Assembly (NCBI GenBank): GCA_008682415.1
Contig: VANK01000013.1
Coordinates: forward strand, 62,001 to 126,000
DNA length: 64,000 nucleotides
Origin: Acidobacteria bacterium AB60
GTDB lineage: Bacteria > Acidobacteriota > Terriglobia > Terriglobales > Acidobacteriaceae
Reading direction: 5' to 3'
The notes below the pieces were generated by a model. It had not been told where the DNA came from, did not search any database, and saw only the letters and a program-made list of their open reading frames with translations. The position numbers and the translations under genes are program-made. The first letter of the stretch is position 1. Each line of letters opens with the position of its first letter. Positions 1 through 64,000 of this stretch are shown here, piece by piece.

Positions 1-2304
1 GACGCGCCTAATGTTCTGTGGCGGAACAACGGGAATCGAACCTTCACCGAGTGGACGGAAGCGACCGGGCTTGGCGGTAAGGGGAAGACAGCGGCGGCGA
101 TCCTGACCGATTTCAATAATGATCGGGCGGTGGATCTGGCGATTACTGGTGATTCGCCCGCGCCGATGATCTATGTGAATCCGCGAGAAGGGAAGTACCC
201 GACGCAGGCGATTTACGAGGAGGACAAGCTGGCGCCCAGCGACGGGATCGCTGTTCTCGACTTCAACAAAGACGGATGGATGGACATTGCGGTGACGCAT
301 GCGGGCGATCCTGCTGTTACGCTGTGGCGCAATGTCGAGGGGCCGAATCATATTGGCCGAAGATTCGAGCGTGTGACTCTGCCGCTGGCGGGGGCGCAGC
401 GGGGATGGGGGCTCACGCCGGTGGATATCGACAACGATGGCTGGATCGACCTGGCGGTCGTGGTGGAGACTGCGGCTGGTCCACGGGTGCGGGTATTGCG
501 GAATCGAGGCGACGGCAGCTTTGACGATGTGAGCAGTGCTCTGGGGCTCGATCGAGTGACGCTGAGCAATCCGAGAGGTTTGATCGCGGCGGACGTCGAC
601 GGGGACGGTGCGACGGATCTGATTGTGACGCAGTTGAACGCGCCTCCCGTGCTGCTACGGAACGTGGGCGCGAACAAGAACCACTTCGCGCGGCTGGACC
701 TGAGCGGGTATGCGGACAACAAGACCGCTCTCGGGGTGAAGGTTGAAGTGTTCGCGAACGGGCATTGGCAGAAGTGGGAACTCGCCGGAGCGGTTGGGTA
801 CCAGACGCAGCCCCCGCCGCAGATCCTGGTGGGTCTGGGGCAGGCCGAGGGGATCGATTTGCTGCGGATTCTCTGGCCGACGGGCGTGCTGCAGGATGAG
901 GTTGACCTGCCGAAACTGGCGGAGGGGCGGGTGGTGATTCCGATGAAGGAGGCGGATCGCCGCGGGAGTTCCTGCCCAGTGCTGTTTGCCTGGAATGGAA
1001 AGCGCTACAACCTTGTGACGGATGTGATTGGAGCGGGCGTGGTCGGGCACTGGTTTACGCCGACGCGGCGCAATACGCCGAATCCCGGGGAGTGGATCAA
1101 AGTGGACGGCGCGAAGCTGGTTGCGGAGAGCGGCAAGCTGAGCCTGCGGTTCATCGAACCGATGGAGGAAGTGAACTATATCGACCAACTGCGCCTGGTT
1201 GCCGTGGATCATCCGCGCGGGGTGGAGGTGAATCCGGACGAGCGCTTCCTCGATGATCCCCCATTTGCGTCGGGGCGTGTGGTGGCCTCGGAAGGCATGC
1301 GGCTCCCTTTGCGGGCCTGGGACGGTGAGCAGCGGGATGTGACAGATGTTCTGAGCAGACGCGATCATCGGTTTGCCAGTGGATTCAGGGCGACGCCTTA
1401 CGATGGCTTCTCGAATCTTCATGCGTTGACGCTCGACCTGGGCGAGATTCAACCGGGCGCACCGCTTCGCCTGTTGATGACCGGCTACGTGAACTACTTC
1501 AGCGCCACTTCGCTGTATGGGGCGTGGCAAGCGGGTATCAAGCCGATCTCGCCGTATGTCGAGGCGCAGATGCCGGACGGAACCTGGCAGAGGATCCCAG
1601 GAGAGGCCGGGTTCCCGGCGGGGCTGGAGCGCACGATCGTGGTGGATCTGACGGGGAAGCTGCCGGCCGGCGTGCATTGCATCCGGTTGATGAGCAATCT
1701 CGAGGTCTATTGGGACCAGGTGCTGGTGGACCAGAGCGATCGAGCGGAGGCGCGCAGCACGGAGGTGCCCCTGGCAAGCGCGACGTTGCATTTCCGCGGC
1801 TACCCTCGACAAACGGAAGGAAGGAGCCCGGGTGATTTGGATTACGACTATAACCGCGTGAGCCTGACGGGCCCCTTCCAGCACCAGCGCGGCAACTACA
1901 CGCGCTTTGGCGATGTAACGGACTTGGTGAAAGGCATCGACGATCGTTACGTGATCTTCGGCAGTGGAGAGGAGATTGCGGCGGAGTTTGACCAGGCTTC
2001 ACTGCCGAAGCTGCCCGCAGGGTGGACGCGCGACTATTTCTTTTACGCGAATGGATTTGTGAAGGACATGGACTGGTGGGATGCTTCGCCGTTTACCGTG
2101 GCGCAGATGCCCTTCCACGGGATGAGCAAATATCCCTATCCGGAGTCGGAGAGGTTTCCGGAAGACTCCGGGGCACTCAAGTACCAACTTGATTGGAACG
2201 ACCGGTTTGATTCGGGTGAGCCTGTCCACTCGTACCGTTTCGACTATCGTGATCTTCCCTCGAGTCCGGCGGAGGACAAGAGCGCTGGAGCGAGTCTTCG
2301 GTGA
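1..2304 (+). CDS. CRTAC1-type FG-GAP/VCBS propeller protein with ASPIC/UnbV domain, 5' end outside window
   Basis: The frame is open to the left edge of the window, so the N-terminus and any signal peptide are missing. A GTG at 130 is only an internal codon. The visible part begins with VCBS/FG-GAP-like repeats (calcium-loop motifs such as DFNKDGWMD, DIDNDGWID and DVDGDGATD). An ASPIC/UnbV-type segment follows (VEVFANG ... ILWPTG), at about residues 230-305 counted from base 1. After it comes a C-terminal region of about 450 residues, starting near CPVLFAWNGKRY, that I cannot assign to a named domain. Such propellers are normally exported. The TGA stop overlaps the GTG start of the amidase (GTGA), so the two genes are translationally coupled. 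A second CRTAC1 protein lies at 6128-7795. The family call is firm; the function is unknown. Confidence 0.85.
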   Translation, partial: DAPNVLWRNNGNRTFTEWTEATGLGGKGKTAAAILTDFNNDRAVDLAITGDSPAPMIYVNPREGKYPTQAIYEEDKLAPSDGIAVLDFNKDGWMDIAVTHAGDPAVTLWRNVEGPNHIGRRFERVTLPLAGAQRGWGLTPVDIDNDGWIDLAVVVETAAGPRVRVLRNRGDGSFDDVSSALGLDRVTLSNPRGLIAADVDGDGATDLIVTQLNAPPVLLRNVGANKNHFARLDLSGYADNKTALGVKVEVFANGHWQKWELAGAVGYQTQPPPQILVGLGQAEGIDLLRILWPTGVLQDEVDLPKLAEGRVVIPMKEADRRGSSCPVLFAWNGKRYNLVTDVIGAGVVGHWFTPTRRNTPNPGEWIKVDGAKLVAESGKLSLRFIEPMEEVNYIDQLRLVAVDHPRGVEVNPDERFLDDPPFASGRVVASEGMRLPLRAWDGEQRDVTDVLSRRDHRFASGFRATPYDGFSNLHALTLDLGEIQPGAPLRLLMTGYVNYFSATSLYGAWQAGIKPISPYVEAQMPDGTWQRIPGEAGFPAGLERTIVVDLTGKLPAGVHCIRLMSNLEVYWDQVLVDQSDRAEARSTEVPLASATLHFRGYPRQTEGRSPGDLDYDYNRVSLTGPFQHQRGNYTRFGDVTDLVKGIDDRYVIFGSGEEIAAEFDQASLPKLPAGWTRDYFFYANGFVKDMDWWDASPFTVAQMPFHGMSKYPYPESERFPEDSGALKYQLDWNDRFDSGEPVHSYRFDYRDLPSSPAEDKSAGASLR

Positions 2305-3716
2305 GTGACGCGCCGCTGGTTTTGCTGCCTGCGGTTCGTCAGCTTGCGATGCTGCGTGCGCGGAAGATCAGCGTGGGGGAGCTGGCAGAGGCGCACATCA
2401 AGCAGATCGAGCGTTTGAACCCAAAGCTGAATGCGCTGGTTGACTTTGACGCCGAGCGAGTGCGAGAGCAGGCGCGCGCCATGGATGCGGGGCCGGATCG
2501 TGGTCCTCTGCATGGTCTTCCGGTGACGATCAAATCGTCAATTGCAACCGCCGGATATCGATGCGAGATTGGGAGTCTGCTGCATCAAGGCGACGTTCCG
2601 CGCGAGGATGCCGTAGTTGTGGCGCGCCTGCGCGCGGCGGGGGCTCTGATTCTTGGCACCACCAACTGCCCGGAGTTTCTCATGGCCTATGAGACGGCCA
2701 ACCTCCTGCACGGCCGAACAAAAAATCCGTGGGATCTGGACCGAACGCCGGGAGGCTCGAGTGGTGGCGAGTCGGCGGCCATTGCGGCGGGACTCTCCGC
2801 GGCCGGCCTGGGATCGGACAGCGGTGGGTCGGTGCGCGTCCCCGCGCATTTCACCGGCATCTGCTCCCTTAAGCCCACGCCAGGGCGAGTTCCGGGACGC
2901 GGACATCTGCCGCCCTGTGTGGGACCGTTTGCGATACTTGGCGCGATTGGCCCGATGGCACGTACGGCTTCAGATGCTTCCCTGCTTTTTCGCACGCTGT
3001 CCGGACAGGACGCAAGCGATCCGGTGAGCCCGCCGATTCCTGCCAAGGGGTCGGGTCTGGCACAAATCGCGATGCAGAACGTTGCGTTGTTCGAAGACGA
3101 TGGCATGGTTCCGGTGACCGCGGAGACACGCGCCGCAGTAAGGGCGGCAGGCGATGCCTTGCGGGCTGCTGGATTGCGCGTGGAACCTTTTCGCCCGCAA
3201 ACGCTCGAACAACTCCGAAAGCTATGGAGCAAATTCTTTGTGCAATGCGGCGCCATGTTTTATGAGCCCACGATCCGGGGGAGAAGCTCGAACCTCAGCC
3301 CCATTTTCCTTGAGTTTCTCTCGATAGCGGAAGGGATGCCTCCGCTCAGCGCTGCGGAGTTGCTCAACGCCTGGGCCGAACTGGATCTGCTGCGCGCAAA
3401 GACACTCGAGATCATGGCGGAGTATCCGGTGCTCCTTTGCCCGGTGGCGAGCATCCCGGCGTTTCGCCACGGAGAGCGCGCCTGGAGCGTCGCAGGACAA
3501 CAGGTGGACTACCTGGACGCGGTGCGTTACACGCAATGGTTCAACGCGCTGGGGGCGCCAGCGGCGGTGGTGCCGGTAGGCCAGTCGCCCGAAGGGCTGC
3601 CGATCGGAGTCCAAATCGCCGGCAGGCCCTTCGAGGACGAGACGGTGCTTGCCGTAGCGGAGCTGGTGGACGAGGCATTCGGGTATCGACCTCCGCCGCT
3701 GTGCAATGTCGGATAA
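2301..3716 (+). CDS. Amidase-signature family hydrolase
   Basis: This 471-residue enzyme belongs to the amidase-signature family, which hydrolyses C-N amide bonds with a Ser-cisSer-Lys triad. All three residues can be located: Lys78 in PVTIKSS, cis-Ser153 in PGGSSGGE and the nucleophile Ser177 in GSDSGGS. The length is normal for a GatA-like or stand-alone amidase. No GatB or GatC gene is nearby and the active-site context is not GatA-specific, so a tRNA amidotransferase role is unlikely. The GTG start overlaps the stop of the preceding CRTAC1 gene. There is no obvious signal peptide, so a cytoplasmic location is likely. The substrate cannot be predicted. Its coupling to an exported propeller gene is unusual and may tie it to the same pathway. 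Confidence 0.88.
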   Translation: MSDAPLVLLPAVRQLAMLRARKISVGELAEAHIKQIERLNPKLNALVDFDAERVREQARAMDAGPDRGPLHGLPVTIKSSIATAGYRCEIGSLLHQGDVPREDAVVVARLRAAGALILGTTNCPEFLMAYETANLLHGRTKNPWDLDRTPGGSSGGESAAIAAGLSAAGLGSDSGGSVRVPAHFTGICSLKPTPGRVPGRGHLPPCVGPFAILGAIGPMARTASDASLLFRTLSGQDASDPVSPPIPAKGSGLAQIAMQNVALFEDDGMVPVTAETRAAVRAAGDALRAAGLRVEPFRPQTLEQLRKLWSKFFVQCGAMFYEPTIRGRSSNLSPIFLEFLSIAEGMPPLSAAELLNAWAELDLLRAKTLEIMAEYPVLLCPVASIPAFRHGERAWSVAGQQVDYLDAVRYTQWFNALGAPAAVVPVGQSPEGLPIGVQIAGRPFEDETVLAVAELVDEAFGYRPPPLCNVG

Positions 3717-3889
3717 TCCGGAGTCAAGTTCATTCATCACAGACAAGCGTTCATCTGGCCGCTAGAAAACGAATGGGCGAGTAGCGATCAAGCGATATTC
3801 TGACGCTCCATCCTTCGGATGAGGCGTGGCCATTGTGGCGGGCGTAGCCTGATCCTTCCCCAGAACGGAGCAGGCGGCGTGCGTTCGAG

Positions 3890-4762
3890 TTGGCACGAGC
3901 GTTTTGGAGAGTTCCTGAAGTCCTGAAGAGCGCCCGACGCGATCGGACCATCGTGCGGGTGGGAGACATCGAGATCGGCGCCGGTGATTTCGTCACCATG
4001 GCTGGTCCGTGCTCGGTGGAGACGGACATTCAGTTGATCTCGACAGCCTGCCATGTGCGATCCGCCGGCGCCCGGATTCTACGTGGCGGCGCCTTCAAAC
4101 CCCGCAGTTCACCCTACGCATTTCAAGGGCACGGCCTGGCCGGTTTGCAGATGTTGGCGAGGGCGCGCGAGCGGAGCGGTTTGCCCGTGGTGACCGAGGT
4201 GATGTCAGAGTGCGATGTCGCGATGGTGGCCGAATACGCCGACATGCTGCAGATCGGTTCCCGCAACATGGAGAACTTTGCGCTGCTCGAGGCCGCGGCG
4301 CAATCGGGGAAGCCCATTCTTCTGAAGCGAGGGATGGTGGCTACCCTCTCCGACTTTCTGCGCTCCGCTGAGATTGTCCTGGAGAACGGCAATCCTAATG
4401 TGATTCTGTGCGAGCGGGGGATCCGCACTTTTGAAACCGCCCTGCGCAATACGTTCGACGTATCAGCGATCGTGCTGCTCAAGCAGATCTCCCATCTCCC
4501 TGTCATTGCGGACCCCAGTCATGCGGCGGGCTGCCGTGACCTGGTTCCAGCGCTCGCACGCATTGCGGTCACAGCAGGAGCCGATGGTTTGCTGGTTGAG
4601 GTGCATCCGAGTCCGGATGACGCGTGGAGCGATGGGGACCAGACCCTGAGCTTTGCCGATTTCGACGAGATGATGGTTTCGCTGAAGCCGTACGTTGGGC
4701 TGCGCGAACGACGGAATGATCCCGTGCACGCTGAGGCCATCGCGATGGGGGAAGCGCAATGA
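3890..4762 (+). CDS. 3-deoxy-7-phosphoheptulonate (DAHP) synthase, core-only form
   Basis: DAHP synthase condenses phosphoenolpyruvate and erythrose 4-phosphate, the first step of the shikimate pathway. The TIM-barrel signatures are present in order: AGPCSVE, KPRSSPYAFQG, QIGSRNMEN, LLKRGM, CERGIRTFE and DPSHAAG. The family is the short AroF/KDOP-like type I-beta class. Many members carry an N-terminal ferredoxin-like regulatory domain of about 70-90 residues. Here an in-frame TAG at 3845 leaves room only for about 20 residues before the barrel. The start is taken as TTG 3890 because a GTG at 3953 would cut into the first conserved strand; no strong ribosome site is visible. The stop overlaps the next ATG by four bases (ATGA). 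Being first in an operon of exported redox proteins suggests a specialised rather than housekeeping role. No other shikimate gene is in the window. Confidence 0.85.
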   Translation: MARAFWRVPEVLKSARRDRTIVRVGDIEIGAGDFVTMAGPCSVETDIQLISTACHVRSAGARILRGGAFKPRSSPYAFQGHGLAGLQMLARARERSGLPVVTEVMSECDVAMVAEYADMLQIGSRNMENFALLEAAAQSGKPILLKRGMVATLSDFLRSAEIVLENGNPNVILCERGIRTFETALRNTFDVSAIVLLKQISHLPVIADPSHAAGCRDLVPALARIAVTAGADGLLVEVHPSPDDAWSDGDQTLSFADFDEMMVSLKPYVGLRERRNDPVHAEAIAMGEAQ

Positions 4763-6126
4763 AGCGATTCCGGGGAGGCGTGTTTGCGGCTGCAGCGTTC
4801 CTGCCTTCTCTCATTTGCGGATTTCGAACCTCGGCGTTACATCAGTTGGCATTGCCGATGATTGCCACAGCTGCGCCGGTTTATCTTCCCCTGGCGGCAC
4901 TTGACTCTGGCGAGCGATTTCCGCAGGGTTCAAAGCTGGTACTGCTGCAGGATGGGCAAACTAAGCCGATCATCGACGGATTTGCGCAGACTGCGGATAG
5001 CAATCTTTCGTTCGATGCGGAGAGACTCCTCTTCGCCGGAAAGCGAACAGACAAAGATCGTTGGTCAATCTGGGAATATGCCTTTGCGGACCGGTCTGTA
5101 CGCCAGGTGATCGCAGGGGAGAGCGATCTGATCCGGCCACTTTATCTGCCCGCCGACCGAATTGTGTACTCCCGCAAGACCAGTCGCGGGTTCCAGATGG
5201 AGGCTGCCGGGAGGGATGGCTCCGGCGTTCTTCCACTCACTTTCATGGATGCCAGCGCAATCCCTGAATTTGTCCTGGCGGACGGGCGCATCCTTTTCCA
5301 GGCGGGATTTCCGCTGGGCACTTCGCTTGGACAGGGAGCGGTCCCCGAGTTGTTCCTGGTGTACTCCGACGGTTCGGGCGTTGAGTCGTATCGCTGCGAC
5401 CACGGTTCGGCCCGGTGGGGTGGAGGTCAGCTGAGTTCCGGAGACGTGGTGTTCACGCACGGTACGGAGCTGGCTCGCTTTACGTCTCCCCTCGCGGGCG
5501 AGGCCCAGATTGCGGCGCCTGCGGCGACCTACGCCGGATCTCCATTTGAGGCGGAATCGGGCGCGTGGGTGGTGAGCGCCCGTTCCGCAACGGAAGGGCA
5601 CTATGCGGTGCACGAGTGGCGGCCGGGGATGGCGCTGCGTTTGCTGTATGCCCTTAAGGACGAAGATCTGGTGCAGCCAATCCCGCTGGCCCCGCACAAG
5701 CGCCCGAATCGACATCCGACGGCTCTGCACAAGTGGGACTATGCAAATTTGCTGGCCCTTGATTCGCGACGGTCACGCGAGGGAGACCTGACCGCCCAAC
5801 CAACAACCGTGCGGCTCGAATCGCTCGATGCCGGCGGCAGGGTGGCTTTGCTGGGGACATCGCCGGTGGAAGCGGATGGATCCTTTTTCGTTGAAGTTCC
5901 GGGCGACAGGCCGATCCGCTTTGCGCTCCTCGATGACAAAGGCGCAGTTCTTCGTGCCGAACGAGGCTGGTTCTGGATCCGCAAGGGCGAGCAACGTTAC
6001 TGCGTGGGATGCCACGCCGGCCCCGAGCATGCTCCGGAGAACCGCGTGCCGCAGGTGCTTTTGCGCACGACCACGCCGGTTGACCTGACCGGCGCGCTCG
6101 GCCACTTTTCTCGGGGAGGGCAATGA
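4759..6126 (+). CDS. Exported mono-heme c protein related to hydrazine synthase alpha subunit (HzsA-like)
   Basis: A 455-residue protein with a probable N-terminal signal or anchor (hydrophobic residues about 8-45). A TolB/PD40-like propeller region follows at about 60-310. The C-terminal region has the pattern shared by HZS-alpha-domain proteins: PNRHPTALHKWDYANLL, DGSFFVEVPGDRPIRF, then GWFWIRKGEQRYCVGCH. The single heme-c motif CVGCH starts at Cys415. In anammox bacteria this domain belongs to hydrazine synthase, but related proteins occur widely in Acidobacteriota and Planctomycetes with no known reaction. Nothing else here indicates hydrazine metabolism. The gene overlaps the DAHP synthase stop by four bases and ends one base before the next ATG, so it sits inside an operon. 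A periplasmic electron-transfer role is inferred from the heme motif. Confidence 0.75.
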   Translation: MKRFRGGVFAAAAFLPSLICGFRTSALHQLALPMIATAAPVYLPLAALDSGERFPQGSKLVLLQDGQTKPIIDGFAQTADSNLSFDAERLLFAGKRTDKDRWSIWEYAFADRSVRQVIAGESDLIRPLYLPADRIVYSRKTSRGFQMEAAGRDGSGVLPLTFMDASAIPEFVLADGRILFQAGFPLGTSLGQGAVPELFLVYSDGSGVESYRCDHGSARWGGGQLSSGDVVFTHGTELARFTSPLAGEAQIAAPAATYAGSPFEAESGAWVVSARSATEGHYAVHEWRPGMALRLLYALKDEDLVQPIPLAPHKRPNRHPTALHKWDYANLLALDSRRSREGDLTAQPTTVRLESLDAGGRVALLGTSPVEADGSFFVEVPGDRPIRFALLDDKGAVLRAERGWFWIRKGEQRYCVGCHAGPEHAPENRVPQVLLRTTTPVDLTGALGHFSRGGQ

Positions 6127-6127
6127 G

Positions 6128-7795
6128 ATGCGGCATCGCTTGCTGCCTATGGCTGTCTGCTTGATGCTGCTGACGCTCGCTTCGCTGATGAGGGCGCAGT
6201 CCGTGAAAACAGCCGCGAATAGCGCGTCCCCGCTGTCCCCAATTCGTTTTGAAGATGCGACGGACGCGTCGGGCATCCATTTCACGCACAGCTTCGGTTC
6301 CCGCCAATTGGGGTCGCTTTTGGAGGGTACGGGCGCGGGATGTGTCTGGTTCGATTTCAATCATGACGGGCTGCCCGATCTATACGTTGCCAACGGGCGG
6401 CCGTTGGAAGACTCGATGCACCCGTACCCGCTGAAGGATAAGCCCAGCCCGCTTCCGCATAATCACCTTTATCGGAACGATGGCAATGGCCACTTTACTG
6501 ATGTCACGGAGAAATCCGGTCTCAGTCCGGACATGTACTCCATCGCCGTGGCAGCCGCGGATTACGACAATGATGGGTTCCAGGATCTGCTGGTCTCGGG
6601 ATACGGCAAGGTCATCCTCTACCACAACGATGGCAACGGCCACTTCACGGATGTGACCGACAAGTCGGGTATCAAGGTGGAGGGTTGGGCGATCGCCTCT
6701 ACCTGGGTCGATTACGACAGGGACGGATGTGTCGATCTCTTTGTCGGCCGTTACGTGAAGTTCGATCCCAAGTACCGCGCCTACTATGCCGCGGACAACT
6801 ATCCCGGGCCGCTGGATTATGAGGGCGAGACGAACAAGCTATTTCACAACAATTGTGACGGCACGTTCACGGATGTGAGCGAGAAGTCAGGGATTGCAGC
6901 GTTTGTGGGGCGCACAATGGGGGTCACCGCCGCGGACTTCGACGGGGATGGCTGGGACGACATTTACGTCGCCAACGATCGCACGGAGAACTTCCTCTTC
7001 CACAACAAGCACGATGGCACCTTTGAAGAGATCGCCAATGAAACGGGGACCGCGTTTGGGCAGAACGGCGAGTCGACATCATCGATGGGTCCTGCCTTTG
7101 CCGATTTTGAGAACCGGGGCATGCTGGACCTTTGGGTAACGGACGGGCACTATAACCGCTATCTCCGTAACTCCGGCAAAGAAGGATTCGAGGATCGCGG
7201 TGCGGCGAACGGAGTCTCGCAGACAAATGCGCAATACGTGAGTTGGGGAACGGGCGTTTACGACTTCGATAACGATGGCCTGCTCGATATTCTCGTGTTT
7301 CACGGCGGATTGATTCACCTGATACCCCAGGAGCACACCGTGTTCCGGGGCTTAGGCGATGCGCGTTTCAGCGACGTTTCGCGCCAGGCCGGAGAGGTTT
7401 TGAGCGTCCGTACGACGGCGCGCGGAGCCTGCTTCGCGGACTACAACAACGACGGCAAGGTGGATGCGTTCGTTGTCAATCTGGGCGGGCGGGGAACCCT
7501 GGTGCACAACGTTTCGGCGGAGACAGGGCATTGGCTCGCCCTGGACCTGAGGGGAACAAAGAGCAATCGGGACGGCATCGGCGCCAGGGTTGAGGTATTT
7601 GCCGGAGCGAAGCGCTGGACGGCCGAACGAATCGCCGGTTCGGGGTATCTCTCGCAGAATGATGGCCGGCTGCACTTCGGGTTAGGTTCGGCAGCGTCGG
7701 CATCCCGTGTGGTGATTCACTGGCCCAGCGGCCGGGAACAGGTCCTGGAAAATATCAACGCTGATCGCGTTGTCGCCGTGGAGGAGCCCCGGTGA
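6128..7795 (+). CDS. CRTAC1 family protein: FG-GAP/VCBS propeller with C-terminal ASPIC/UnbV domain
   Basis: The 555-residue product opens with a clear Sec signal peptide (about 1-23, ending near LMRAQS). At least six VCBS/FG-GAP repeats follow, with calcium-loop motifs such as DFNHDGLPD, DYDNDGFQD, DYDRDGCVD, DFDGDGWDD and DFDNDGLLD. An ASPIC/UnbV domain forms the last 90 residues (IGARVEVFAG ... IHWPSG). The protein is therefore exported, most likely a periplasmic or surface propeller. It is the compact form of the family; the gene at the left window edge is a longer relative with an added C-terminal region. The ATG follows the preceding stop by one base, and the TGA overlaps the next start (GTGA). 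ASPIC/UnbV proteins often accompany cytochromes and TPR proteins, but their biochemical role is not established. Confidence 0.9.
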   Translation: MRHRLLPMAVCLMLLTLASLMRAQSVKTAANSASPLSPIRFEDATDASGIHFTHSFGSRQLGSLLEGTGAGCVWFDFNHDGLPDLYVANGRPLEDSMHPYPLKDKPSPLPHNHLYRNDGNGHFTDVTEKSGLSPDMYSIAVAAADYDNDGFQDLLVSGYGKVILYHNDGNGHFTDVTDKSGIKVEGWAIASTWVDYDRDGCVDLFVGRYVKFDPKYRAYYAADNYPGPLDYEGETNKLFHNNCDGTFTDVSEKSGIAAFVGRTMGVTAADFDGDGWDDIYVANDRTENFLFHNKHDGTFEEIANETGTAFGQNGESTSSMGPAFADFENRGMLDLWVTDGHYNRYLRNSGKEGFEDRGAANGVSQTNAQYVSWGTGVYDFDNDGLLDILVFHGGLIHLIPQEHTVFRGLGDARFSDVSRQAGEVLSVRTTARGACFADYNNDGKVDAFVVNLGGRGTLVHNVSAETGHWLALDLRGTKSNRDGIGARVEVFAGAKRWTAERIAGSGYLSQNDGRLHFGLGSAASASRVVIHWPSGREQVLENINADRVVAVEEPR

Positions 7796-9451
7796 GGCAG
7801 CGCAGCGCAAGGGGAGGCATTTCCGGGATTTGGGCTGTTATCTGCGCTGGAGCGGTGCTGTTAATGGTGTCGGTGAGTGGGGGCGAAAGGATTCCGGCGG
7901 CGGCTCATGGTTCGCGCACGGGGGAGCATCTGGTCTATGCTTCGCCGATTGAGATGCTATTTTCGCGAGATGGCGCTCGACTGTATGTCCTTTGCCAGGA
8001 AGCTGACGAGGTGCGCGTACTCGATTCCATGACATTTGCCGAGTTGCGGGGTATCCCCGTGGGACACATCCCGCGCGGGTTTGCGCTGTCTCACGATGGA
8101 ACGAGGCTTTTTGTTGCGAACAGCTGGGACGATACTTTGTCCGTGATCGACACTCGAACGCTTCGTGTCACGGCAGGTCACCGTGATCGATGCAACCCGC
8201 GGGGTGGTTGTCGATCGCATCCTGCTTCGCGACGTCGCGCATGGATTTCATGCGGCGTTTTCGCGCGACGGGCGTTTGGGCGTGGTGGCTCAGCTGCACC
8301 CGAAAAACCTGGTTCCACTTGCGCATCTCGAACATGGCGGCGCGTTCGCTGACACGCTGACACTCTTCGGAGCGGATATCGGGAGCCCCGTTGAAGTGCC
8401 GCTGGACGAGCTGGAAAGGTATGCGGTTCGCCCCTTTGGCGTAGTGATTGCGCCCGACAAATCGCACATCTATGTCAGTTGTCAGGGTTCCGAGGTTGTG
8501 CTGGTGGTCGACGTGGCGCGGTTGATGGAGTTCGTGCATCGGCATCCAGGATCCAGCGCGAGTGACCTGTCCGCCAGCTCGCAGTATGTTTCTGCCCGTG
8601 TCGCGGTGGGCCACGACCCTCGCGGATTGTTATTGACGCCCGATTCGAGGAGGCTGCTCGTCGCTAATCGGCTCGACGACACGATCAGCGTTATCGACAC
8701 CAGGAGCGATCGGGTCGTCAGGACGGTTCAGCTCAGAAGTCCCCGACAGGTCTCCGTCCAGCGTCACGGCGAGCAGACCTTTTACACCGCGCGCTACTCC
8801 TTTCAGGGGCAGATTGGATGCGCCAATTGCCACATCGATTCCACCTTCGATGGCCTCACGTGGGATTTGGAACCGGATGGTTTTGGGCGCGACATCGTGG
8901 ATAACCGCCTTATTGAAGACCTGCGGGGAACCGAGCCCTACAAGTGGAATGGCGGCAATCCCAACCTCCCCACAGAATGCGGTCCACGTACTGAGATGTA
9001 CTTCTGGCGCTCAGAGAACTACGACAGCCTGACGTTGACGGATCTGATTGTGTATCTTCGCGGCCTGCCGCGGCGTCCTGCTCGCCTGCTCTCCCCGGCA
9101 GAGCTGACTCCGGCACAGGAGCGTGGCAGAACCCTGTTCGCCCGGACAGTGGACAAATTCGGCAAACCCATCTCTGAGGCAAATCGCTGTTCCTACTGCC
9201 ACGGCGGCCCGAAGGGCACAAATCAACGGTCCTTTGACGTGGGCACGCGCAGACCCACCGATAACGGAGGCGTGTTCGATACGCCGCAACTGACGAATGT
9301 TTCGCTGACGGCCCCGTACCTTCACGATGGTTCGGCGCGAACGCTAGAGGAGATCTGGACCAGGTTCAATCCCGAAGACAAGCATGGGCGCACGAACGAT
9401 CTGACCAAGGACGAACTGAACGATTTGATTGAATACCTGAGGACGCGATGA
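7792..9451 (+). pseudogene. YVTN beta-propeller / di-heme cytochrome gene split by a frameshift
   Basis: Two overlapping frames together resemble one exported YVTN-propeller plus di-heme cytochrome c protein. The first frame (7792-8352) begins with a signal peptide and the opening propeller blade, reading cleanly to about 8168 (DDTLSVIDTRTLRV). It then turns into non-family sequence. The family sequence resumes in another frame from about 8171 (QVTVIDATRG). At the junction part of a propeller blade also seems to be missing, judging from the blade periodicity, so a deletion between two similar VID-encoding stretches is more likely than a simple one-base slip. An assembly error is the main alternative. 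Without repair the heme-bearing part would lack a signal peptide and could not be matured in the periplasm. The flanking genes in the operon look intact. Confidence 0.65.
8165..9451 (+). CDS. 3' part of the split gene: YVTN repeats plus di-heme cytochrome c peroxidase-like domain
   Basis: This 428-residue frame carries the remaining YVTN blades (DTISVIDTRSDRVV is typical) at about residues 1-200. A cytochrome part with two CxxCH heme-c motifs follows: CANCH at Cys219 and CSYCH at Cys342. The C-terminus (TPQLTNVSLTAPYLHDGSARTLEEI, split here only by position) is typical of MauG/cytochrome c peroxidase-like proteins. Such di-heme enzymes act in the periplasm as peroxidases or as protein- and cofactor-modifying oxidases. 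The GTG at 8165 is a nominal start with no ribosome site and no signal peptide, so this is best read as the 3' portion of the broken locus. Its stop overlaps the ATG of the next gene (ATGA). Confidence 0.6.
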   Translation: MSRQVTVIDATRGVVVDRILLRDVAHGFHAAFSRDGRLGVVAQLHPKNLVPLAHLEHGGAFADTLTLFGADIGSPVEVPLDELERYAVRPFGVVIAPDKSHIYVSCQGSEVVLVVDVARLMEFVHRHPGSSASDLSASSQYVSARVAVGHDPRGLLLTPDSRRLLVANRLDDTISVIDTRSDRVVRTVQLRSPRQVSVQRHGEQTFYTARYSFQGQIGCANCHIDSTFDGLTWDLEPDGFGRDIVDNRLIEDLRGTEPYKWNGGNPNLPTECGPRTEMYFWRSENYDSLTLTDLIVYLRGLPRRPARLLSPAELTPAQERGRTLFARTVDKFGKPISEANRCSYCHGGPKGTNQRSFDVGTRRPTDNGGVFDTPQLTNVSLTAPYLHDGSARTLEEIWTRFNPEDKHGRTNDLTKDELNDLIEYLRTR

Positions 9452-10518
9452 AGAAGCTTTTTGCCATCTTCCTGCTGTTGGCAGGTTCCTCGGCCTTCGG
9501 GGCCGATCCGAAGATGCCCATGTATCGTTTCGAGAACTTCACCACGGCGACGGGTCTGCCGGACAATCACGTCTTCTCCGTCCTGGTGGACGGAGACCGC
9601 GTCTGGGCTGGAACAGAGAACGGCCTGGCGTTGTATGAGAATCGCGCCTGGAAGACCTACACCCCGGCCGACGGGCTGGCGCATCGGGCGGTCCTATCCC
9701 TGGCTCTCGATAAACGAACCGGGGATGTGTGGGCGGGTACGATGGGCGGGCTCAGCCGTATTTCGGCGGGACGCATTGATACCTTCACCCAGCTCAATTC
9801 GGGCCTGAGCAATGACGTGGTGTACGGGGTATCCGTCGAAGGGGGGAACGTCTGGGCGGCCACAGCGGCGGGCGCGTGCCGGCTGGATCTGCACTCGGGT
9901 CAATGGTCGCTGTACAACGAGCGCAATACGCCCATGAACGAGATCTGGGTGTACGCGGTGCACGCCACCCCTGCCAAGGTCTACTTTGCCGTCTGGGGCA
10001 GTGGATTGCTTGAGTACGACCAGAAGACCGGGAAATGGGACAAATACGACGACCCGGATGGTGAAACCGAGATGGTTCTCTTCAAGGATCAGGGCCTAAT
10101 TCATGAGATTGTCACGTCCGTCAGTTATGTGGACAATATTGTTTGGGCAGCCACTTATTTTGGCGACAGCCGATACGATGGCCGCTACTGGCATAACTTT
10201 CTCACCAAGGACAGCGGACTTCCCTCGAATTTCACCAACCAGGTGAAGGGTGTGGACGCCAATCGGGCCTGGTTCAGCACGGACAAGGGCCTGGCCTACT
10301 ACGACGGCGTCAACTGGGCTGTGTACCGCAATTCGCTGACCACCGGCACGCCCGAGATGACGGTTCGCGACGGGCAGGGAAAAGTGACATCGGTAGCGGT
10401 TACCACTGCGCCTGCCCACAACTACGTACTCGGAATCGATTTCCAGGGAGACGATATCTGGGTTGCGACCGCGAAGGGGCTGAGTCATGGGATACGACAA
10501 CAAGAAGGAAAAAACTAA
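9448..10518 (+). CDS. Exported Reg_prop-type beta-propeller protein
   Basis: A 356-residue protein with a short Sec signal peptide (about 1-20, LFAIFLLLAGSSAFGA). It then has repeated blades of the two-component-regulator-propeller kind: GLPDNHVFSVLVDGDRVWAGTENGL is the archetype, with DGLAHRAVLSLALD, SNDVVYGV and SGLPSNFTNQVKGV later. In known proteins these blades form the periplasmic sensor of hybrid histidine kinases. This protein has no transmembrane helix after the propeller and no kinase part, so it is a free periplasmic propeller. The ATG overlaps the stop of the cytochrome gene. The next gene, RidA-like, starts 13 bases downstream. It may dock onto or bind one of the heme proteins of the same operon, which is inference. 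Confidence 0.8.
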   Translation: MKKLFAIFLLLAGSSAFGADPKMPMYRFENFTTATGLPDNHVFSVLVDGDRVWAGTENGLALYENRAWKTYTPADGLAHRAVLSLALDKRTGDVWAGTMGGLSRISAGRIDTFTQLNSGLSNDVVYGVSVEGGNVWAATAAGACRLDLHSGQWSLYNERNTPMNEIWVYAVHATPAKVYFAVWGSGLLEYDQKTGKWDKYDDPDGETEMVLFKDQGLIHEIVTSVSYVDNIVWAATYFGDSRYDGRYWHNFLTKDSGLPSNFTNQVKGVDANRAWFSTDKGLAYYDGVNWAVYRNSLTTGTPEMTVRDGQGKVTSVAVTTAPAHNYVLGIDFQGDDIWVATAKGLSHGIRQQEGKN

Positions 10519-10531
10519 GGAGCAGTCAGGC

Positions 10532-11032
10532 ATGAGTACATTTGCAGAGGTTCTAGAAACGATCGCGCACGCACCCATCCAAAAGCGTGCCATTACCAAC
10601 CATGGCGTTCTCAATGAGGCATATGCCTACCCCAAGCCGAGTTCGTTCTCGCGCGGCATGCGCATCGATCTCAATGGCCTGACTATTCTGCTGATCTCCG
10701 GAACTGCCTCCATCGATGAGAACGGTCAAAGCGTGCATATTGGAGATTTCCGCGCGCAGCTTCGCCGGACTTACGACAACATCACCGGCTTGCTTGTCAG
10801 CGAAGGTTGCACCTGGCACGACATCGTTCGCACCACATGCTATCTGCGCGACATCGATCGGGACTACGAGGCGTTCAATGAGGAACGCACGCGGTTCTTC
10901 CACGAGCAGGGTCTTGATCCGCTACCCGCGTCGACCGGCATCCAGGCCCACCTATGCCGGCCCGAATTGCTGGTGGAGATTGAAGCGATCGCCATGTTCC
11001 GCACAGAGAGAGCAGCCGCAAGCAAGGAGTAA
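10532..11032 (+). CDS. RidA (YjgF/YER057c/UK114) family protein
   Basis: The 166-residue product has the RidA-family fold signatures: LISGTASIDENGQ, the core stretch with YDNITGLLVSEGCTWHDIV, and TTCYLRDIDRDYEAFNE. RidA proteins hydrolyse reactive enamine/imine intermediates. Relatives fused to or acting beside chorismate-using enzymes are also known. It is longer than classic RidA (about 130 residues) because of an N-terminal extension of about 30 residues. ATG 10532 is chosen over ATG 10487 because AAGGAG lies at 10517-10522, nine bases upstream. The earlier start would overlap the preceding gene. No signal peptide is seen, so it is cytoplasmic. It is one of two apparently cytoplasmic proteins in the operon, the other being DAHP synthase. 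The archetypal catalytic arginine was not confirmed by alignment. Confidence 0.8.
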   Translation: MSTFAEVLETIAHAPIQKRAITNHGVLNEAYAYPKPSSFSRGMRIDLNGLTILLISGTASIDENGQSVHIGDFRAQLRRTYDNITGLLVSEGCTWHDIVRTTCYLRDIDRDYEAFNEERTRFFHEQGLDPLPASTGIQAHLCRPELLVEIEAIAMFRTERAAASKE

Positions 11033-11036
11033 GAAC

Positions 11037-12998
11037 GTGAAAAGCAAGCAGTGGTTCCGGGCTGTGGCGGGCATCGCGGCGGCCGTGGGTGTGGTGTGCG
11101 CCTCTGGTCAGGAATCCAAGGTTTGCGAATGCGGAGCACATCCCCCCGGACCGCCGCGCGATCGAGTCGTCGCTCCCTACGCAGGCGAGCCCGGGGACTT
11201 GAGTCCCTATGCCAGGTTCGCCGCGCCATACGACCTGAACTATATTCATCCCAACATCTACTCTGGAGCCGGGCGGGACCTTCCCGAGCCGAAGGATCTT
11301 ACCGAAGTGCGCATCGGATTTTTCGGGCCCTTCGAGCACAGTCCTGAGGCGATCTTCGGAAAGCGGATGCTGAACGGCGCCCAGCTTTCCGTGGAAGAGG
11401 CCAACGTAAGGGGCGGCTACGGCGGCAAGCCTTTCCGTCTCATGCTTCACAACGACTACGACAATTGGCAGGCAGGATCGGTCTACGGCGCCGACCGGTC
11501 CACCGATCCGGCTATCTGGGGATCGGCCTCCAACGAGGTTGTGAAGATGGTTTATGACGACCAGGACTGGGCCATCTTTGGTTCCATCAGCTCGGAGTCT
11601 ACCCACATCGCGCTGCGGGTAGCTTTGCGCGCCGAGATTCCCATCGTCAACTCAGCATCGACCGATCCCACTATCCCGGAGACCTACATCCCCTGGTATT
11701 TTACGGATCTCCAGGACGACCGCGTCCAGAGCTACACACTCGCTCGACGCATCTATACCGAGCTGGGTCTCAAGCGGGTGGCCATTCTGCGCATCAACAG
11801 CCGATACGGTCGCTTTGGCGTGCCCAAGTTTCGTGATGCCTCGCGCCGGCTCGGGCATCCGCCCGTGATCGAGCAGAAATTCCTGCCCGGCGATACCGAT
11901 TTTACCCGGCAGCTCAAAGCGATCCAGGGATCGCGCGCCGACGCCGTGGTGCTGTGGGCTGATGAAATCCCTGCGGCACTTATCCTCAAGCAGATGCGCG
12001 CTCTTGGGATGAAACAGCGCGTGTTTGGCTCGTATCGCACCATCGGGCCCGAACTCCTTGCCGAAGCTGGTCCCGCAGCCGAGGGTTTCGAAGCGGTGTT
12101 TCCCTACGATCCCACGCGCGGTGATCCCGGCTGGATCGGCTTCAACCGGCGATATGAAGCGAGATTCCACGAGCCCCCGGAGCAATTCGCCGCTCTTGCC
12201 TACGATGCCATGAACGCGCTGCTTGATTCCATCTGCAAGGCAGGCCTTAATCGCGCGCGCATTCATGATGCACTTGCCAACATCGAAACCTGGAATGGCG
12301 TCACCGGGCAGATGGTCTTCGATCCCAACCAAAAGAATGTGGCGCCGATGTATCTCGCAGCCGTGCACGAGGGTGCGATCAGGTACCGGCTTTATCCGAT
12401 GGAGAAGATCCCATCCACGGATGTGAAGACCTCGGCGCACGCTGAAGAGATTGCGCCCAGAGAGCCCTATGCTCATGTGGGCGAGGACGGCGGAGGTCTC
12501 CCCGGGCCGGCTCGGTCTGATTTCTCCGAGAAGCCCTTGCGTGTAGTGCTATTTGGGAGAGGCGCAATGTTGGCGTCCCGGTCTGTCGAGATGCAGAGGG
12601 TCCTGGCTTCTGCCGGATCCATCCTGCAGTTGCTGCCCATATCGAGCGATCAAAACTGGGGCGCAGCTTCGACGGAGCTGGTGCACGCGTTGTTCGACGA
12701 GCACGCAGTCGCCATTGTCGCTCTTGATCGCGATGCGTCACATCTGGCCGAGCAATTAGCTTTGAAGGCTTTCGTCCCGGTTCTGGCCATCAGCACCGAT
12801 CGCACACTTACGTCAACCAATGTCCCATGGATCTTCCGCATGCCGGTATCGGCCACGCCTTCCAGCGCGATCGCCGTGCTCTGTGAGGCGGCGTCCCGTA
12901 GCGGGGGAAGTCCAGAGCGTCTTCGCACCGTGCTTGCATCCGGATCAGATCTTCAGGGAGTGAGATTTGGGCTCTCAGGAGAACCTCGGACGGAATAG
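11037..12998 (+). CDS. Exported type I periplasmic binding protein (LivJ/Peripla_BP_6-like) with an extra C-terminal half-domain
   Basis: The GTG at 11037 is preceded by AAGGAG at 11024-11029 and begins a 653-residue protein with a signal peptide (about 1-25). An in-frame open stretch further upstream overlaps the RidA gene and is not used. Residues about 70-440 match branched-chain-amino-acid-type binding proteins (VRIGFFGPFEHSPEAIFGK, IPIVNSASTDPT near 201, RRIYTELGLKRVAILR). After a linker, residues about 500-653 contain a second partial copy of the same fold: VPVLAISTDRT near 580, followed by VPWIFRMP, mirrors the first-domain stretch IPIVNSASTDPT ... IPWYF. A cysteine pair (CECG) follows the signal peptide. 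No ABC permease or ATPase is adjacent, so a sensor or carrier role is possible. SBP genes also accompany some PQQ alcohol dehydrogenase systems, but no such enzyme is in this window. This is the last gene of the operon. Confidence 0.8.
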   Translation: MKSKQWFRAVAGIAAAVGVVCASGQESKVCECGAHPPGPPRDRVVAPYAGEPGDLSPYARFAAPYDLNYIHPNIYSGAGRDLPEPKDLTEVRIGFFGPFEHSPEAIFGKRMLNGAQLSVEEANVRGGYGGKPFRLMLHNDYDNWQAGSVYGADRSTDPAIWGSASNEVVKMVYDDQDWAIFGSISSESTHIALRVALRAEIPIVNSASTDPTIPETYIPWYFTDLQDDRVQSYTLARRIYTELGLKRVAILRINSRYGRFGVPKFRDASRRLGHPPVIEQKFLPGDTDFTRQLKAIQGSRADAVVLWADEIPAALILKQMRALGMKQRVFGSYRTIGPELLAEAGPAAEGFEAVFPYDPTRGDPGWIGFNRRYEARFHEPPEQFAALAYDAMNALLDSICKAGLNRARIHDALANIETWNGVTGQMVFDPNQKNVAPMYLAAVHEGAIRYRLYPMEKIPSTDVKTSAHAEEIAPREPYAHVGEDGGGLPGPARSDFSEKPLRVVLFGRGAMLASRSVEMQRVLASAGSILQLLPISSDQNWGAASTELVHALFDEHAVAIVALDRDASHLAEQLALKAFVPVLAISTDRTLTSTNVPWIFRMPVSATPSSAIAVLCEAASRSGGSPERLRTVLASGSDLQGVRFGLSGEPRTE

Positions 12999-13025
12999 GA
13001 CTCATGGCATTATGAGCCCCAACGG

Positions 13026-13055
13026 AGAGGGGGCGGCCAAAAGGCCGCCCCCTCT
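13026..13055. terminator. Perfect bidirectional terminator hairpin
   Basis: A 13-bp perfect GC-rich stem (13026-13038 with 13043-13055) closes on an AAAA loop. It lies between the convergent binding-protein gene and the porin gene and can stop transcription from both sides. Confidence 0.85.
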
Positions 13056-13074
13056 ATTTGCTCCTGTGCTTGGG

Positions 13075-14865
13075 TTAAGGCAGGTAGTAACGGAACGAAG
13101 TCCAAATCATGTTGTCCGTGCCCTTGGCCGCGCCGCTCGGGTTGGCTGGGCCACCCACGCCGGACCACAGGTCGCGCCGGAAGTAGCTGTACTGAACTCC
13201 CTGACGCAGTCCGCCCTTAGGCCCGCGGTAGATGTAGTACCAATAACCTGCGGTGCCTTCCTGCACATCTTTGGTGTTGGCGCCGCATTTTCCCGGAGTG
13301 CTGGGCGTCGTTCCGTTTCCGGGCAGAACCTCTGTGTTGCACCCGGACATGTCGACGTTCCAGGCACCGTATCCTTCCTTGCCCTTGTTGTAGAGGTGGC
13401 GCATCGTGCCGTCAACGCCGGCATTGAAGTAGACCAGGAGACGAGGATTAGGATTCACTTCCACGGTCGCTAGGCCCGAGTAGTTGCGCAGAGGAGCAAT
13501 GGTCGCGTTCGGGCGAAGCGTTATGTCCGCAATCGTGGATGAACCGTAGCGGCCGACCCCCTGACCATAGAGACCCTTGACGCCAATCGTGACCTTCTTC
13601 TGAGCCAGCGGTCCGCGCATGCTGGCGCCTACGCCGGCTGAGCCGGTGTCGTCGTTGTATGCGAACGAGGCATTCGTAGGTGCATTCGGGTAGATCCGAT
13701 TACGCCAGAAGCGGCCGATGCCGAACACTTCCCAGTGTCCCCACCCCGGCTCGATGGCGGTCTTCAGAATAAAATCCGGAGACGGGTTGTAGGTGATGGT
13801 GGCGTTGAATGCGTTATAGAGACCGCCGCTGTTGCCGAGCTGACCGATCAGGTAGTTGGTCGGAAGGCTCGATCCGGCTGGGCTCAGCTGCTCGGCATTC
13901 TCCGCCGACAGTCCCATGAAGAACTTCTTGCTGAATGCCTTGCTCACGCGGAAACCATATTGACGCGCCCAGACGAAGCCGACGTTGTATTGCGCGTCGA
14001 TGGTGGCCGGCAGGATTTCGGTTCCATTGGAGAGCCCTTGCGTGGTCTCTGTCGCCAGAGACCACATTTGACCGCCTGTGAACGTCCATCCGTTGTCCAA
14101 AGCAGCCTGTGCCCAAAGCTGGCGCTGCCGCATGGTGTAGCTGTTGCTCTGGTTGTTATTGGAAGTTGCGCCGGCGCTCAGCCAGTCCGCTTCGTAGTAG
14201 CCCGTAAGAGTGAAGTGCTCCGTCTTGCCCACGGCCTTCAAGGCAACACGCGACTGACGGCCGGTGCCCTGCCACTCGCTGACCTTTCCGGTGTCGGCTG
14301 AATCCAGGGGGATGCCCGCAAACTGGGTATTGATATCTCCACCAATGGCCCGGCTGCGATACACCGTTTCGGCAGCCAGATAGCTACCCGTCGGCGAGAG
14401 AGTGATCCCTTTGAAGTGAATCACATCCGGGTTCTCAATCGCCTTTTTTACCTTGGCCGTCTCATCCGAGATCGTAGTGGCCAGAGAGGCGGAATTCGCT
14501 TGCAGATCTGTGACCGTGGACTTCAGGGTATTGACCGCAGACTGGTTTTCCGTGACTGCCTGCGTTTCGCTATCCGCTGCCTGCTGGGCCTTGGCGGCGG
14601 CAGCCTGCGCATCGGAAGCCGCCTGTTGCGCCTGTTTCAATTGCGCATCCTTGGCGGCCAGATCGGACTTCAAGCCATCGATCTGGCTCTGCATCTCATT
14701 CCGCAAAGTCTGGATCTGCTCTTCGACCGTCGGACCTTTCGGCGCGGCTTTCTTGTGGATGGCCTTTTTCTTTGCGGGCGGTGTTGCGTCGCTCGCGTAT
14801 CCGTACGAGGCAACTGCGCACGCTGCCAAAATCATCGCGGCAGCAGATCGGATTCTCGAGTTCAT
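13075..14865 (-). CDS. Outer-membrane porin-like beta-barrel with N-terminal coiled coil
   Basis: A 596-residue exported protein. The signal peptide covers about residues 1-24 and is followed by a Lys/Ala-rich segment. Residues about 45-130 form a long heptad-rich coiled coil (EEQIQTLRNEMQSQIDGL, then Ala/Gln-rich repeats). From about residue 145 to the end the sequence alternates aromatic and polar residues as in a porin barrel, with motifs such as RQRQLWAQAAL, GWTFTGGQMWSL and PNPRLLVYFNAGVDG. The architecture resembles putative porins in which a periplasmic coiled coil stands next to the barrel. The start has GAGAGG just upstream. The gene stands alone, ending at the shared terminator. Its substrate is not evident; it is probably a general diffusion channel or a transport-related porin. 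Confidence 0.75.
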   Translation of the reverse strand: MNSRIRSAAAMILAACAVASYGYASDATPPAKKKAIHKKAAPKGPTVEEQIQTLRNEMQSQIDGLKSDLAAKDAQLKQAQQAASDAQAAAAKAQQAADSETQAVTENQSAVNTLKSTVTDLQANSASLATTISDETAKVKKAIENPDVIHFKGITLSPTGSYLAAETVYRSRAIGGDINTQFAGIPLDSADTGKVSEWQGTGRQSRVALKAVGKTEHFTLTGYYEADWLSAGATSNNNQSNSYTMRQRQLWAQAALDNGWTFTGGQMWSLATETTQGLSNGTEILPATIDAQYNVGFVWARQYGFRVSKAFSKKFFMGLSAENAEQLSPAGSSLPTNYLIGQLGNSGGLYNAFNATITYNPSPDFILKTAIEPGWGHWEVFGIGRFWRNRIYPNAPTNASFAYNDDTGSAGVGASMRGPLAQKKVTIGVKGLYGQGVGRYGSSTIADITLRPNATIAPLRNYSGLATVEVNPNPRLLVYFNAGVDGTMRHLYNKGKEGYGAWNVDMSGCNTEVLPGNGTTPSTPGKCGANTKDVQEGTAGYWYYIYRGPKGGLRQGVQYSYFRRDLWSGVGGPANPSGAAKGTDNMIWTSFRYYLP

Positions 14866-15117
14866 TGGGCCTCTCTCTTCTCCAAAAGTCCTTACATGGT
14901 GATTGCACTAACGGGGCGACCAGGAGTCGCCGGCACCGTGAGCGCCATGAGCCCAGCATCTACGCAACGAGGGGAAGTGCTGTCACGCAGAATAAATCCC
15001 GGATGCGGGCAGACGTGCAGCCCGGGAGAAAAATCTCCCATAACTGTGGTGATCCACATGGCTGGTTCCGTTTCAAACTCTCTCAGAGCAATATGAATAT
15101 TTAACGAATTTACAGAG

Positions 15118-15134
15118 TTTTAACAGAGTTAAAA
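15118..15134. promoter_or_regulatory. Inverted repeat TTTTAAC-AGA-GTTAAAA
   Basis: Two 7-bp arms separated by three bases, in the AT-rich part of the porin upstream region. It could be an operator or part of the promoter. No regulator can be assigned from the sequence. Confidence 0.35.
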
Positions 15135-15155
15135 ACGTGATAAGAAATGCATTTA

Positions 15156-15169
15156 CGCCAAATTTGGCG
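15156..15169. terminator. 14-bp perfect palindrome after the PIG-L gene
   Basis: The sequence cgccaaatttggcg is fully self-complementary and lies 19 bases past the PIG-L stop codon on the minus strand. It may end that transcript or serve as a dimeric protein-binding site. It has no loop and no strong T tract, so termination is uncertain. Confidence 0.3.
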
Positions 15170-15187
15170 GGAGCGCAGGCTGGCCGA

Positions 15188-18064
15188 TCAGCGCTGTGTC
15201 ATGGGTCCTTTCCCCGCTGTCCCGGCGCTCAGTAAGTTCGCAAGAATGCGATAGGCGCCCGGCACGAGCTCGGGAAGCTGCCGGTATAAGGCGTACGCCA
15301 CGTAGACGTATGTCCCTTTTCCTGGATGCGTTACCAGCAGTCCGCCCCGTTGCGGATCCTGCCCAGCGTCAGCGGTTTCCGTCAAAGGCGTGTACCCCGG
15401 ATCCCAACTCTCCATAAAGGAGTGGCCGCGCTCTTCGACCCAACCGTTGAAGTCCTCCGGCGTGATCCGGTTGGGGCTCTGGAGCAGCGGAGCTGATGCA
15501 TCCAACAGCTCAACCGGAGCCTGTTCATCCACCACGCGATCGGGGATACGGCCGAGGGCGAGTGGAAGGGGGGCAGGGAAATTAGCGCTCTGGTACTGCA
15601 CCACCAGGGTTCCCCCGTTCCGGACAAACGCATCAAGTCTGGGCTGCGCGGTGGTTAGCTCGGGCCGGGTGGAATAGGCTCGGATTCCGATCACGATAAC
15701 GTCGTAGGCCGACAGATCGGCGCCTGCAACCTCATCGGCCGACAGGAGGTGGGGCACAGGGCCCATTGCCTCAATAGCTTCGGGGACGAGGTCGCCGGGT
15801 CCCATCACATACCCGATGCGCAGTCCTGCGTCCAGTTTGACGTCTACCTTGCGCGTCTTCAGTTCCGCATCGTCGTACAGGTTGTAGGGCCGCAGGCCGG
15901 GATAGCCGATACTCCGCCAGCCGCTGCTGTACGACTTCCCGGCTGCCTGCGCCACTGCCTGGACCGCGTAGGCCTTCCCGGGTTTCACCCCGTCGGGATC
16001 TACCGAGAATTGCATCGGTTCGGTGTCGCCTTCACTGCCGCGCTTGAAGTGAGCCTCCGCCGGATCGGCCCGCCATCCTTCCGGCAGTCTCAAGGAGACT
16101 GTGCCTTCCGCAGCTCCCTGCGTATGCACCGTGACCTTGACCGGCAGGCTTCCTCCGTTCAGGGGAAGAATCCGGGCTTCCGGTGTTACGCTCACGCCTA
16201 CTTCCGGGGTGACCACGAGTGGTTGGTAGATCCCGCCTTGCCCGGTGACGCGGTTCATCGTCTGTACCACTTCACTGATCCGTACCGGGACTCCGTCGAA
16301 CGTGAACTCCACTTCAGCAGCCAGCGGCCATGGCGCGAAAGACCTCTCACGCCATGCCCCATTGGAGATGTCGTAATAGGGTTGTTCAATCGTGGGCCGC
16401 GTAAAAAATGGCCGTGTCGCCTGCGCGTTAGTAGCCACCTTCACCTTGAACAGCACATCGGTGACGCCAGCTGCCAAGGGGGGCTCGCCTCCCAGCCGCT
16501 CCGTCTGCCATGCGTCACCGCTCTGACTGACCAGCCGCACGCCAGCCAGATGAGCCTCAGGAGAGTACGCTTGCGACGCGTGTACCCGGACTCGGAACTC
16601 CTCGCCCGGTGCGACGCTGCGCGCGGTCTCTTCGGCGGATCCGCCTCTCGGCCCTCCTGATTGCACTGTCGATTCCTTGGTGCGGACCGCCGTTACGTCC
16701 AGGCCTAGCAATTCCCGCAGCGCTGCCTGAAACTCCTCTGATTTGGCATCCAGTTCGAGTTGGAGTCCAGCCTTAGTGGCGGACGTCAGCGAGCGATCGC
16801 TCGCAACCCGGTCGCGGAGATCCAATGTTTGCTTATACAGGCCGGCCAGCGTATGCGCCGTCTCCATGGAGGGCTGACCGTCGCGCGCCTTGATAAGATC
16901 CCGCAGGCCAGCCCCAACCTTGGCCAGGCCGTCGGTCAACCAGGTCGGCGCGTTCCGGCCCGCTAGATGAGCAAGTCCCTCCAGGCGGGTATCGATATCA
17001 ACCTTGCCATTGTGAAACAGCCCGCCATTCGCGTTGCCGCCACCCTTGGACTTTGCCTCGTCGGCAACCGCCCAGAGGTGATAGCTGGTGGAGGCCGGTC
17101 CGCTCAGCGTTGGGTTCGCTCCGCCATTCTGCGACTTCTGCTCGCCCCATCCCTGCCGCGCGATCTGCACATAGCTCCGACCCAGAACTGCATCGCGATC
17201 GCCCACAGGCATGGTGGCATCGGCCGTCAGGGCCCCGTGAACCACTTCGCCCGTCACGTAGTTTTTGAACGCGGCGGGCGCCCACTTTCCCGTGGCGTAG
17301 TCAAACATTCCTTTGTCCGTGATCGGGGCAAAGGGCGTCATGCTGTAGACCGCCAGCGGCTGCCAGGGTTCGATGCCGTCCTTCAACTGCTCGGGAAAGA
17401 CTTTGGGATCGCCGGCCGCCTTGAATACCTCCTGCGCGATCTCTCCCGACACCTGGTGCTGACCGTGTCCATCACTGACCGCTCCCACGAAGGTCGCCAC
17501 AATGACCTGCGGCCGCTCGCGCCGCACTGCCAGCACCGCGTCGAACAACACGCGATCATGTCCCCAGCGGGCGAAGCTCTCCTCCTGGGTCTTCGAGAAG
17601 CCGAAGTCGGCCTCCGTGCCCCAGAGCTGTTTCGCTCCGTAGTAGGCATCAGCCGCCAGCAGTTCGTTGGTGCGCATCACGCCTAGCGCATCGTAGGTGT
17701 CCGCCGTCATCGCGTTCTGCCCGCCCTCTCCACGGGTCAGCGTTAAGAGAGTCGCTCGCGCGCCCAGGCCGCGGCTCAAGTAGGTCAGTAGAGCCCCGTC
17801 CTCGTCATCAGGGTGCGCCACGATCATCATGACGCTCGCCGTGGTGTTCAGCCTGCGGAGGGCCTGCTCCAGCGCGTTTTGCCCGCGATCCTCGGGCAGA
17901 GCGAGTGCTATCGAGGTCGGCTCTCCCGGCCGCGTCATCGACGGGTCAGGCGCCTGCGCCCGGAGGCAGGAGAGGCTCCCGCCCGCCAAGCACAGCCCTG
18001 TCAGAACCGCAACACAAACCGTTCCTCTCGCCGCCCCGCGCACTCGATCCAGGATGTTCCTCAT
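15188..18064 (-). CDS. Exported PIG-L/LmbE family deacetylase with C-terminal glutamine-amidotransferase-like domain
   Basis: The start is placed at ATG 18064, because the longer reading frame would overlap the divergent permease gene. The resulting 958-residue protein has a signal peptide (about 15-37). The PIG-L domain starts with IVAHPDDEDG (His84, Asp86, Asp87), the zinc-binding signature of LmbE/PIG-L N-acetyl-sugar deacetylases, and continues with TRGEGGQNAM and DGHGQHQ. The middle region (about 450-700) is beta-rich and resembles NEW3/Ig-like linkers. The last 230 residues form a class I GATase-like fold (VIVIGIRAYSTRP, GGTLVVQYQ, YVAYALYRQL) of the ThuA/trehalose-utilisation sort, without an obvious catalytic cysteine. 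It is likely a periplasmic carbohydrate deacetylase; the substrate is unknown. Such long multi-domain PIG-L proteins are common in Acidobacteriota and Bacteroidota. Confidence 0.85.
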   Translation of the reverse strand: MRNILDRVRGAARGTVCVAVLTGLCLAGGSLSCLRAQAPDPSMTRPGEPTSIALALPEDRGQNALEQALRRLNTTASVMMIVAHPDDEDGALLTYLSRGLGARATLLTLTRGEGGQNAMTADTYDALGVMRTNELLAADAYYGAKQLWGTEADFGFSKTQEESFARWGHDRVLFDAVLAVRRERPQVIVATFVGAVSDGHGQHQVSGEIAQEVFKAAGDPKVFPEQLKDGIEPWQPLAVYSMTPFAPITDKGMFDYATGKWAPAAFKNYVTGEVVHGALTADATMPVGDRDAVLGRSYVQIARQGWGEQKSQNGGANPTLSGPASTSYHLWAVADEAKSKGGGNANGGLFHNGKVDIDTRLEGLAHLAGRNAPTWLTDGLAKVGAGLRDLIKARDGQPSMETAHTLAGLYKQTLDLRDRVASDRSLTSATKAGLQLELDAKSEEFQAALRELLGLDVTAVRTKESTVQSGGPRGGSAEETARSVAPGEEFRVRVHASQAYSPEAHLAGVRLVSQSGDAWQTERLGGEPPLAAGVTDVLFKVKVATNAQATRPFFTRPTIEQPYYDISNGAWRERSFAPWPLAAEVEFTFDGVPVRISEVVQTMNRVTGQGGIYQPLVVTPEVGVSVTPEARILPLNGGSLPVKVTVHTQGAAEGTVSLRLPEGWRADPAEAHFKRGSEGDTEPMQFSVDPDGVKPGKAYAVQAVAQAAGKSYSSGWRSIGYPGLRPYNLYDDAELKTRKVDVKLDAGLRIGYVMGPGDLVPEAIEAMGPVPHLLSADEVAGADLSAYDVIVIGIRAYSTRPELTTAQPRLDAFVRNGGTLVVQYQSANFPAPLPLALGRIPDRVVDEQAPVELLDASAPLLQSPNRITPEDFNGWVEERGHSFMESWDPGYTPLTETADAGQDPQRGGLLVTHPGKGTYVYVAYALYRQLPELVPGAYRILANLLSAGTAGKGPMTQR

Positions 18065-18115
18065 TCTCGTCAGTGTACAATCCGCGAGGGTGCGCCCATT
18101 TGAGGCGCTTCGACG

Positions 18116-19561
18116 ATGATCCCGGCAATTGATCCGCATAGCACGCCCCACCTCGAGCGCCGCATCGGCCTGCGCTCAGCCGTGCTCTTCAATATGCTCG
18201 AGATGATCGGGGTGGGCCCCTTCATCACGCTGCCCCTGGTTATCGCCGCCGCTGGATTTCATCTCTCCCCATGGGCATGGCTGCTCGGGGCAGCCATTGC
18301 CATCAATGATGGACTCGTTTGGGCCGAACTAGGAGCAGCCCTCCCGCGCGCGGGAGGCTCCTACGCCTTTCTGCGCGAGATCTACTCGCCCGATCGCGCC
18401 GGCAACTGGCTCAGCTTTCTCTACGTATGGCAGCTCAGTTTCTCCGCGCCGCTCTCCATCGCGTCCGGATGCATCGGACTCTCCAGCTTCCTTGCCTGGT
18501 TCTGGCCCGGACTTGAACGCGCCCCCTTAGCCTGGCTTCCCCAGCTTCACTACGGCAACTTCGCCGCCGCGGCAACGTGCGTGTTGGTCACGGCGCTCCT
18601 TTATCGCAATCTCACCGCCGTGACGCGCCTGGCCTGGATGCTGTTTATCGGGGTGCTCACGGCCATCGCCGGCGTCATTGTCTCGGGGTTCGCTCACGCA
18701 ACTTCGCACGGCGGGTGGCACATGCCATCTTCCCCAGCGCTCGCCGCGGGAGTGGCACTAGGCGGCCTGGCCCAGGCCACCTTGATCACAACATACGATT
18801 ACTGGGGCTATTACAACATCACCTTCCTGGGCAGCGAGGTTCGCCACCCGGAGCGCACCATCCCGCGCGCCATCCTGCTCTCCGTGGCCTTCGTCGCGGC
18901 CTTTTATGTGACAATGAATATGGCTGCGCTGCCGGCGGTGCGCGACTTCGCCGGGCGTGCCACCGCCACGGCATCTTCGGCCGCATCCCGCCTGCAACTG
19001 GTAGCGGACATCGCCAACTCCGCCTTCGGTCACTGGGCCGGAGCGCTCATGGCAGCACTCGTGGTCTGGACTGCGTTTGCGTCGGTCTTCTCGCTCCTCC
19101 TCGGCTATTCGCGCGTCCCTTACGCGGCTGCTCGCGACGGAAACTTCTTCAGCTGGCTTGCCGCAGTCCACCCCAGGCACCTCATCCCCCACCGTTCCCT
19201 GGTGACCTTGGGCATGGTTGCATCTGCCTTCTGCTTTCTCTCTCTGACGCAGGTCATCACCTACCTTGTGATCACCCGCATTCTCCTGCAGTTCTTCTTG
19301 CAGCACGTTGGAGTAATACTTCTGCGGATCCGGCGCCCAGACCTGCCCCGCCCATTTCGCATGCCGTTTTATCCTCTCCCACCGCTGATCGCGATGGGCG
19401 GTTTCACCTTCATGGTGGTCAACCGCGCGCACGCGCTGGAGGGCCTGGCGGTGGCTGTCGCTATCGGTATCACCGGCTCTGCCATCTACCTCGTCCGCGC
19501 CAATCGATCGAGCGACTGGCCATTTCATGGAGCGCGCCGGAATGAAGAGCGACACTCATAA
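18116..19561 (+). CDS. APC superfamily amino acid permease
   Basis: A 481-residue integral membrane protein with about twelve hydrophobic segments. It carries the amino acid-polyamine-organocation signature near the N-terminus (VLFNMLEMIGVGPFITLPLV) and the family motif GAALPRAGGSYAFLREIY. It probably exchanges or imports amino acids or amines across the cytoplasmic membrane. Its start lies 51 bases from the divergent PIG-L deacetylase gene, so the two share a short promoter region. The C-terminal tail has a basic stretch and ends twelve bases before the next gene, a GNAT acetyltransferase, so the two may be co-transcribed. No substrate-specific residue can be called by eye. Confidence 0.87.
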   Translation: MIPAIDPHSTPHLERRIGLRSAVLFNMLEMIGVGPFITLPLVIAAAGFHLSPWAWLLGAAIAINDGLVWAELGAALPRAGGSYAFLREIYSPDRAGNWLSFLYVWQLSFSAPLSIASGCIGLSSFLAWFWPGLERAPLAWLPQLHYGNFAAAATCVLVTALLYRNLTAVTRLAWMLFIGVLTAIAGVIVSGFAHATSHGGWHMPSSPALAAGVALGGLAQATLITTYDYWGYYNITFLGSEVRHPERTIPRAILLSVAFVAAFYVTMNMAALPAVRDFAGRATATASSAASRLQLVADIANSAFGHWAGALMAALVVWTAFASVFSLLLGYSRVPYAAARDGNFFSWLAAVHPRHLIPHRSLVTLGMVASAFCFLSLTQVITYLVITRILLQFFLQHVGVILLRIRRPDLPRPFRMPFYPLPPLIAMGGFTFMVVNRAHALEGLAVAVAIGITGSAIYLVRANRSSDWPFHGARRNEERHS

Positions 19562-19573
19562 TGGACCAAGAGT

Positions 19574-20140
19574 ATGACCGGCCGCCCTGAGAATAGCCCA
19601 ATCGTCTTAACTCCGATGACTCCTGGACGAGACGTTGAGTTCGCGCAGATGCTCGAGGAGTTCCGGGATGCGGGCGAATACCACGTCTACGACGGCAACT
19701 TTGCGGTTGCCTGGGATGGCTACGCCGGATTCTACGATCTGCTGTCTCGTATGAAGGCAGGAGGCTACCCGCGGCCCGACATTGTGCCCATGGACTCTTA
19801 TTTCATCGAGTCCGGCGGGCGCATCCTGGGCGAGGTGTATGTTCGGCATCGGCTATCGCCATGGCTCGAACAGATCGGGGGCCACGTGGGATACAAAGTC
19901 CGTCCATCCGCGCGCAATCAAGGGGTAGCCACCGCAGCTCTGCGGCTGGCGCTCAAGGAACTAAAGGCACTTGGTGTCGAATCCGCTCTCGTAACCTGCA
20001 ATACCACCAATGCCGCGTCGGCCAAAGTGATCGAACGCTGTGGCGGCCAGCGCATTGAGGATGCGATTCTAGAAAACCGCATTGAGCGCCGCTACTGGGT
20101 TCCCACGCGGGCCGATCTGCCAGCGGCTCGGCGCCGCTAG
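19574..20140 (+). CDS. GNAT family N-acetyltransferase
   Basis: The 188-residue protein has the GNAT acetyl-CoA-binding region: GGHVGYKVRPSARNQGVATAAL matches strand 4 plus the R/Q-x-x-G-x-A loop at about residues 95-118. A later strand covers ALVTCNTTNAASAKVIERCGG. This last pattern is common in RimJ-like and YhhY-like acetyltransferases, where the asparagines contact CoA. The closest type is the group with an N-terminal aspartate/glutamate-rich segment (MLEEFRDAGEYHVYDG). The acceptor substrate is unknown. The ATG follows the permease stop by twelve bases with only a weak ribosome site, so translational coupling is plausible. Transcription from both genes runs into the convergent 20164-20757 gene. 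Confidence 0.85.
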   Translation: MTGRPENSPIVLTPMTPGRDVEFAQMLEEFRDAGEYHVYDGNFAVAWDGYAGFYDLLSRMKAGGYPRPDIVPMDSYFIESGGRILGEVYVRHRLSPWLEQIGGHVGYKVRPSARNQGVATAALRLALKELKALGVESALVTCNTTNAASAKVIERCGGQRIEDAILENRIERRYWVPTRADLPAARRR

Positions 20141-20163
20141 CGCCGCCAACTCCGCCAGCCCCG

Positions 20164-20757
20164 CTAATTCAATTGAATGCTTCCCGTGATGATGTGCGCG
20201 TCCAGCCGGTACAGGCCCTCCGCCGAGGAGCGTTTGAAACTCCGGAAAAACCCTCCCCGTCGCACGGAATACTCCTTCGCGCGCACCTCCCCGATATCTA
20301 CTTCGGCGTCTACGGAGCGATATTCATCGGGAGCCACCCCGGTGATGGTCACCTCTCCCGCGTGCACGTCAATGTCCTTGTCCCCGGCAACCTCCCGCAC
20401 GTGAATGGCTCCCGCTGGGACGCGCACGTGCAGGTGCGTCTGGTGGGGCATCTCAATGGTGATGCGCACATTGCTATCCGGTCCGCCCTTGAGAGCCAGT
20501 TCGCCCCTGCCGTGGTCGCCCTGGTAGGCGATGCGCACGCGACCGGCCTCTTCTTCATGGTCCAGCTTGCAGGTAACACGGATCTCGCGCGAGTCGGTCC
20601 CGACGAGGTTCACCTCGGCTGACCGGGAATACACGGACAGACGCATTCCGGCGTCGGCCGGTACACTAAAAGTGCTCGCGCACGATCCGCTCGTCTCTGC
20701 CTGAGCCGCGCTTGAGGCTGCTATCAACACGCAGACCAATCCCGTGAGAGCTCTCAT
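20164..20757 (-). CDS. Small exported beta-rich protein of unknown function (DUF4097-like)
   Basis: ATG 20757 starts a 197-residue protein with a clear signal peptide (MRALTGLVCVLIAASSAAQA). The longer open frame only adds an unlikely leader. The mature part alternates short hydrophobic and polar segments with repeats of the type LSVYSRSAEVNLVG, VRVPAGAIHVREVAG and DIDVHAGEVTITG. This is the pattern of DUF4097/adhesin-like beta-helix proteins that sit in the envelope. The C-terminus YRLDAHIITGSIQLN is also typical of that group. No catalytic motif is visible. It stands alone and converges with the GNAT gene. The family assignment is from pattern only. Confidence 0.6.
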   Translation of the reverse strand: MRALTGLVCVLIAASSAAQAETSGSCASTFSVPADAGMRLSVYSRSAEVNLVGTDSREIRVTCKLDHEEEAGRVRIAYQGDHGRGELALKGGPDSNVRITIEMPHQTHLHVRVPAGAIHVREVAGDKDIDVHAGEVTITGVAPDEYRSVDAEVDIGEVRAKEYSVRRGGFFRSFKRSSAEGLYRLDAHIITGSIQLN

Positions 20758-20919
20758 GCGTTCTTCTACGTGGTCGATGCGGTCGAGGTTCCCGAGAAAG
20801 CGGCACCGGTCCACAACCGCTGCGTTGTAACTTCCCCGGGCCGTTCGTATCTAACTGTTTGCAAGGCCTGGTGTCCGACGATTGATCTAGGATTGCCGGG
20901 CTTCCTCTGAGGTCGCATC

Positions 20920-21903
20920 ATGCTGATTCGAAAGCCATCTGAAATCCCATCCTCCCTCATCACGCCGCGCACGCAGTACCTGAATCGCCGCCGGTTTCTG
21001 CGCGGAGCGCTCTCTGGCGCGGCGGTTGCGGGGGCGGCAGCTCTCGGCGTGGACCGCGCTGCGGAACTCATCTCCCCCCGAACGGCTGCACTTGCGGGAA
21101 CCAAGCTCCCCACGGTCAAGAGTCCTCTGTCCACAACTGGTGAGGAACTCACCCCGTACCAGGACATCACCACGTACAACAACTTCTATGAGTTTGGTGT
21201 TCCCAAGGGGGATCCATCCAGGAATGCCGGTGTGCTGCCCACGCGGCCCTGGACAGTGAAAGTGGAAGGCCTGGTCAATAAGCCGAAGACCTTCGACATC
21301 GATACCCTGCTCAAGATGCGTCCCCTTGAGGATCGCATCTACCGTCATCGTTGCGTAGAAGCCTGGAGCATGGTGATCCCCTGGGTCGGCTATTCACTCT
21401 CCGAACTGCTCAAGCAGGTTGAACCGCAATCCAAAGCCAAGTACGTGCAGTTCCTCTCCTACTATGACAAGCACGTAGAGAAGTGGTCGGACGAGAGCAA
21501 TATCTTCTGGCCCTACTCCGAGGGTTTGCGCTTGGATGAGGCCATGCACCCGCTCACCCTGCTCACCTTTGGGCTCTATGGTGAAGTGCTGCCCAACCAG
21601 GACGGCGCTCCCGTGCGGATCGTTGTTCCGTGGAAGTATGGCTTCAAATCTGCCAAGTCCATCGTCACGATCCGGCTGGTGGAAAAGCAGCCGCACACGA
21701 CATGGAACGACCAGGGGCCGCAGGAGTATGGCTTCTTTTCCAATGTCAATCCGAACGTGGATCATCCCCGCTGGAGCCAGAAGACGGAGCGACGCATCGG
21801 GCTTCCCTTGTTTTCTCAGCGTAGGCAGACCCTGATGTTCAATGGGTATGCAGACCAGGTAACCTCGCTCTACAACGGCATGGACCTGCGCAAGTACTAC
21901 TAG
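20920..21903 (+). CDS. msrP: Protein-methionine-sulfoxide reductase catalytic subunit MsrP
   Basis: MsrP is a periplasmic molybdopterin enzyme that repairs oxidised methionines in envelope proteins. The 327-residue product starts with a twin-arginine signal ([18 protein letters not shown]) at about residues 23-42. It carries the molybdenum-coordinating cysteine Cys145 in [16 protein letters not shown]. Other family stretches include [35 protein letters not shown] and [12 protein letters not shown]. The length matches the family. The gene for its haem-containing membrane partner MsrQ follows four bases downstream, so the pair is one operon. An ATG at 20920 is used; the intergenic region upstream is about 160 bases. 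Confidence 0.95.
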
Positions 21904-21906
21904 TCC

Positions 21907-22542
21907 ATGACGCGAGCGCAACTCATCATCGCCAAGAGCGCGGTCTGGATTGCCTGCCTCTGGCCGATCGGCAGGCTTGCCTTCGGCATTGTTGACCCTC
22001 CGGTCCTGGGAGCCGATCCCACGGCGACGATCGAGTTGACGACCGGCTACACCACCCTGATGCTGCTCACGATTGGTCTGGGAATTACGCCGGTTCGGCG
22101 TCTATCCCCGCGTCTCGCATGGCTCATCAAGTTCCGACGCCTGCTGGGACTGTTCGCCTTCTTCTACGCGACCGTGCACATGCTTACGTGGGTGGCGCTC
22201 TACGCAGGGTTCAACATCAACGCGATGCTCGAGGACATCGCCAAGCGGAAGTTCATCACCGTGGGCGTGGCTGCCTGGCTGCTGCTCCTGCCATTGGCGC
22301 TTACCTCAACCAACTGGGCCATCCGCAAGCTCGGGGGCAGGCGATGGAACCGTCTGCACAAGCTCGTATACATTGCCGCGATCTGTGGGGTGATCCACTA
22401 TTGGTGGCAGGTAAAGCCGGGTGTTCTGCTTCCTTTGCCGTTCACCATCGCCGTCGCCATACTTTTGTTTGTCCGGCCGGTGCAAACCCTATTCGGCCGC
22501 AAGGCTCAGGGAGCTATCTCCGAGCGGCAGCGAGTCGGCTAA
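21907..22542 (+). CDS. msrQ: Haem-binding membrane subunit MsrQ
   Basis: MsrQ is the cytoplasmic-membrane b-haem/flavin protein that passes electrons from the quinone pool or a flavin reductase to MsrP. The 211-residue sequence has six hydrophobic segments of the ferric-reductase-like domain. It has histidines placed as in YedZ (FFYATVHMLTWVALY near residue 90, NRLHKLVYIAAICGVIHYWW near residue 150). It is four bases after msrP. Its 3' end (22489-22542) overlaps the 3' end of rnhB, encoded on the other strand, so the two genes share 54 bases of coding sequence. The C-terminus is basic and slightly extended. Confidence 0.93.
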   Translation: MTRAQLIIAKSAVWIACLWPIGRLAFGIVDPPVLGADPTATIELTTGYTTLMLLTIGLGITPVRRLSPRLAWLIKFRRLLGLFAFFYATVHMLTWVALYAGFNINAMLEDIAKRKFITVGVAAWLLLLPLALTSTNWAIRKLGGRRWNRLHKLVYIAAICGVIHYWWQVKPGVLLPLPFTIAVAILLFVRPVQTLFGRKAQGAISERQRVG

Positions 22543-23211
22543 ATCCAGAGGTAACATCTGCTGGGCTACGGGGCTCCAGTTTTTGCGGTGCAGGGGCGTC
22601 GGACCCAGGCGGGCCAGAGCTTCGCGATGCCCGGGGGAGCAGTATCCCTTGTGACTCGCCAGGCCGTATCCCGGATATTGGCTGTCCAACTCGACCAGCA
22701 TTTGGTCGCGGTACACCTTGGCAAGAATGCTGGCTGCGGCAATGGAGAAGCTGGTTCCATCGCCCTGGATGCAGGACTGCTGCGGGCAAGGAAAGTCGAT
22801 CGTATCGACGCCGTCGATCAGCAGGTAGTCGGGGGTCAGGGCTAGTGATTCAACAGCCTGCTTCATTGCGAGGAGCGAGGCATTGCGGATGTTGATTCGG
22901 TCGATGGTTGCAACGTCGACCGCCGCGATGGACCAGGCTACAGCGTTGGCACGAATCTCCAGATCGAGCTCTAGGCGCTTCTTCTCAGGGATCTTTTTGG
23001 AATCGTTCAGACCGTCAATGCGGCACTTGGGCGCGAGAATGACCGCAGCGGCTACTACCGGGCCAAACATCGGGCCGCGCCCGACCTCATCGACGCCAGC
23101 AATTCGGAGGGCACCGCATCGGCGGGCGGCTCGCTCTAGCCTCCATCCGCAGACCGGTTCGACTGCGGGCGATCTCTTACCGGAAGGAGCGGAGATTGAG
23201 GAGCGGCGCAC
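22489..23211 (-). CDS. rnhB: Ribonuclease HII
   Basis: RNase HII removes ribonucleotides from DNA and RNA primers. The 240-residue sequence has the catalytic metal ligands: IAGVDEVGRGPMFGP gives Asp41 and Glu42, DYLLIDG gives a third near 133, and SILAKVYRD the fourth near 160. GLASHKGYCSPGHREAL is the typical C-terminal region. The start is GTG 23211; the N-terminal extension of about 35 residues before the catalytic domain is longer than in E. coli RnhB and may partly be untranslated. The 3' end overlaps msrQ. The upstream gene on the same strand is rplS, separated by a perfect terminator hairpin, so rnhB probably has its own promoter. Confidence 0.93.
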   Translation of the reverse strand: MRRSSISAPSGKRSPAVEPVCGWRLERAARRCGALRIAGVDEVGRGPMFGPVVAAAVILAPKCRIDGLNDSKKIPEKKRLELDLEIRANAVAWSIAAVDVATIDRINIRNASLLAMKQAVESLALTPDYLLIDGVDTIDFPCPQQSCIQGDGTSFSIAAASILAKVYRDQMLVELDSQYPGYGLASHKGYCSPGHREALARLGPTPLHRKNWSPVAQQMLPLDLADSLPLGDSSLSLAAE

Positions 23212-23287
23212 GAGTCGAGTATAGCCGCGAGCGGGGAGTGGAAAACTGGATGAGTTGAGTCCGGGAATGGGCAGGTTCCACGAAATG

Positions 23288-23317
23288 CAACAACCCCGGC
23301 CGAAGCCGGGGTTGTTG
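23288..23317 (-). terminator. Rho-independent terminator after rplS
   Basis: A perfect 13-bp stem (23288-23300 with 23305-23317) with a CGAA loop (TTCG on the minus strand), 21 bases past the rplS stop. It separates rplS from rnhB. Confidence 0.8.
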
Positions 23318-23337
23318 AAAGTTCGGCGGTTGGAGGG

Positions 23338-23703
23338 CTAAGCCTTGGCGACTTCGCGCTCGACTTCCTTGAGGCGGGCGGCTTTGCCGCGCAGTCCGCG
23401 GATGTAGAAAAGCTTGGAGCGGCGCACCTTGTAGCTCCTGACCTTTTCGACCTTGTCGACGACCTTGGAGTTGAAGGGGAAGATGCGTTCGACGCCCTGG
23501 CCGAAGCTCATCTTGCGCACGGTAAACGTGCCCTGGGGTCCGCGGTTGATGGCTATCACCAGGCCTTCAAAGGCCTGAAGGCGCTCTTTGTCGCCTTCCT
23601 TGATCTTGACCTGGACGCGAACCTGGTCGCCGGGTACAAACTCGGGGAGATCGGTGCGCTTGAGCTTGTCGGCCAGGCGCTGCATAACGGGATGGATTGA
23701 CAT
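23338..23703 (-). CDS. rplS: Ribosomal protein bL19
   Basis: The 121-residue product has the classic L19 features: [17 protein letters not shown] at the start, [23 protein letters not shown], the [23 protein letters not shown] core and the basic C-terminus with [23 protein letters not shown]. It is a large-subunit protein at the interface with the small subunit. Instead of the usual rpsP-rimM-trmD-rplS order, the upstream neighbour here is a MocR regulator gene across a 350-base gap. The start is ATG 23703. A perfect terminator follows the gene, so it forms its own transcription unit. Confidence 0.96.
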
Positions 23704-24054
23704 GGCTTCTTCCTGCGATTGAACTCAGAACCTTCAGTTTACCAGAGAAATGGGGGAAACCGCAGGGCTTGCTCAGGAACTGCTTCTGCCGGAGATTTCC
23801 CAACGACAAGCAGGGTGGGATAAAAGAGGGCTGATCATTGCATCCTCTCTGGCACGTCCGAATGGCGAACAAAGGGCGAGAAAGACACTTCGAGATGTCG
23901 TCTTCCCTTTATGGGATCCCCGGAAGCTCGAGTTTACAGTTCCAATTCCCGATCCCATACCTTTGATTCTAAATGAATTATGGGAAACTATTGGATGCTC
24001 GCTTGGTCTAGCCCTACCGTTCTGCCACAGCGAGCCTTGCAGGTATTTAGTGAT
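23704..24054. other. Intergenic region between rplS and the MocR regulator
   Basis: About 350 bases. Short open frames here lack homology signatures and ribosome sites, and I see no tRNA or clear hairpin. It should contain the rplS promoter and 5' leader and the 3' end of the MocR transcript. Confidence 0.5.
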
Positions 24055-25617
24055 TCAACGGCGAGAAAAAGCAGCCGAGCGGTTGTTATGCGTAATCTTG
24101 CGGAGCGGTTCCAGTGCCAGAGCGAGTTCGCGAACACCATGTCGGATTTCGCGCGGGGCGAAGGGGGCAAAGCCGAGTTGGAGGGCCGATGAAGCTTTTC
24201 GTTGGCGGCTGTAGCGATTGATCGGAACCACTTCAATGCCCCGCTCCGCGGCGGCCATCGCGGCGGCTTCCGGGTCCATGCCTTCGCAGAGCCGTGCTGC
24301 GGTCTGCAGGCCCGCTTCCACGCCGCTGATCTCGAGCAGCCCACTCCAATGGGTTTTTGCAGTCTCAACCAGGGCCGCCCGGCGTTCGGAGTAGATCTGC
24401 CTCATGCGTCGCAGGTGACGGGCGAAGTGTCCGGCTTCCATGAAATCGCTGAGGATCATCTGCTCAAGCATGGGCGCGTGCCGGGTGGAGATGGATTTGG
24501 CCGCGGCGAAACGGTCCACGAGATCGGCAGGAATGACCGCATAGCCCATTCGCAATGAGGGAAAGAGCACCTTGCTGAAACTGCCCGCAAACAGAACGGC
24601 GCCCTCAGAATCCAGGGACTGAAGGGCAGGAACGGGACGCCCTTCGTAGCGGTATTCACTGTCGTAGTCATCTTCGAAGATGGTGGCGCCAGTGCGGGTG
24701 GCCCATTCCAGCACTTGGAGGCGACGGGGGAGACTCATGGTGATGCCGAGCGGGAACTGGTGTCCGGGCGTGACGTAGAGGAGTCGAACGTCCTTGAGCC
24801 TTCTCCAGTCGAGCTTCCATCCTCCATCATCCACCTCGAGAGGAACGAGGTGCGCGCCCACCGCTTCAAATGCCAAAGCTGCCCCGGGGTAGCCGGGATC
24901 TTCCACGCCGACCCGGTCGCCCGGTCCGGCGAGGAGACGCGCGGTCAGATCGAGAGCCTCCTGGACGCCAGAGACAATGGCGATCTGTTCCGGCTGGCAA
25001 TTCACGCCGCGGGACGTGGTCAGATATTCCGCGACTGCGAGTCTGAGAGGCATGAAGCCCATGGGATCGCAGAAGAACAGATCCTGGACGGAGGCCTTGC
25101 GCACCCGGCGCACGGTCGTCCTGGCCCAGAGATCAGCGGGGAATAGATCGAGTGCTGGAAGATTGGGGCGGAACGGGCGGCTGACGCGCTTCTCATAATG
25201 CTCAAAGGGCGCTGCTCGCCGCGCGAAGGCCGAAAGGTGGCGTTGCTTTGGAGGCGCAGCGCCGCCAGTATTCCGGCGAAGATCTGCCGCCGAGGGTGGT
25301 TTGGAGGTTGAATACCGGGCTGCTTGGGAGTGCGCGTGGAGAAGGTCTTCGGGAAGAACGCGGCTCACGCGCGTTCCTGAACCAGTGATGGATTCGAGGT
25401 AGCCCTCAGACTTCAGCTCTTCAAACGCCAGGACCACCGTCCCCCGCGAAACTTCGTATTGAATGGCCAGATCCCGAGTTGACGGCAAGCGAGACCCGGG
25501 ATGCAATCGGCCTTGAAGAATGCTGTCGCGGAGAGCAGTGTAGAGCCAGCGATAGGCGTGCACCCGTCGGTCCCGCGGCGGAAGAGGCAGTTCGAAAGTG
25601 CTGGAACGTCGCGGCAT
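24055..25617 (-). CDS. MocR/GabR-type GntR regulator fused to a PLP aminotransferase-like domain
   Basis: The 520-residue protein has an N-terminal GntR winged helix at about residues 20-90 (LYTALRDSILQGRLHPGSRLPSTRDLAIQYEVSRGTVVLAFEELKSEGYL, in family order). A type I PLP aminotransferase fold follows from about 150 to 500, with the PLP-binding lysine Lys349 in GSFSKVLFPSLRMGY. MocR regulators bind PLP or an amino-compound adduct and switch adjacent divergent genes. The divergent operon here encodes a cupin, a DoxX-like membrane protein and an NTF2-like protein. Two inverted copies of a MocR-type box lie in the 92-base gap between them. Autoregulation and control of that operon are inferred. 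Confidence 0.93.
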   Translation of the reverse strand: MPRRSSTFELPLPPRDRRVHAYRWLYTALRDSILQGRLHPGSRLPSTRDLAIQYEVSRGTVVLAFEELKSEGYLESITGSGTRVSRVLPEDLLHAHSQAARYSTSKPPSAADLRRNTGGAAPPKQRHLSAFARRAAPFEHYEKRVSRPFRPNLPALDLFPADLWARTTVRRVRKASVQDLFFCDPMGFMPLRLAVAEYLTTSRGVNCQPEQIAIVSGVQEALDLTARLLAGPGDRVGVEDPGYPGAALAFEAVGAHLVPLEVDDGGWKLDWRRLKDVRLLYVTPGHQFPLGITMSLPRRLQVLEWATRTGATIFEDDYDSEYRYEGRPVPALQSLDSEGAVLFAGSFSKVLFPSLRMGYAVIPADLVDRFAAAKSISTRHAPMLEQMILSDFMEAGHFARHLRRMRQIYSERRAALVETAKTHWSGLLEISGVEAGLQTAARLCEGMDPEAAAMAAAERGIEVVPINRYSRQRKASSALQLGFAPFAPREIRHGVRELALALEPLRKITHNNRSAAFSRR

Positions 25618-25625
25618 CTAAGGGC

Positions 25626-25636
25626 AAAGTGGTACA
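25626..25636 (+). promoter_or_regulatory. Candidate MocR operator half-site 1
   Basis: AAAGTGGTACA lies 9 bases upstream of the MocR start codon. It resembles the AAAGTGG(T)CTA box known for PdxR-type MocR regulators. Confidence 0.5.
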
Positions 25637-25666
25637 GCCTTCAAGTTATAAATGGATATTTGTCTC

Positions 25667-25677
25667 TAGTCCACTAT
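25667..25677 (-). promoter_or_regulatory. Candidate MocR operator half-site 2
   Basis: On the minus strand this reads ATAGTGGACTA, one base from AAAGTGGWCTA. It is in inverted orientation to half-site 1, centre to centre 41 bases, close to four helical turns. Confidence 0.5.
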
Positions 25678-25709
25678 TCTTCTAGACTCCATCCCAGAAG
25701 GGAAGAGAA

Positions 25710-26135
25710 ATGATCAACAAACGAGGTATGCTGGCCGGCGCCGCCGTGGTGCTCGCGTGCGGGGCGGCTCTGGTTGCGCAGGAGATGGCCCAGCGTTCGT
25801 CACGAACTGCCTTCACGCACACATTGCCGGAACTCAAGGGAGATCACCTCAGAGTCGACCTGGTCGAAGTCAACTACGGACCCAGTGCGGGGTCGCCTCC
25901 CCATAGTCATCCCTGCCCGGTGATTGGATATGTTCTGGAGGGCACGGTTCGGATGCAGGTGCGGGGGCAAGTGGAAGCCACTTACACCGCGGGACAGAGC
26001 TTTTACGAGGATCCGAACGGCGCGCACATTGTTTCAGCCAATGACAGCCAGAGCAAGCCGGCGAAGTTCCTGGCGTTCTTTGTGTGCGACCACGACGGCC
26101 CGCTGAGTACGCCGATTTCAGGAGCGCAGAGATGA
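25710..26135 (+). CDS. Exported small cupin-domain protein
   Basis: A 141-residue protein with an N-terminal signal or membrane segment (about 7-25). A single cupin_2 barrel follows, with HSHPCPVIGYVLEGTVRMQV giving motif 1 (the metal-binding H-x-H and a later glutamate) and QSFYEDPNGAHIVSAN giving motif 2. Cupins of this size bind a metal or small ligand. The gene is first in an operon divergent from the MocR regulator; GGGAAGAG precedes ATG 25710. The stop overlaps the next start by four bases. The ligand is unknown. Confidence 0.8.
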   Translation: MINKRGMLAGAAVVLACGAALVAQEMAQRSSRTAFTHTLPELKGDHLRVDLVEVNYGPSAGSPPHSHPCPVIGYVLEGTVRMQVRGQVEATYTAGQSFYEDPNGAHIVSANDSQSKPAKFLAFFVCDHDGPLSTPISGAQR

Positions 26136-26590
26136 GGCAATTGCAAGTCTCGGCTCCAAACCGCTTTCGGCGTCTGGAATGGTGGGGACTTCTGTACGCG
26201 CGGGTCTCTCTGGGCACAGCGTTCCTCTCTGCTATTGCATCGCGGTTTGGACTCTGGCAGGGCGAGCCCGGCCTCGGGCAATTTGCCGGATTTATCAAAC
26301 GCACGGCCGAGTTGAATTGGTTCGTGCCGATGACCGTGATTCCGCTGATTGCTTGGACTGCTACGGCTGCCGAGACATTGCTGGGTCTCTTATTGATTGC
26401 GGGAGTGTGGCTACGCTGGGTCTCGCTCGCGTCAGCGATCCTGCTGGCGTTATTTGGAACTACGATGGCAATCGCTGACGGGATCAAGTCGCCGATGGAC
26501 TATTCGGTCTTCTCTGCCTCGGGCGCGGCGGTGTTGCTTGCCCTTTGGGCTCTGAGGCATCACCAGGAACAGACAATCGTCGGGGAGTAA
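26132..26590 (+). CDS. DoxX-like membrane protein
   Basis: ATG 26132 overlaps the cupin stop and gives a 152-residue protein. Four hydrophobic segments are visible (LYARVSLGTAFLSAIASRF, FVPMTVIPLIAWTATAAETLLGLLLIAGVWLRW, and two in the C-terminal half), with a pattern typical of DoxX/DoxD-like quinone-interacting small membrane proteins. The glutamate-bearing central helix (ATAAETLLG) matches the family. DoxX-like proteins accompany diverse redox genes and their function is often unclear. The gene belongs to the MocR-divergent operon and precedes an NTF2-like gene by twelve bases. Confidence 0.75.
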   Translation: MRQLQVSAPNRFRRLEWWGLLYARVSLGTAFLSAIASRFGLWQGEPGLGQFAGFIKRTAELNWFVPMTVIPLIAWTATAAETLLGLLLIAGVWLRWVSLASAILLALFGTTMAIADGIKSPMDYSVFSASGAAVLLALWALRHHQEQTIVGE

Positions 26591-26602
26591 AGGAGGACGG
26601 TC

Positions 26603-27058
26603 GTGCATTGCAGATGGAGTCGGCTTTTTGCTGTTGCGTCTATTGTTGTGACACTTGGCAGCGGAGTGCTGCAAGGGCAGAAGCAGGACGATACGAAGCT
26701 CTTGCAGGTGCGCGAAGCTGTTTGGCACGCATTCTTTGCCAATGACGTTGCAGTCTTGAATGAGCTGGTTCCCCCAGAGACTATTTCTCTGGGGCCAGGG
26801 GCAGACGGATGGGAGAACCACGCCGATATCTTGCGGGATGCGGCCGATTTTCAGGCGAAGGGCGGGAAACTCATCCGACTGGAGTTTCCCCGGACCGAGG
26901 TGCAGCATTTTGGCGATGTTGCTGTGACCTACAGCGAGTTCGTGTACGAGATCGAGGTAAACGGGAAGCGTTCGCAGGCGAAGGGTCGCGCCATGGAGGT
27001 CTTCGTACGGCACGGTGGCAAATGGACCAATCCGGGCTGGCACACAGACCGCGAGTAA
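26603..27058 (+). CDS. Exported NTF2/SnoaL-like protein
   Basis: The GTG at 26603 is preceded by AAAGGAGG, giving a 151-residue protein with a signal peptide (about 1-26). The mature part shows the NTF2-like pattern: VREAVWHAFFANDVAVLNELV for the first helix pair, then repeated beta strands (GDVAVTYSEFVYEIEVNGK, GRAMEVFVRHGGKWTNPGWHTD). The conical NTF2 fold serves as a binding or catalytic pocket in many exported enzymes. No active-site residues can be chosen. It is the last gene of the MocR-divergent operon; the next gene is convergent. Confidence 0.78.
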   Translation: MHCRWSRLFAVASIVVTLGSGVLQGQKQDDTKLLQVREAVWHAFFANDVAVLNELVPPETISLGPGADGWENHADILRDAADFQAKGGKLIRLEFPRTEVQHFGDVAVTYSEFVYEIEVNGKRSQAKGRAMEVFVRHGGKWTNPGWHTDRE

Positions 27059-27106
27059 GTGCGAGCCCCCTCCGTTTCCACCGACAGAAGGGGCCTACCT
27101 GCCCTG

Positions 27107-29866
27107 CTATCGCAAAGCGACCGATTGAAACGGCAAATTCGTCACCGGCCAATGGGTTGGGTCGGCTTCAATGTTGGGCGCAATCGAGGAGCCGTTAACG
27201 GTTGTAGGTCTAACCGAAACGTTCCAGCCGTCTACGACAACGAGAGCTGGTTCGCCGTGGAGGTCTTTTGTGTCGGCCTGGATGTGGATGGTGCGGTCCT
27301 CTCCCGGAATCAGAGATACATAGTTGGCGTAATAGAAGACCGGCAGAACGCGCTTATCGCTCGTTTTGCGGCGAAGCTGCACATGTGCCATCAGCGCAAC
27401 AGACTTCGATCCGTTGTGCAGGGTGACAGTGACGGTTGTTTTGCCACCGGCGTCGGACCGGGCGATCTGCGGCTCCAGGATCACCTGCGGGAGTTTATTG
27501 AGGTCGGTGAGGTCATCGCCGCGATTCTCCGGGCCCTGAAGCCAGTAGAAGTTTGTCGACAGTAGTTTTCCTGCCGACGACGTGAGATCCAACTTCAGAA
27601 AGTGCACGTTGGAGATGGACGGAGGAAGTTCAAGCATGCCGATCGTGATAGCGCTCGATTCCGCGGCGCTGATCTTTTGGCTGGACTGCGATGCGATGCT
27701 CCCATCCAGGTTGAGCAGCGTGACGTGAGCTGTGGCGTTGTCGAGGGGAGTCGGCAAGTTGTTGATCACCTGCAATGTGCTGAGCGCCTCGTTCAATTGA
27801 ATGTGTTGCATCTCCCCCGCGCTGCGCACGGCGAAAAGCGAGGAGTTAGGCTCGAAGTCATAGTGGTAGAGTTGCCAAACAAAGCTGGGTTGCGCGGGGT
27901 GGCTCATCCAGGTGATCACAGCAGTCGCGGGGTGGAACAGGCGAGCATTGCGTCCTTCGTACATCGCGCGGTAGGCCTCATAGTTCATCAACTGCGCCTT
28001 TCGAACGAAGTCAGCGAGGTTCGCGGGCTTGCCATAGCGTTCCGCCACGATGAGCGGATACTGATCGCCCTGCTGTGCTCCTCGGGCAAAATCGTGTTCC
28101 GCCCAGGCGTCGCCTATCTGCTCCCAATCCTTTTGCGCCAGCATCCCATGAATTGATTCAAGCGTGGGCACGGACATGGAGCCAGTCTCAGTTTTGAAAT
28201 AGTCGTCGGTAATCTTGTAGAACTCGCGCGGTTCGCGCCAGTGGTACGGACCCCCGGAGCGCACCCCTGCGCCGGAGGTGGAACTGGGCTGATAGCGGCG
28301 CGTCGGCTCGAGTTCAAGGAGCAGGTCACGCAGCTTGCGGTCGATCTCAGGAGGGGGGAACCCTTCGTTGCGGGCACACCACAGCATGATGGAAGGGTGA
28401 TTCCGGAAGCGCAGCACCTTGTCGCGCACATTGGCCATGTAGGTATCTAGGTCGGTCGGATCGGGGCCATCGCTGGGATTGGGTTGAAAGAACTCATCCC
28501 ATATGAGCAGGCCGTACTTATCGCACAAATCGTAGAAATCCTCACCGGTGCTCTGGCCAACCCAGTTACGGATCGTGTTGAGGTTCGCAATCTGATGCAG
28601 GTGAATCTCAGCATCCAGCCGATCGCGCGGAATTCGCTTCAGCGCTTCATCCAGACCCCAGTCCCCACCCCGGATGAAGACACGCACGCCATTCACGCTG
28701 ATGGTGAGGTTCTCCGAATCGGGGACCGCATAGGTGATCTTGCGAACGCCGAAATTGACATCATCGCTGTCGGAAATTTTGCCGTTCGCTACGAAGGCGA
28801 GGTGCAGCTTGTAAAGGTTTTGTGGTCCGTATCCGTTTGGCCACCACAGGCGTGGGTGGCTCATGTGCAGACCGGGCGTGTTTCTCGGATCGAACGACAG
28901 CTTCTGCGAACCATGCGCGGGGATGTCGACGGCCATCTGAAACGTAATGTTTTCGATCGAACCGCGAAAGACGCCTTTCTGCGAATCGCCAGTGACATTT
29001 TGCAGGGTGACCTGCACCGCGACATCGCTGGAATCCGTTTGCGGCAACGGCAAGTCCGTCGTGACGAGTGGATCCTTCAGGAGAACAGGACCGCTTGTTG
29101 AGAGTGTTACCTTTTGCCAGATGCCGCTGTCCCTATCTCGAATCGCGGGAACCCAGTCCCAACCGATGGTGGAGAGGAATGTGGGTCCGTCGATAGCGGA
29201 CTCCCCGCCGTTTGGGCCCATGCCGCCCCGGAGGGTGTGTTCGTGCGAAGTGCCGGGATGTGGCTGCGGCGAGACCAGCACAGCGATCACTGCCTTCTCG
29301 CCGGGCTTGACGATGTCCGTAACTTCGAATTTGCTCCGGATGAACGCCCCCCGAGTGGAGCCGATTCGTCTTCCATTCACCCAAATTTCAGAAGAGTAGT
29401 TGATGCCGTCGAAATTCAGCCAGAGATGTCTTCCCACGAAATCGGCGGGAATCAGCATCTCCGTCCGATACCACCAATTCGTGCGGCATAGACTCTCGGG
29501 AATCGATTCGGGACGGTTGTTCTCGCCGTAGGTGGGATCGGGATAGATGCCGTCATTCACGAGGGAGGTAAGAACGGTGCCGGGAACGGTTGCGGGGTAC
29601 CACCCTGTCGTTTCGAATCCCCGCGTCGCAATGGTGGAGCCGTCTTGTGAGACCTTGGATCCGTCCTGGAGCAGCCATCCCGAGGAGATCATAATGGGCC
29701 GGAGGCCTGCAGACAGACTTGGGGGCGGATTCGTTCCACGCACTGCCGGCTGAGCCGCAGGAGAAGAAACCGGTGCTTGCGCCGCGATCTGCGCGCTGGC
29801 CCGGCCAGGAATCAATGATATCGATATCAACAAGGCGAACAGAACAGCGCTGATTCGTCTCTGCAA
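27107..29866 (-). CDS. Exported glycoside hydrolase family 2 (beta-mannosidase / exo-glucosaminidase-like)
   Basis: A 919-residue exported enzyme starting at TTG 29866, with GGAGG nine bases upstream. The signal peptide ends near GRASAQ. The GH2 order is present: sugar-binding domain (WYRTEMLIPADFVGRHLWLNFDG, about 110-130), immunoglobulin-like domain, then the TIM barrel with DEFFQ, the catalytic acid/base Glu501 in CARNEG, and a candidate nucleophile Glu560 in TETGSMS. C-terminal beta-sandwich domains follow. The closest subfamilies are exo-beta-D-glucosaminidase (CsxA) and plant-type endo-beta-mannosidase. CsxA has an aspartate at the acid/base position, whereas here it is glutamate, so beta-mannosidase activity cannot be excluded. 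It is divergent from malQ and likely acts on glycans in the periplasm or outside the cell. Confidence 0.85.
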   Translation of the reverse strand: MQRRISAVLFALLISISLIPGRASAQIAAQAPVSSPAAQPAVRGTNPPPSLSAGLRPIMISSGWLLQDGSKVSQDGSTIATRGFETTGWYPATVPGTVLTSLVNDGIYPDPTYGENNRPESIPESLCRTNWWYRTEMLIPADFVGRHLWLNFDGINYSSEIWVNGRRIGSTRGAFIRSKFEVTDIVKPGEKAVIAVLVSPQPHPGTSHEHTLRGGMGPNGGESAIDGPTFLSTIGWDWVPAIRDRDSGIWQKVTLSTSGPVLLKDPLVTTDLPLPQTDSSDVAVQVTLQNVTGDSQKGVFRGSIENITFQMAVDIPAHGSQKLSFDPRNTPGLHMSHPRLWWPNGYGPQNLYKLHLAFVANGKISDSDDVNFGVRKITYAVPDSENLTISVNGVRVFIRGGDWGLDEALKRIPRDRLDAEIHLHQIANLNTIRNWVGQSTGEDFYDLCDKYGLLIWDEFFQPNPSDGPDPTDLDTYMANVRDKVLRFRNHPSIMLWCARNEGFPPPEIDRKLRDLLLELEPTRRYQPSSTSGAGVRSGGPYHWREPREFYKITDDYFKTETGSMSVPTLESIHGMLAQKDWEQIGDAWAEHDFARGAQQGDQYPLIVAERYGKPANLADFVRKAQLMNYEAYRAMYEGRNARLFHPATAVITWMSHPAQPSFVWQLYHYDFEPNSSLFAVRSAGEMQHIQLNEALSTLQVINNLPTPLDNATAHVTLLNLDGSIASQSSQKISAAESSAITIGMLELPPSISNVHFLKLDLTSSAGKLLSTNFYWLQGPENRGDDLTDLNKLPQVILEPQIARSDAGGKTTVTVTLHNGSKSVALMAHVQLRRKTSDKRVLPVFYYANYVSLIPGEDRTIHIQADTKDLHGEPALVVVDGWNVSVRPTTVNGSSIAPNIEADPTHWPVTNLPFQSVALR

Positions 29867-30065
29867 GAGTCAATCCTCCCATGCGGCGGCTTGCCTTTGA
29901 GGCTTGTTCGTATGAACAGAACATTGTAGCCGCCCCATTTCGAGGATGGAGTTCGAAGGGGGGAACATCAATTGATTTGCTGGGTAGACCGATCATTGTC
30001 TTGATGGGAAGGAATGCGAGACCCGGAGCAGCGCTGCGTCGGTATACGCATCGGATAATAACGAC

Positions 30066-31610
30066 ATGGAATTTCAGCGATCCTCTGGAGTGTTGCTGCA
30101 TGTGAGTTCCCTGCCTTCCTACGGGGGTATCGGCGACATGGGACCAGCTGCCCACGAGTTCGTCAGCTTTTTGGCGGCAGCCGGGCAGCATGTGTGGCAG
30201 GTGCTGCCGCTGTCGCCTACCGGCTTCGGCAATTCCCCGTATGCCGCTGCTTCGGCCTTTGCTGGAAATCCTTACCTCATCAGTCTCGAGTTTCTTTCCG
30301 ACTGGGGATGGATTGAGGGGAACCGCATTGCCGGTCTGGCTGGCAGGAGCGGACCGGCGCGCTTTGAAGAAGTGGAGCAGCGAAAGCTGCCGTTACTCTA
30401 TGAGGCGGCCGCCAACTTTCTCGACAGGGCCGCCAACGATCGAAAGCTGGCCGCGCAATGGGTGCAGTTCGAAGAATTTTGCCGTCGCGAGAGCAACTGG
30501 CTCAATGACTATGCGATGTATGCGGTCTTGCGAGCAAAGAACGGCACAGGAGCATGGACCAAGTGGCCTGAGCCGGAGCGGCGCCGCGAACCAGAGACAC
30601 TGAAGAACCTTCAGCGCGACGCGAGTCGGGCATTGGCGCTCGAACAGGTCCTGCAGTTTGCTTTTGCCCTCCAATGGGACAATCTCAGGGCAGAGGCGGC
30701 GAAGCACGCGATTCGAATCCTGGGCGATATTGCCATCTTCGTAAACATGGATTCAGCGGATGTATGGATGCATCCAGAACTCTTCGAACTGGATGAGGAT
30801 CTGGCTCCGACGCGCGTTGCAGGAGTGCCCCCCGACTACTTCTCGGCCACTGGCCAGCGCTGGGGCAATCCGCTCTACCGCTGGGATGTACTGGAGAAGA
30901 CTGGTTTCGACTGGTGGGTCCAGCGCATTGCCCGCGCCCGCCAGATCTATGACATTATCCGGCTGGACCACTTCCGCGGATTTCAGGCGTACTGGTCAAT
31001 TCCCGCAGAGGAGGAGACAGCCATCAATGGGGAGTGGGTGGAGGCGCCAGGGCTGGAGCTGTTCCGAGCGCTCGAGAAGGCGCTCGGCCCCCTGCCGCTG
31101 GTGGCTGAAGACCTGGGCTTGATCACCAAACAGGTCGATGATCTGCGACTCCAGGCCGGCTTTCCGGGTATGCGTGTTGTGCAGTTCGGATTTAGTGACA
31201 AGGGGGCGCACATGCACCTGCCCCATCAGTGGACCCCGGCCACGGTGGCCTACACCGGCACACATGACAACGACACGACCCAGGGCTGGTGGGAGAACGC
31301 GAGTGCTGCCGAACAGCTGGCGCTGAGCGCCTATCTCGGGCGCGTTCCGATGAACAGAAATGTGGCCAGCCCTGTGTGGCCCCTCATTCGGGCGGTAGCG
31401 GCCAGTGTCGCCCAGTTGGCGATCGTCCCGGCGCAAGATCTCTTGGAACTTGGATCCGATGCGCGCATGAACACGCCTGCTGTGCCGCAGGGCAATTGGA
31501 GCTGGCGGGCGCCCGAGGGCGCCTGGAATGCAGAGCTTGCTGCCAAAATGGCGGCAATCGTCGACGTGACAGACAGAGACAATGACCCTCTTCCCGACCT
31601 GCGGGCCTAA
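30066..31610 (+). CDS. malQ: 4-alpha-glucanotransferase (amylomaltase)
   Basis: MalQ transfers alpha-1,4-glucan segments between maltooligosaccharides. The 514-residue protein has the GH77 features: RSSGVLLHVSSLPS at the start, LPLSPTGFGNSPYAAASAFAGNPYLISLE, the nucleophile region IIRLDHFRGFQAYW, the acid/base region PLVAEDLGLITKQV, and TGTHDNDTTQGWW near the end. Length and motifs match the bacterial form without a long N-terminal extension. It is cytoplasmic. It stands alone downstream of a 199-base divergent gap shared with the GH2 gene, so the two may be co-regulated; no operator is evident. Confidence 0.96.
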   Translation: MEFQRSSGVLLHVSSLPSYGGIGDMGPAAHEFVSFLAAAGQHVWQVLPLSPTGFGNSPYAAASAFAGNPYLISLEFLSDWGWIEGNRIAGLAGRSGPARFEEVEQRKLPLLYEAAANFLDRAANDRKLAAQWVQFEEFCRRESNWLNDYAMYAVLRAKNGTGAWTKWPEPERRREPETLKNLQRDASRALALEQVLQFAFALQWDNLRAEAAKHAIRILGDIAIFVNMDSADVWMHPELFELDEDLAPTRVAGVPPDYFSATGQRWGNPLYRWDVLEKTGFDWWVQRIARARQIYDIIRLDHFRGFQAYWSIPAEEETAINGEWVEAPGLELFRALEKALGPLPLVAEDLGLITKQVDDLRLQAGFPGMRVVQFGFSDKGAHMHLPHQWTPATVAYTGTHDNDTTQGWWENASAAEQLALSAYLGRVPMNRNVASPVWPLIRAVAASVAQLAIVPAQDLLELGSDARMNTPAVPQGNWSWRAPEGAWNAELAAKMAAIVDVTDRDNDPLPDLRA

Positions 31611-31781
31611 ACCAATCCCAAATAGATGACAAACGGCTCCCCGCACTGTGCCAGGGCCATGATTGTGTCGTTTCCACTTGGCTTATGGGTTTGCGGAAGC
31701 GCGGCTCGGGATGAAGACCCAGTCCGGTCTGCCACTACCCGCGCCAGGTAGTCCTCCGGATCCAGTACCCGGGTCAGAGGC

Positions 31782-32303
31782 TCAGGAGAACGGGGCAGTG
31801 AGGCGGATTTTTGTTGCGGAGCCTACGAACAGAAATACTGCATGAGCTCGGCTGAAGAGGTGGCTCGCCGGCAAAAGAGTCGACCACCAGCCTGCGCGAA
31901 CGCCGTAATAGCGCACCACAATATAGGCGCACGCCATGGCGGCCAGAAAGAGGAGCCCGGCGCCGAGCCAGCGTAGACGGAACTCCGCTGCTTCGCGGCG
32001 TTGCAAACGCGCGCGCCCCACATTAGCGGCGAAGGTCGTCCAATCCTCGTCGACTGCACATTCGCCGGAGGCGGCACAGGCCTTCAGGAAGCGCTCGGTC
32101 CAGTCCTGCTGGTCCAGGCCGACCGCAGTCGCGTAGCCGCGCACGATGCCCTTGTTAAGGATGCCACCGGGGAGCTGCCGGAACTGGTTCTGCTCCAGTG
32201 CGAGCAGATGGTGGGCACTGATCTTGGTGACCGCCGTAATGTCTTCCAACGCGATGCCGCGGGATACCCGCTCCATGCGAAGGTCTTCCCCGAAAGTACT
32301 CAT
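31782..32303 (-). CDS. RodZ-like membrane helix-turn-helix protein, short form
   Basis: The 173-residue protein begins with an HTH_25-type helix-turn-helix (residues about 5-70: FGEDLRMERVSRGIALEDI, ALEQNQFRQLPGGILNKGIVRGYA). This is the cytoplasmic part of RodZ, which links MreB to the cell-wall machinery. One transmembrane segment follows at about 112-130 (LGAGLLFLAAMACAYIVVRYYG). The usual periplasmic C-terminal DUF4115 domain of RodZ is missing; only about 40 residues follow the membrane segment. It may be a RodZ paralogue or a membrane-bound regulator. The gene stands alone. A GGCCTAAA/TTTAGGCC inverted repeat lies upstream on the divergent side. Confidence 0.75.
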   Translation of the reverse strand: MSTFGEDLRMERVSRGIALEDITAVTKISAHHLLALEQNQFRQLPGGILNKGIVRGYATAVGLDQQDWTERFLKACAASGECAVDEDWTTFAANVGRARLQRREAAEFRLRWLGAGLLFLAAMACAYIVVRYYGVRAGWWSTLLPASHLFSRAHAVFLFVGSATKIRLTAPFS

Positions 32304-32392
32304 CGGATACCGCTCGCCGGCCTTAATTTAGCCTAATGGAATTCTCAACCCAACCATAATCTGAAGTAAAGCGGGGCGTCAAAGCAATTTTT

Positions 32393-32426
32393 GGCCTAAA
32401 CAGCTCCAGAAATGTTACTTTAGGCC
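32393..32426. promoter_or_regulatory. Inverted repeat GGCCTAAA-N18-TTTAGGCC
   Basis: Perfect 8-bp arms at 32393-32400 and 32419-32426, in the 253-base gap between the divergent HTH protein and ABC permease genes. A related TTTAGCC occurs at 32327. Possibly an operator; unassigned. Confidence 0.35.
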
Positions 32427-32556
32427 CGGATCGACACCTGGACCAAAAGCGGAGGTCGGGATTTCGACCCCCGCTCGGTAACCCGGAGCCTCTGGGCTTG
32501 GTAACCTGGAGCAGTGGGCAAATCCTTTTCAGCCCTCCGCCCGGGAGTCCTGACGG

Positions 32557-33663
32557 ATGAATAAGCTCGTCCTTGCCAACCTGCTGCACCGCCCGCTTCG
32601 CTCCATCATCAGCGTGCTCGCGGTCGCCATCGAGGTGATCATGATCCTTTCGATCGTGGGCATCTTCATGGGCATGCTGAACGACCAGAAGCAGCGGACG
32701 AACGGGATAGGGGCCGATCTGATGATGGAACCCTCCGGGGCCAGTATCTTCAATGGAATCAGCGGCGCGCCCATGTCGATCAAGCTCGCCGAGCCACTCC
32801 GGAAACTTGCTCACGTTAAGGTGGTGGCGCCCGCCATTGTGAAGTTCAATACCAGCGGCGGGGACTTCGGAATCCTCGATGGCATCGAGTTCGACAGCTT
32901 TGACGCCCTCAAGCCGTTTGCCTTTCTCGCTGGGGGCAAGTTCCAGGGCCCTAACGATGCCATCATCGACGACGTGTTTGCGCGATCCAAGCCCGGCATC
33001 AAGGTGGGCGATCCGATCACCATCATGGGTCATACATTTCGGCTTTGCGGGATTGCGGAGCAAGGCAAAGGCGCCCGCAAGCTGATTCCCCTCGAGACCA
33101 TGGGTCAGCTGATGGGAGCCGAGGGCAAGGTCTCCATCTTCTATATACGCACCGACGATCCGGCCAACGAGCAGGCGGTCGCGGAGGAGATTCACAACAC
33201 GCCCGGATTGGCCGACTACCCGGTAGTGACCATGCAGGAGTGGACCTCCCAGATGACGCCGGAGAAGCTGCCCGGGTTCAACATCGCGCTTCGTACCGTG
33301 ACCGGAATTGCCGTCATCATCGGCTTTCTCGTCATCTTCCAGTCCATGTACACGGCGGTGCTTGAGCGCACCCGCGAGATCGGCATATTGAAGTCCATGG
33401 GCGCCTCCAAGCTTGCCATTGTCACGGTAGTTCTCCGCGAGACGGCATTACTGGCCATCTCAGGAGTAGCGCTGGGGATCGCCGGCACCTACGGCGTCCG
33501 GGAACTCCTGGTGCACCTCTTTCCTACCCAGCACTTCGAAATCACGGGTCAATGGATCGCTCAGAGCACAATGATTGCCTTCCTCGGTTCTTTGCTGGGC
33601 GCTCTTTACCCAGCCTGGATGGCCGCTCGCAAGGACCCAATCGATGCGCTCGCCTATGAGTAG
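32557..33663 (+). CDS. ABC transporter permease of the MacB/FtsX type
   Basis: A 368-residue membrane protein with a first transmembrane helix at about 15-40. A large extracytoplasmic MacB_PCD-like domain follows at about 45-240. The FtsX-like permease core has three helices at about 248-275, 290-330 and 340-360, including ERTREIGILKSMGASKLAI, the coupling-helix signature. Such permeases use mechanotransmission to move lipoproteins, antibiotics or peptides. Normally the ATPase gene is adjacent, but no nucleotide-binding protein is next to it in this window. Its partner must be elsewhere, or the system is incomplete. The start is ATG 32557 with GGGAG ten bases upstream. The next gene encodes a membrane glycosyltransferase-like protein. 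Confidence 0.87.
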   Translation: MNKLVLANLLHRPLRSIISVLAVAIEVIMILSIVGIFMGMLNDQKQRTNGIGADLMMEPSGASIFNGISGAPMSIKLAEPLRKLAHVKVVAPAIVKFNTSGGDFGILDGIEFDSFDALKPFAFLAGGKFQGPNDAIIDDVFARSKPGIKVGDPITIMGHTFRLCGIAEQGKGARKLIPLETMGQLMGAEGKVSIFYIRTDDPANEQAVAEEIHNTPGLADYPVVTMQEWTSQMTPEKLPGFNIALRTVTGIAVIIGFLVIFQSMYTAVLERTREIGILKSMGASKLAIVTVVLRETALLAISGVALGIAGTYGVRELLVHLFPTQHFEITGQWIAQSTMIAFLGSLLGALYPAWMAARKDPIDALAYE

Positions 33664-33731
33664 CTAGCCGATAGAGCCAGACCTCGAAGATTCTGCTATT
33701 TTCGGGCGGTATACTGGCTCTTTCCAACACC

Positions 33732-35423
33732 ATGAACACCGCCAGCCAGAGTAACTGGGCAACTGCCGCCCCGAAGTCGGGGTTTATACGAAAGGTGGTG
33801 CCGGTGTCACATTCGCTGAAACGTTGGGGTGCGGTGCTCTGGGTCACGCTGATAGTGGGGTTCGCGGCTGCCCATCTGATGCACCTGCAAGCCGATTTCC
33901 CGAATCAGTCGCCGTGGTCGAGCGACTGGGCCAAATACACCGATGAGGGATGGTATGGGAACGCCGCCATCCGCGCCCGGCTGTTTGGGCATTGGTATTT
34001 GCCCGGGGACTTCAACCCGGCTCCGGCAGTGCCGGTATGGCCGGCGCTGGAATGGCTGCTCTTTGGCGTCACCGGCGTAAGCGTGACCGCGGCCCGTGCC
34101 TTGGCAGGCTGCTTTTTCCTTACGGACATGGCACTGGCTTATCTTTTGGTTCGGATGCAGCACTCACGGTGGGCGGCGGCGCTTGCCGTCACCCTGGCCG
34201 TGACCAGCCCATTCCTCTATAGCTTCAGCCGGCTGGCGATTCTGGAACCCATGCTGGTGTGCTTTCTGTTGACCGCGCTGAACCTGGCGATACGGCTGCC
34301 GCGGATGAAGCACCCAGTCCTGATGTCCTCGCTAATTGGCCTGCTGTACACGCTTATGCTCTTGACCAAGACGTCTGCGGCTTTCCTGCTGCCGGCCCTG
34401 GCATGGGCGATGCTGCAGTCGCTTCGTAACCAGGGAATCTTGCGCTGGAAGTGTACCGCCTCCGCCGCTTTGGCGTCGGCCATGAGTTTCGCAGGGTGGA
34501 TGGCCTTCGTGGTGCATGCCCAGATGCTGAAGGATTACCGCTATCTCTTCTACATCAACAAGTACCCTAAGCCGCACGCGTGGTATTGGCCCGCGGTCAG
34601 CTTCTGGTGGTCACTCCACGGCGTGCTGTGGGCGGACCGGATTCTGCTGCCGCTCACGGGGATTCTCATCATCGTGCTTGTGATGGCCTGGCCGACCGAG
34701 TGGAGCCGCCAACTGAGGCAGGACCCGGTCTTCGGCGCTTCCTTTCTTTCGGCAGCCGGGTACATCTTCTTCATGACCTACCAGAATCATCCCCAGCCCC
34801 GTTACTACACGGTAGTGGCCTTGTTCTCGTTCCTCGTGCTGGCACTGGGAGTGGAGAAGCTGCTGAACTCGCGCGGGGCTCAGGCGGCCAACCATCTGTC
34901 CCTCAGGGAAAGCCGAAGACACATCGCCGATGCTTCGGGGGGCGGATGGGCGCTGTTATTGGCCTTGGTTGTCGCAGTGGGCGTGAACGCTGCCTGGACC
35001 TATGAATATGCAGCCCGTCCCCAGTACACACTTCTCGAGGCGGCGCAGCAATTGACACGTTACATTGATCAGCACCCCAACGGAAACCGCATGTTGCTGT
35101 CTATCAGCGGGGATGAGATCACCCTCCTCACGCATCTGCCGACTCTCTGCGATGACTTTGGGACCGTGGATTTGCCGACCAAACTTGCGCAGTACGAGCC
35201 CGGGTGGTGGGCGACGTGGAACGACATCGACCCCGGCACGCTCGAGGATTTGCACGTCCATCACTCGCTGGAGCAGGTTGCAAGCTTTCACGCGATGGAC
35301 GATCCGGAGCGAAATGTGCTGGTGCTGTTCAAGCTCCACCGGCTCCCCGAACCCCGTGAGATTGAGGGCGCGAATCTGCAACAGCCCCTGCCCGGTGACC
35401 GGATTGATATTCCAGTTCAGTAA
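33732..35423 (+). CDS. GT-C fold / GT39-like membrane glycosyltransferase family protein
   Basis: A 563-residue polytopic membrane protein with about ten to twelve hydrophobic segments. The first extracytoplasmic loop has WAKYTDEGWYGNAAIR. This is the Asp-Glu pattern of the ArnT/PMT/GT39-like superfamily, where it contacts the polyprenyl-phosphate sugar donor. Helices then run through the middle (for example SLIGLLYTLMLLTKTSAAFLLP). A soluble C-terminal part of about 130 residues includes IDQHPNGNRMLLSI. The donor and acceptor are unknown; related proteins glycosylate lipids or proteins on the periplasmic side. ATG 33732 is used; a later GTG at about 33795 is also possible. It follows the ABC permease gene by 68 bases on the same strand. 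Confidence 0.7.
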   Translation: MNTASQSNWATAAPKSGFIRKVVPVSHSLKRWGAVLWVTLIVGFAAAHLMHLQADFPNQSPWSSDWAKYTDEGWYGNAAIRARLFGHWYLPGDFNPAPAVPVWPALEWLLFGVTGVSVTAARALAGCFFLTDMALAYLLVRMQHSRWAAALAVTLAVTSPFLYSFSRLAILEPMLVCFLLTALNLAIRLPRMKHPVLMSSLIGLLYTLMLLTKTSAAFLLPALAWAMLQSLRNQGILRWKCTASAALASAMSFAGWMAFVVHAQMLKDYRYLFYINKYPKPHAWYWPAVSFWWSLHGVLWADRILLPLTGILIIVLVMAWPTEWSRQLRQDPVFGASFLSAAGYIFFMTYQNHPQPRYYTVVALFSFLVLALGVEKLLNSRGAQAANHLSLRESRRHIADASGGGWALLLALVVAVGVNAAWTYEYAARPQYTLLEAAQQLTRYIDQHPNGNRMLLSISGDEITLLTHLPTLCDDFGTVDLPTKLAQYEPGWWATWNDIDPGTLEDLHVHHSLEQVASFHAMDDPERNVLVLFKLHRLPEPREIEGANLQQPLPGDRIDIPVQ

Positions 35424-35528
35424 ACCCGAACCCGGCTCCTGGCCGATTCTATCTTTGCGCTCGCGCCATCCCAGCCTTACATCCAGCTGCGATGGCGCGA
35501 TGTCTTCTTCGGATGAAATGGAACGCTC

Positions 35529-35939
35529 TCAGCGAACCGCAACAATGATGAGGATCAGGGCGGCGATGGCGACCAGAATGACCAGCAGGTCACGATCCGA
35601 AAGGGTCCCCGCGGCAAACTCGACCTCGGCCTTGCTTGCGCGGCTGGCCAGTTGCGCCAGTTCCTGGTCATTCAACGTCGCGATGGAGGACTTCACCTGC
35701 TGCGGGTCCATATGAGAGGCCTGCAGCGCCCGCGCCGCTCGGTCATTGGAGAAGAACCGGTTGAGCGTGTCCATCTCCGTCTGGCGAGTGGTCGAGTGGG
35801 CGGCGGCCGCATCCTGCAGAGTCGCCGGATTCACCAGATGGTCGGCCTCCTGGGCGATGAGGGTTGAAGGGAGTGCCATTACCGGCAGGAGGGCTGCGGC
35901 CGTAAAGCCCAGCGCCCGGCGGTTCGATTGGAAAAACAT
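35529..35939 (-). CDS. PA2779-family small exported protein
   Basis: The 136-residue product has a signal peptide at about 1-30. A middle region with DTLNRFFSNDRAARALQASHMDPQQVKSSI (in family order) and a NDQELAQLASRA repeat is typical of the PA2779 family. One C-terminal transmembrane helix closes it (LLVILVAIAALILIIVAVR). PA2779 family members are small envelope proteins, often next to a PA2778-type peptidase or lipoprotein gene; none is seen here. The function is unknown. It is alone on the minus strand, convergent with the membrane glycosyltransferase. Confidence 0.72.
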   Translation of the reverse strand: MFFQSNRRALGFTAAALLPVMALPSTLIAQEADHLVNPATLQDAAAAHSTTRQTEMDTLNRFFSNDRAARALQASHMDPQQVKSSIATLNDQELAQLASRASKAEVEFAAGTLSDRDLLVILVAIAALILIIVAVR

Positions 35940-36402
35940 GGACTGAAAACCTCCAAGGGGGAAATTGGGGGTACTCGCTCAAGGATATCCCGCCGGCCCG
36001 CACCCCGGCCCCGCCGCATGCCCGAGGAAGGGAAGCGGAGAATCCAGCGATTCCATAGATCTGATTTGGATGCGCGGGTGCGCCGTGGATGCTCAAGCCG
36101 GATGATTGGCCTGACCTCGCTCTCAGCCGGGCAGCCCTGGTGCTCGCAGTGGGTACGGCCGAACGATTGTGGAGGGCGGCTGGAAGCGGTCCCGCGCCAA
36201 CCCTGCGGTTCTCCGGAACGCCGCGGAGCGCCCGATAGTATTGGGCTGTTTGACATTGCAGCACCCTGTGATTGCAGTCACTCGACAGCGGCAGATACGG
36301 ATGTTACATTCCCCCTTGGCTTTTTCCCCGGTGTACGCGAGGTCGCTGTTTCGGAATCGTATTCAATCAATACGGGCTTCAAACTTTATCTCGGGAGGAC
36401 AC
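35940..36402. other. Long leader region upstream of hppA
   Basis: About 460 bases without a believable gene; an open frame in phase with hppA runs through it but has no family sequence. A TTGACA at 36250-36255 could be a -35 box, but its -10 partner is poor. It is expected to hold promoters for hppA and for the divergent PA2779-like gene. Confidence 0.45.
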
Positions 36403-38982
<2,580 letters not shown>

Positions 38983-39000
38983 AAGGTGTTTTCTCGGGAA

Positions 39001-39026
39001 AAAGGCCCGCGCTTGCGTGGGCCTTT
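39001..39026 (+). terminator. Terminator after hppA
   Basis: AAAGGCCCGC and GTGGGCCTTT pair, with one G-U, across a short loop, followed by TTGCTTTT. It also lies between hppA and the convergent phosphatase gene. Confidence 0.8.
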
Positions 39027-39038
39027 GCTTTTCCTGCT

Positions 39039-40322
39039 TCAAGATTCTCGTCGTGCCACAATCAGCGTCAGGTCGTCGAACTGCCGTCCTCGGCTGAATT
39101 CCAACACGTCTTTGCTGACCGCGGCCGCCAGTTCATCGGCGGGTAGTGCCCCATGCTGCCGAATCGATTCAAGCAAACGCTGCTGGCTGTAATCCTCGCC
39201 GCAATCGTCTTCGCACTCCGTCACGCCATCTGTGTAGAGGACGAGCAGATCGCCCGGATCGAGATGCGTTGACGACACCTCCCCATCCCAATCTTCGAAA
39301 AGACCGAGAACAGTGCCGGTGGGATTTAGCCGCTCGACCGTGCCGCCGGCGCGCACGATCAGCCCCGGCACATGCCCGCAGTTGGCATAGACAAGGCGTC
39401 CCGTTGCCGAGTCGTACTCAGCAAGCAGCAGCGTGGCATACGCGCTCGCGGTCGTGTTCTCGAACAGCAGCCGGTTGACGGCGGCCAGCAGGCGCTGCGG
39501 CTGGTCGGAGACGCCTGGCACCTGGCTCCGCAGCGTCGCCTGAAGGTTCGCCATCAACAGCGCCGCGGCGATACCCTTGCCGGCGATATCCCCGACAATC
39601 AGCGCCAGACGACCCGAGCCCAGGTCAAGGAAGTCATAGTAATCGCCACCCACGGAGCGGGCCTGCACGCAAATGCCCGCATACTCTAGACCCTTCGTTG
39701 CGGGGAGAACTTGAGGGAATAGCCGCGCCTGCACCTGCCGCGCGATCTCAAGCTCTTGCGCGATACGCCGTTCTTCCACGAGCTTTTCCGCATAAGCGCG
39801 CCGGCGTTCGTCGATCGACCGTGTCACTTCGCTGAAGCCCGCCAGCGCGAACGAGTTGCCGTCAGGATCGACGAAGCGGCAGAACGTGCCGCCCCACACA
39901 GGCCTCTGCGGGGGAATGGTGAAGTGCACCCCGCGCCCGGACCAAAGCTCATAGGTGGTGTCCACATCTTCGGTGAGGAAGGTGATGAGGCCGGAGTTGC
40001 CCACCAGCTTCTCCTCGTTGAAGCCGGGCATGGGAAGCACGAGCGCGAGCACCGCCGTTCCATCGGGCGGCGACACCTCCACCCACCTGTTGCCCGAAGC
40101 AAAGCGGACATCCGCCACCAGCGTGAACCCGAGCTTGTCGACGAAGAAGCGCAGGCTGCGCTCCTGGTCGGTCACATAAACACTCACGAAATGGAGCCGC
40201 AGATAAGGACCGCTGCCGTCCAGACGAAACGCGGAGGTCTCCGCGTGCCGCCGGAAATCCGATTCCTGCGAGTACTCGACGATCCGGTCGGTGAGCCGGT
40301 TGAGAGGAAAGTCCTCGGGCAT
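39039..40322 (-). CDS. VOC-domain / SpoIIE-type PP2C phosphatase fusion
   Basis: A 427-residue protein starting at ATG 40322, where AAGGAA lies eight bases upstream; the longer frame is less likely. The N-terminal part (about 40-165) is a VOC/glyoxalase-like domain (LRLHFVSVYVTDQERSLRFFVDKLGF, VDPDGNSFALAGF). A short coiled linker (about 170-200, RRIAQELEIARQVQARLFPQ) leads to the SpoIIE/RsbU phosphatase (about 200-427) with metal-binding motifs SVGGDYYDFLDL, VGDIAGKGIAAAL, DLLVLYTDGVTE and FDDLTLIVARR. SpoIIE phosphatases control partner-switching of sigma factors. The VOC domain probably senses a small ligand; that fusion is uncommon. No anti-sigma or antagonist gene is adjacent. Confidence 0.87.
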   Translation of the reverse strand: MPEDFPLNRLTDRIVEYSQESDFRRHAETSAFRLDGSGPYLRLHFVSVYVTDQERSLRFFVDKLGFTLVADVRFASGNRWVEVSPPDGTAVLALVLPMPGFNEEKLVGNSGLITFLTEDVDTTYELWSGRGVHFTIPPQRPVWGGTFCRFVDPDGNSFALAGFSEVTRSIDERRRAYAEKLVEERRIAQELEIARQVQARLFPQVLPATKGLEYAGICVQARSVGGDYYDFLDLGSGRLALIVGDIAGKGIAAALLMANLQATLRSQVPGVSDQPQRLLAAVNRLLFENTTASAYATLLLAEYDSATGRLVYANCGHVPGLIVRAGGTVERLNPTGTVLGLFEDWDGEVSSTHLDPGDLLVLYTDGVTECEDDCGEDYSQQRLLESIRQHGALPADELAAAVSKDVLEFSRGRQFDDLTLIVARRES

Positions 40323-40368
40323 GCATCTTCCTTGTGAAGCCATGGTACGGCACCGGGAGCGTCCGTAA

Positions 40369-41034
40369 TCACATGCCAAAGCTTCTCAGCGGACGCAACT
40401 GCACCCCTTCCGCGGTGAAGTTCGCCGCATCGAGCCACGCCTCAAAGGCTGTCTTGCGAGCAGGCCATTCATGATCCAGCATGGAGAACCAGGCCGTATC
40501 GCGATTGCCGCCCTTGACCACCATGTGCTGGCGAAAGATTCCCTCGAAGGTAAAGCCCAGGCGCTCCGCGGCGCGGCGGCTGGGCAGGTTCTCGGCGTTG
40601 CACTTCCATTCATACCGCCGGTACCCAAGGTCGAAGACATGCCGCGCCATCAGATACATTGCCTCCGTCGCGGCGGTCGTGCGCTGCAGCCCAGGGGTGA
40701 GCAGGATGTTGCCGACCTCCACAACGCCATGCGCGCAGTCCATCCGCATGAAGCTCGCGTACCCCTGTGCGGCTCCAGTGGCCATGGGAACGATGGCGAG
40801 GAAGACGCGGTCTGCCGATGCCTGCTTGGCGGCCAGATCTCGGGTTAAGTCAGGCAGCGTGGCGTAAGGACCATCGAAGAGATACCGCCAAACGTCGTCG
40901 TGGTGCTGCACCGCCTGCCAGATGGACTCTGCGTGCCGGCTCGCGTCGAGGGGCTCGAGGGTCACGGTTCGGCCATGCAAGATTGCGCGGGTGGGCGCGG
41001 GAACGGGCTTCCAACTGGCTAACGACGAGGTCAT
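40369..41034 (-). CDS. GNAT acetyltransferase, RimJ/RimL-like
   Basis: A 221-residue GNAT enzyme. The pattern VTLEPLDASRHAESIWQAVQ at about 25-44, a middle strand VEVGNILLTPGLQRTTAATEAMYLM with the acetyl-CoA loop at about 125-150, and the RRYEWKCNAENLPSRRAAERLGF stretch near 160-182 are typical of RimJ/RimL-like N-acetyltransferases. The EWKCNAEN motif corresponds to the strand where the catalytic asparagine or cysteine sits. The acceptor is unknown. The gene is 46 bases upstream of the VOC-SpoIIE gene on the same strand, so they may be co-transcribed. The ATG at 41034 has GAGG-like sequence upstream only weakly. Confidence 0.85.
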   Translation of the reverse strand: MTSSLASWKPVPAPTRAILHGRTVTLEPLDASRHAESIWQAVQHHDDVWRYLFDGPYATLPDLTRDLAAKQASADRVFLAIVPMATGAAQGYASFMRMDCAHGVVEVGNILLTPGLQRTTAATEAMYLMARHVFDLGYRRYEWKCNAENLPSRRAAERLGFTFEGIFRQHMVVKGGNRDTAWFSMLDHEWPARKTAFEAWLDAANFTAEGVQLRPLRSFGM

Positions 41035-41122
41035 GAGACCACAGTAACAGCCGGAACAGCACAGGCCGCCGTGTGCCGGTAAAGGGCGCCAGAAGATGAA
41101 GGGAGGTCCTGCAAGGAGGGAA

Positions 41123-41151
41123 GCCAGTGCGCTCTCCGACAGCGCACTGGC
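41123..41151 (-). terminator. Terminator after the aldolase gene
   Basis: An 11-bp perfect stem (41123-41133 with 41141-41151) with a seven-base loop, 15 bases after the fbaA stop on the minus strand. Confidence 0.6.
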
Positions 41152-41165
41152 GGCAAAGAACGGGG

Positions 41166-42218
41166 TTAGCGGGCGCCCGCCATCGAAGGACGAGTATCCA
41201 GCTTGCCGCTGGCGTAGCCCTTGGCCATCTCCGCAATCGAAATCGGCGTGTAATCCTTGCCGTGTCCGGCCTGCCCGAACTGGGTCATGCGCTGCGCTAC
41301 CAGCTTCTTCATGGCCTCGCGTGCGGGAGCCAGGTAGTCGCGCGGATCGAATTTTTCCGGCGTCTCGGCGAAGACCTTGCGGATGGCGCCCGTCATAGCC
41401 AGGCGGTTGTCGGTGTCGACGTTGATCTTGCGGACGCCGTTGCGGATTCCGAGCTGAATCTCCTCGACCGGCACGCCCCAGGTGGGCTTCAGGTGGCCGC
41501 CGTACTGGTTCACGATGTCCTGCAGTTCCTTGGGAACAGAGGACGATCCGTGCATCACGAGATGGGTGTGCGGCAGGCGCTTGTGGATCTCAATCAGCAC
41601 ATCCATCTTGAGCACGGAACCGTCGGGCTTCTTGTTGAACTTGTAGGCGCCATGGCTGGTTCCAATGGCGATGGCCAGCGCGTCCACGCCGGTGCGCTCG
41701 GCGAACTCGACGGCCTGGTCCGGATCGGTGATGTGCTCGAGTCCGGTGCCGCCCGCGCCGTGGCCGTCTTCCACGCCGCCCAGAACGCCGATCTCGCCCT
41801 CAACCGTGACGCCGCGCTCGTGCGCGTATTCCACCACCTTGCGGGTCACCTCCACGTTCTCCTCGAACGTGGTCGGAGTCTTGCCGTCTTCCTTCAGCGA
41901 GCCGTCCATCATAACCGACGTGAAGCCGAGCTCGATCGCGCTCTTGCAGGTCTCAAAGCTGTTGCCGTGATCCTGGTGCATCGCGATCATCACGTCGGGA
42001 TGCAGCTCGTTGGCGGCCAGGATAAGGTGGAAGAGGTACTTGTCTTCGGCGAACTTGCGGGCGCCGCGGCTGGCCTGGATGATGACCGGCGAGTTGGTCT
42101 CCTTGGCCGCTCCCACGATGGCCTGGATCTGCTCCATATCGTTGACATTGAAAGCGCCGACGCCGTAGCCGCCCTTGGCGGCCTCGTCGAGGAGCTGCCG
42201 CATGGTTACCAGAGGCAT
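41166..42218 (-). CDS. fbaA: Class II fructose-bisphosphate aldolase
   Basis: The start is ATG 42218 (AGGAG upstream), giving 350 residues; the longer frame with a leader is less likely. Class II aldolases use zinc to interconvert fructose 1,6-bisphosphate with DHAP and glyceraldehyde 3-phosphate. Seen in order are [15 protein letters not shown] near the start, the zinc ligands in MHQDHGNSF near 85 and [13 protein letters not shown] near 140, GTSHGAYK near 180, and HGSSSVPKE near 215-225. [16 protein letters not shown] is near 280. The order and length are typical of the GatY/KbaY/Fba class. No tagatose genes are adjacent, so a central glycolysis role is most likely. Confidence 0.92.
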
Positions 42219-42416
42219 GAAAAATCTCCTTTTCTGCTGTTTCGGCCGCCCCGATTGCCAGTTGCGCGGACGTGCGGCGGCAGGAACGACAATCATGTTC
42301 ATGGTAGCAGAGGGTGGCAAGGGAAATCGTGTGTCGGGGAACACAGGAGCGGACGCGTCTGGTTCGATGCTCTTCGGAAACCGGAGAGCGCGATGAAGGC
42401 CTCGCGTCCCCTCGCC

Positions 42417-42887
42417 TCAGCTGAAGTCCGTGAGATCGCCAAATTCCTCCGGATGAGTCCGGACGTAATCAAAGAGTAAGCCGGTCAGATCATCCGGATA
42501 CTGGTAGAACTCGCGGTCCAGCTTGTTCAGGGTCTCTTCGACAGCGTCGGGGAAGTTCGCGGCAGCGAGGCGCATTGCGTTGAGATCGCCAGGAAGGCCA
42601 TCAGGAAATGCGCATTGGATGGCTCGCCGGGAAAGATCTGCGGCGCGATGAGCGCCAATCGTGACAAGGGCCTCAATTACAAATGGCGCAGTGAAGCGGC
42701 TCGAATTGAAGAAGTACTGAGAGAGGCCGCCGTTGTTGACCTCGGCTTCCAAAGCCCAGACCGACGAGAAGACCCTTTGCGGGGTCGATTGCTTGTCGAA
42801 GTCCTCGCCCCGGGCGTAAGCCGTCCATTCCGATTGCACGAGTTCCATCAGAATGCGGTTCTTTTCATCGCCATCCAACATTGCCAT
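42417..42887 (-). CDS. DUF4375/DMP19-like protein
   Basis: A 156-residue cytoplasmic protein that shares the motif VNNGGLSQYFFNSS with DMP19-type/DUF4375 proteins at about 50-63, followed by a helical region (VIEALVTIGAHRAADLSRRAI). The family includes DMP19, a DNA-mimic protein in Neisseria, but most members are uncharacterised and the same motif occurs in many immunity-type proteins. No DNA-mimic role is claimed here. It starts nine bases after the rph stop on the same strand, so the two may form an operon. Confidence 0.7.
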   Translation of the reverse strand: MAMLDGDEKNRILMELVQSEWTAYARGEDFDKQSTPQRVFSSVWALEAEVNNGGLSQYFFNSSRFTAPFVIEALVTIGAHRAADLSRRAIQCAFPDGLPGDLNAMRLAAANFPDAVEETLNKLDREFYQYPDDLTGLLFDYVRTHPEEFGDLTDFS

Positions 42888-42896
42888 GCGTCGCGA

Positions 42897-43622
<726 letters not shown>

Positions 43623-44011
43623 AAGGGCATTGTAGAGGCGGGGTCGCAGGCTGGAGGATCGCAGGTTTCAAATCGGGAAGCCACGTCGGACCGGACCGCA
43701 TCGGGAATAGCCGTAGACCTCTCGAAAGAGACGACTTATCGAACTAAGTCCAAAAAGTTGTTCCAAATTGGGACAATCGGCCCGTCGCCGTCAGCCCGCC
43801 GCTCGGCGCCTTTCGTCCCCTAACTTCCACTTTGCAAGCAACTTGGACGCGGTGTGCCAGTTTGGCACGTGACGTGTACTAGATCAGGACAGGAGCGCTG
43901 AAATACGGAACCACAACGAAAGCTCCTGAAGGAATTTGTTACCGGCCCCTAAATCGGACCGGCTCTCAATACCGGATCGCACCCGGACAAACCGACCACG
44001 AGGCGCATACA
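43623..44011. other. Divergent intergenic region, rph and NtrC-type regulator
   Basis: About 390 bases without a gene; an in-frame run through it lacks family motifs. A TGGCAC at 43863-43868 recalls a sigma-54 -24 element, but the matching -12 element (GTGT instead of TTGC) is weak. It must hold both promoters. Confidence 0.45.
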
Positions 44012-45469
44012 ATGCTGGCAACAGACTTCAGCACAGTGTCAATGGAGTTTCTCCCTCAAACCGAGCAGCCTGCGGCGCTGCTGCACCTCCTGGTCGTTGA
44101 TCCTGATCCGGCGGTTCGGTCGGCGTGCGTTGAGATCGCCAGGGGGCAGGGATACCAGGTACAGAGCAGCGACGAACTGGCTCACGCGCGGCGTGTGCTG
44201 GAGGCCTCCCCAGTCGACATTCTGCTGGTGAACTTGCCTCCAGGCAGCGCCGTGGGGCTGGACCTGGTCTCAGAGATCAAGCTGCTTCATCCACAGGTTG
44301 CCGTGATCGCGATGACAGCGTCGGGATCGGTAAACACCGCCGTCGAGGCCATGCGCTGTGGCGCATCCGATTATCTGTTAAAGCCGTTTGCCATGGACAA
44401 CCTGCTCTCCGCGCTGGAGCGTGCCTCCTCGGCCCTCCTGATGGATTCGGCCACACGGCAGCTTCGCGAAAAGCTGAAGTCGTCTCCCGGACTGGGCGCA
44501 ATGATCGGCAGGTCCACCGAGATGGAGAAGGTCTATCGCATCCTGTCCAAGGTCGCGCAAAGCTCCCATCCCGTGCTGATCCTGGGCGAAAGCGGCACCG
44601 GCAAGGAACTTGTAGCGCGCACCATCCATGCCTACGGTCCCAACGCAGAAAAGCCGTTTCTGCCCGTCGATTGCGGTTCTTTAGCTCCGACTCTGATCGA
44701 AAGCGAGCTCTTTGGCTACGTGAAGGGGGCGTTTACCGGAGCAAACCGCACCAAGGAGGGTCTCCTGGTCGCCGCTGAAGGCGGGACCGTCTTCCTCGAT
44801 GAGATCGGAGAGCTTCTTCCCGACATGCAGGCCAAGCTCCTGCGCGCTTTGCAGGAACGCGAAGTTCGTCCGCTCGGCGCAACCCATATGGTTCCGATGC
44901 GGGCCCGTATCGTCGCTGCCACCAATCGCAATCTGGTGGAGATGGTGGAGCGTGGCACCTTCCGCAAGGATCTCTATTACCGGCTGAACGTGGTGAACCT
45001 CAAGTTGCCCCCGCTGCGCGCCCGCAAGGAAGACATTCCCCTTTTAACCGCGCATTTCCTGGAGCGGTTAAGCCGGGACCGGCGGCAGAAGTACTCCCTC
45101 GATGACGAGGCGTTCCGCACCATGATGCGCTATGACTGGCCGGGCAACGTCCGCGAACTGGAGAATTCCGTCGAACACGCCTGCACCATGGGCACAGGCC
45201 CGGTGCTTTCCGTGGGTGACCTGCCCACGCAGTTGCGAAACGAGGCCATACACGCGCGGCGAGCGTTGACTGTGCCTGTCGATACGGCGCCTGACGCTCA
45301 AGACAAGGTCACTCCCCTCGCGGAGACGGAAAAGAACGCCATTCTCAGCGCCATCCGCGTTCTCAAAGGGGACAAGCTGAAAGCCGCGCGGCTGCTCGGC
45401 ATCGGCAAGACCACGCTGTACCGCAAGTTGAAGGAGTACGGCATCGCCGATCCCCTGCGCGACGGATAG
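44012..45469 (+). CDS. NtrC-family sigma-54 activator with an altered receiver domain
   Basis: A 485-residue regulator with receiver (about 25-135), AAA+ (about 160-390) and Fis-type HTH (about 445-480) domains. In the AAA+ part the Walker A GESGTGKE (192-199), the sigma-54-contacting GAFTGA (239-244) and Walker B FLDEIGE (261-267) are intact. The HTH is the LKAARLLGIGKTTLYRKLKEYG stretch. In the receiver, Thr102 and Lys124 (LLKPF) are conserved, but the phospho-acceptor aspartate is replaced by Asn74 in DILLVNLPPG. It is therefore probably regulated by something other than phosphorylation. No histidine kinase is nearby; the next gene encodes a receiver-like protein. The target genes are unknown. 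Confidence 0.9.
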   Translation: MLATDFSTVSMEFLPQTEQPAALLHLLVVDPDPAVRSACVEIARGQGYQVQSSDELAHARRVLEASPVDILLVNLPPGSAVGLDLVSEIKLLHPQVAVIAMTASGSVNTAVEAMRCGASDYLLKPFAMDNLLSALERASSALLMDSATRQLREKLKSSPGLGAMIGRSTEMEKVYRILSKVAQSSHPVLILGESGTGKELVARTIHAYGPNAEKPFLPVDCGSLAPTLIESELFGYVKGAFTGANRTKEGLLVAAEGGTVFLDEIGELLPDMQAKLLRALQEREVRPLGATHMVPMRARIVAATNRNLVEMVERGTFRKDLYYRLNVVNLKLPPLRARKEDIPLLTAHFLERLSRDRRQKYSLDDEAFRTMMRYDWPGNVRELENSVEHACTMGTGPVLSVGDLPTQLRNEAIHARRALTVPVDTAPDAQDKVTPLAETEKNAILSAIRVLKGDKLKAARLLGIGKTTLYRKLKEYGIADPLRDG

Positions 45470-45599
45470 CCTCCCGCCCCGGGACAGCACGTCGCAATCG
45501 ACACAGCCGAAACATGTGGACAGAGCCGGAGGAGAGCCCTGTCTTTGAGCAAACCGGGTCTTGAAGGTCAGCCCACGCGGGGGGCGGAGAGCAAGTGAT

Positions 45600-46115
45600 A
45601 TGAGCATCCTTCTGGTATCAGGGATTGAAGGGGCGCGCAACTGCGCCGGCGTCATCGCAAAGCACCTGGAGATGGAGGTGCAGGTCGCCGAAGGTCGCAA
45701 GACGGCACTGACTCTGCTGCGCCAGCGGGAGTTCGCGGCCATTGTGGTCGACGAGACAATCGCCGAATGCGACCCGGTGGGCGCCGACGCCCTCTGGGAG
45801 CGTGCGGGCTTGGCCATTCCTCTGCAGATCAATTTTGCCCTCTCCGGTGCGGCTCGGCTGATCCGCGAGATCCGCGCCGCGTTGCGCCGCCGCGAGCGCG
45901 AACAGTTGCTGGCACGCCAGGCTGCCGCCGCTGCCATGGAATCCGAGTTGAAGACCGCCGTTGCCGGCCTCCTCCTCCAATCCCAACTCGCCCTTTCCAC
46001 CAGCAACGCCGGTTCGGCCGTAGCCGACCGCTTGCGCACGATGGCCGAACTGGCCGGCAACCTGCGGAACAAGCTCGGCTCTCCCTCTCTCCGCCCGGGG
46101 TCAGGTCTGCGTTAA
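45600..46115 (+). CDS. Degenerate receiver-like protein
   Basis: The start is ATG 45600 with GGAGAG upstream, giving 171 residues. The first 105 residues have a receiver-like alternation of strands and helices (MSILLVSGIEGARNCAGVIAKHL, FAAIVVDETIAECD). They keep an aspartate at the expected strand-3 position (Asp51) but lack the N-terminal acidic pair and the C-terminal threonine and lysine. A long helical tail follows (RAALRRREREQLLARQAAAAA). It is 130 bases downstream of the NtrC-type gene on the same strand and may be a binding partner of it. It could also be a non-receiver protein; the resemblance is weak. Confidence 0.5.
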   Translation: MSILLVSGIEGARNCAGVIAKHLEMEVQVAEGRKTALTLLRQREFAAIVVDETIAECDPVGADALWERAGLAIPLQINFALSGAARLIREIRAALRRREREQLLARQAAAAAMESELKTAVAGLLLQSQLALSTSNAGSAVADRLRTMAELAGNLRNKLGSPSLRPGSGLR

Positions 46116-46144
46116 CCACGAAGTTGTCGCGATGCACGCGCCTT

Positions 46145-46179
46145 GGCCGGGTTCTTGCTCGGGATCCCGGCCTTTTTTT
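46145..46179 (+). terminator. Terminator after the receiver-like gene
   Basis: A 7-bp GC stem (GGCCGGG at 46145-46151, CCCGGCC at 46166-46172) with a 14-base loop, followed by seven T residues: a good rho-independent terminator. Confidence 0.75.
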
Positions 46180-46272
46180 GCCCCGCACTGCGCCAACCCA
46201 GCGCGCCCGCGCTCCGTCCTCTCCTTGATACAGGTCTAAAGCCTTCCGCGGTTCGTGTCGTACCCTCGTGGT

Positions 46273-47139
46273 ATGCAGGAATCCGCCGTGCTGCTGATGG
46301 ACTGCCCCGACCGGCGCGGGTTGGTGGCGCGCGTCTCGACCCTTCTGTATGAGCAGGGTGCCAACATTCTGCACGCCGATCAGCACCGCGACGACGAGTT
46401 GGGACAGTTCTTCATGCGCGTCGAGTGGGCCTTGAACGGCAAGAACGGCGGCCCCCAGTTCGACCTGGAGCAGTTTCAGCAGGTGTTCTGGCCGCTTGCC
46501 TGCGATCTCGAGATGCGCTGGACCCTCACGTCCAGTGCGCACCGCACCCACGTGGCTCTGTTCTGTTCCCGCTACCTGCACTGCGTGGCCGACCTGCTGC
46601 AGCGTTGGCACACCGGCGAACTGCGCTGCGAGATTCCGGTCATCGTCTCCAATCACCGCGATGCGGAGCCGCTGGCGCGCTTTTACGGGATCGAGTTTGT
46701 GCATGTGCCGGTAACGCCCGAAACCCGCGCCGAAGCCGAGGCGCGGCAGTTCGCGATCCTGGATGCCCACGGAATTGAACTGGTCGTGCTGGCGCGCTAC
46801 ATGCAGGTGCTCTCGGCAGACTTCGTCAACCGCTACCCCGGGCAGATCATCAATGTGCACCATTCCTTTCTTCCCGCCTTCACCGGCGCCCGCCCCTATC
46901 ACGCGGCGCATGGCCGAGGCGTCAAGCTGATCGGCGCCACCAGCCACTACGTCACCGAGGTGCTCGATGAGGGGCCCATCATCGAGCAGGACGTCGCGCG
47001 CATCTCGCATCGCGACCAGGTGGAGGACCTGGTAGCCCGGGGACGCGACCTGGAGCGCGTCGTGCTCTCGCGCGCCGTACGGTGGCACCTGGAGAGCCGC
47101 ATCCTCCGCTACGGGAACAAGACCGTGGTATTCGACTAA
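46273..47139 (+). CDS. purU: Formyltetrahydrofolate deformylase
   Basis: PurU hydrolyses 10-formyltetrahydrofolate to formate and tetrahydrofolate, supplying formate for purine synthesis and balancing the one-carbon pool. The 288-residue product starts at ATG 46273. Its N-terminal ACT domain is at about 1-80 (SAVLLMDCPDRRGLVARVSTLLYEQGANILHADQH). A formyl-transferase fold follows, with catalytic Asn and His in IINVHHSFLPAFTGA and Asp in SHYVTEVLDEGPIIEQD. The length and ACT domain fit PurU rather than PurN. A slightly earlier GTG at 46255 would add only six residues. It stands alone, with a preceding terminator, so it has its own promoter. Confidence 0.94.
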   Translation: MQESAVLLMDCPDRRGLVARVSTLLYEQGANILHADQHRDDELGQFFMRVEWALNGKNGGPQFDLEQFQQVFWPLACDLEMRWTLTSSAHRTHVALFCSRYLHCVADLLQRWHTGELRCEIPVIVSNHRDAEPLARFYGIEFVHVPVTPETRAEAEARQFAILDAHGIELVVLARYMQVLSADFVNRYPGQIINVHHSFLPAFTGARPYHAAHGRGVKLIGATSHYVTEVLDEGPIIEQDVARISHRDQVEDLVARGRDLERVVLSRAVRWHLESRILRYGNKTVVFD

Positions 47140-47224
47140 CCTCCGAGCTCAGAGATTCAGGGTTGGAGCGTACGCGAGGTCGGGTATGCTGGGGTTCGTT
47201 TGAAATCTCCGACCCCGGTGATTC

Positions 47225-50200
47225 ATGAAACCACTCGTTGTGTCTCTCCTGCTCCTCGCCGCGGGCCCCGCCGCGCTTGGCTCCGCCTCCGTTTACACCA
47301 CGCGCCTCCAGGATCCCAAGGCCATCTACCTCGATGCGCCGGAGTTCGGCATGCGCGGCGACGGGACCGCCGATGATACCGCCGCCATCCAGGCTGCGAT
47401 CGACAAGGCAGGGAAGCAGAGACGGGAAGGCATCGTGTTTGTGCCCGCCGGCCGCTATCGGCTGACACGCACCGTTTATCTATGGCCGGGTGTGCGGGTC
47501 ATTGGGTGGGGCAGCACGCGGCCGGTCTTCGTCCTGGCGCCCAACACACCCGGATTCCAGTCGGGAATGGGCGTGATGGTCATGTTCACCGGCCTCAATC
47601 CCACCGAGCATGCGCGGGACAGCGTCAAAATCGCCTTCCCGCCGCCCGGCCAGGTGCCGCCCAACGACAACATCGCCGACGCGAACCCCAATACCTTCTA
47701 CTCCGCGATGAGCAACATCGACTTCGAGGTGGGTGAGGGCAATGCGGCCGCGGTAGCCGTGCGATTCCACGTGGCGCAGCACTCGTTCCTCGCGCATATG
47801 GACTTCCACATGGGCCCGGGGCTGGCCGGGCTCTACCAGGTGGGCAATGAAGCCGAAGACCTGCACTTCTACGGCGGACGTTACGGCATCCTGACCGAGA
47901 AGACCTCGCCGGCCTGGCAGTTCACCCTGCTCGACTCCACATTCGAGGGCCAGCGCGAGAGCGCCATCCGCGAGCATGAAGCCCAGCTCACTCTGGTGCA
48001 CGACACGATCCGCAATACGCCGATCGCCATCGACATCGATCCGGGCTATCCCGACGAACTCTGGGTGAAGGACTGCACCCTTGAGAACGTGGACAAGGCT
48101 GCGGTGGTGATCAGCAAGGAGCAGAGCGCACTTACCGAGATCGGATTCGAGAACGTGGTGCTGAAGAACGTACCCACGCTGGCCCGTTTTCGCGAGAGCG
48201 GCAAGACGGTCGCGGGCAAGGGCGTTCTTTATCGCGTGAATGCCTTCAATTACGGGTTGATCGTGCCCTCGCTGGGAACGATGGGCGCGATGGATATGCG
48301 GTACGACGCCGCGGCTCTGACTGCGTTGCCGACAGCTAGGGAAGACGCCATTCCCGCGCTCCCGCCGACTACCGAATGGGTCAATGTGAACACACTGGGA
48401 GTGAAGGGCGACGGCGAGACGGACGATACCGCCGCTCTGCGCGCCGCCATCGCGGGTCACCGCGTGCTGTATCTTCCCAGCGGCCACTACGTCGTCCGAG
48501 ACACGCTTGAGCTCAAGCCCGACACGGTTCTCATCGGACTGCATCCTACCGCCACGCAGATCGATCTGCTCGACTCGGCGCCCGGCTACCAGGGTGTGGG
48601 CGCTCCCAAGGCGATTCTCCTGGCTCCTTCGGGCGGCACCAATATCCTCAGCGGAATCGGCATGTTCTCCGGAGGCATCAACCCGCGGGCGGTGCCGGTG
48701 CTGTGGAAGGCGGGCGAGCGTTCGCTCGTGGACGACGTGCGCTTTCTCGGCGGCCACGGCAGCGGAACCAACCCCTACAACAACAACCACACGGCCGACT
48801 CCGACCTGCACAAGCGCTGGGATGGACAGTATCCCAGCCTGTGGGTCGCCGATGGAGGAGGCGGCGTCTTCGCCGATATCTGGACGCCGAATACCTTCGC
48901 GCAGTCCGGCTTTTACGTCTCCAATACCACCACGCCGGGACACGTCTACGAACTCTCCAATGAGCACCATCTGCGCAATGAGATCAAGTTCGAACACGTG
49001 GAGAACTGGGATGTGAACGCTCCTCAGACTGAAGAGGAGGCGGGCGAGAGCCCGGAGGCCTTGTCGCTCGAATTGGACTGGTGCCGGAACATCACCATTG
49101 CCAACTACCACGGCTACCGCGTGACGCGGTCGCGCGCGCCCTTTCCCGCGGCGGTGCGGCTGTATCAGTCGTCAAATATCCACTTCCGCAACGTGCACGT
49201 CAACGCGGAGAGCGGCTACGGCGTCTGCGATGCTAACGGGTGCGGCACCTTTTTGCGCCTCAGTAAGTTTCCCTACGAAGATGCCATCGAAGACGTAACC
49301 CACCATCTTGAGGTGCGGGAGCGCGAGTTCGCCGTGCTCGACGTGAAAGGCAATCCGACAGAGCCGCCGTCGCCCGCTTCCGACGCCCGTGCCGTTCTTG
49401 CGCCCGGCGCCCACGTGGAGAAGCTGGAGGATGGGTTCTTTTCCATCTCCGGCGCCGCCGTCGACGCCAAGGGCAAGCTGTACTTCGTCGATCACCATCA
49501 GCAGCGCATCTACGGCTGGAGCGCCCAGGAGGGACTGACGATCGAGCGCGACAATCCGCTCGATCCGGTCAACCTGGCGTTCGATCGTTCCGGTAACCTC
49601 ATCGTGTTGTCGTCGGCAGGTCCGGAGTCGACGGTGTATACGTTCAAGCCGGGATCGTCGGCGGAGGAACTGACGGTACTTGAGCCGCAGGAAGCGAAGC
49701 CTCATCCCGGAGCCGCGGTCATCTTGCCGGGCAACTGGTGGAACAACGGCGAGTTCAAGGACCAGCTGGATCTGAACACCATGAAGTTCAAGACGCTGGC
49801 GGAGATGTTCGCGGAGGATGCGAACACGCCGAAGAAGCGCGAGTACGTTGCCTCCGACGGCAGCGTGTTTCTGCCCGCGGGGCGGGTCTTCCAGCAGGGC
49901 CCCGCGAACGATACTTCTGGGTGGCGGTTCTCGGACAATCTCGACACCTACGGGTTTATTGCAGCCAAGCCCGGAGAGCACGTCTACATCAGCAGCGAGT
50001 CGGAGGACGTGACCTACGCTGCGCGCGTGAACCCCGACGGCACACTGGATGCGTTGAAACCCTTCGTGCAGCGCGGCGGCGAAAGTGTCGCGACCGATGC
50101 GAACGGAAATGTGTACGTGGCCAATGGCCAGGTCTTTGTGTTTGACAAGGACGGCAAACAGATCGGCCGCATCGATGTGCCGGAGCGGCCGCTGCAACTT

Positions 50201-50275
50201 GTGTTCGGTGGCGAAGACCGCACGACACTGTTCGTTCTGGCGCATCACGCGCTGTTTTCGGTGCGGGTGAAGTGA
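47225..50275 (+). CDS. Exported tandem pectate-lyase-like (Pectate_lyase_3) protein with a C-terminal propeller
   Basis: A 1016-residue exported protein (signal peptide about 1-22). It has two starts of the Pectate_lyase_3/GH28-type beta-helix: YLDAPEFGMRGDGTADDTAAIQAAIDKAG near 37 and WVNVNTLGVKGDGETDDTAALRAAIAGH near 387, each followed by a long region of beta-helix turns. The last 300 residues (from about 735) form a beta-propeller of the SMP-30/NHL type (GKLYFVDHHQQRIYGWSA, GNLIVLSSAG). Pectate_lyase_3 domains occur in phage tail proteins and plant-polysaccharide enzymes. Here the domains and size suggest an exported glycan-degrading or binding protein. No catalytic residues can be assigned. 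The gene stands alone. Confidence 0.8.
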   Translation: MKPLVVSLLLLAAGPAALGSASVYTTRLQDPKAIYLDAPEFGMRGDGTADDTAAIQAAIDKAGKQRREGIVFVPAGRYRLTRTVYLWPGVRVIGWGSTRPVFVLAPNTPGFQSGMGVMVMFTGLNPTEHARDSVKIAFPPPGQVPPNDNIADANPNTFYSAMSNIDFEVGEGNAAAVAVRFHVAQHSFLAHMDFHMGPGLAGLYQVGNEAEDLHFYGGRYGILTEKTSPAWQFTLLDSTFEGQRESAIREHEAQLTLVHDTIRNTPIAIDIDPGYPDELWVKDCTLENVDKAAVVISKEQSALTEIGFENVVLKNVPTLARFRESGKTVAGKGVLYRVNAFNYGLIVPSLGTMGAMDMRYDAAALTALPTAREDAIPALPPTTEWVNVNTLGVKGDGETDDTAALRAAIAGHRVLYLPSGHYVVRDTLELKPDTVLIGLHPTATQIDLLDSAPGYQGVGAPKAILLAPSGGTNILSGIGMFSGGINPRAVPVLWKAGERSLVDDVRFLGGHGSGTNPYNNNHTADSDLHKRWDGQYPSLWVADGGGGVFADIWTPNTFAQSGFYVSNTTTPGHVYELSNEHHLRNEIKFEHVENWDVNAPQTEEEAGESPEALSLELDWCRNITIANYHGYRVTRSRAPFPAAVRLYQSSNIHFRNVHVNAESGYGVCDANGCGTFLRLSKFPYEDAIEDVTHHLEVREREFAVLDVKGNPTEPPSPASDARAVLAPGAHVEKLEDGFFSISGAAVDAKGKLYFVDHHQQRIYGWSAQEGLTIERDNPLDPVNLAFDRSGNLIVLSSAGPESTVYTFKPGSSAEELTVLEPQEAKPHPGAAVILPGNWWNNGEFKDQLDLNTMKFKTLAEMFAEDANTPKKREYVASDGSVFLPAGRVFQQGPANDTSGWRFSDNLDTYGFIAAKPGEHVYISSESEDVTYAARVNPDGTLDALKPFVQRGGESVATDANGNVYVANGQVFVFDKDGKQIGRIDVPERPLQLVFGGEDRTTLFVLAHHALFSVRVK

Positions 50276-50282
50276 AGAGTCA

Positions 50283-50352
50283 ACAGGGAACAGGGAACAG
50301 GGAAAAGGACCAGTGAACAGTGAACAAGTGAAGAAGTGAAGAAGTGAAGCGG
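50283..50352. repeat. Tandem short repeats (ACAGGGA and GTGAAGAA units)
   Basis: Three ACAGGGA copies at 50283-50303 are followed by AGTGAAC and GTGAAGAAGTGAA repeats to about 50352, immediately after the pectate-lyase-like gene. Confidence 0.65.
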
Positions 50353-50365
50353 TGAAGGCGGATGC

Positions 50366-50402
50366 ACCCCACCCCCCTCCCCTGTTGCACTGATTTTTGT
50401 GC
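50366..50402. repeat. GC-rich repeat element, copy 1
   Basis: The stretch contains ACCCCCCTCCCCTGTTGCAC followed by a short AT spacer and GTGC. It is nearly identical to copy 2. Confidence 0.65.
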
Positions 50403-50448
50403 ATTCCGGGTTTTGTTTCGCTCTTGCTTGCCTCCCGAACGGCCTGAC

Positions 50449-50487
50449 ACCCCCCACCCCCCTCCCCCGTTGCACTAGAAATGGTGC
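50449..50487. repeat. GC-rich repeat element, copy 2
   Basis: The stretch contains ACCCCCCTCCCCCGTTGCAC followed by a spacer and GTGC, matching copy 1 with few differences. The TGCAC...GTGC ends can form a small hairpin. Confidence 0.65.
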
Positions 50488-50867
50488 GTTCTGCACACGG
50501 GCACCCCTGGCTCCATGCCGGCCCCGTGGTCCAAGCCGAGTGAGGCCAATAGAAAAGGGCCCGCTGGCGCGGACCTTCTCCGATTCCATTTTTTTGCGAC
50601 TGGTTTCAAGTGTGGCAGGTTCGAAGAATTAACCCCCAAAAAATCTTTGGAAATTTGTTCTGATTCTAGAGGGGGTTATCAACTATTTTTGAGCTCGCCT
50701 CTTGACAGCCTATGGACGGAACCTCGGGGTAGGCAGGGTTTGGTTTTTGACAGGCTGGGGTCTGCATCGCGCGGTACACGTCGCCGGTTTGCCGAAACCA
50801 ACCCAGCATCGCTCCATCACTTCTTCACCCGTTCGCTCGATCCCTCTCTCCGGTTTGGTCGAGGAAC

Positions 50868-51710
50868 CTACCAAAGTCCGGTGATCAGTAGCAGGGAATA
50901 CACCGTCGAGAGCAGGAGCGCCTGTAGTCCGACTGTCTTCAGAGGCATCTGGAGGGACACGGGGTTCCTTTGCCGCAGCAGGTCGTAAGCGTATCCTCCG
51001 ATGGCCACCGCGAGCGCCAGCGCGATCGAGACCTGCCTAAGAGCGGTTGCGGCGATTGCGCCGCAGAGGAGTAGGACGAGCGCGGCCTGGGCCGCATGAC
51101 GGAAGGTCTGGCTCGCGGGCGTGGACTTGCGGAGGGCGATGCGGGCATCGAGACGGGCGTGGACGACGAGGATTCCCGCGCAGGCCTGCATGGCGATGAG
51201 GGCCCACAAGGTCCAGCACCAGGATGGAATCGATCCGAAGGCCGCGAGGGATGTGGCGAGTGCGGTGGAGGTGAGCGCCGCGGCACTCGCGATCTGGAAG
51301 AGCGTGGAACGCTGGCGGTTCTTTAGATTGACGAGGACGGCGAGACAGGCGAAGGCAGCGATGACCGCGCCCATGGCCAGGAAGGACTTCAGCGGCCAGG
51401 TTGCGAGGAGGACGAGCGCGCTGGCGAGGAGCAGAGCGGTCCAGCCGAGGAGCCATGGAACGGCAGCGGAGGACTCGGGGCTTTTCCTCTTCCACAGGAA
51501 TCGCTGGCGTACCAGCAGGACCGCAGGGTCTTTCGCGGAGATGGCAGCGAAGGCCGCGGTGAGAACGGCAAGCTCGCTCCAGCGCCAGGTGCGGGCCAGG
51601 ATGGCGACGGCGACGATGGGGGTAAGGAGCATCGCGGTGGCGCCGTGCTCGCGGGGAAAGAACATCTTCGGCCGATTCATCACGGGAACGGTCTGCGCGT
51701 TGGTCGTCAT
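50868..51710 (-). CDS. YwiC-like family membrane protein
   Basis: A 280-residue membrane protein with about eight hydrophobic helices. It opens with the family hallmark FFPREHGATAMLLTPIVAVAI at about 17-37, where the PREHG motif is characteristic of YwiC-like proteins. Members are uncharacterised; one is linked to nitrate respiration in Bacillus by position only. A short charged stretch (QRFLWKRKSPESS) lies between helices, and the remaining sequence is mostly Ala/Leu-rich. ATG 51710 is used. The gene is 129 bases after the MFS exporter stop on the same strand. Its 3' end faces the repeat-rich region at 50276-50867. Confidence 0.78.
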   Translation of the reverse strand: MTTNAQTVPVMNRPKMFFPREHGATAMLLTPIVAVAILARTWRWSELAVLTAAFAAISAKDPAVLLVRQRFLWKRKSPESSAAVPWLLGWTALLLASALVLLATWPLKSFLAMGAVIAAFACLAVLVNLKNRQRSTLFQIASAAALTSTALATSLAAFGSIPSWCWTLWALIAMQACAGILVVHARLDARIALRKSTPASQTFRHAAQAALVLLLCGAIAATALRQVSIALALAVAIGGYAYDLLRQRNPVSLQMPLKTVGLQALLLSTVYSLLLITGLW

Positions 51711-51839
51711 GCCTGCCCTCAGGTACTGAAGCCTCTCCAGGTAGGGCGGAAGTGAAGCTGCAGTGAGGCTGAGGATAGTCCGGCCCCGCCTACCAGACAG
51801 CGGCGTCCGTCACACGCCGGCGGCCGCCATATCAACCGC

Positions 51840-53438
51840 TCAATGGCCCACCATCATCTTCTTCATCTTGGGCGGGCGCTTCATCACGAACGGCAGCGGC
51901 ACCAGAATGATCGTGACCGCGGCCATGATCCAGACCGTGTCCACGTAAGCCAGCAGGCGCGCCTGGCGCTGGGCCATGCCGTAGATCTGCGCTCCGGCGT
52001 GATACAGCGCGTCCGGGCCGGACATCCCGCTGTGCTGAAGCGCTCCCGCAAGTCCCTGCCGCATGCGCTCGAACGGACCGTCCCCCGGGGCCGTGTGCGC
52101 GCCCAGCATATTCAGGTGTCGCTGCGTGAGGCGGGCCAGCATCGTCGTCATGAAGCTGATCCCTACGCTGCCGCCCAGGTTGCGCGAAAGCGCGGACATG
52201 CCGCTGATCTCGTTGTTCTTGTGCTGCGGAATGCCGGCGTAACAGAGGGTGTTGATGGGGATGAACAGAAACGGCAAGCCCAGCACGATGACCGCGCGCC
52301 AGCTGACCGCAAGCCCGAAGCTGACATTGAGATTGAGATTGGCCATGCGCACCAGGCCCAGCGTGGTGATCACGAATCCGATGGCCACCAGCTTGCGCGG
52401 ATCGAACTTCGGCGCGAGCGCGCCTGCCACCGGAAAAAGAATCATCAACACCACGGCGCCCGACGAGATGGCCTCTCCGGCCTGGCGCGCGGAGTACCCC
52501 ATGATCTCCTGCAGAAACTGCGGGATCAGCACCGTGGAAGAGTAAAGCGCGACGCCCACCATGAAGAGCACCATCTGCGTCGTGCCCACGTTTCGTCGCA
52601 TGTACAGGCGCAAATCAAGGATTGGATGCTCCACCCGCAGCTCCCACCAGATAAAGACTGCCAGCGAAACAGCCGCAGTCACCGCACACCCGATGATGAA
52701 GCGAGAGCTGAACCAGTCATCTTCCTGGCCCTTGTCGAGCATGATCTGAAGGCCGGCCACCGCGAGCACCAGCAGGCCGAGGCCCCAGTAATCCACGCTG
52801 GCCTGCTTCTTGCGCGTGTCCGCCAGGTACGGCGGGTCTTCCACGAGACGGTTGGTGAGATACATCGACAGGATCCCAACCGGAATGTTCAGGAAGAAGA
52901 TCCAGCGCCAGCTGAAATTGTCGATGATCCAGCCGCCGACAGTAGGGCCGATCGCTGGCGCCATGACCACCGCGACGCCGTAGATCGCGAACGCCATGCT
53001 GCGCTTCTCCGGGCGGAATGTGTCGGCCAGAATGGCCTGTTCGCTGGGCTGCAAGCCGCCGCCCGCGGCCCCTTGCAGCACCCGGAAGAAGACGAGGATC
53101 CCCAGAGTGGGCGCGAGGCCGCAGAGCAGGGAACAGACCGTAAAAAGGAAGACGCAGCTCATGTAAAACCGCTTCCGTCCGAAGCGGTTCGCCAGCCATC
53201 CGCTGATCGGCAGCACCATGGCATTCGCCACCAGGTAACTGGTCAGGACCCAGGTGGCTTCGTCCTGGCTTGCGGAAAGCGTCCCGGCGATATGCTGCAT
53301 CGCCACGTTCGCGATGGACGTGTCCAGAGCCTCCATGAACGTAGCCATCGTGACGGTGATCGCGATGGCCCACGGGTTTGCCCGAGGCCGCCATGTGTCA
53401 TGGAAGCTAAGTGTGGAGGCTGCGGCTGCCGTCGCCAA
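51840..53438 (-). CDS. DHA2-type MFS multidrug exporter (EmrB/QacA-like)
   Basis: The start is set at TTG 53438 with GAGGAG six bases upstream, giving 532 residues, normal for 14-helix DHA2 transporters. The longer reading frame would overlap tsaB on the other strand. The family motifs are present: EALDTSIANVAMQHIAG for motif D1, NRFGRKRFYM for motif A, and GLQPSEQAILADTF. Such exporters remove drugs or metabolites by proton antiport. No HlyD-type membrane-fusion partner gene (EmrA-like) is next to it, although it may still act as a single exporter. The gene shares a divergent 115-base gap with tsaB. Confidence 0.9.
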   Translation of the reverse strand: MATAAAASTLSFHDTWRPRANPWAIAITVTMATFMEALDTSIANVAMQHIAGTLSASQDEATWVLTSYLVANAMVLPISGWLANRFGRKRFYMSCVFLFTVCSLLCGLAPTLGILVFFRVLQGAAGGGLQPSEQAILADTFRPEKRSMAFAIYGVAVVMAPAIGPTVGGWIIDNFSWRWIFFLNIPVGILSMYLTNRLVEDPPYLADTRKKQASVDYWGLGLLVLAVAGLQIMLDKGQEDDWFSSRFIIGCAVTAAVSLAVFIWWELRVEHPILDLRLYMRRNVGTTQMVLFMVGVALYSSTVLIPQFLQEIMGYSARQAGEAISSGAVVLMILFPVAGALAPKFDPRKLVAIGFVITTLGLVRMANLNLNVSFGLAVSWRAVIVLGLPFLFIPINTLCYAGIPQHKNNEISGMSALSRNLGGSVGISFMTTMLARLTQRHLNMLGAHTAPGDGPFERMRQGLAGALQHSGMSGPDALYHAGAQIYGMAQRQARLLAYVDTVWIMAAVTIILVPLPFVMKRPPKMKKMMVGH

Positions 53439-53553
53439 AACTGCTCCTCGCGATAGGTCGGAACCTGAGGGGATGAGTGCTGGATTTAGATTAGCGGAAT
53501 TCCGTCCCGCGGATTGTCGCCCACCGCATATTGCCGTGTATATCCTGAGAAGA

Positions 53554-54237
53554 ATGAACGAGACGGGAACAGATTCGGTCCTGGCGCTGGGAATCGACAC
53601 CTGTGGCCCTTCCGGCTCGGTTTCCCTTGGGAGGATCACTCGCACCGACGTGGAGTCGCTTGCGCAGGCGGAATTGGAAGGTCGCACCTATTCGGCCACC
53701 CTCGTCGCTGCCGTCAAGCAGATTCTCGAGGAAGGGGCCGCGTTCCTTCGCCAAATCGGCGTCCTCGTGGTGGTCAATGGCCCCGGCAGCTTTACCGGGG
53801 TACGGGTGGGCCTCAGTGCCGCCAAAGGCTTCGCTGAGGGCGCGGGCATCCCCGTGGTCTCCCTCTCGCGCCTCGAGGTGCTCTCCGCCAAAGCTGCTGT
53901 GCAGAATGCGGCACTCGACGCGCATCGTCAGGAGATATTCCTGCGTCTGGAGGGGCGGGAACTCCTTGCAGGCCGCGCCGAGCTGTCCGGCCTTCCCGCA
54001 CCGGAGGCATGCGCCGTCTGTGATCCCCAGGCGGAGTCGATCCTCAACGAAGCGTGGCCGGCCACGCGGTTGCTGACCGTTCTTCCCCCCAGCGCGGCAG
54101 ACGCCCTGCTGGTGGCCGCACCCCGGATTCGCGCCCGTGAATTCGCCGATGTCGCCCTTCTGGACGGGCATTACCTCCGTCGCTCGGATGCGGAGATCTT
54201 TGGGGATCCGCAGGTCGCCGCAGCGCACAGCAAATGA
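53554..54237 (+). CDS. tsaB: tRNA threonylcarbamoyladenosine biosynthesis protein TsaB
   Basis: TsaB is the ASKHA-fold partner of TsaD needed to make t6A37 in ANN-decoding tRNAs. The 227-residue protein starts at ATG 53554 and shows the family pattern: VLALGIDTCGPSGSVSLG near the start and the conserved NGPGSFTGVRVGLSAAKGFAEG near 71-92. The sequence ends with DGHYLRRSDAEI, which contains the usual C-terminal YLR motif. rimI follows with a four-base ATGA overlap, the common tsaB-rimI gene pair. No TsaE or TsaD gene is in the window. Confidence 0.94.
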   Translation: MNETGTDSVLALGIDTCGPSGSVSLGRITRTDVESLAQAELEGRTYSATLVAAVKQILEEGAAFLRQIGVLVVVNGPGSFTGVRVGLSAAKGFAEGAGIPVVSLSRLEVLSAKAAVQNAALDAHRQEIFLRLEGRELLAGRAELSGLPAPEACAVCDPQAESILNEAWPATRLLTVLPPSAADALLVAAPRIRAREFADVALLDGHYLRRSDAEIFGDPQVAAAHSK

Positions 54238-54713
54238 TCTTAGGCTTGCAGGTTCGGTCCATGGCTCTCGAGGATGTTGAGGCCGTGATTGCGCTCGCTG
54301 CCGGCCTCCCAACAGCGCCGCACTGGCCCCGCGCCGCCTGGGAAGCCCTCTTTGACCCGGTAACATCCTCGAGGCGCATCGCTTTGGTCGCGGAGTTGCA
54401 AAAGCAGGTCATCGGCTTTGCGATCGCCGCTCTGATATCCCCAGAAGCGGAACTGGAAAGCATCGCCGTCATGCAATCCCATCAAGGAGGCGGGGTTGGT
54501 CGCACCCTGCTCGCAGAGCTCCAACGCCAGCTTCAATCCCGCGGAATCAGCGAAATCACGCTTGAGGTGCGCGCTTCCAACATTGCGGCGTTGAGGTTCT
54601 ACCAGGCCCACGGATTCACAGAAATTGGGCGAAGGCCGGGCTATTATCCCGATTCCGGGGAGGCCGCCGTTCTGATGACGGCCCCTATCCCAACCCCGGC
54701 CAGAAAACAATGA
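54234..54713 (+). CDS. rimI: Ribosomal protein S18-alanine N-acetyltransferase RimI
   Basis: RimI acetylates the N-terminal alanine of ribosomal protein bS18. The 159-residue GNAT has ESIAVMQSHQGGGVGRTLLAELQRQL near 80-105, the acetyl-CoA-binding loop R/Q-x-x-G-x-G. It also has EVRASNIAALRFYQAHGFTEIGRR near 112-135, the classic RimI EVRxSNxAAxxLYxxxGF motif. The start overlaps the tsaB stop. This position next to tsaB is the usual context. Length and motifs are normal. Confidence 0.93.
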   Translation: MILGLQVRSMALEDVEAVIALAAGLPTAPHWPRAAWEALFDPVTSSRRIALVAELQKQVIGFAIAALISPEAELESIAVMQSHQGGGVGRTLLAELQRQLQSRGISEITLEVRASNIAALRFYQAHGFTEIGRRPGYYPDSGEAAVLMTAPIPTPARKQ

Positions 54714-54878
54714 CCGGGCGCAAGTAGCGGAGAAGGCGTGACTTGAATCACGGTGTGACGTTCAAGACGCTCTTTATCCACAACGCCGCTAACTTTCCTG
54801 ATCACACGCTCTTGCAACCGTTGCACGCAAGAGCTATATCTTAATGTCCGATTAATCTCGAACCCGAGGGAGGAGCCT

Positions 54879-55085
54879 ATGGAAGAGATTCACGATCCGC
54901 TGAGCGAAGAGTTGGACCGCCTGCACGCCGAACATCGTCGCTACGCTCAGCGGTTAGAGGAGCTGATTCAAAAACCCTACCTTTCCGACGATGAGCAGCT
55001 TGAGGAGGTGCGGCTCAAGAAGCTGAAACTCCATGCCAAGGATCTGATCTACGCCCTGGAACGCCGCACTGCGGTCATGGCCTGA
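54879..55085 (+). CDS. DUF465/YdcH-like small protein
   Basis: A 68-residue, strongly charged, helical protein preceded by GGGAGGAG. The pattern LSEELDRLHAEHRRYAQRLEEL then PYLSDDEQLEEVRLKKLKLHAKD is the YdcH/DUF465 signature, a two-helix coiled hairpin. The function is unknown. It stands alone, with 165 bases before and 167 after it. Confidence 0.85.
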   Translation: MEEIHDPLSEELDRLHAEHRRYAQRLEELIQKPYLSDDEQLEEVRLKKLKLHAKDLIYALERRTAVMA

Positions 55086-55252
55086 CGAACTCAGATCCCC
55101 TGCCTCCGCTCCGGATGAGGCTCCGGCTTCTTCCGGCCGCAACGGCGAAGGCAGATTTGCAAAGCGCAGGACGAAGCGGCCTCGCAGCCGCCAAACGCAA
55201 GCGGAGTGTGCGCCTGAGCAGGCAAAGGGAAACCGTATAATCGTTAGGGACA

Positions 55253-55897
55253 ATGGTTCGTGACGGTTACATCTACGGCTTGACCTTGCTGGCGATCGCA
55301 GCGCTGGTTGTGTGGTTTACGGGCAGTTGGGTCTGGGCGCTCATTCCGCTGCTCCTGGCTGCATTCTTCCTGTGGTTCTTCCGGGACCCCGAACGGCCCA
55401 TACCCTCTGCGCCGGGTCTGATCGTGTCTCCCGCCGATGGCCTCGTGACCGAGGCGGTAACAATCTCCACGCCAGACGGCCCCCGCAAACGCATCAGCAT
55501 CTTCCTGAGTGTGTTTGATGTGCACGTGAATCGCGCCCCCATCGCCGGAGAGCTGCGCGAAATCCGCTACTACAAGGGCCAGTACATGAATGCCATGAAC
55601 CCGGCATGCGCGGAGTGCAATGAGAGGAACATCGTCACCATGCGCGGCGAGGGCATCGAGGTGACCTTCAAGCAGATCGCCGGGCTGCTCGCGCGGCGAA
55701 TCGTGTTCCCGCTCAAAGAAGGCGATCGCGTGCAGCGGGGCCAGCGTGTCGGGCTCATCAAATTCGGCTCCCGCACCGACATCGTCATGCCGGCCGAAGC
55801 GGACTTTCGCGTGGAAGTCGGCCAGCGCGTCAAAGGAGGCGCCAGCGTGATCGCGGTCATGAGCGCCCCGCCCCCAAGCCAAGGAGCAGGGGCGTGA
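55253..55897 (+). CDS. psd: Phosphatidylserine decarboxylase, short form
   Basis: The enzyme decarboxylates phosphatidylserine to phosphatidylethanolamine. The 214-residue protein is the short archaeal-type Psd: two N-terminal membrane segments (residues about 8-45), then [11 protein letters not shown] near 60-70, [18 protein letters not shown] near 82-100 and the self-cleavage site in [12 protein letters not shown] near 167-178, where the serine becomes the pyruvoyl group. The stop overlaps the pssA start (GTGA), forming a two-gene lipid operon. Confidence 0.93.
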
Positions 55898-56790
55898 ACG
55901 GCGGCCTCACCCCGGGCCCGGCAGTCGCGCGGGCGCGAAAGAACTCCCGGCTGCGCCGCGGCATGTACCTCCTCCCCTCGTTGTTCACGGTAGGCAACAT
56001 CGGAGCCGGTTACTTCGCCATCACGCGGCTGTTCGCCGCAATCAGCGGGCGCGGCGACGTCCGTACCAACCTCGACTGGGCGGCCATCGCCATCCTCTTT
56101 GCCATCCCCTTTGACTCGCTCGATGGCCGTATCGCCCGCATGACCAATACCACCAGCGAGTTCGGCAAAGAGCTGGACTCTCTGGCCGACGTCATCACTT
56201 TCGGCGTGGCCCCCAGCCTTCTGGCCTATATCTGGGGCCTGCACTTCCTTCCCGATTCCATCAATCCGGAGCTGCGCCAGGACCTGGTCCACGTCGGCGC
56301 CTTCATCTGCTTCCTGTTCCTGATCGGCGGTGCTTCCCGCCTGGCGCGGTTCAACATCAGCCACAACCCGCAGCCGCGCAATCCCGGCCGGCCTGATCGC
56401 AAATACTTCGTCGGTATGCCCATTCCGGCGGCCGCCGGCCTCCTTGCCGCAACCGTCCACCTCTGCTACGGCTACCCCGTCCTGGCCTGGTGGTTCGCCA
56501 TCGCCTGGCTCTGCCTCGTGGGGCTCTGCGGATTCCTGATGGTCAGCACCTGGCGCTTCTGGTCGGGCAAGGAGATCAACCTCTCTCGCCGGCATCCCTC
56601 GCAGATCCTGCTCCTCATGGCGATCGCCCTGTTCCTCATTCTGCGATTCTCCCAGGTGGTTCTCTTCACTTGTGCCCTGATCTACATGTTCTCGGGCATC
56701 TGGGCGCGCGCCGCCTACTCGTGGTCGCGGCGTCGCCGGCACCGGTCCGGTCCTGCCCTGGAGCGCGCCGATCCCCTCCGCCACTCGTAA
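55894..56790 (+). CDS. pssA: CDP-diacylglycerol-serine O-phosphatidyltransferase
   Basis: PssA makes phosphatidylserine, the substrate of Psd. The 298-residue membrane protein has the CDP-alcohol phosphotransferase motif in full: [10 protein letters not shown] followed by [10 protein letters not shown] at about 70-95, with the D-x2-D-G-x2-A-R-x8-G-x3-D-x3-D spacing. Seven or so hydrophobic segments follow. The GTG start overlaps the psd stop. The next gene, an Asd-like protein, begins 18 bases later and may be in the same transcript. The short tail is rich in Arg and Ser. Confidence 0.93.
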
Positions 56791-56808
56791 CCAATTCAAA
56801 GGAAACCC

Positions 56809-57834
56809 GTGTACAAGATCGCGATTGTCGGCGCTGCCAGCCTTCTCGGCAAGGAGTTGAAGGACGCTATCTCGGAATCGCCCCTGGCCGCCGCCAGCTT
56901 TACCTTGTTCGACGAAGAGCAGGCCCACGGTCAACTCGACCAGGTGGGCGACGAGATCACCTTCGTCCAGCCTCTCGAGCCGGATGCCTTCGACAAAATG
57001 GACTTCACCTTCTTCTGCGGTGCCGAGGAGCTGACCCGGCGCCACTGGGCCAACGCGCTCCGCGCCGGCTCTTCGGTCCTCGACCTCTCCGGCGCGCTCG
57101 ATCAGGAACCAGGTGTCCTCGTGCGGGCTCCCTGGCTGGGCACCGGGCCCGGAACGGCGGACCTGTTCACCCCCGCCGTAGTTCCGGCCCACCCGGCCGC
57201 ACTCGCCCTGGCCCTCCTGCTGGAACGCCTCCAGGACGCCGCGCCGGTCCGCTTCGCAGCCGTCACCCTGCTGATTCCGGCCAGCGAGTTCGGCCGCGCC
57301 GCCATGGACGAACTCCATCAGCAGACCGTCAGCCTGCTCAGCTTTCAGACTCTTCCCCGCGCCATCTACGATGCCCAGGCTGCCTTCAATCTCCTCACCG
57401 GCATGGGCGAGGCGGCAAAACCCAGCCTGGCGCGGCTTGAGGATCGCATCCGCCGCCACTATGAAGCCCTCGGCGGCGGCCGTTGGCCCGCCCTCGGTAT
57501 CCAGGCAGTTGCCGCCCCCGTCTTCCACGGCCATGCCTTCTCCATCTCCGTCGAACTGGAACGCGCAGTCGAGATCACCACTCTCGAGGAGGCCCTCACC
57601 GGCTCTCGGATCGACCTCGTGCTCGAAGACACGGATTCGCCTTCGAATCTGGCCGCCACCGGCCAGAATGACATCCTGGTGCGGATGCGACCCATCCAGG
57701 AAGGACGGAACCCCGCCCAGACCGCGCGCTTCTGGCTATGGGCCGCCTCCGACAACCTGCGCCTCTACGCGCAGAATGCCGTGGATTGCGCCCTCGACCT
57801 GCGTCGGCTTCGTCCCCAGGGAACCGTACAGTAG
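56809..57834 (+). CDS. Aspartate-semialdehyde dehydrogenase paralogue lacking the catalytic cysteine
   Basis: A 341-residue protein with the Asd fold: YKIAIVGAASLLGKELKDAI is the NADP-binding Rossmann start, and the C-terminal half keeps AVAAPVFHGHAFSISVELE, corresponding to the conserved GH stretch. In true Asd the segment NPNCST holds the catalytic cysteine. Here the corresponding stretch reads LFTPAVVPAHPAALALAL and there is no cysteine. SEFGRAAMDELHQQ replaces the usual SGAGRxGMEELxxQ. This places it with the Usg-like group of non-catalytic Asd relatives. It may bind a dinucleotide or a partner but should not make aspartate semialdehyde. GTG 56809 follows pssA by 18 bases. Confidence 0.85.
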   Translation: MYKIAIVGAASLLGKELKDAISESPLAAASFTLFDEEQAHGQLDQVGDEITFVQPLEPDAFDKMDFTFFCGAEELTRRHWANALRAGSSVLDLSGALDQEPGVLVRAPWLGTGPGTADLFTPAVVPAHPAALALALLLERLQDAAPVRFAAVTLLIPASEFGRAAMDELHQQTVSLLSFQTLPRAIYDAQAAFNLLTGMGEAAKPSLARLEDRIRRHYEALGGGRWPALGIQAVAAPVFHGHAFSISVELERAVEITTLEEALTGSRIDLVLEDTDSPSNLAATGQNDILVRMRPIQEGRNPAQTARFWLWAASDNLRLYAQNAVDCALDLRRLRPQGTVQ

Positions 57835-57876
57835 CCGTTCGCGCGTTCAGGACCGCACTCGCCCCGACGGCTCGGG

Positions 57877-59037
57877 TCAGGTGCGCTGCCGCTGCCCTGC
57901 CGACCACATCTGTTCGATGAAGGCATCGGTCATTCCCGCGATGTAGTCCGTTACTGTGCGCGCCAGCCCCTCCGTGCCAATCAGCACGCGATGATCTTCG
58001 GGCAACATCCCGGGCTCATTGATCAGACGTTGGAAGACACCATTCACCACGTCTTCGGCATGCTGGTGCACCTCTTCCATCCCCGGCGAGTTGTAGAGAT
58101 GGGCGTAGAGAAAGCTCTTGGCAATGCCGCGCTCCGCCTCCATCCTCGTGCTCAGGCCCGCTAACCGGTGGGGAAGATTGCGGATCTCTTCAAGAGTGGA
58201 CACGCCGGCCGTTCTCACCCGCGCATGAGTCTCCTCCATCAGATCGGTCACCAGCGCGTTCAGAATCCGGCGCAGCGTCTCGCTGATTACCAGGCGCAAC
58301 GCCGCGCCTGGCTCCTCTGCGCGAACCGCATCGAAGAACGCCCGGAACAACGGCACGCCGTCGCGCACCTGTTCAAGACTCAGAATGCCGGAGTCCAGTC
58401 CGTCATCCAGGTCAGCCGCCAGGTAGGCAATCTCGTCGGCGAGGTCGATGAGCTGCGCCTCCAGCGGCGGACGCTGATTCAGAAAGTATGCGGATAGCTC
58501 AGGGTGGGTGGTGCTCTCGTAATCGCGCGAGTGCTTCACGATTCCCTCGCGTACGCCGAGCGTGAGGTTCAACCCCCGAAACGCCGCATAACGCTCCTCA
58601 AACCACGTCACAATGCGCAGCGCGTGCAGGTTGTGATCGAAGCGCAACCCATGGGGCCTGAGGGCATCATCCAGGGCCTTTTCCCCGGCGTGCCCGAAAG
58701 GCGGGTGCCCGATATCGTGGGCCAGGGCCAGCGCCTCCGTGAGCTCCACGTTCAGGCCCAGCGCCAGCCCCACCGTGCGCGCAATCTGTGTCACCTCCAG
58801 CGTGTGCGTGAGGCGGCTCCGAAAATGATCGCCGGCGTGTTCCCCGGGAAGGCGCGTGAACACCTGCGTCTTGCCCGCCAGTCGGCGGAACGCCTTGGCG
58901 TGGAGAATGCGGGCTCCATCGCGGGCAAAAGGCGTGCGGTACGCGTGCGATGGTTCCGCGTGCGCGCGACTGGTCAGCTCGCCGCCCTGGGGGACGGCAA
59001 CGCCCGCGGGAAGCGCGAAGTGGAATTCGCTCCTCAT
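57877..59037 (-). CDS. dgt: dGTPase-like HD-domain hydrolase
   Basis: The enzyme hydrolyses dGTP or other dNTPs to the nucleoside and tripolyphosphate. Start ATG 59037 gives 386 residues; the longer frame is less likely. The HD-domain metal site is plain: RRLAGKTQVF, then RLTHTLEVTQIART, then LAHDIGHPPFGHAGE at about 80-145. The C-terminal half is helical (GLDSGILSLEQVR) and matches the deoxyguanosinetriphosphate triphosphohydrolase-like (YfbR/Dgt) group. No ribosome site stands out before ATG 59037. It is convergent with the Asd-like gene and divergent from the sugar-binding lipoprotein gene. Confidence 0.92.
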   Translation of the reverse strand: MRSEFHFALPAGVAVPQGGELTSRAHAEPSHAYRTPFARDGARILHAKAFRRLAGKTQVFTRLPGEHAGDHFRSRLTHTLEVTQIARTVGLALGLNVELTEALALAHDIGHPPFGHAGEKALDDALRPHGLRFDHNLHALRIVTWFEERYAAFRGLNLTLGVREGIVKHSRDYESTTHPELSAYFLNQRPPLEAQLIDLADEIAYLAADLDDGLDSGILSLEQVRDGVPLFRAFFDAVRAEEPGAALRLVISETLRRILNALVTDLMEETHARVRTAGVSTLEEIRNLPHRLAGLSTRMEAERGIAKSFLYAHLYNSPGMEEVHQHAEDVVNGVFQRLINEPGMLPEDHRVLIGTEGLARTVTDYIAGMTDAFIEQMWSAGQRQRT

Positions 59038-59308
59038 CCAAGTCTGGTTATATCCCAGCCGGGAGCACTCATGCCGGTCGACCCACGCGTGACGGTCGGC
59101 ACCATCGCCGGTCCCCCTGTGGCGGTATAAACGCGGCAAGCGGTTAGTGATGGACAAGCATTCGGGGTTAGGTGGATAATCCTGCCGACTTTCCGGGGCC
59201 GTTCAGCAATGATCCGGGCCTTTGACCCCAATGGCCGGCAACGGCATCGTGGGGCCTCCCCGGCGTGATTGGCTCCGCTGCATTTTCACGACTGGACTGG
59301 AGGAACCG

Positions 59309-60292
59309 ATGAAGAGAAATCATGCAGTCGCGTGTATCGGCTTGGGGCTCGCGTTTCTATGCGGGTGCGAGCGGCATTCCAACAAGGAGACTTTTTATCT
59401 GGTCACCGCCAATGCGGGCCTTCCTTATTGGCAGACCGCTGCTGCCGGCTTTAATCATGCCGCCCAGCAGTACAAAGTTACCGGCAAAGTCGTCGGACCG
59501 GAGGGCTATGACCCCCAGGCAGAACTGGCTGCCTTGCAGCAGGCGGTCGCCTCCAAGCCCGCCGGCATTCTCATCTCGGTCGCCGACGCCGCTGTACTGC
59601 TCCCCGGCATCAACGCCGCCGTTCAGGCTGGAGTCCCGGTCATCACCATCGACTCCGACGCCGCGAACAGCCATCGCCTCTTCTTCATCGGCACCAATAA
59701 CGACGAGGCAGGAGGCCTTGCCGGGCGGCATGTGCTGGAAAAGCTCAAGGGGAAGGGAAATGTCATCGTCTTCACCCTCACCGGCCAGCCCAACACGGAG
59801 GAGCGCCTCAAGGGATTCAAAGACGCCATCGAAGGCAAGCAGATCAGCATCGCTGAAGTGATCGACGTCAAGGGCGATCCCCGCGCCGCCGTCGCGTTTG
59901 ACCGCGCTCAGGTTCTGCTCAACCAATCCGGCCCCAAGAAGATCGATGCCTTCGTCTGCTTCGATTCCGCCTCTGGCAAAATGGTCTCGGATGCCATCAA
60001 GCGCGCCAATGCCACCGACCGCCTGCTCGTGGCCTTCGACGTCAACCAGGACACGCTCGATGGAATCAAGGGCGGCTCCATCGAAGCCACCATCGCCCAG
60101 AAACCCTACACCATGGGCTACTTCGGTTTGAAGTCTCTCGACGAAGTCTTCCACAACCCACCCCAGCACGCCGATAAGGACTTCGCCGCTGACTCGTTCT
60201 CGCCCTACCCGGTCTTCGTCGACACCGGCACCTCGCTCGTCGACAAGAACAACGTTGACTTCTATCTCGCCTCCGCCACGGCCCAAAAATAG
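59309..60292 (+). CDS. Sugar-type ABC substrate-binding lipoprotein (RbsB-like)
   Basis: ATG 59309, preceded by GGAGGA, begins a 327-residue lipoprotein with the lipobox LAFLCGC near residue 20. The mature part is a type I periplasmic-binding protein: FYLVTANAGLPYWQTAAAGFNHAA near 30-53, GILISVADAAVLLPGINAAVQAGVPVITIDSDA near 86-120, and VIVFTLTGQPNTEERLKGFKDAI. These match RbsB/Peripla_BP_4 proteins for ribose or other sugars. The ABC permease and ATPase are not next to it, so it may pair with distant transporter genes or serve as a sensor. It ends at a perfect bidirectional terminator shared with the TPR gene. Confidence 0.88.
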   Translation: MKRNHAVACIGLGLAFLCGCERHSNKETFYLVTANAGLPYWQTAAAGFNHAAQQYKVTGKVVGPEGYDPQAELAALQQAVASKPAGILISVADAAVLLPGINAAVQAGVPVITIDSDAANSHRLFFIGTNNDEAGGLAGRHVLEKLKGKGNVIVFTLTGQPNTEERLKGFKDAIEGKQISIAEVIDVKGDPRAAVAFDRAQVLLNQSGPKKIDAFVCFDSASGKMVSDAIKRANATDRLLVAFDVNQDTLDGIKGGSIEATIAQKPYTMGYFGLKSLDEVFHNPPQHADKDFAADSFSPYPVFVDTGTSLVDKNNVDFYLASATAQK

Positions 60293-60303
60293 CAGGCAAA
60301 AGA

Positions 60304-60336
60304 GAAGGCCCGCATTCCTCGAGAATGCGGGCCTTC
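60304..60336. terminator. Perfect bidirectional terminator
   Basis: A 14-bp perfect stem (60304-60317 with 60323-60336) with a five-base CTCGA loop, between the convergent sugar-binding lipoprotein and TPR protein genes. Confidence 0.85.
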
Positions 60337-60351
60337 GAACGCTTCGAATCG

Positions 60352-62487
60352 CTATTCGGGCTTGCTGACAGAGCCGTTCCCGGCAGCGTTCTCTTGCTTC
60401 GCCAACCGGACGTGCGCGCCCTCCAGCTTGTGCTGCACCTTGGCCAGATCTCCGGGCTCCATGTCCGTCGATGGCGTCTTCTGGAACTCGGACAGCGAGA
60501 TCTCCCACTGCGCCGCAGCCAGCCGGATCCGCCCCGTCTTCTCGTACAGGTCGCCCAGGTGGTCGTGCACGGTCGGGTCGGTCTGGTCGCGTTCCACTGC
60601 CTGGCGCAGGTTCTCCTCGGCCATCTCGTACTCGCCCATCTTGAAGTAAACCCAGCCCAGCGAGTCAAGGTATGCGCCGTTCATCGGCTCCTGCTCCACC
60701 GCCTTGCGCACCAGCTTCAGCGCCTCCGGCAGCCGCAGTCCCTTGTCCGCGAACATGTACCCGAGATAGTTCAGCGTCATCGCGTTGTTCGGATCCATGT
60801 CCAGAGCCTGCCGGAAGAACGTCTCCGCCTGGTCCGTCTTCTTCTGCCGGTCTGCCAGCGCTCCCTTCAGAAAGAGCAGATAAAGCTTGTCCTCTTTCTT
60901 CGTCGTCAGCGGCGTCGCCTTCCCCAGCGCGTCTTCGGCTTCCTTGAATCGCCGCAGCCGGGTATACATATTCCCCAGTGCAAAATACACCGGGCGATCC
61001 TTGTCGCTGTTATCCAGGAGAGCCTTCGCCATGTTCAGGCCCTCGTCCGTCTTGCCCTGGTCCACCAGCTCTCCGGCCAGCATCAGCTTCAGATCGCGAT
61101 CGCTCGGCGTGGCCGCGACTGCTTTGCGCGAAACCTCCACGGCCTTCTCAAACTGCCGCGCGTCGTTGTAGGTGTCCACCTCGAGCTGGTAGCCGCGCGT
61201 GGCGCTCTCCCCGCCCATCTCGATCATCTTCTGATACGTGGCGATCGCCTCGTCCACCTTGTTCTGCTCGTGGTAAACCGCGCCCAGCCGCTCCAAAAAG
61301 ATGCTGCGGTTGTTCTTCTCTTCCGCGGTATAGGCGCCGTTCGCGTGCGACACCTGGTCCACCATCTTGTCGTACGTCGCGGCCGCCTCGTCGTAGTGGC
61401 CCAGAACGTCCAGCAGAAGACCTTCGTTGTAGCCGGCTTCCAGATTCTCCGGGTCCTTCTTGCGCGCCTTCCGGATCGTCGTCAGCGCATCCTCATACTT
61501 GCCCTCGCGACGCTCGATCTCGGCGATCCGAATCAGTGCCCCGGGATCGTCCGGATCCACCTGCGCCAGCGACTTGTAATTCTTGAGAGCCGCATCCAAC
61601 TGTCCATCATTCAGCAGTGCCTGTCCCAGGGCGTTCATGGTCGGCACATCCCCGGGCTGCAGGTCGGCCGCGCGCTTGTACGCGGCAATCGCGTCCTTGG
61701 GCCGCTTCATCTGGTCGTACGTCGCGCCCAGCGTGAACTCCATGCGCCCCGACCGGTCCGCCTCCGGTACCGCTTCGATCACCTTGGCGGCATGCTCCAG
61801 ATCATTCGCCTCGGCGTACACGCGGGCCAGATTCAGCACCACCTCTTCCGACTCCGGCTCGATGTCCTGGGCCAGCTTGAATTGCTGCTCCGCCTTGGCG
61901 GACTGGTGCTTGACCGTGTAAAGCTGCCCCAGCACCATGTGATCTTCCACGCTCTTGGGCTGCAGCGCCACAATCTTCTCGTACTCGGCAATCGCCTGGT
62001 CCAGCGTGTTTCCCGAGGGCGATGTCGACGAGACCGAGTTCTGCTGCTCGCCCAGTTGGCGCAGATAAATCCGGCCCAGCAGCTTGTGCGCGTTCACATC
62101 ATCGGGATGCGACTTCAGCAACTCCCGCGCGGTAGCCTCCGCGTCGCGCACCCGTCCCGTCCGGAAATAAAGATCCGCAAGCCCGCCATGCAGCTCCGCG
62201 GAGGTCGGATCTGCGTTCAAAGCGTACTTGTACTCGTCGATCGCGTGCTGCACAAACTCCGGCTTCCCGGAGTTGATCGCCTGCTCTTCGTAAAGATCCG
62301 CCAGCGCCGCGTGATAGTACGCCTGCGCCCGGTTAACCGATGCATCCTGGTTCGCCGGAGGAGCAGATTCAGGCTTGGCGGAGTTTTGGGCGAGCGCGCT
62401 GCTCCCGGAAACCGTCATCACGGCGGTTGCGAGAGACAGCCACAGAAGCGGCATGCGATTTTGATTCATCATGTTCAATCTAGACAT
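60352..62487 (-). CDS. Exported TPR-repeat protein, about 16-18 repeats
   Basis: About 711 residues with a signal peptide (NRMPLLWLSLATAVMTVSG). The start could be the GTG at 62505, ATG at 62487 (chosen for AAAGG upstream) or the paired ATG codons at 62469-62472. The protein is almost wholly made of tetratricopeptide repeats in tandem, e.g. AEATARELLKSHPDDVNAHKLLGRIYLRQ, YKSLAQVDPDDPGALIRIAEIERREGKYEDAL and DQAETFFRQALDMDPNNAMTLNYLGYMF. Such exported TPR proteins act as scaffolds in outer-membrane or glycan assembly. The C-terminal half (LVRKAVEQEPMNGAYLDSLGWVYFKMGEYEMAEE) resembles BepA/PelB-like repeats. No enzyme domain is visible. It lies downstream of purH on the same strand. Confidence 0.85.
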   Translation of the reverse strand: MSRLNMMNQNRMPLLWLSLATAVMTVSGSSALAQNSAKPESAPPANQDASVNRAQAYYHAALADLYEEQAINSGKPEFVQHAIDEYKYALNADPTSAELHGGLADLYFRTGRVRDAEATARELLKSHPDDVNAHKLLGRIYLRQLGEQQNSVSSTSPSGNTLDQAIAEYEKIVALQPKSVEDHMVLGQLYTVKHQSAKAEQQFKLAQDIEPESEEVVLNLARVYAEANDLEHAAKVIEAVPEADRSGRMEFTLGATYDQMKRPKDAIAAYKRAADLQPGDVPTMNALGQALLNDGQLDAALKNYKSLAQVDPDDPGALIRIAEIERREGKYEDALTTIRKARKKDPENLEAGYNEGLLLDVLGHYDEAAATYDKMVDQVSHANGAYTAEEKNNRSIFLERLGAVYHEQNKVDEAIATYQKMIEMGGESATRGYQLEVDTYNDARQFEKAVEVSRKAVAATPSDRDLKLMLAGELVDQGKTDEGLNMAKALLDNSDKDRPVYFALGNMYTRLRRFKEAEDALGKATPLTTKKEDKLYLLFLKGALADRQKKTDQAETFFRQALDMDPNNAMTLNYLGYMFADKGLRLPEALKLVRKAVEQEPMNGAYLDSLGWVYFKMGEYEMAEENLRQAVERDQTDPTVHDHLGDLYEKTGRIRLAAAQWEISLSEFQKTPSTDMEPGDLAKVQHKLEGAHVRLAKQENAAGNGSVSKPE

Positions 62488-62724
62488 TCCGGCCTTTGCG
62501 GCCACTGCTTGAGAGGAAGATGCCTTGCTGCAGGGCCAAATGGCTGCACGGGCAGCCGTATAGACGGGCGCCTGACATAGAGACGATTTTAAGCGCCAAT
62601 TGGTTCGCTCGGGTCTAGAATGAGCGGTTTTTGGCGTTTTGCGCTGACGAAAGTCAAGGAAACCGACTTTGCCAGACCATTCTTTCTTTGAAACTTGCCA
62701 ACAGAATACCTCAATCCTGTTTGC

Positions 62725-64000
62725 TCAGTGGCGGAAATGCCGAATCCCCGTAAAGACCATCGCCACTCCCAGACGGTCGGCCGCGGCAATTACCTCCGGG
62801 TCCTTCACCGACCCGCCCGGCTGAATCACCGCCGTCGCCCCAGCCTGCACCGCCGCCTCCAGTCCATCCGGGAAAGGAAAGTACGCGTCGGAAGCCGCAA
62901 CTGTCCCCTGCAACGGCAAAACCGCTTTCATGGCTCCAAATTTGGCGGCATCCACCCGGCTCATCTGCCCCGCCCCGATCCCCACCGTCTGCCCGTCGCG
63001 CGCGTACACAATGGCGTTTGATTTCACATGCTTGCAGACCCGCCAGGCAAAGATAAGGCTGCGCAGTTCGGCCGCCGTCGGGGGCCGCCAGGTCACCACC
63101 TTCAGCTCCGACTCCGCCACCCGGGCCGTATCCGCATCCTGCATCAACATGCCGCCCGAAACCTGCTTCACCACGGTTCTGGCCGGCGCCGCCTGAATCT
63201 CCACCAGCCGCAAATTCCGCTTCGCCGCAAAACGCTCCCGCGCTTCGGGCGTAAATGCCGGGGCCGCGATCGCCTCCACAAACAGCTTCGCGATCTCCTC
63301 GGCTGCCTCGCCGTCCACCGGCTGGTTGATGCCAATCACCCCGCCAAACGCCGAAACCGGGTCGCAGGCCAGCGCCTTGCGATAGGCCTCCAGCACCGTG
63401 GCCCCCGTGGCCGCCCCGCACGGATTGGTGTGTTTGATGATCGCCACTGCCGGCTCATCGGAGGCCGTCGGCTTCAGCTCTTGCGCCAGCTCCCAGCAGG
63501 CATCCAGATCCACCAGGTTGTTGTAGCTCAATTCCTTTCCTTGCAACTGCTTGGCCCCCGCCACGCCAAGCCCCGAACCGTCCGCGTACAGCGCCGCCCG
63601 CTGGTGCGGATTCTCCCCGTACCGCAGCGGTTGCGCCAGCGGGAAGTTGATTCGCAGCGTCGCCGGAAAGCTCTCCCGGTCGATCGCCGCCGGGCTGGCC
63701 GCCGCCGGCGCCTCCGACACCCGTTCCAGCGTGTCTGCGATCGCGCTGTCATACGCAGCCGTGGTTGCAAACGCCTGCTTGGCCAGGCGCCAGCGCGTCT
63801 CGCGGCTCAATGCGCCGTTCGCGCCCTGCATCTCCGCAAGCAGCGCGCCATACTCCTCCACCCGCGTCACAATCGCCACATCTTCAAAGTTCTTTGCCGC
63901 CGAGCGCACCATCGACGGCCCCCCGATGTCGATGTTCTCGATCAGGTGCCCGAAACTCACCCCGGGCTGGTTCGCGGTCTTCTCAAACGCGTACAGATTC
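62725..64000 (-). CDS. purH: Bifunctional AICAR transformylase / IMP cyclohydrolase, 5' end outside window
   Basis: PurH carries out the last two steps of purine synthesis. The frame is open at the right edge, so about 100 N-terminal residues are missing. The visible 425 residues begin with [27 protein letters not shown] of the IMP cyclohydrolase (MGS-like) domain. The AICAR transformylase domain follows: [77 protein letters not shown] and [10 protein letters not shown] at the end. The AICAR site residues KHTNPCG and RYGENPHQ are intact. The next gene on the strand is the TPR protein, 237 bases on. There is no other purine gene in the window. Confidence 0.96.

Follow-up and report, generated by a model that had tools for sequence, protein, structure and literature searches.

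A probable, recent out-of-frame deletion in an acidobacterial gene encoding a fused beta-gamma-type hydrazine-synthase-like subunit

The window analyzed here, the whole stretch of 64,000 nucleotides taken from contig VANK01000013.1 of the soil acidobacterium Acidobacteria bacterium AB60, contains the gene of a fused beta-gamma-type subunit from a hydrazine-synthase-like complex, most plausibly inactivated recently, a reading to which we assign a probability of roughly 0.68. One out-of-frame deletion of 242 or 260 bp would have removed about two propeller blades from the encoded protein. The sequence-only reading of this DNA had left a choice between recent inactivation in an otherwise intact operon and an assembly error; this pair of explanations stands, with inactivation the favored member, and the other genes of the cluster are all open frames in the window. 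The genes of the cluster and the parts of the broken gene are as follows.

1–2304, + strand: FG-GAP/ASPIC protein; the open frame begins upstream of the window (L095:8769)
2301–3716, + strand: amidase, below the NCBIfam cut-offs, with E down to 1.7e-103
3890–4762, + strand: DAHP synthase family enzyme (PRK08673 and TIGR01361 above cut-off)
4759–6126, + strand: hydrazine synthase alpha-like subunit with propeller and middle domain, two genes upstream of the broken gene
6128–7795, + strand: FG-GAP/ASPIC-UnbV protein of CRTAC1 type (a name that follows passages of PMC12758564), lying between the alpha-like gene and the broken beta-gamma-like one
7792–8166, + strand: N part of the broken gene, 125 aa, with the first propeller blades and with propeller-repeat and hydrazine_beta matches
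8165–8176, + strand: junction of the proposed deletion, where 7 nt (8167–8173) separate the last alignable N codon from the first alignable C codon
8167–8352, + strand: out-of-frame tail in which the N reading frame runs on to a TGA stop
8174–9451, + strand: C part, in the other frame, with the remaining blades and a di-heme CCP/MauG-like domain (CANCH and CSYCH)
9448–10518, + strand: propeller protein (Reg_prop), its start overlapping the stop of the C part
10487–11032, + strand: RidA-type protein with an Endoribonuclease L-PSP domain (10520–11029 searched)
11037–12998, + strand: ABC-type substrate-binding protein (PF13458 on 11040–12995), the GTG start at 11037 chosen by eye

For the last of these genes, a mechanical listing of open reading frames places the start inside the RidA gene (10716–12998); by eye, the GTG at 11037, which follows AAGGAG, is the likely start.

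On the + strand, family sequence starts at 7792, leaves its frame at about 8166 and is taken up again in a different frame between about 8174 and 9451, and both parts match consecutive stretches of the same orthologues, confirming the change of frame for which an exit near 8168 and a return near 8171 had been proposed. The N part begins with a GTG at 7792 that overlaps the stop codon of the preceding gene and has, as judged by eye, a signal-peptide-like N terminus. The C part, which as a listed open reading frame starts at GTG 8165 and spans 8165–9451 (428 aa), opens with VSRQVTVIDAT and by eye has no signal peptide, bearing out what had been suggested for the di-heme part; both CxxCH heme motifs near its C terminus, CANCH and CSYCH, are intact in the window copy. 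The GC content at third codon positions falls from 0.62 in the N part to 0.43 in the out-of-frame tail, and in the C part it is 0.70. At the junction itself, the first C codon encodes Gln in the window and Glu in 40 of 40 other sequences.

To determine the size of the loss, the window was compared with orthologues. Of 60 related genomes, 36 contain a match to the C part at E ≤1e-20, none of the matches listed for them having an internal stop, and a scan of one genome per species yielded 52 loci. After removal of rows with fewer than 190 residues upstream or fewer than 600 in all, 73 rows were compared (58 once copies identical in the compared part were dropped). A full-length orthologue is encoded in one continuous frame and has about 640 residues. 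The N and C parts are both matched by 71 of the 73 rows, L083 and L085 matching the C part only, and the stretch missing from the window measures 83 residues in 45 of these 71 rows, 89 in 22, 84 in one, 86 in one and 41 in two. The alignment that the sequence-only reading had proposed as a check thus returned intact, single-frame relatives with 83 or 89 residues more than the window in 67 of 71 rows; in the two distant 41-residue rows (L075 and L084) we think that the N match is shifted by one blade. Because 7 nt remain at the join, the absence of 83 or 89 residues corresponds to a net loss of 242 or 260 nt relative to most orthologues; both figures are 2 mod 3, so that a frameshift results either way. 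The same figures were obtained from VID-to-VID spacing in four loci. Amino acid identity to locus L036 is 58% for the N part and 77% for the C part, with similar values to L070.

The missing stretch was placed on a predicted structure of the protein of L036, which is the sister of the window in all nine gene trees. The prediction used 37 aligned sequences and has a mean pLDDT of 79.9, with the propeller mostly above 90 and the heme part lower in places. The L036 model has 28 propeller strands, read as seven blades of four, and the lost stretch covers six whole strands plus one strand cut at each edge. Judged on this model, about two of the seven blades are missing from the window copy, which falls short of a complete seven-bladed propeller. 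The partial blade deletion suggested previously is therefore correct as to the loss of propeller sequence and too small in extent, the loss amounting to about two blades and not to part of one. A Pfam search with only the 89 residues of L070 that are missing from the window turned up nothing at E 0.001. Some copies of the beta-gamma-like gene, L030, L031 and L032 among them, are longer by about 47 residues in the C-part stretch, about the size of one blade.

An assembly error, with an intact gene in the organism and about 250 bp lost in assembly or gap closing, is a considerably less probable alternative to a real deletion. The break occurs in no other locus examined, as such an error would have it; orthologues arranged in the same way, which the sequence-only reading had named as evidence against itself, were looked for among the matches in 60 related genomes and the 52 loci, and none was found. 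Only one of the 52 loci, L054, has the gene in two frames, and several are cut by contig ends and hold only part of the gene. We rejected L054 as a second broken copy because its break is an NN gap (L054:1654–1655; the same contig has three further NN gaps), and partial matches on contig 99 of G009 and contig 181 of G006 because both reach the contig end. The scaffold gap in L054, a metagenome-assembled contig, nonetheless lies in the same gene part and closes near the right edge of the break in the window, so this region may be hard to assemble. Against an assembly error, the window contains no N, and the longest word common to both sides of the join, 10 nt at 8141 and 8181, is present in both copies, making a simple repeat collapse unlikely. 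The survival of both copies also led us to reject recombination between the two VID-coding words, which would have left one. Moreover, the assembly is in few contigs (33), with 100% completeness and 0.37% contamination.

If the deletion is real, the state of the remaining sequence bears on its age. Branch lengths were compared among 24 loci, of which 17 to 24 were usable per gene, for nine parts; the terminal branch of the window is at least the median in all nine, at 1.4 times the median for the N part, 1.6 times for the C part and 1.0 to 2.3 times for the neighbors. In the same 24-locus set, the window departs at 0 of 15 invariant sites in the N part and 3 of 144 in the C part, with 0 to 3.7% in the neighbors. 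A larger set gives 4 departures for the C part among 123 otherwise invariant positions (rank 40 of 41), the junction codon being one of them. Relative to L036, pN/pS is 0.32 for the N part (80 codons), just above the highest neighbor, 0.21 for the C part and 0.08 to 0.31 for the neighbors; relative to L070 the values are 0.31, 0.19 and 0.11 to 0.38, respectively, although this is a weak test with synonymous sites near saturation (pS 0.60–0.75). The C-part departures from invariant sites and the N-part pN/pS relative to L036 are slight signs of relaxed constraint. Since decay is little or no greater than in the neighbors, the break is either recent or an artefact, and the good preservation of the rest of the gene is also predicted by an assembly error. 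We favor a deletion that would be present in the organism, would be recent and would have cost the gene its function.

It is very unlikely that the pieces remain functional, either as a shortened protein made by ribosomal frameshifting or as a separate C-terminal protein started near GTG 8165. The C part is free of stops, keeps both heme motifs and has a pN/pS within the range of its neighbors, as would be expected of a working product; however, about two blades are absent whichever frame is used, no ribosome-binding site is seen by eye before GTG 8165, the C part by eye lacks a signal peptide, and no locus examined has an arrangement of this kind. Programmed frameshifting was rejected on the first and last of these grounds. 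Less probable still is relocation of the missing part to another place in the genome. A whole-genome search with the intact L070 orthologue gave high identity at the broken locus only, other matches being at 27–40%; elsewhere in the 33 contigs only generic propeller matches occur, which largely refutes relocation, and no support for it was found.

Under the favored reading of a real deletion, translation from the normal start would end after 186 residues, the last 61 of them out of frame, and the di-heme part would be left without an export signal. In c-type cytochrome maturation an unexported di-heme part should not receive its hemes, and the C part should accordingly stay without them. From its reading frames, the sequence as it stands cannot give the normal exported cytochrome. 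Additionally, the start of the following gene (9448) falls within the stop codon of the C part, so termination at 8352 may weaken coupled translation; GAGG lies just before the ATG of this gene and could give it a binding site of its own. A further caution is that automated gene calling may enter the C part as a protein in its own right that lacks an export signal.

The broken gene is a distant relative of part of hydrazine synthase, the anammox enzyme, a relationship supported by both sequence and predicted structure. The L036 protein matches the NCBIfam model of the hydrazine synthase beta-gamma fusion at E 2e-47 (161.8 bits, cut-off 1250), and the window matches hydrazine_BC with E 4e-35 for the C part and 7.7e-08 for the N part. 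A profile of the orthologues matches the hydrazine synthase of Kuenenia stuttgartiensis (PDB 5c2v), with E 3.2e-68 over 342 positions of the beta chain and E 7.7e-46 for the gamma chain, so that the gene shows homology to the propeller of the beta chain as well as to the di-heme gamma chain; these are separate chains in Kuenenia and are fused here. Foldseek ranks 5c2v_B first for the L036 model, with a TM score of 0.85 by target length. Similarly, the alpha-like protein (4759–6126) contains the hydrazine synthase alpha middle domain PF18582 (E 3.4e-17), a search of PDB sequences with its profile returned 5c2v_A alone at E 0.01, and 5c2v_A and 5c2v_D lead the Foldseek matches of its predicted structure (pLDDT 80.2 in the best of five models, 58 to 70 in the remaining ones). 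The sequence-only reading of a YVTN/di-heme cytochrome described the domains of the broken gene and missed this link.

The curated NCBIfam cut-offs are missed by L036 and by the alpha-like protein (45.3 against a cut-off of 800), and important residues differ. With residue numbers from the relevant passages of PMC12758564, and the gamma numbering shifted by 39 as set by its CxxCH residues, the position of alpha Tyr591 is not Tyr (CSGCHYGSYR of 5c2v_A aligns with cvGchtGPer) and that of gamma His144 is Trp in both profile and window. Gamma Cys165, which forms a third heme bond, is kept, the Cys of TECG in the window aligning with it; it is not universal in distant relatives, being Asp in L074. 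The alpha-like protein has a single CxxCH (CVGCH). Judged by these residues, the complex is probably not a hydrazine synthase proper. The CCP_MauG domain and matches to MbnH and MauG models are common to the window gene and the di-heme CCP/MauG/MbnH family, from which the window gene differs in its fusion to a YVTN propeller and in its genomic neighborhood, which includes an alpha-like gene; the window gene also has Trp at the position described in PMC12758564 as important in CCP and MauG.

To assess how widely the cluster is kept, related loci were surveyed for its genes. The complete set of nine, in unchanged order (FG-GAP/ASPIC, amidase, DAHP synthase, alpha-like, CRTAC1-type, beta-gamma-like, propeller, RidA, and substrate-binding protein), is present at 17 of the 36 related loci; among the remaining 19, many are truncated by contig ends. 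The alpha-like, CRTAC1-type, beta-gamma-like and propeller genes are jointly present in 28 of the 36. The outer genes vary: neither the amidase nor the first FG-GAP gene is present in L056 and L069, L063 is in addition without DAHP synthase and RidA (8 kb of upstream sequence being covered in all three), and L055 has no amidase at the expected place. Among 35 genomes of the same genus, 29 have the alpha-like gene, 28 the beta-gamma-like gene, 27 the propeller gene and 29 that for the binding protein; all four are present in 27 genomes and none in six, and the other two, G006 and G029, are fragmented assemblies. The cluster (window 1–12998 with L095:8769–11001) is thus kept in most genomes of this acidobacterial genus. 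A second beta-gamma-like copy occurs in some of them (G009, G010, G018, and G030).

Hydrazine synthase homologue clusters have been divided into four clades, in which the most important residues are not conserved, according to the passages of PMC12758564 (2025) considered here, the same source reporting a gap at the alpha Tyr591 position in clades I–III. In those passages a CRTAC1 gene lies between alpha and beta-gamma in clades I and II, as in the window; moreover, beta-gamma has no extra heme motif in clade II and a second alpha heme is absent from clades II and III, again as in the window. By these described features, the window cluster fits clade II. Substrate-binding proteins are named there for clade III, and the window cluster also has one. 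RidA goes unmentioned in the main text of PMC12758564, and amidase and DAHP synthase are not named in the passages covered.

As a broken gene this case is ordinary; if real, it would represent a natural mutant of a widely kept hydrazine-synthase-like complex, whose phenotype could be compared with that of relatives carrying an intact gene, for example Occallatibacter savannae AB23 (L049). More speculatively, and as a long shot, the acidobacterial cluster (alpha-like, CRTAC1, beta-gamma-like and propeller genes, often with amidase, DAHP synthase, RidA and substrate-binding protein) might encode an exported hydrazine-synthase-like complex acting on nitrogen compounds outside anammox, of which this genome would be a natural mutant without the di-heme subunit. 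Elsewhere in the window, a gene for a membrane H+-pyrophosphatase (PF03030) lies at 36169–38982.
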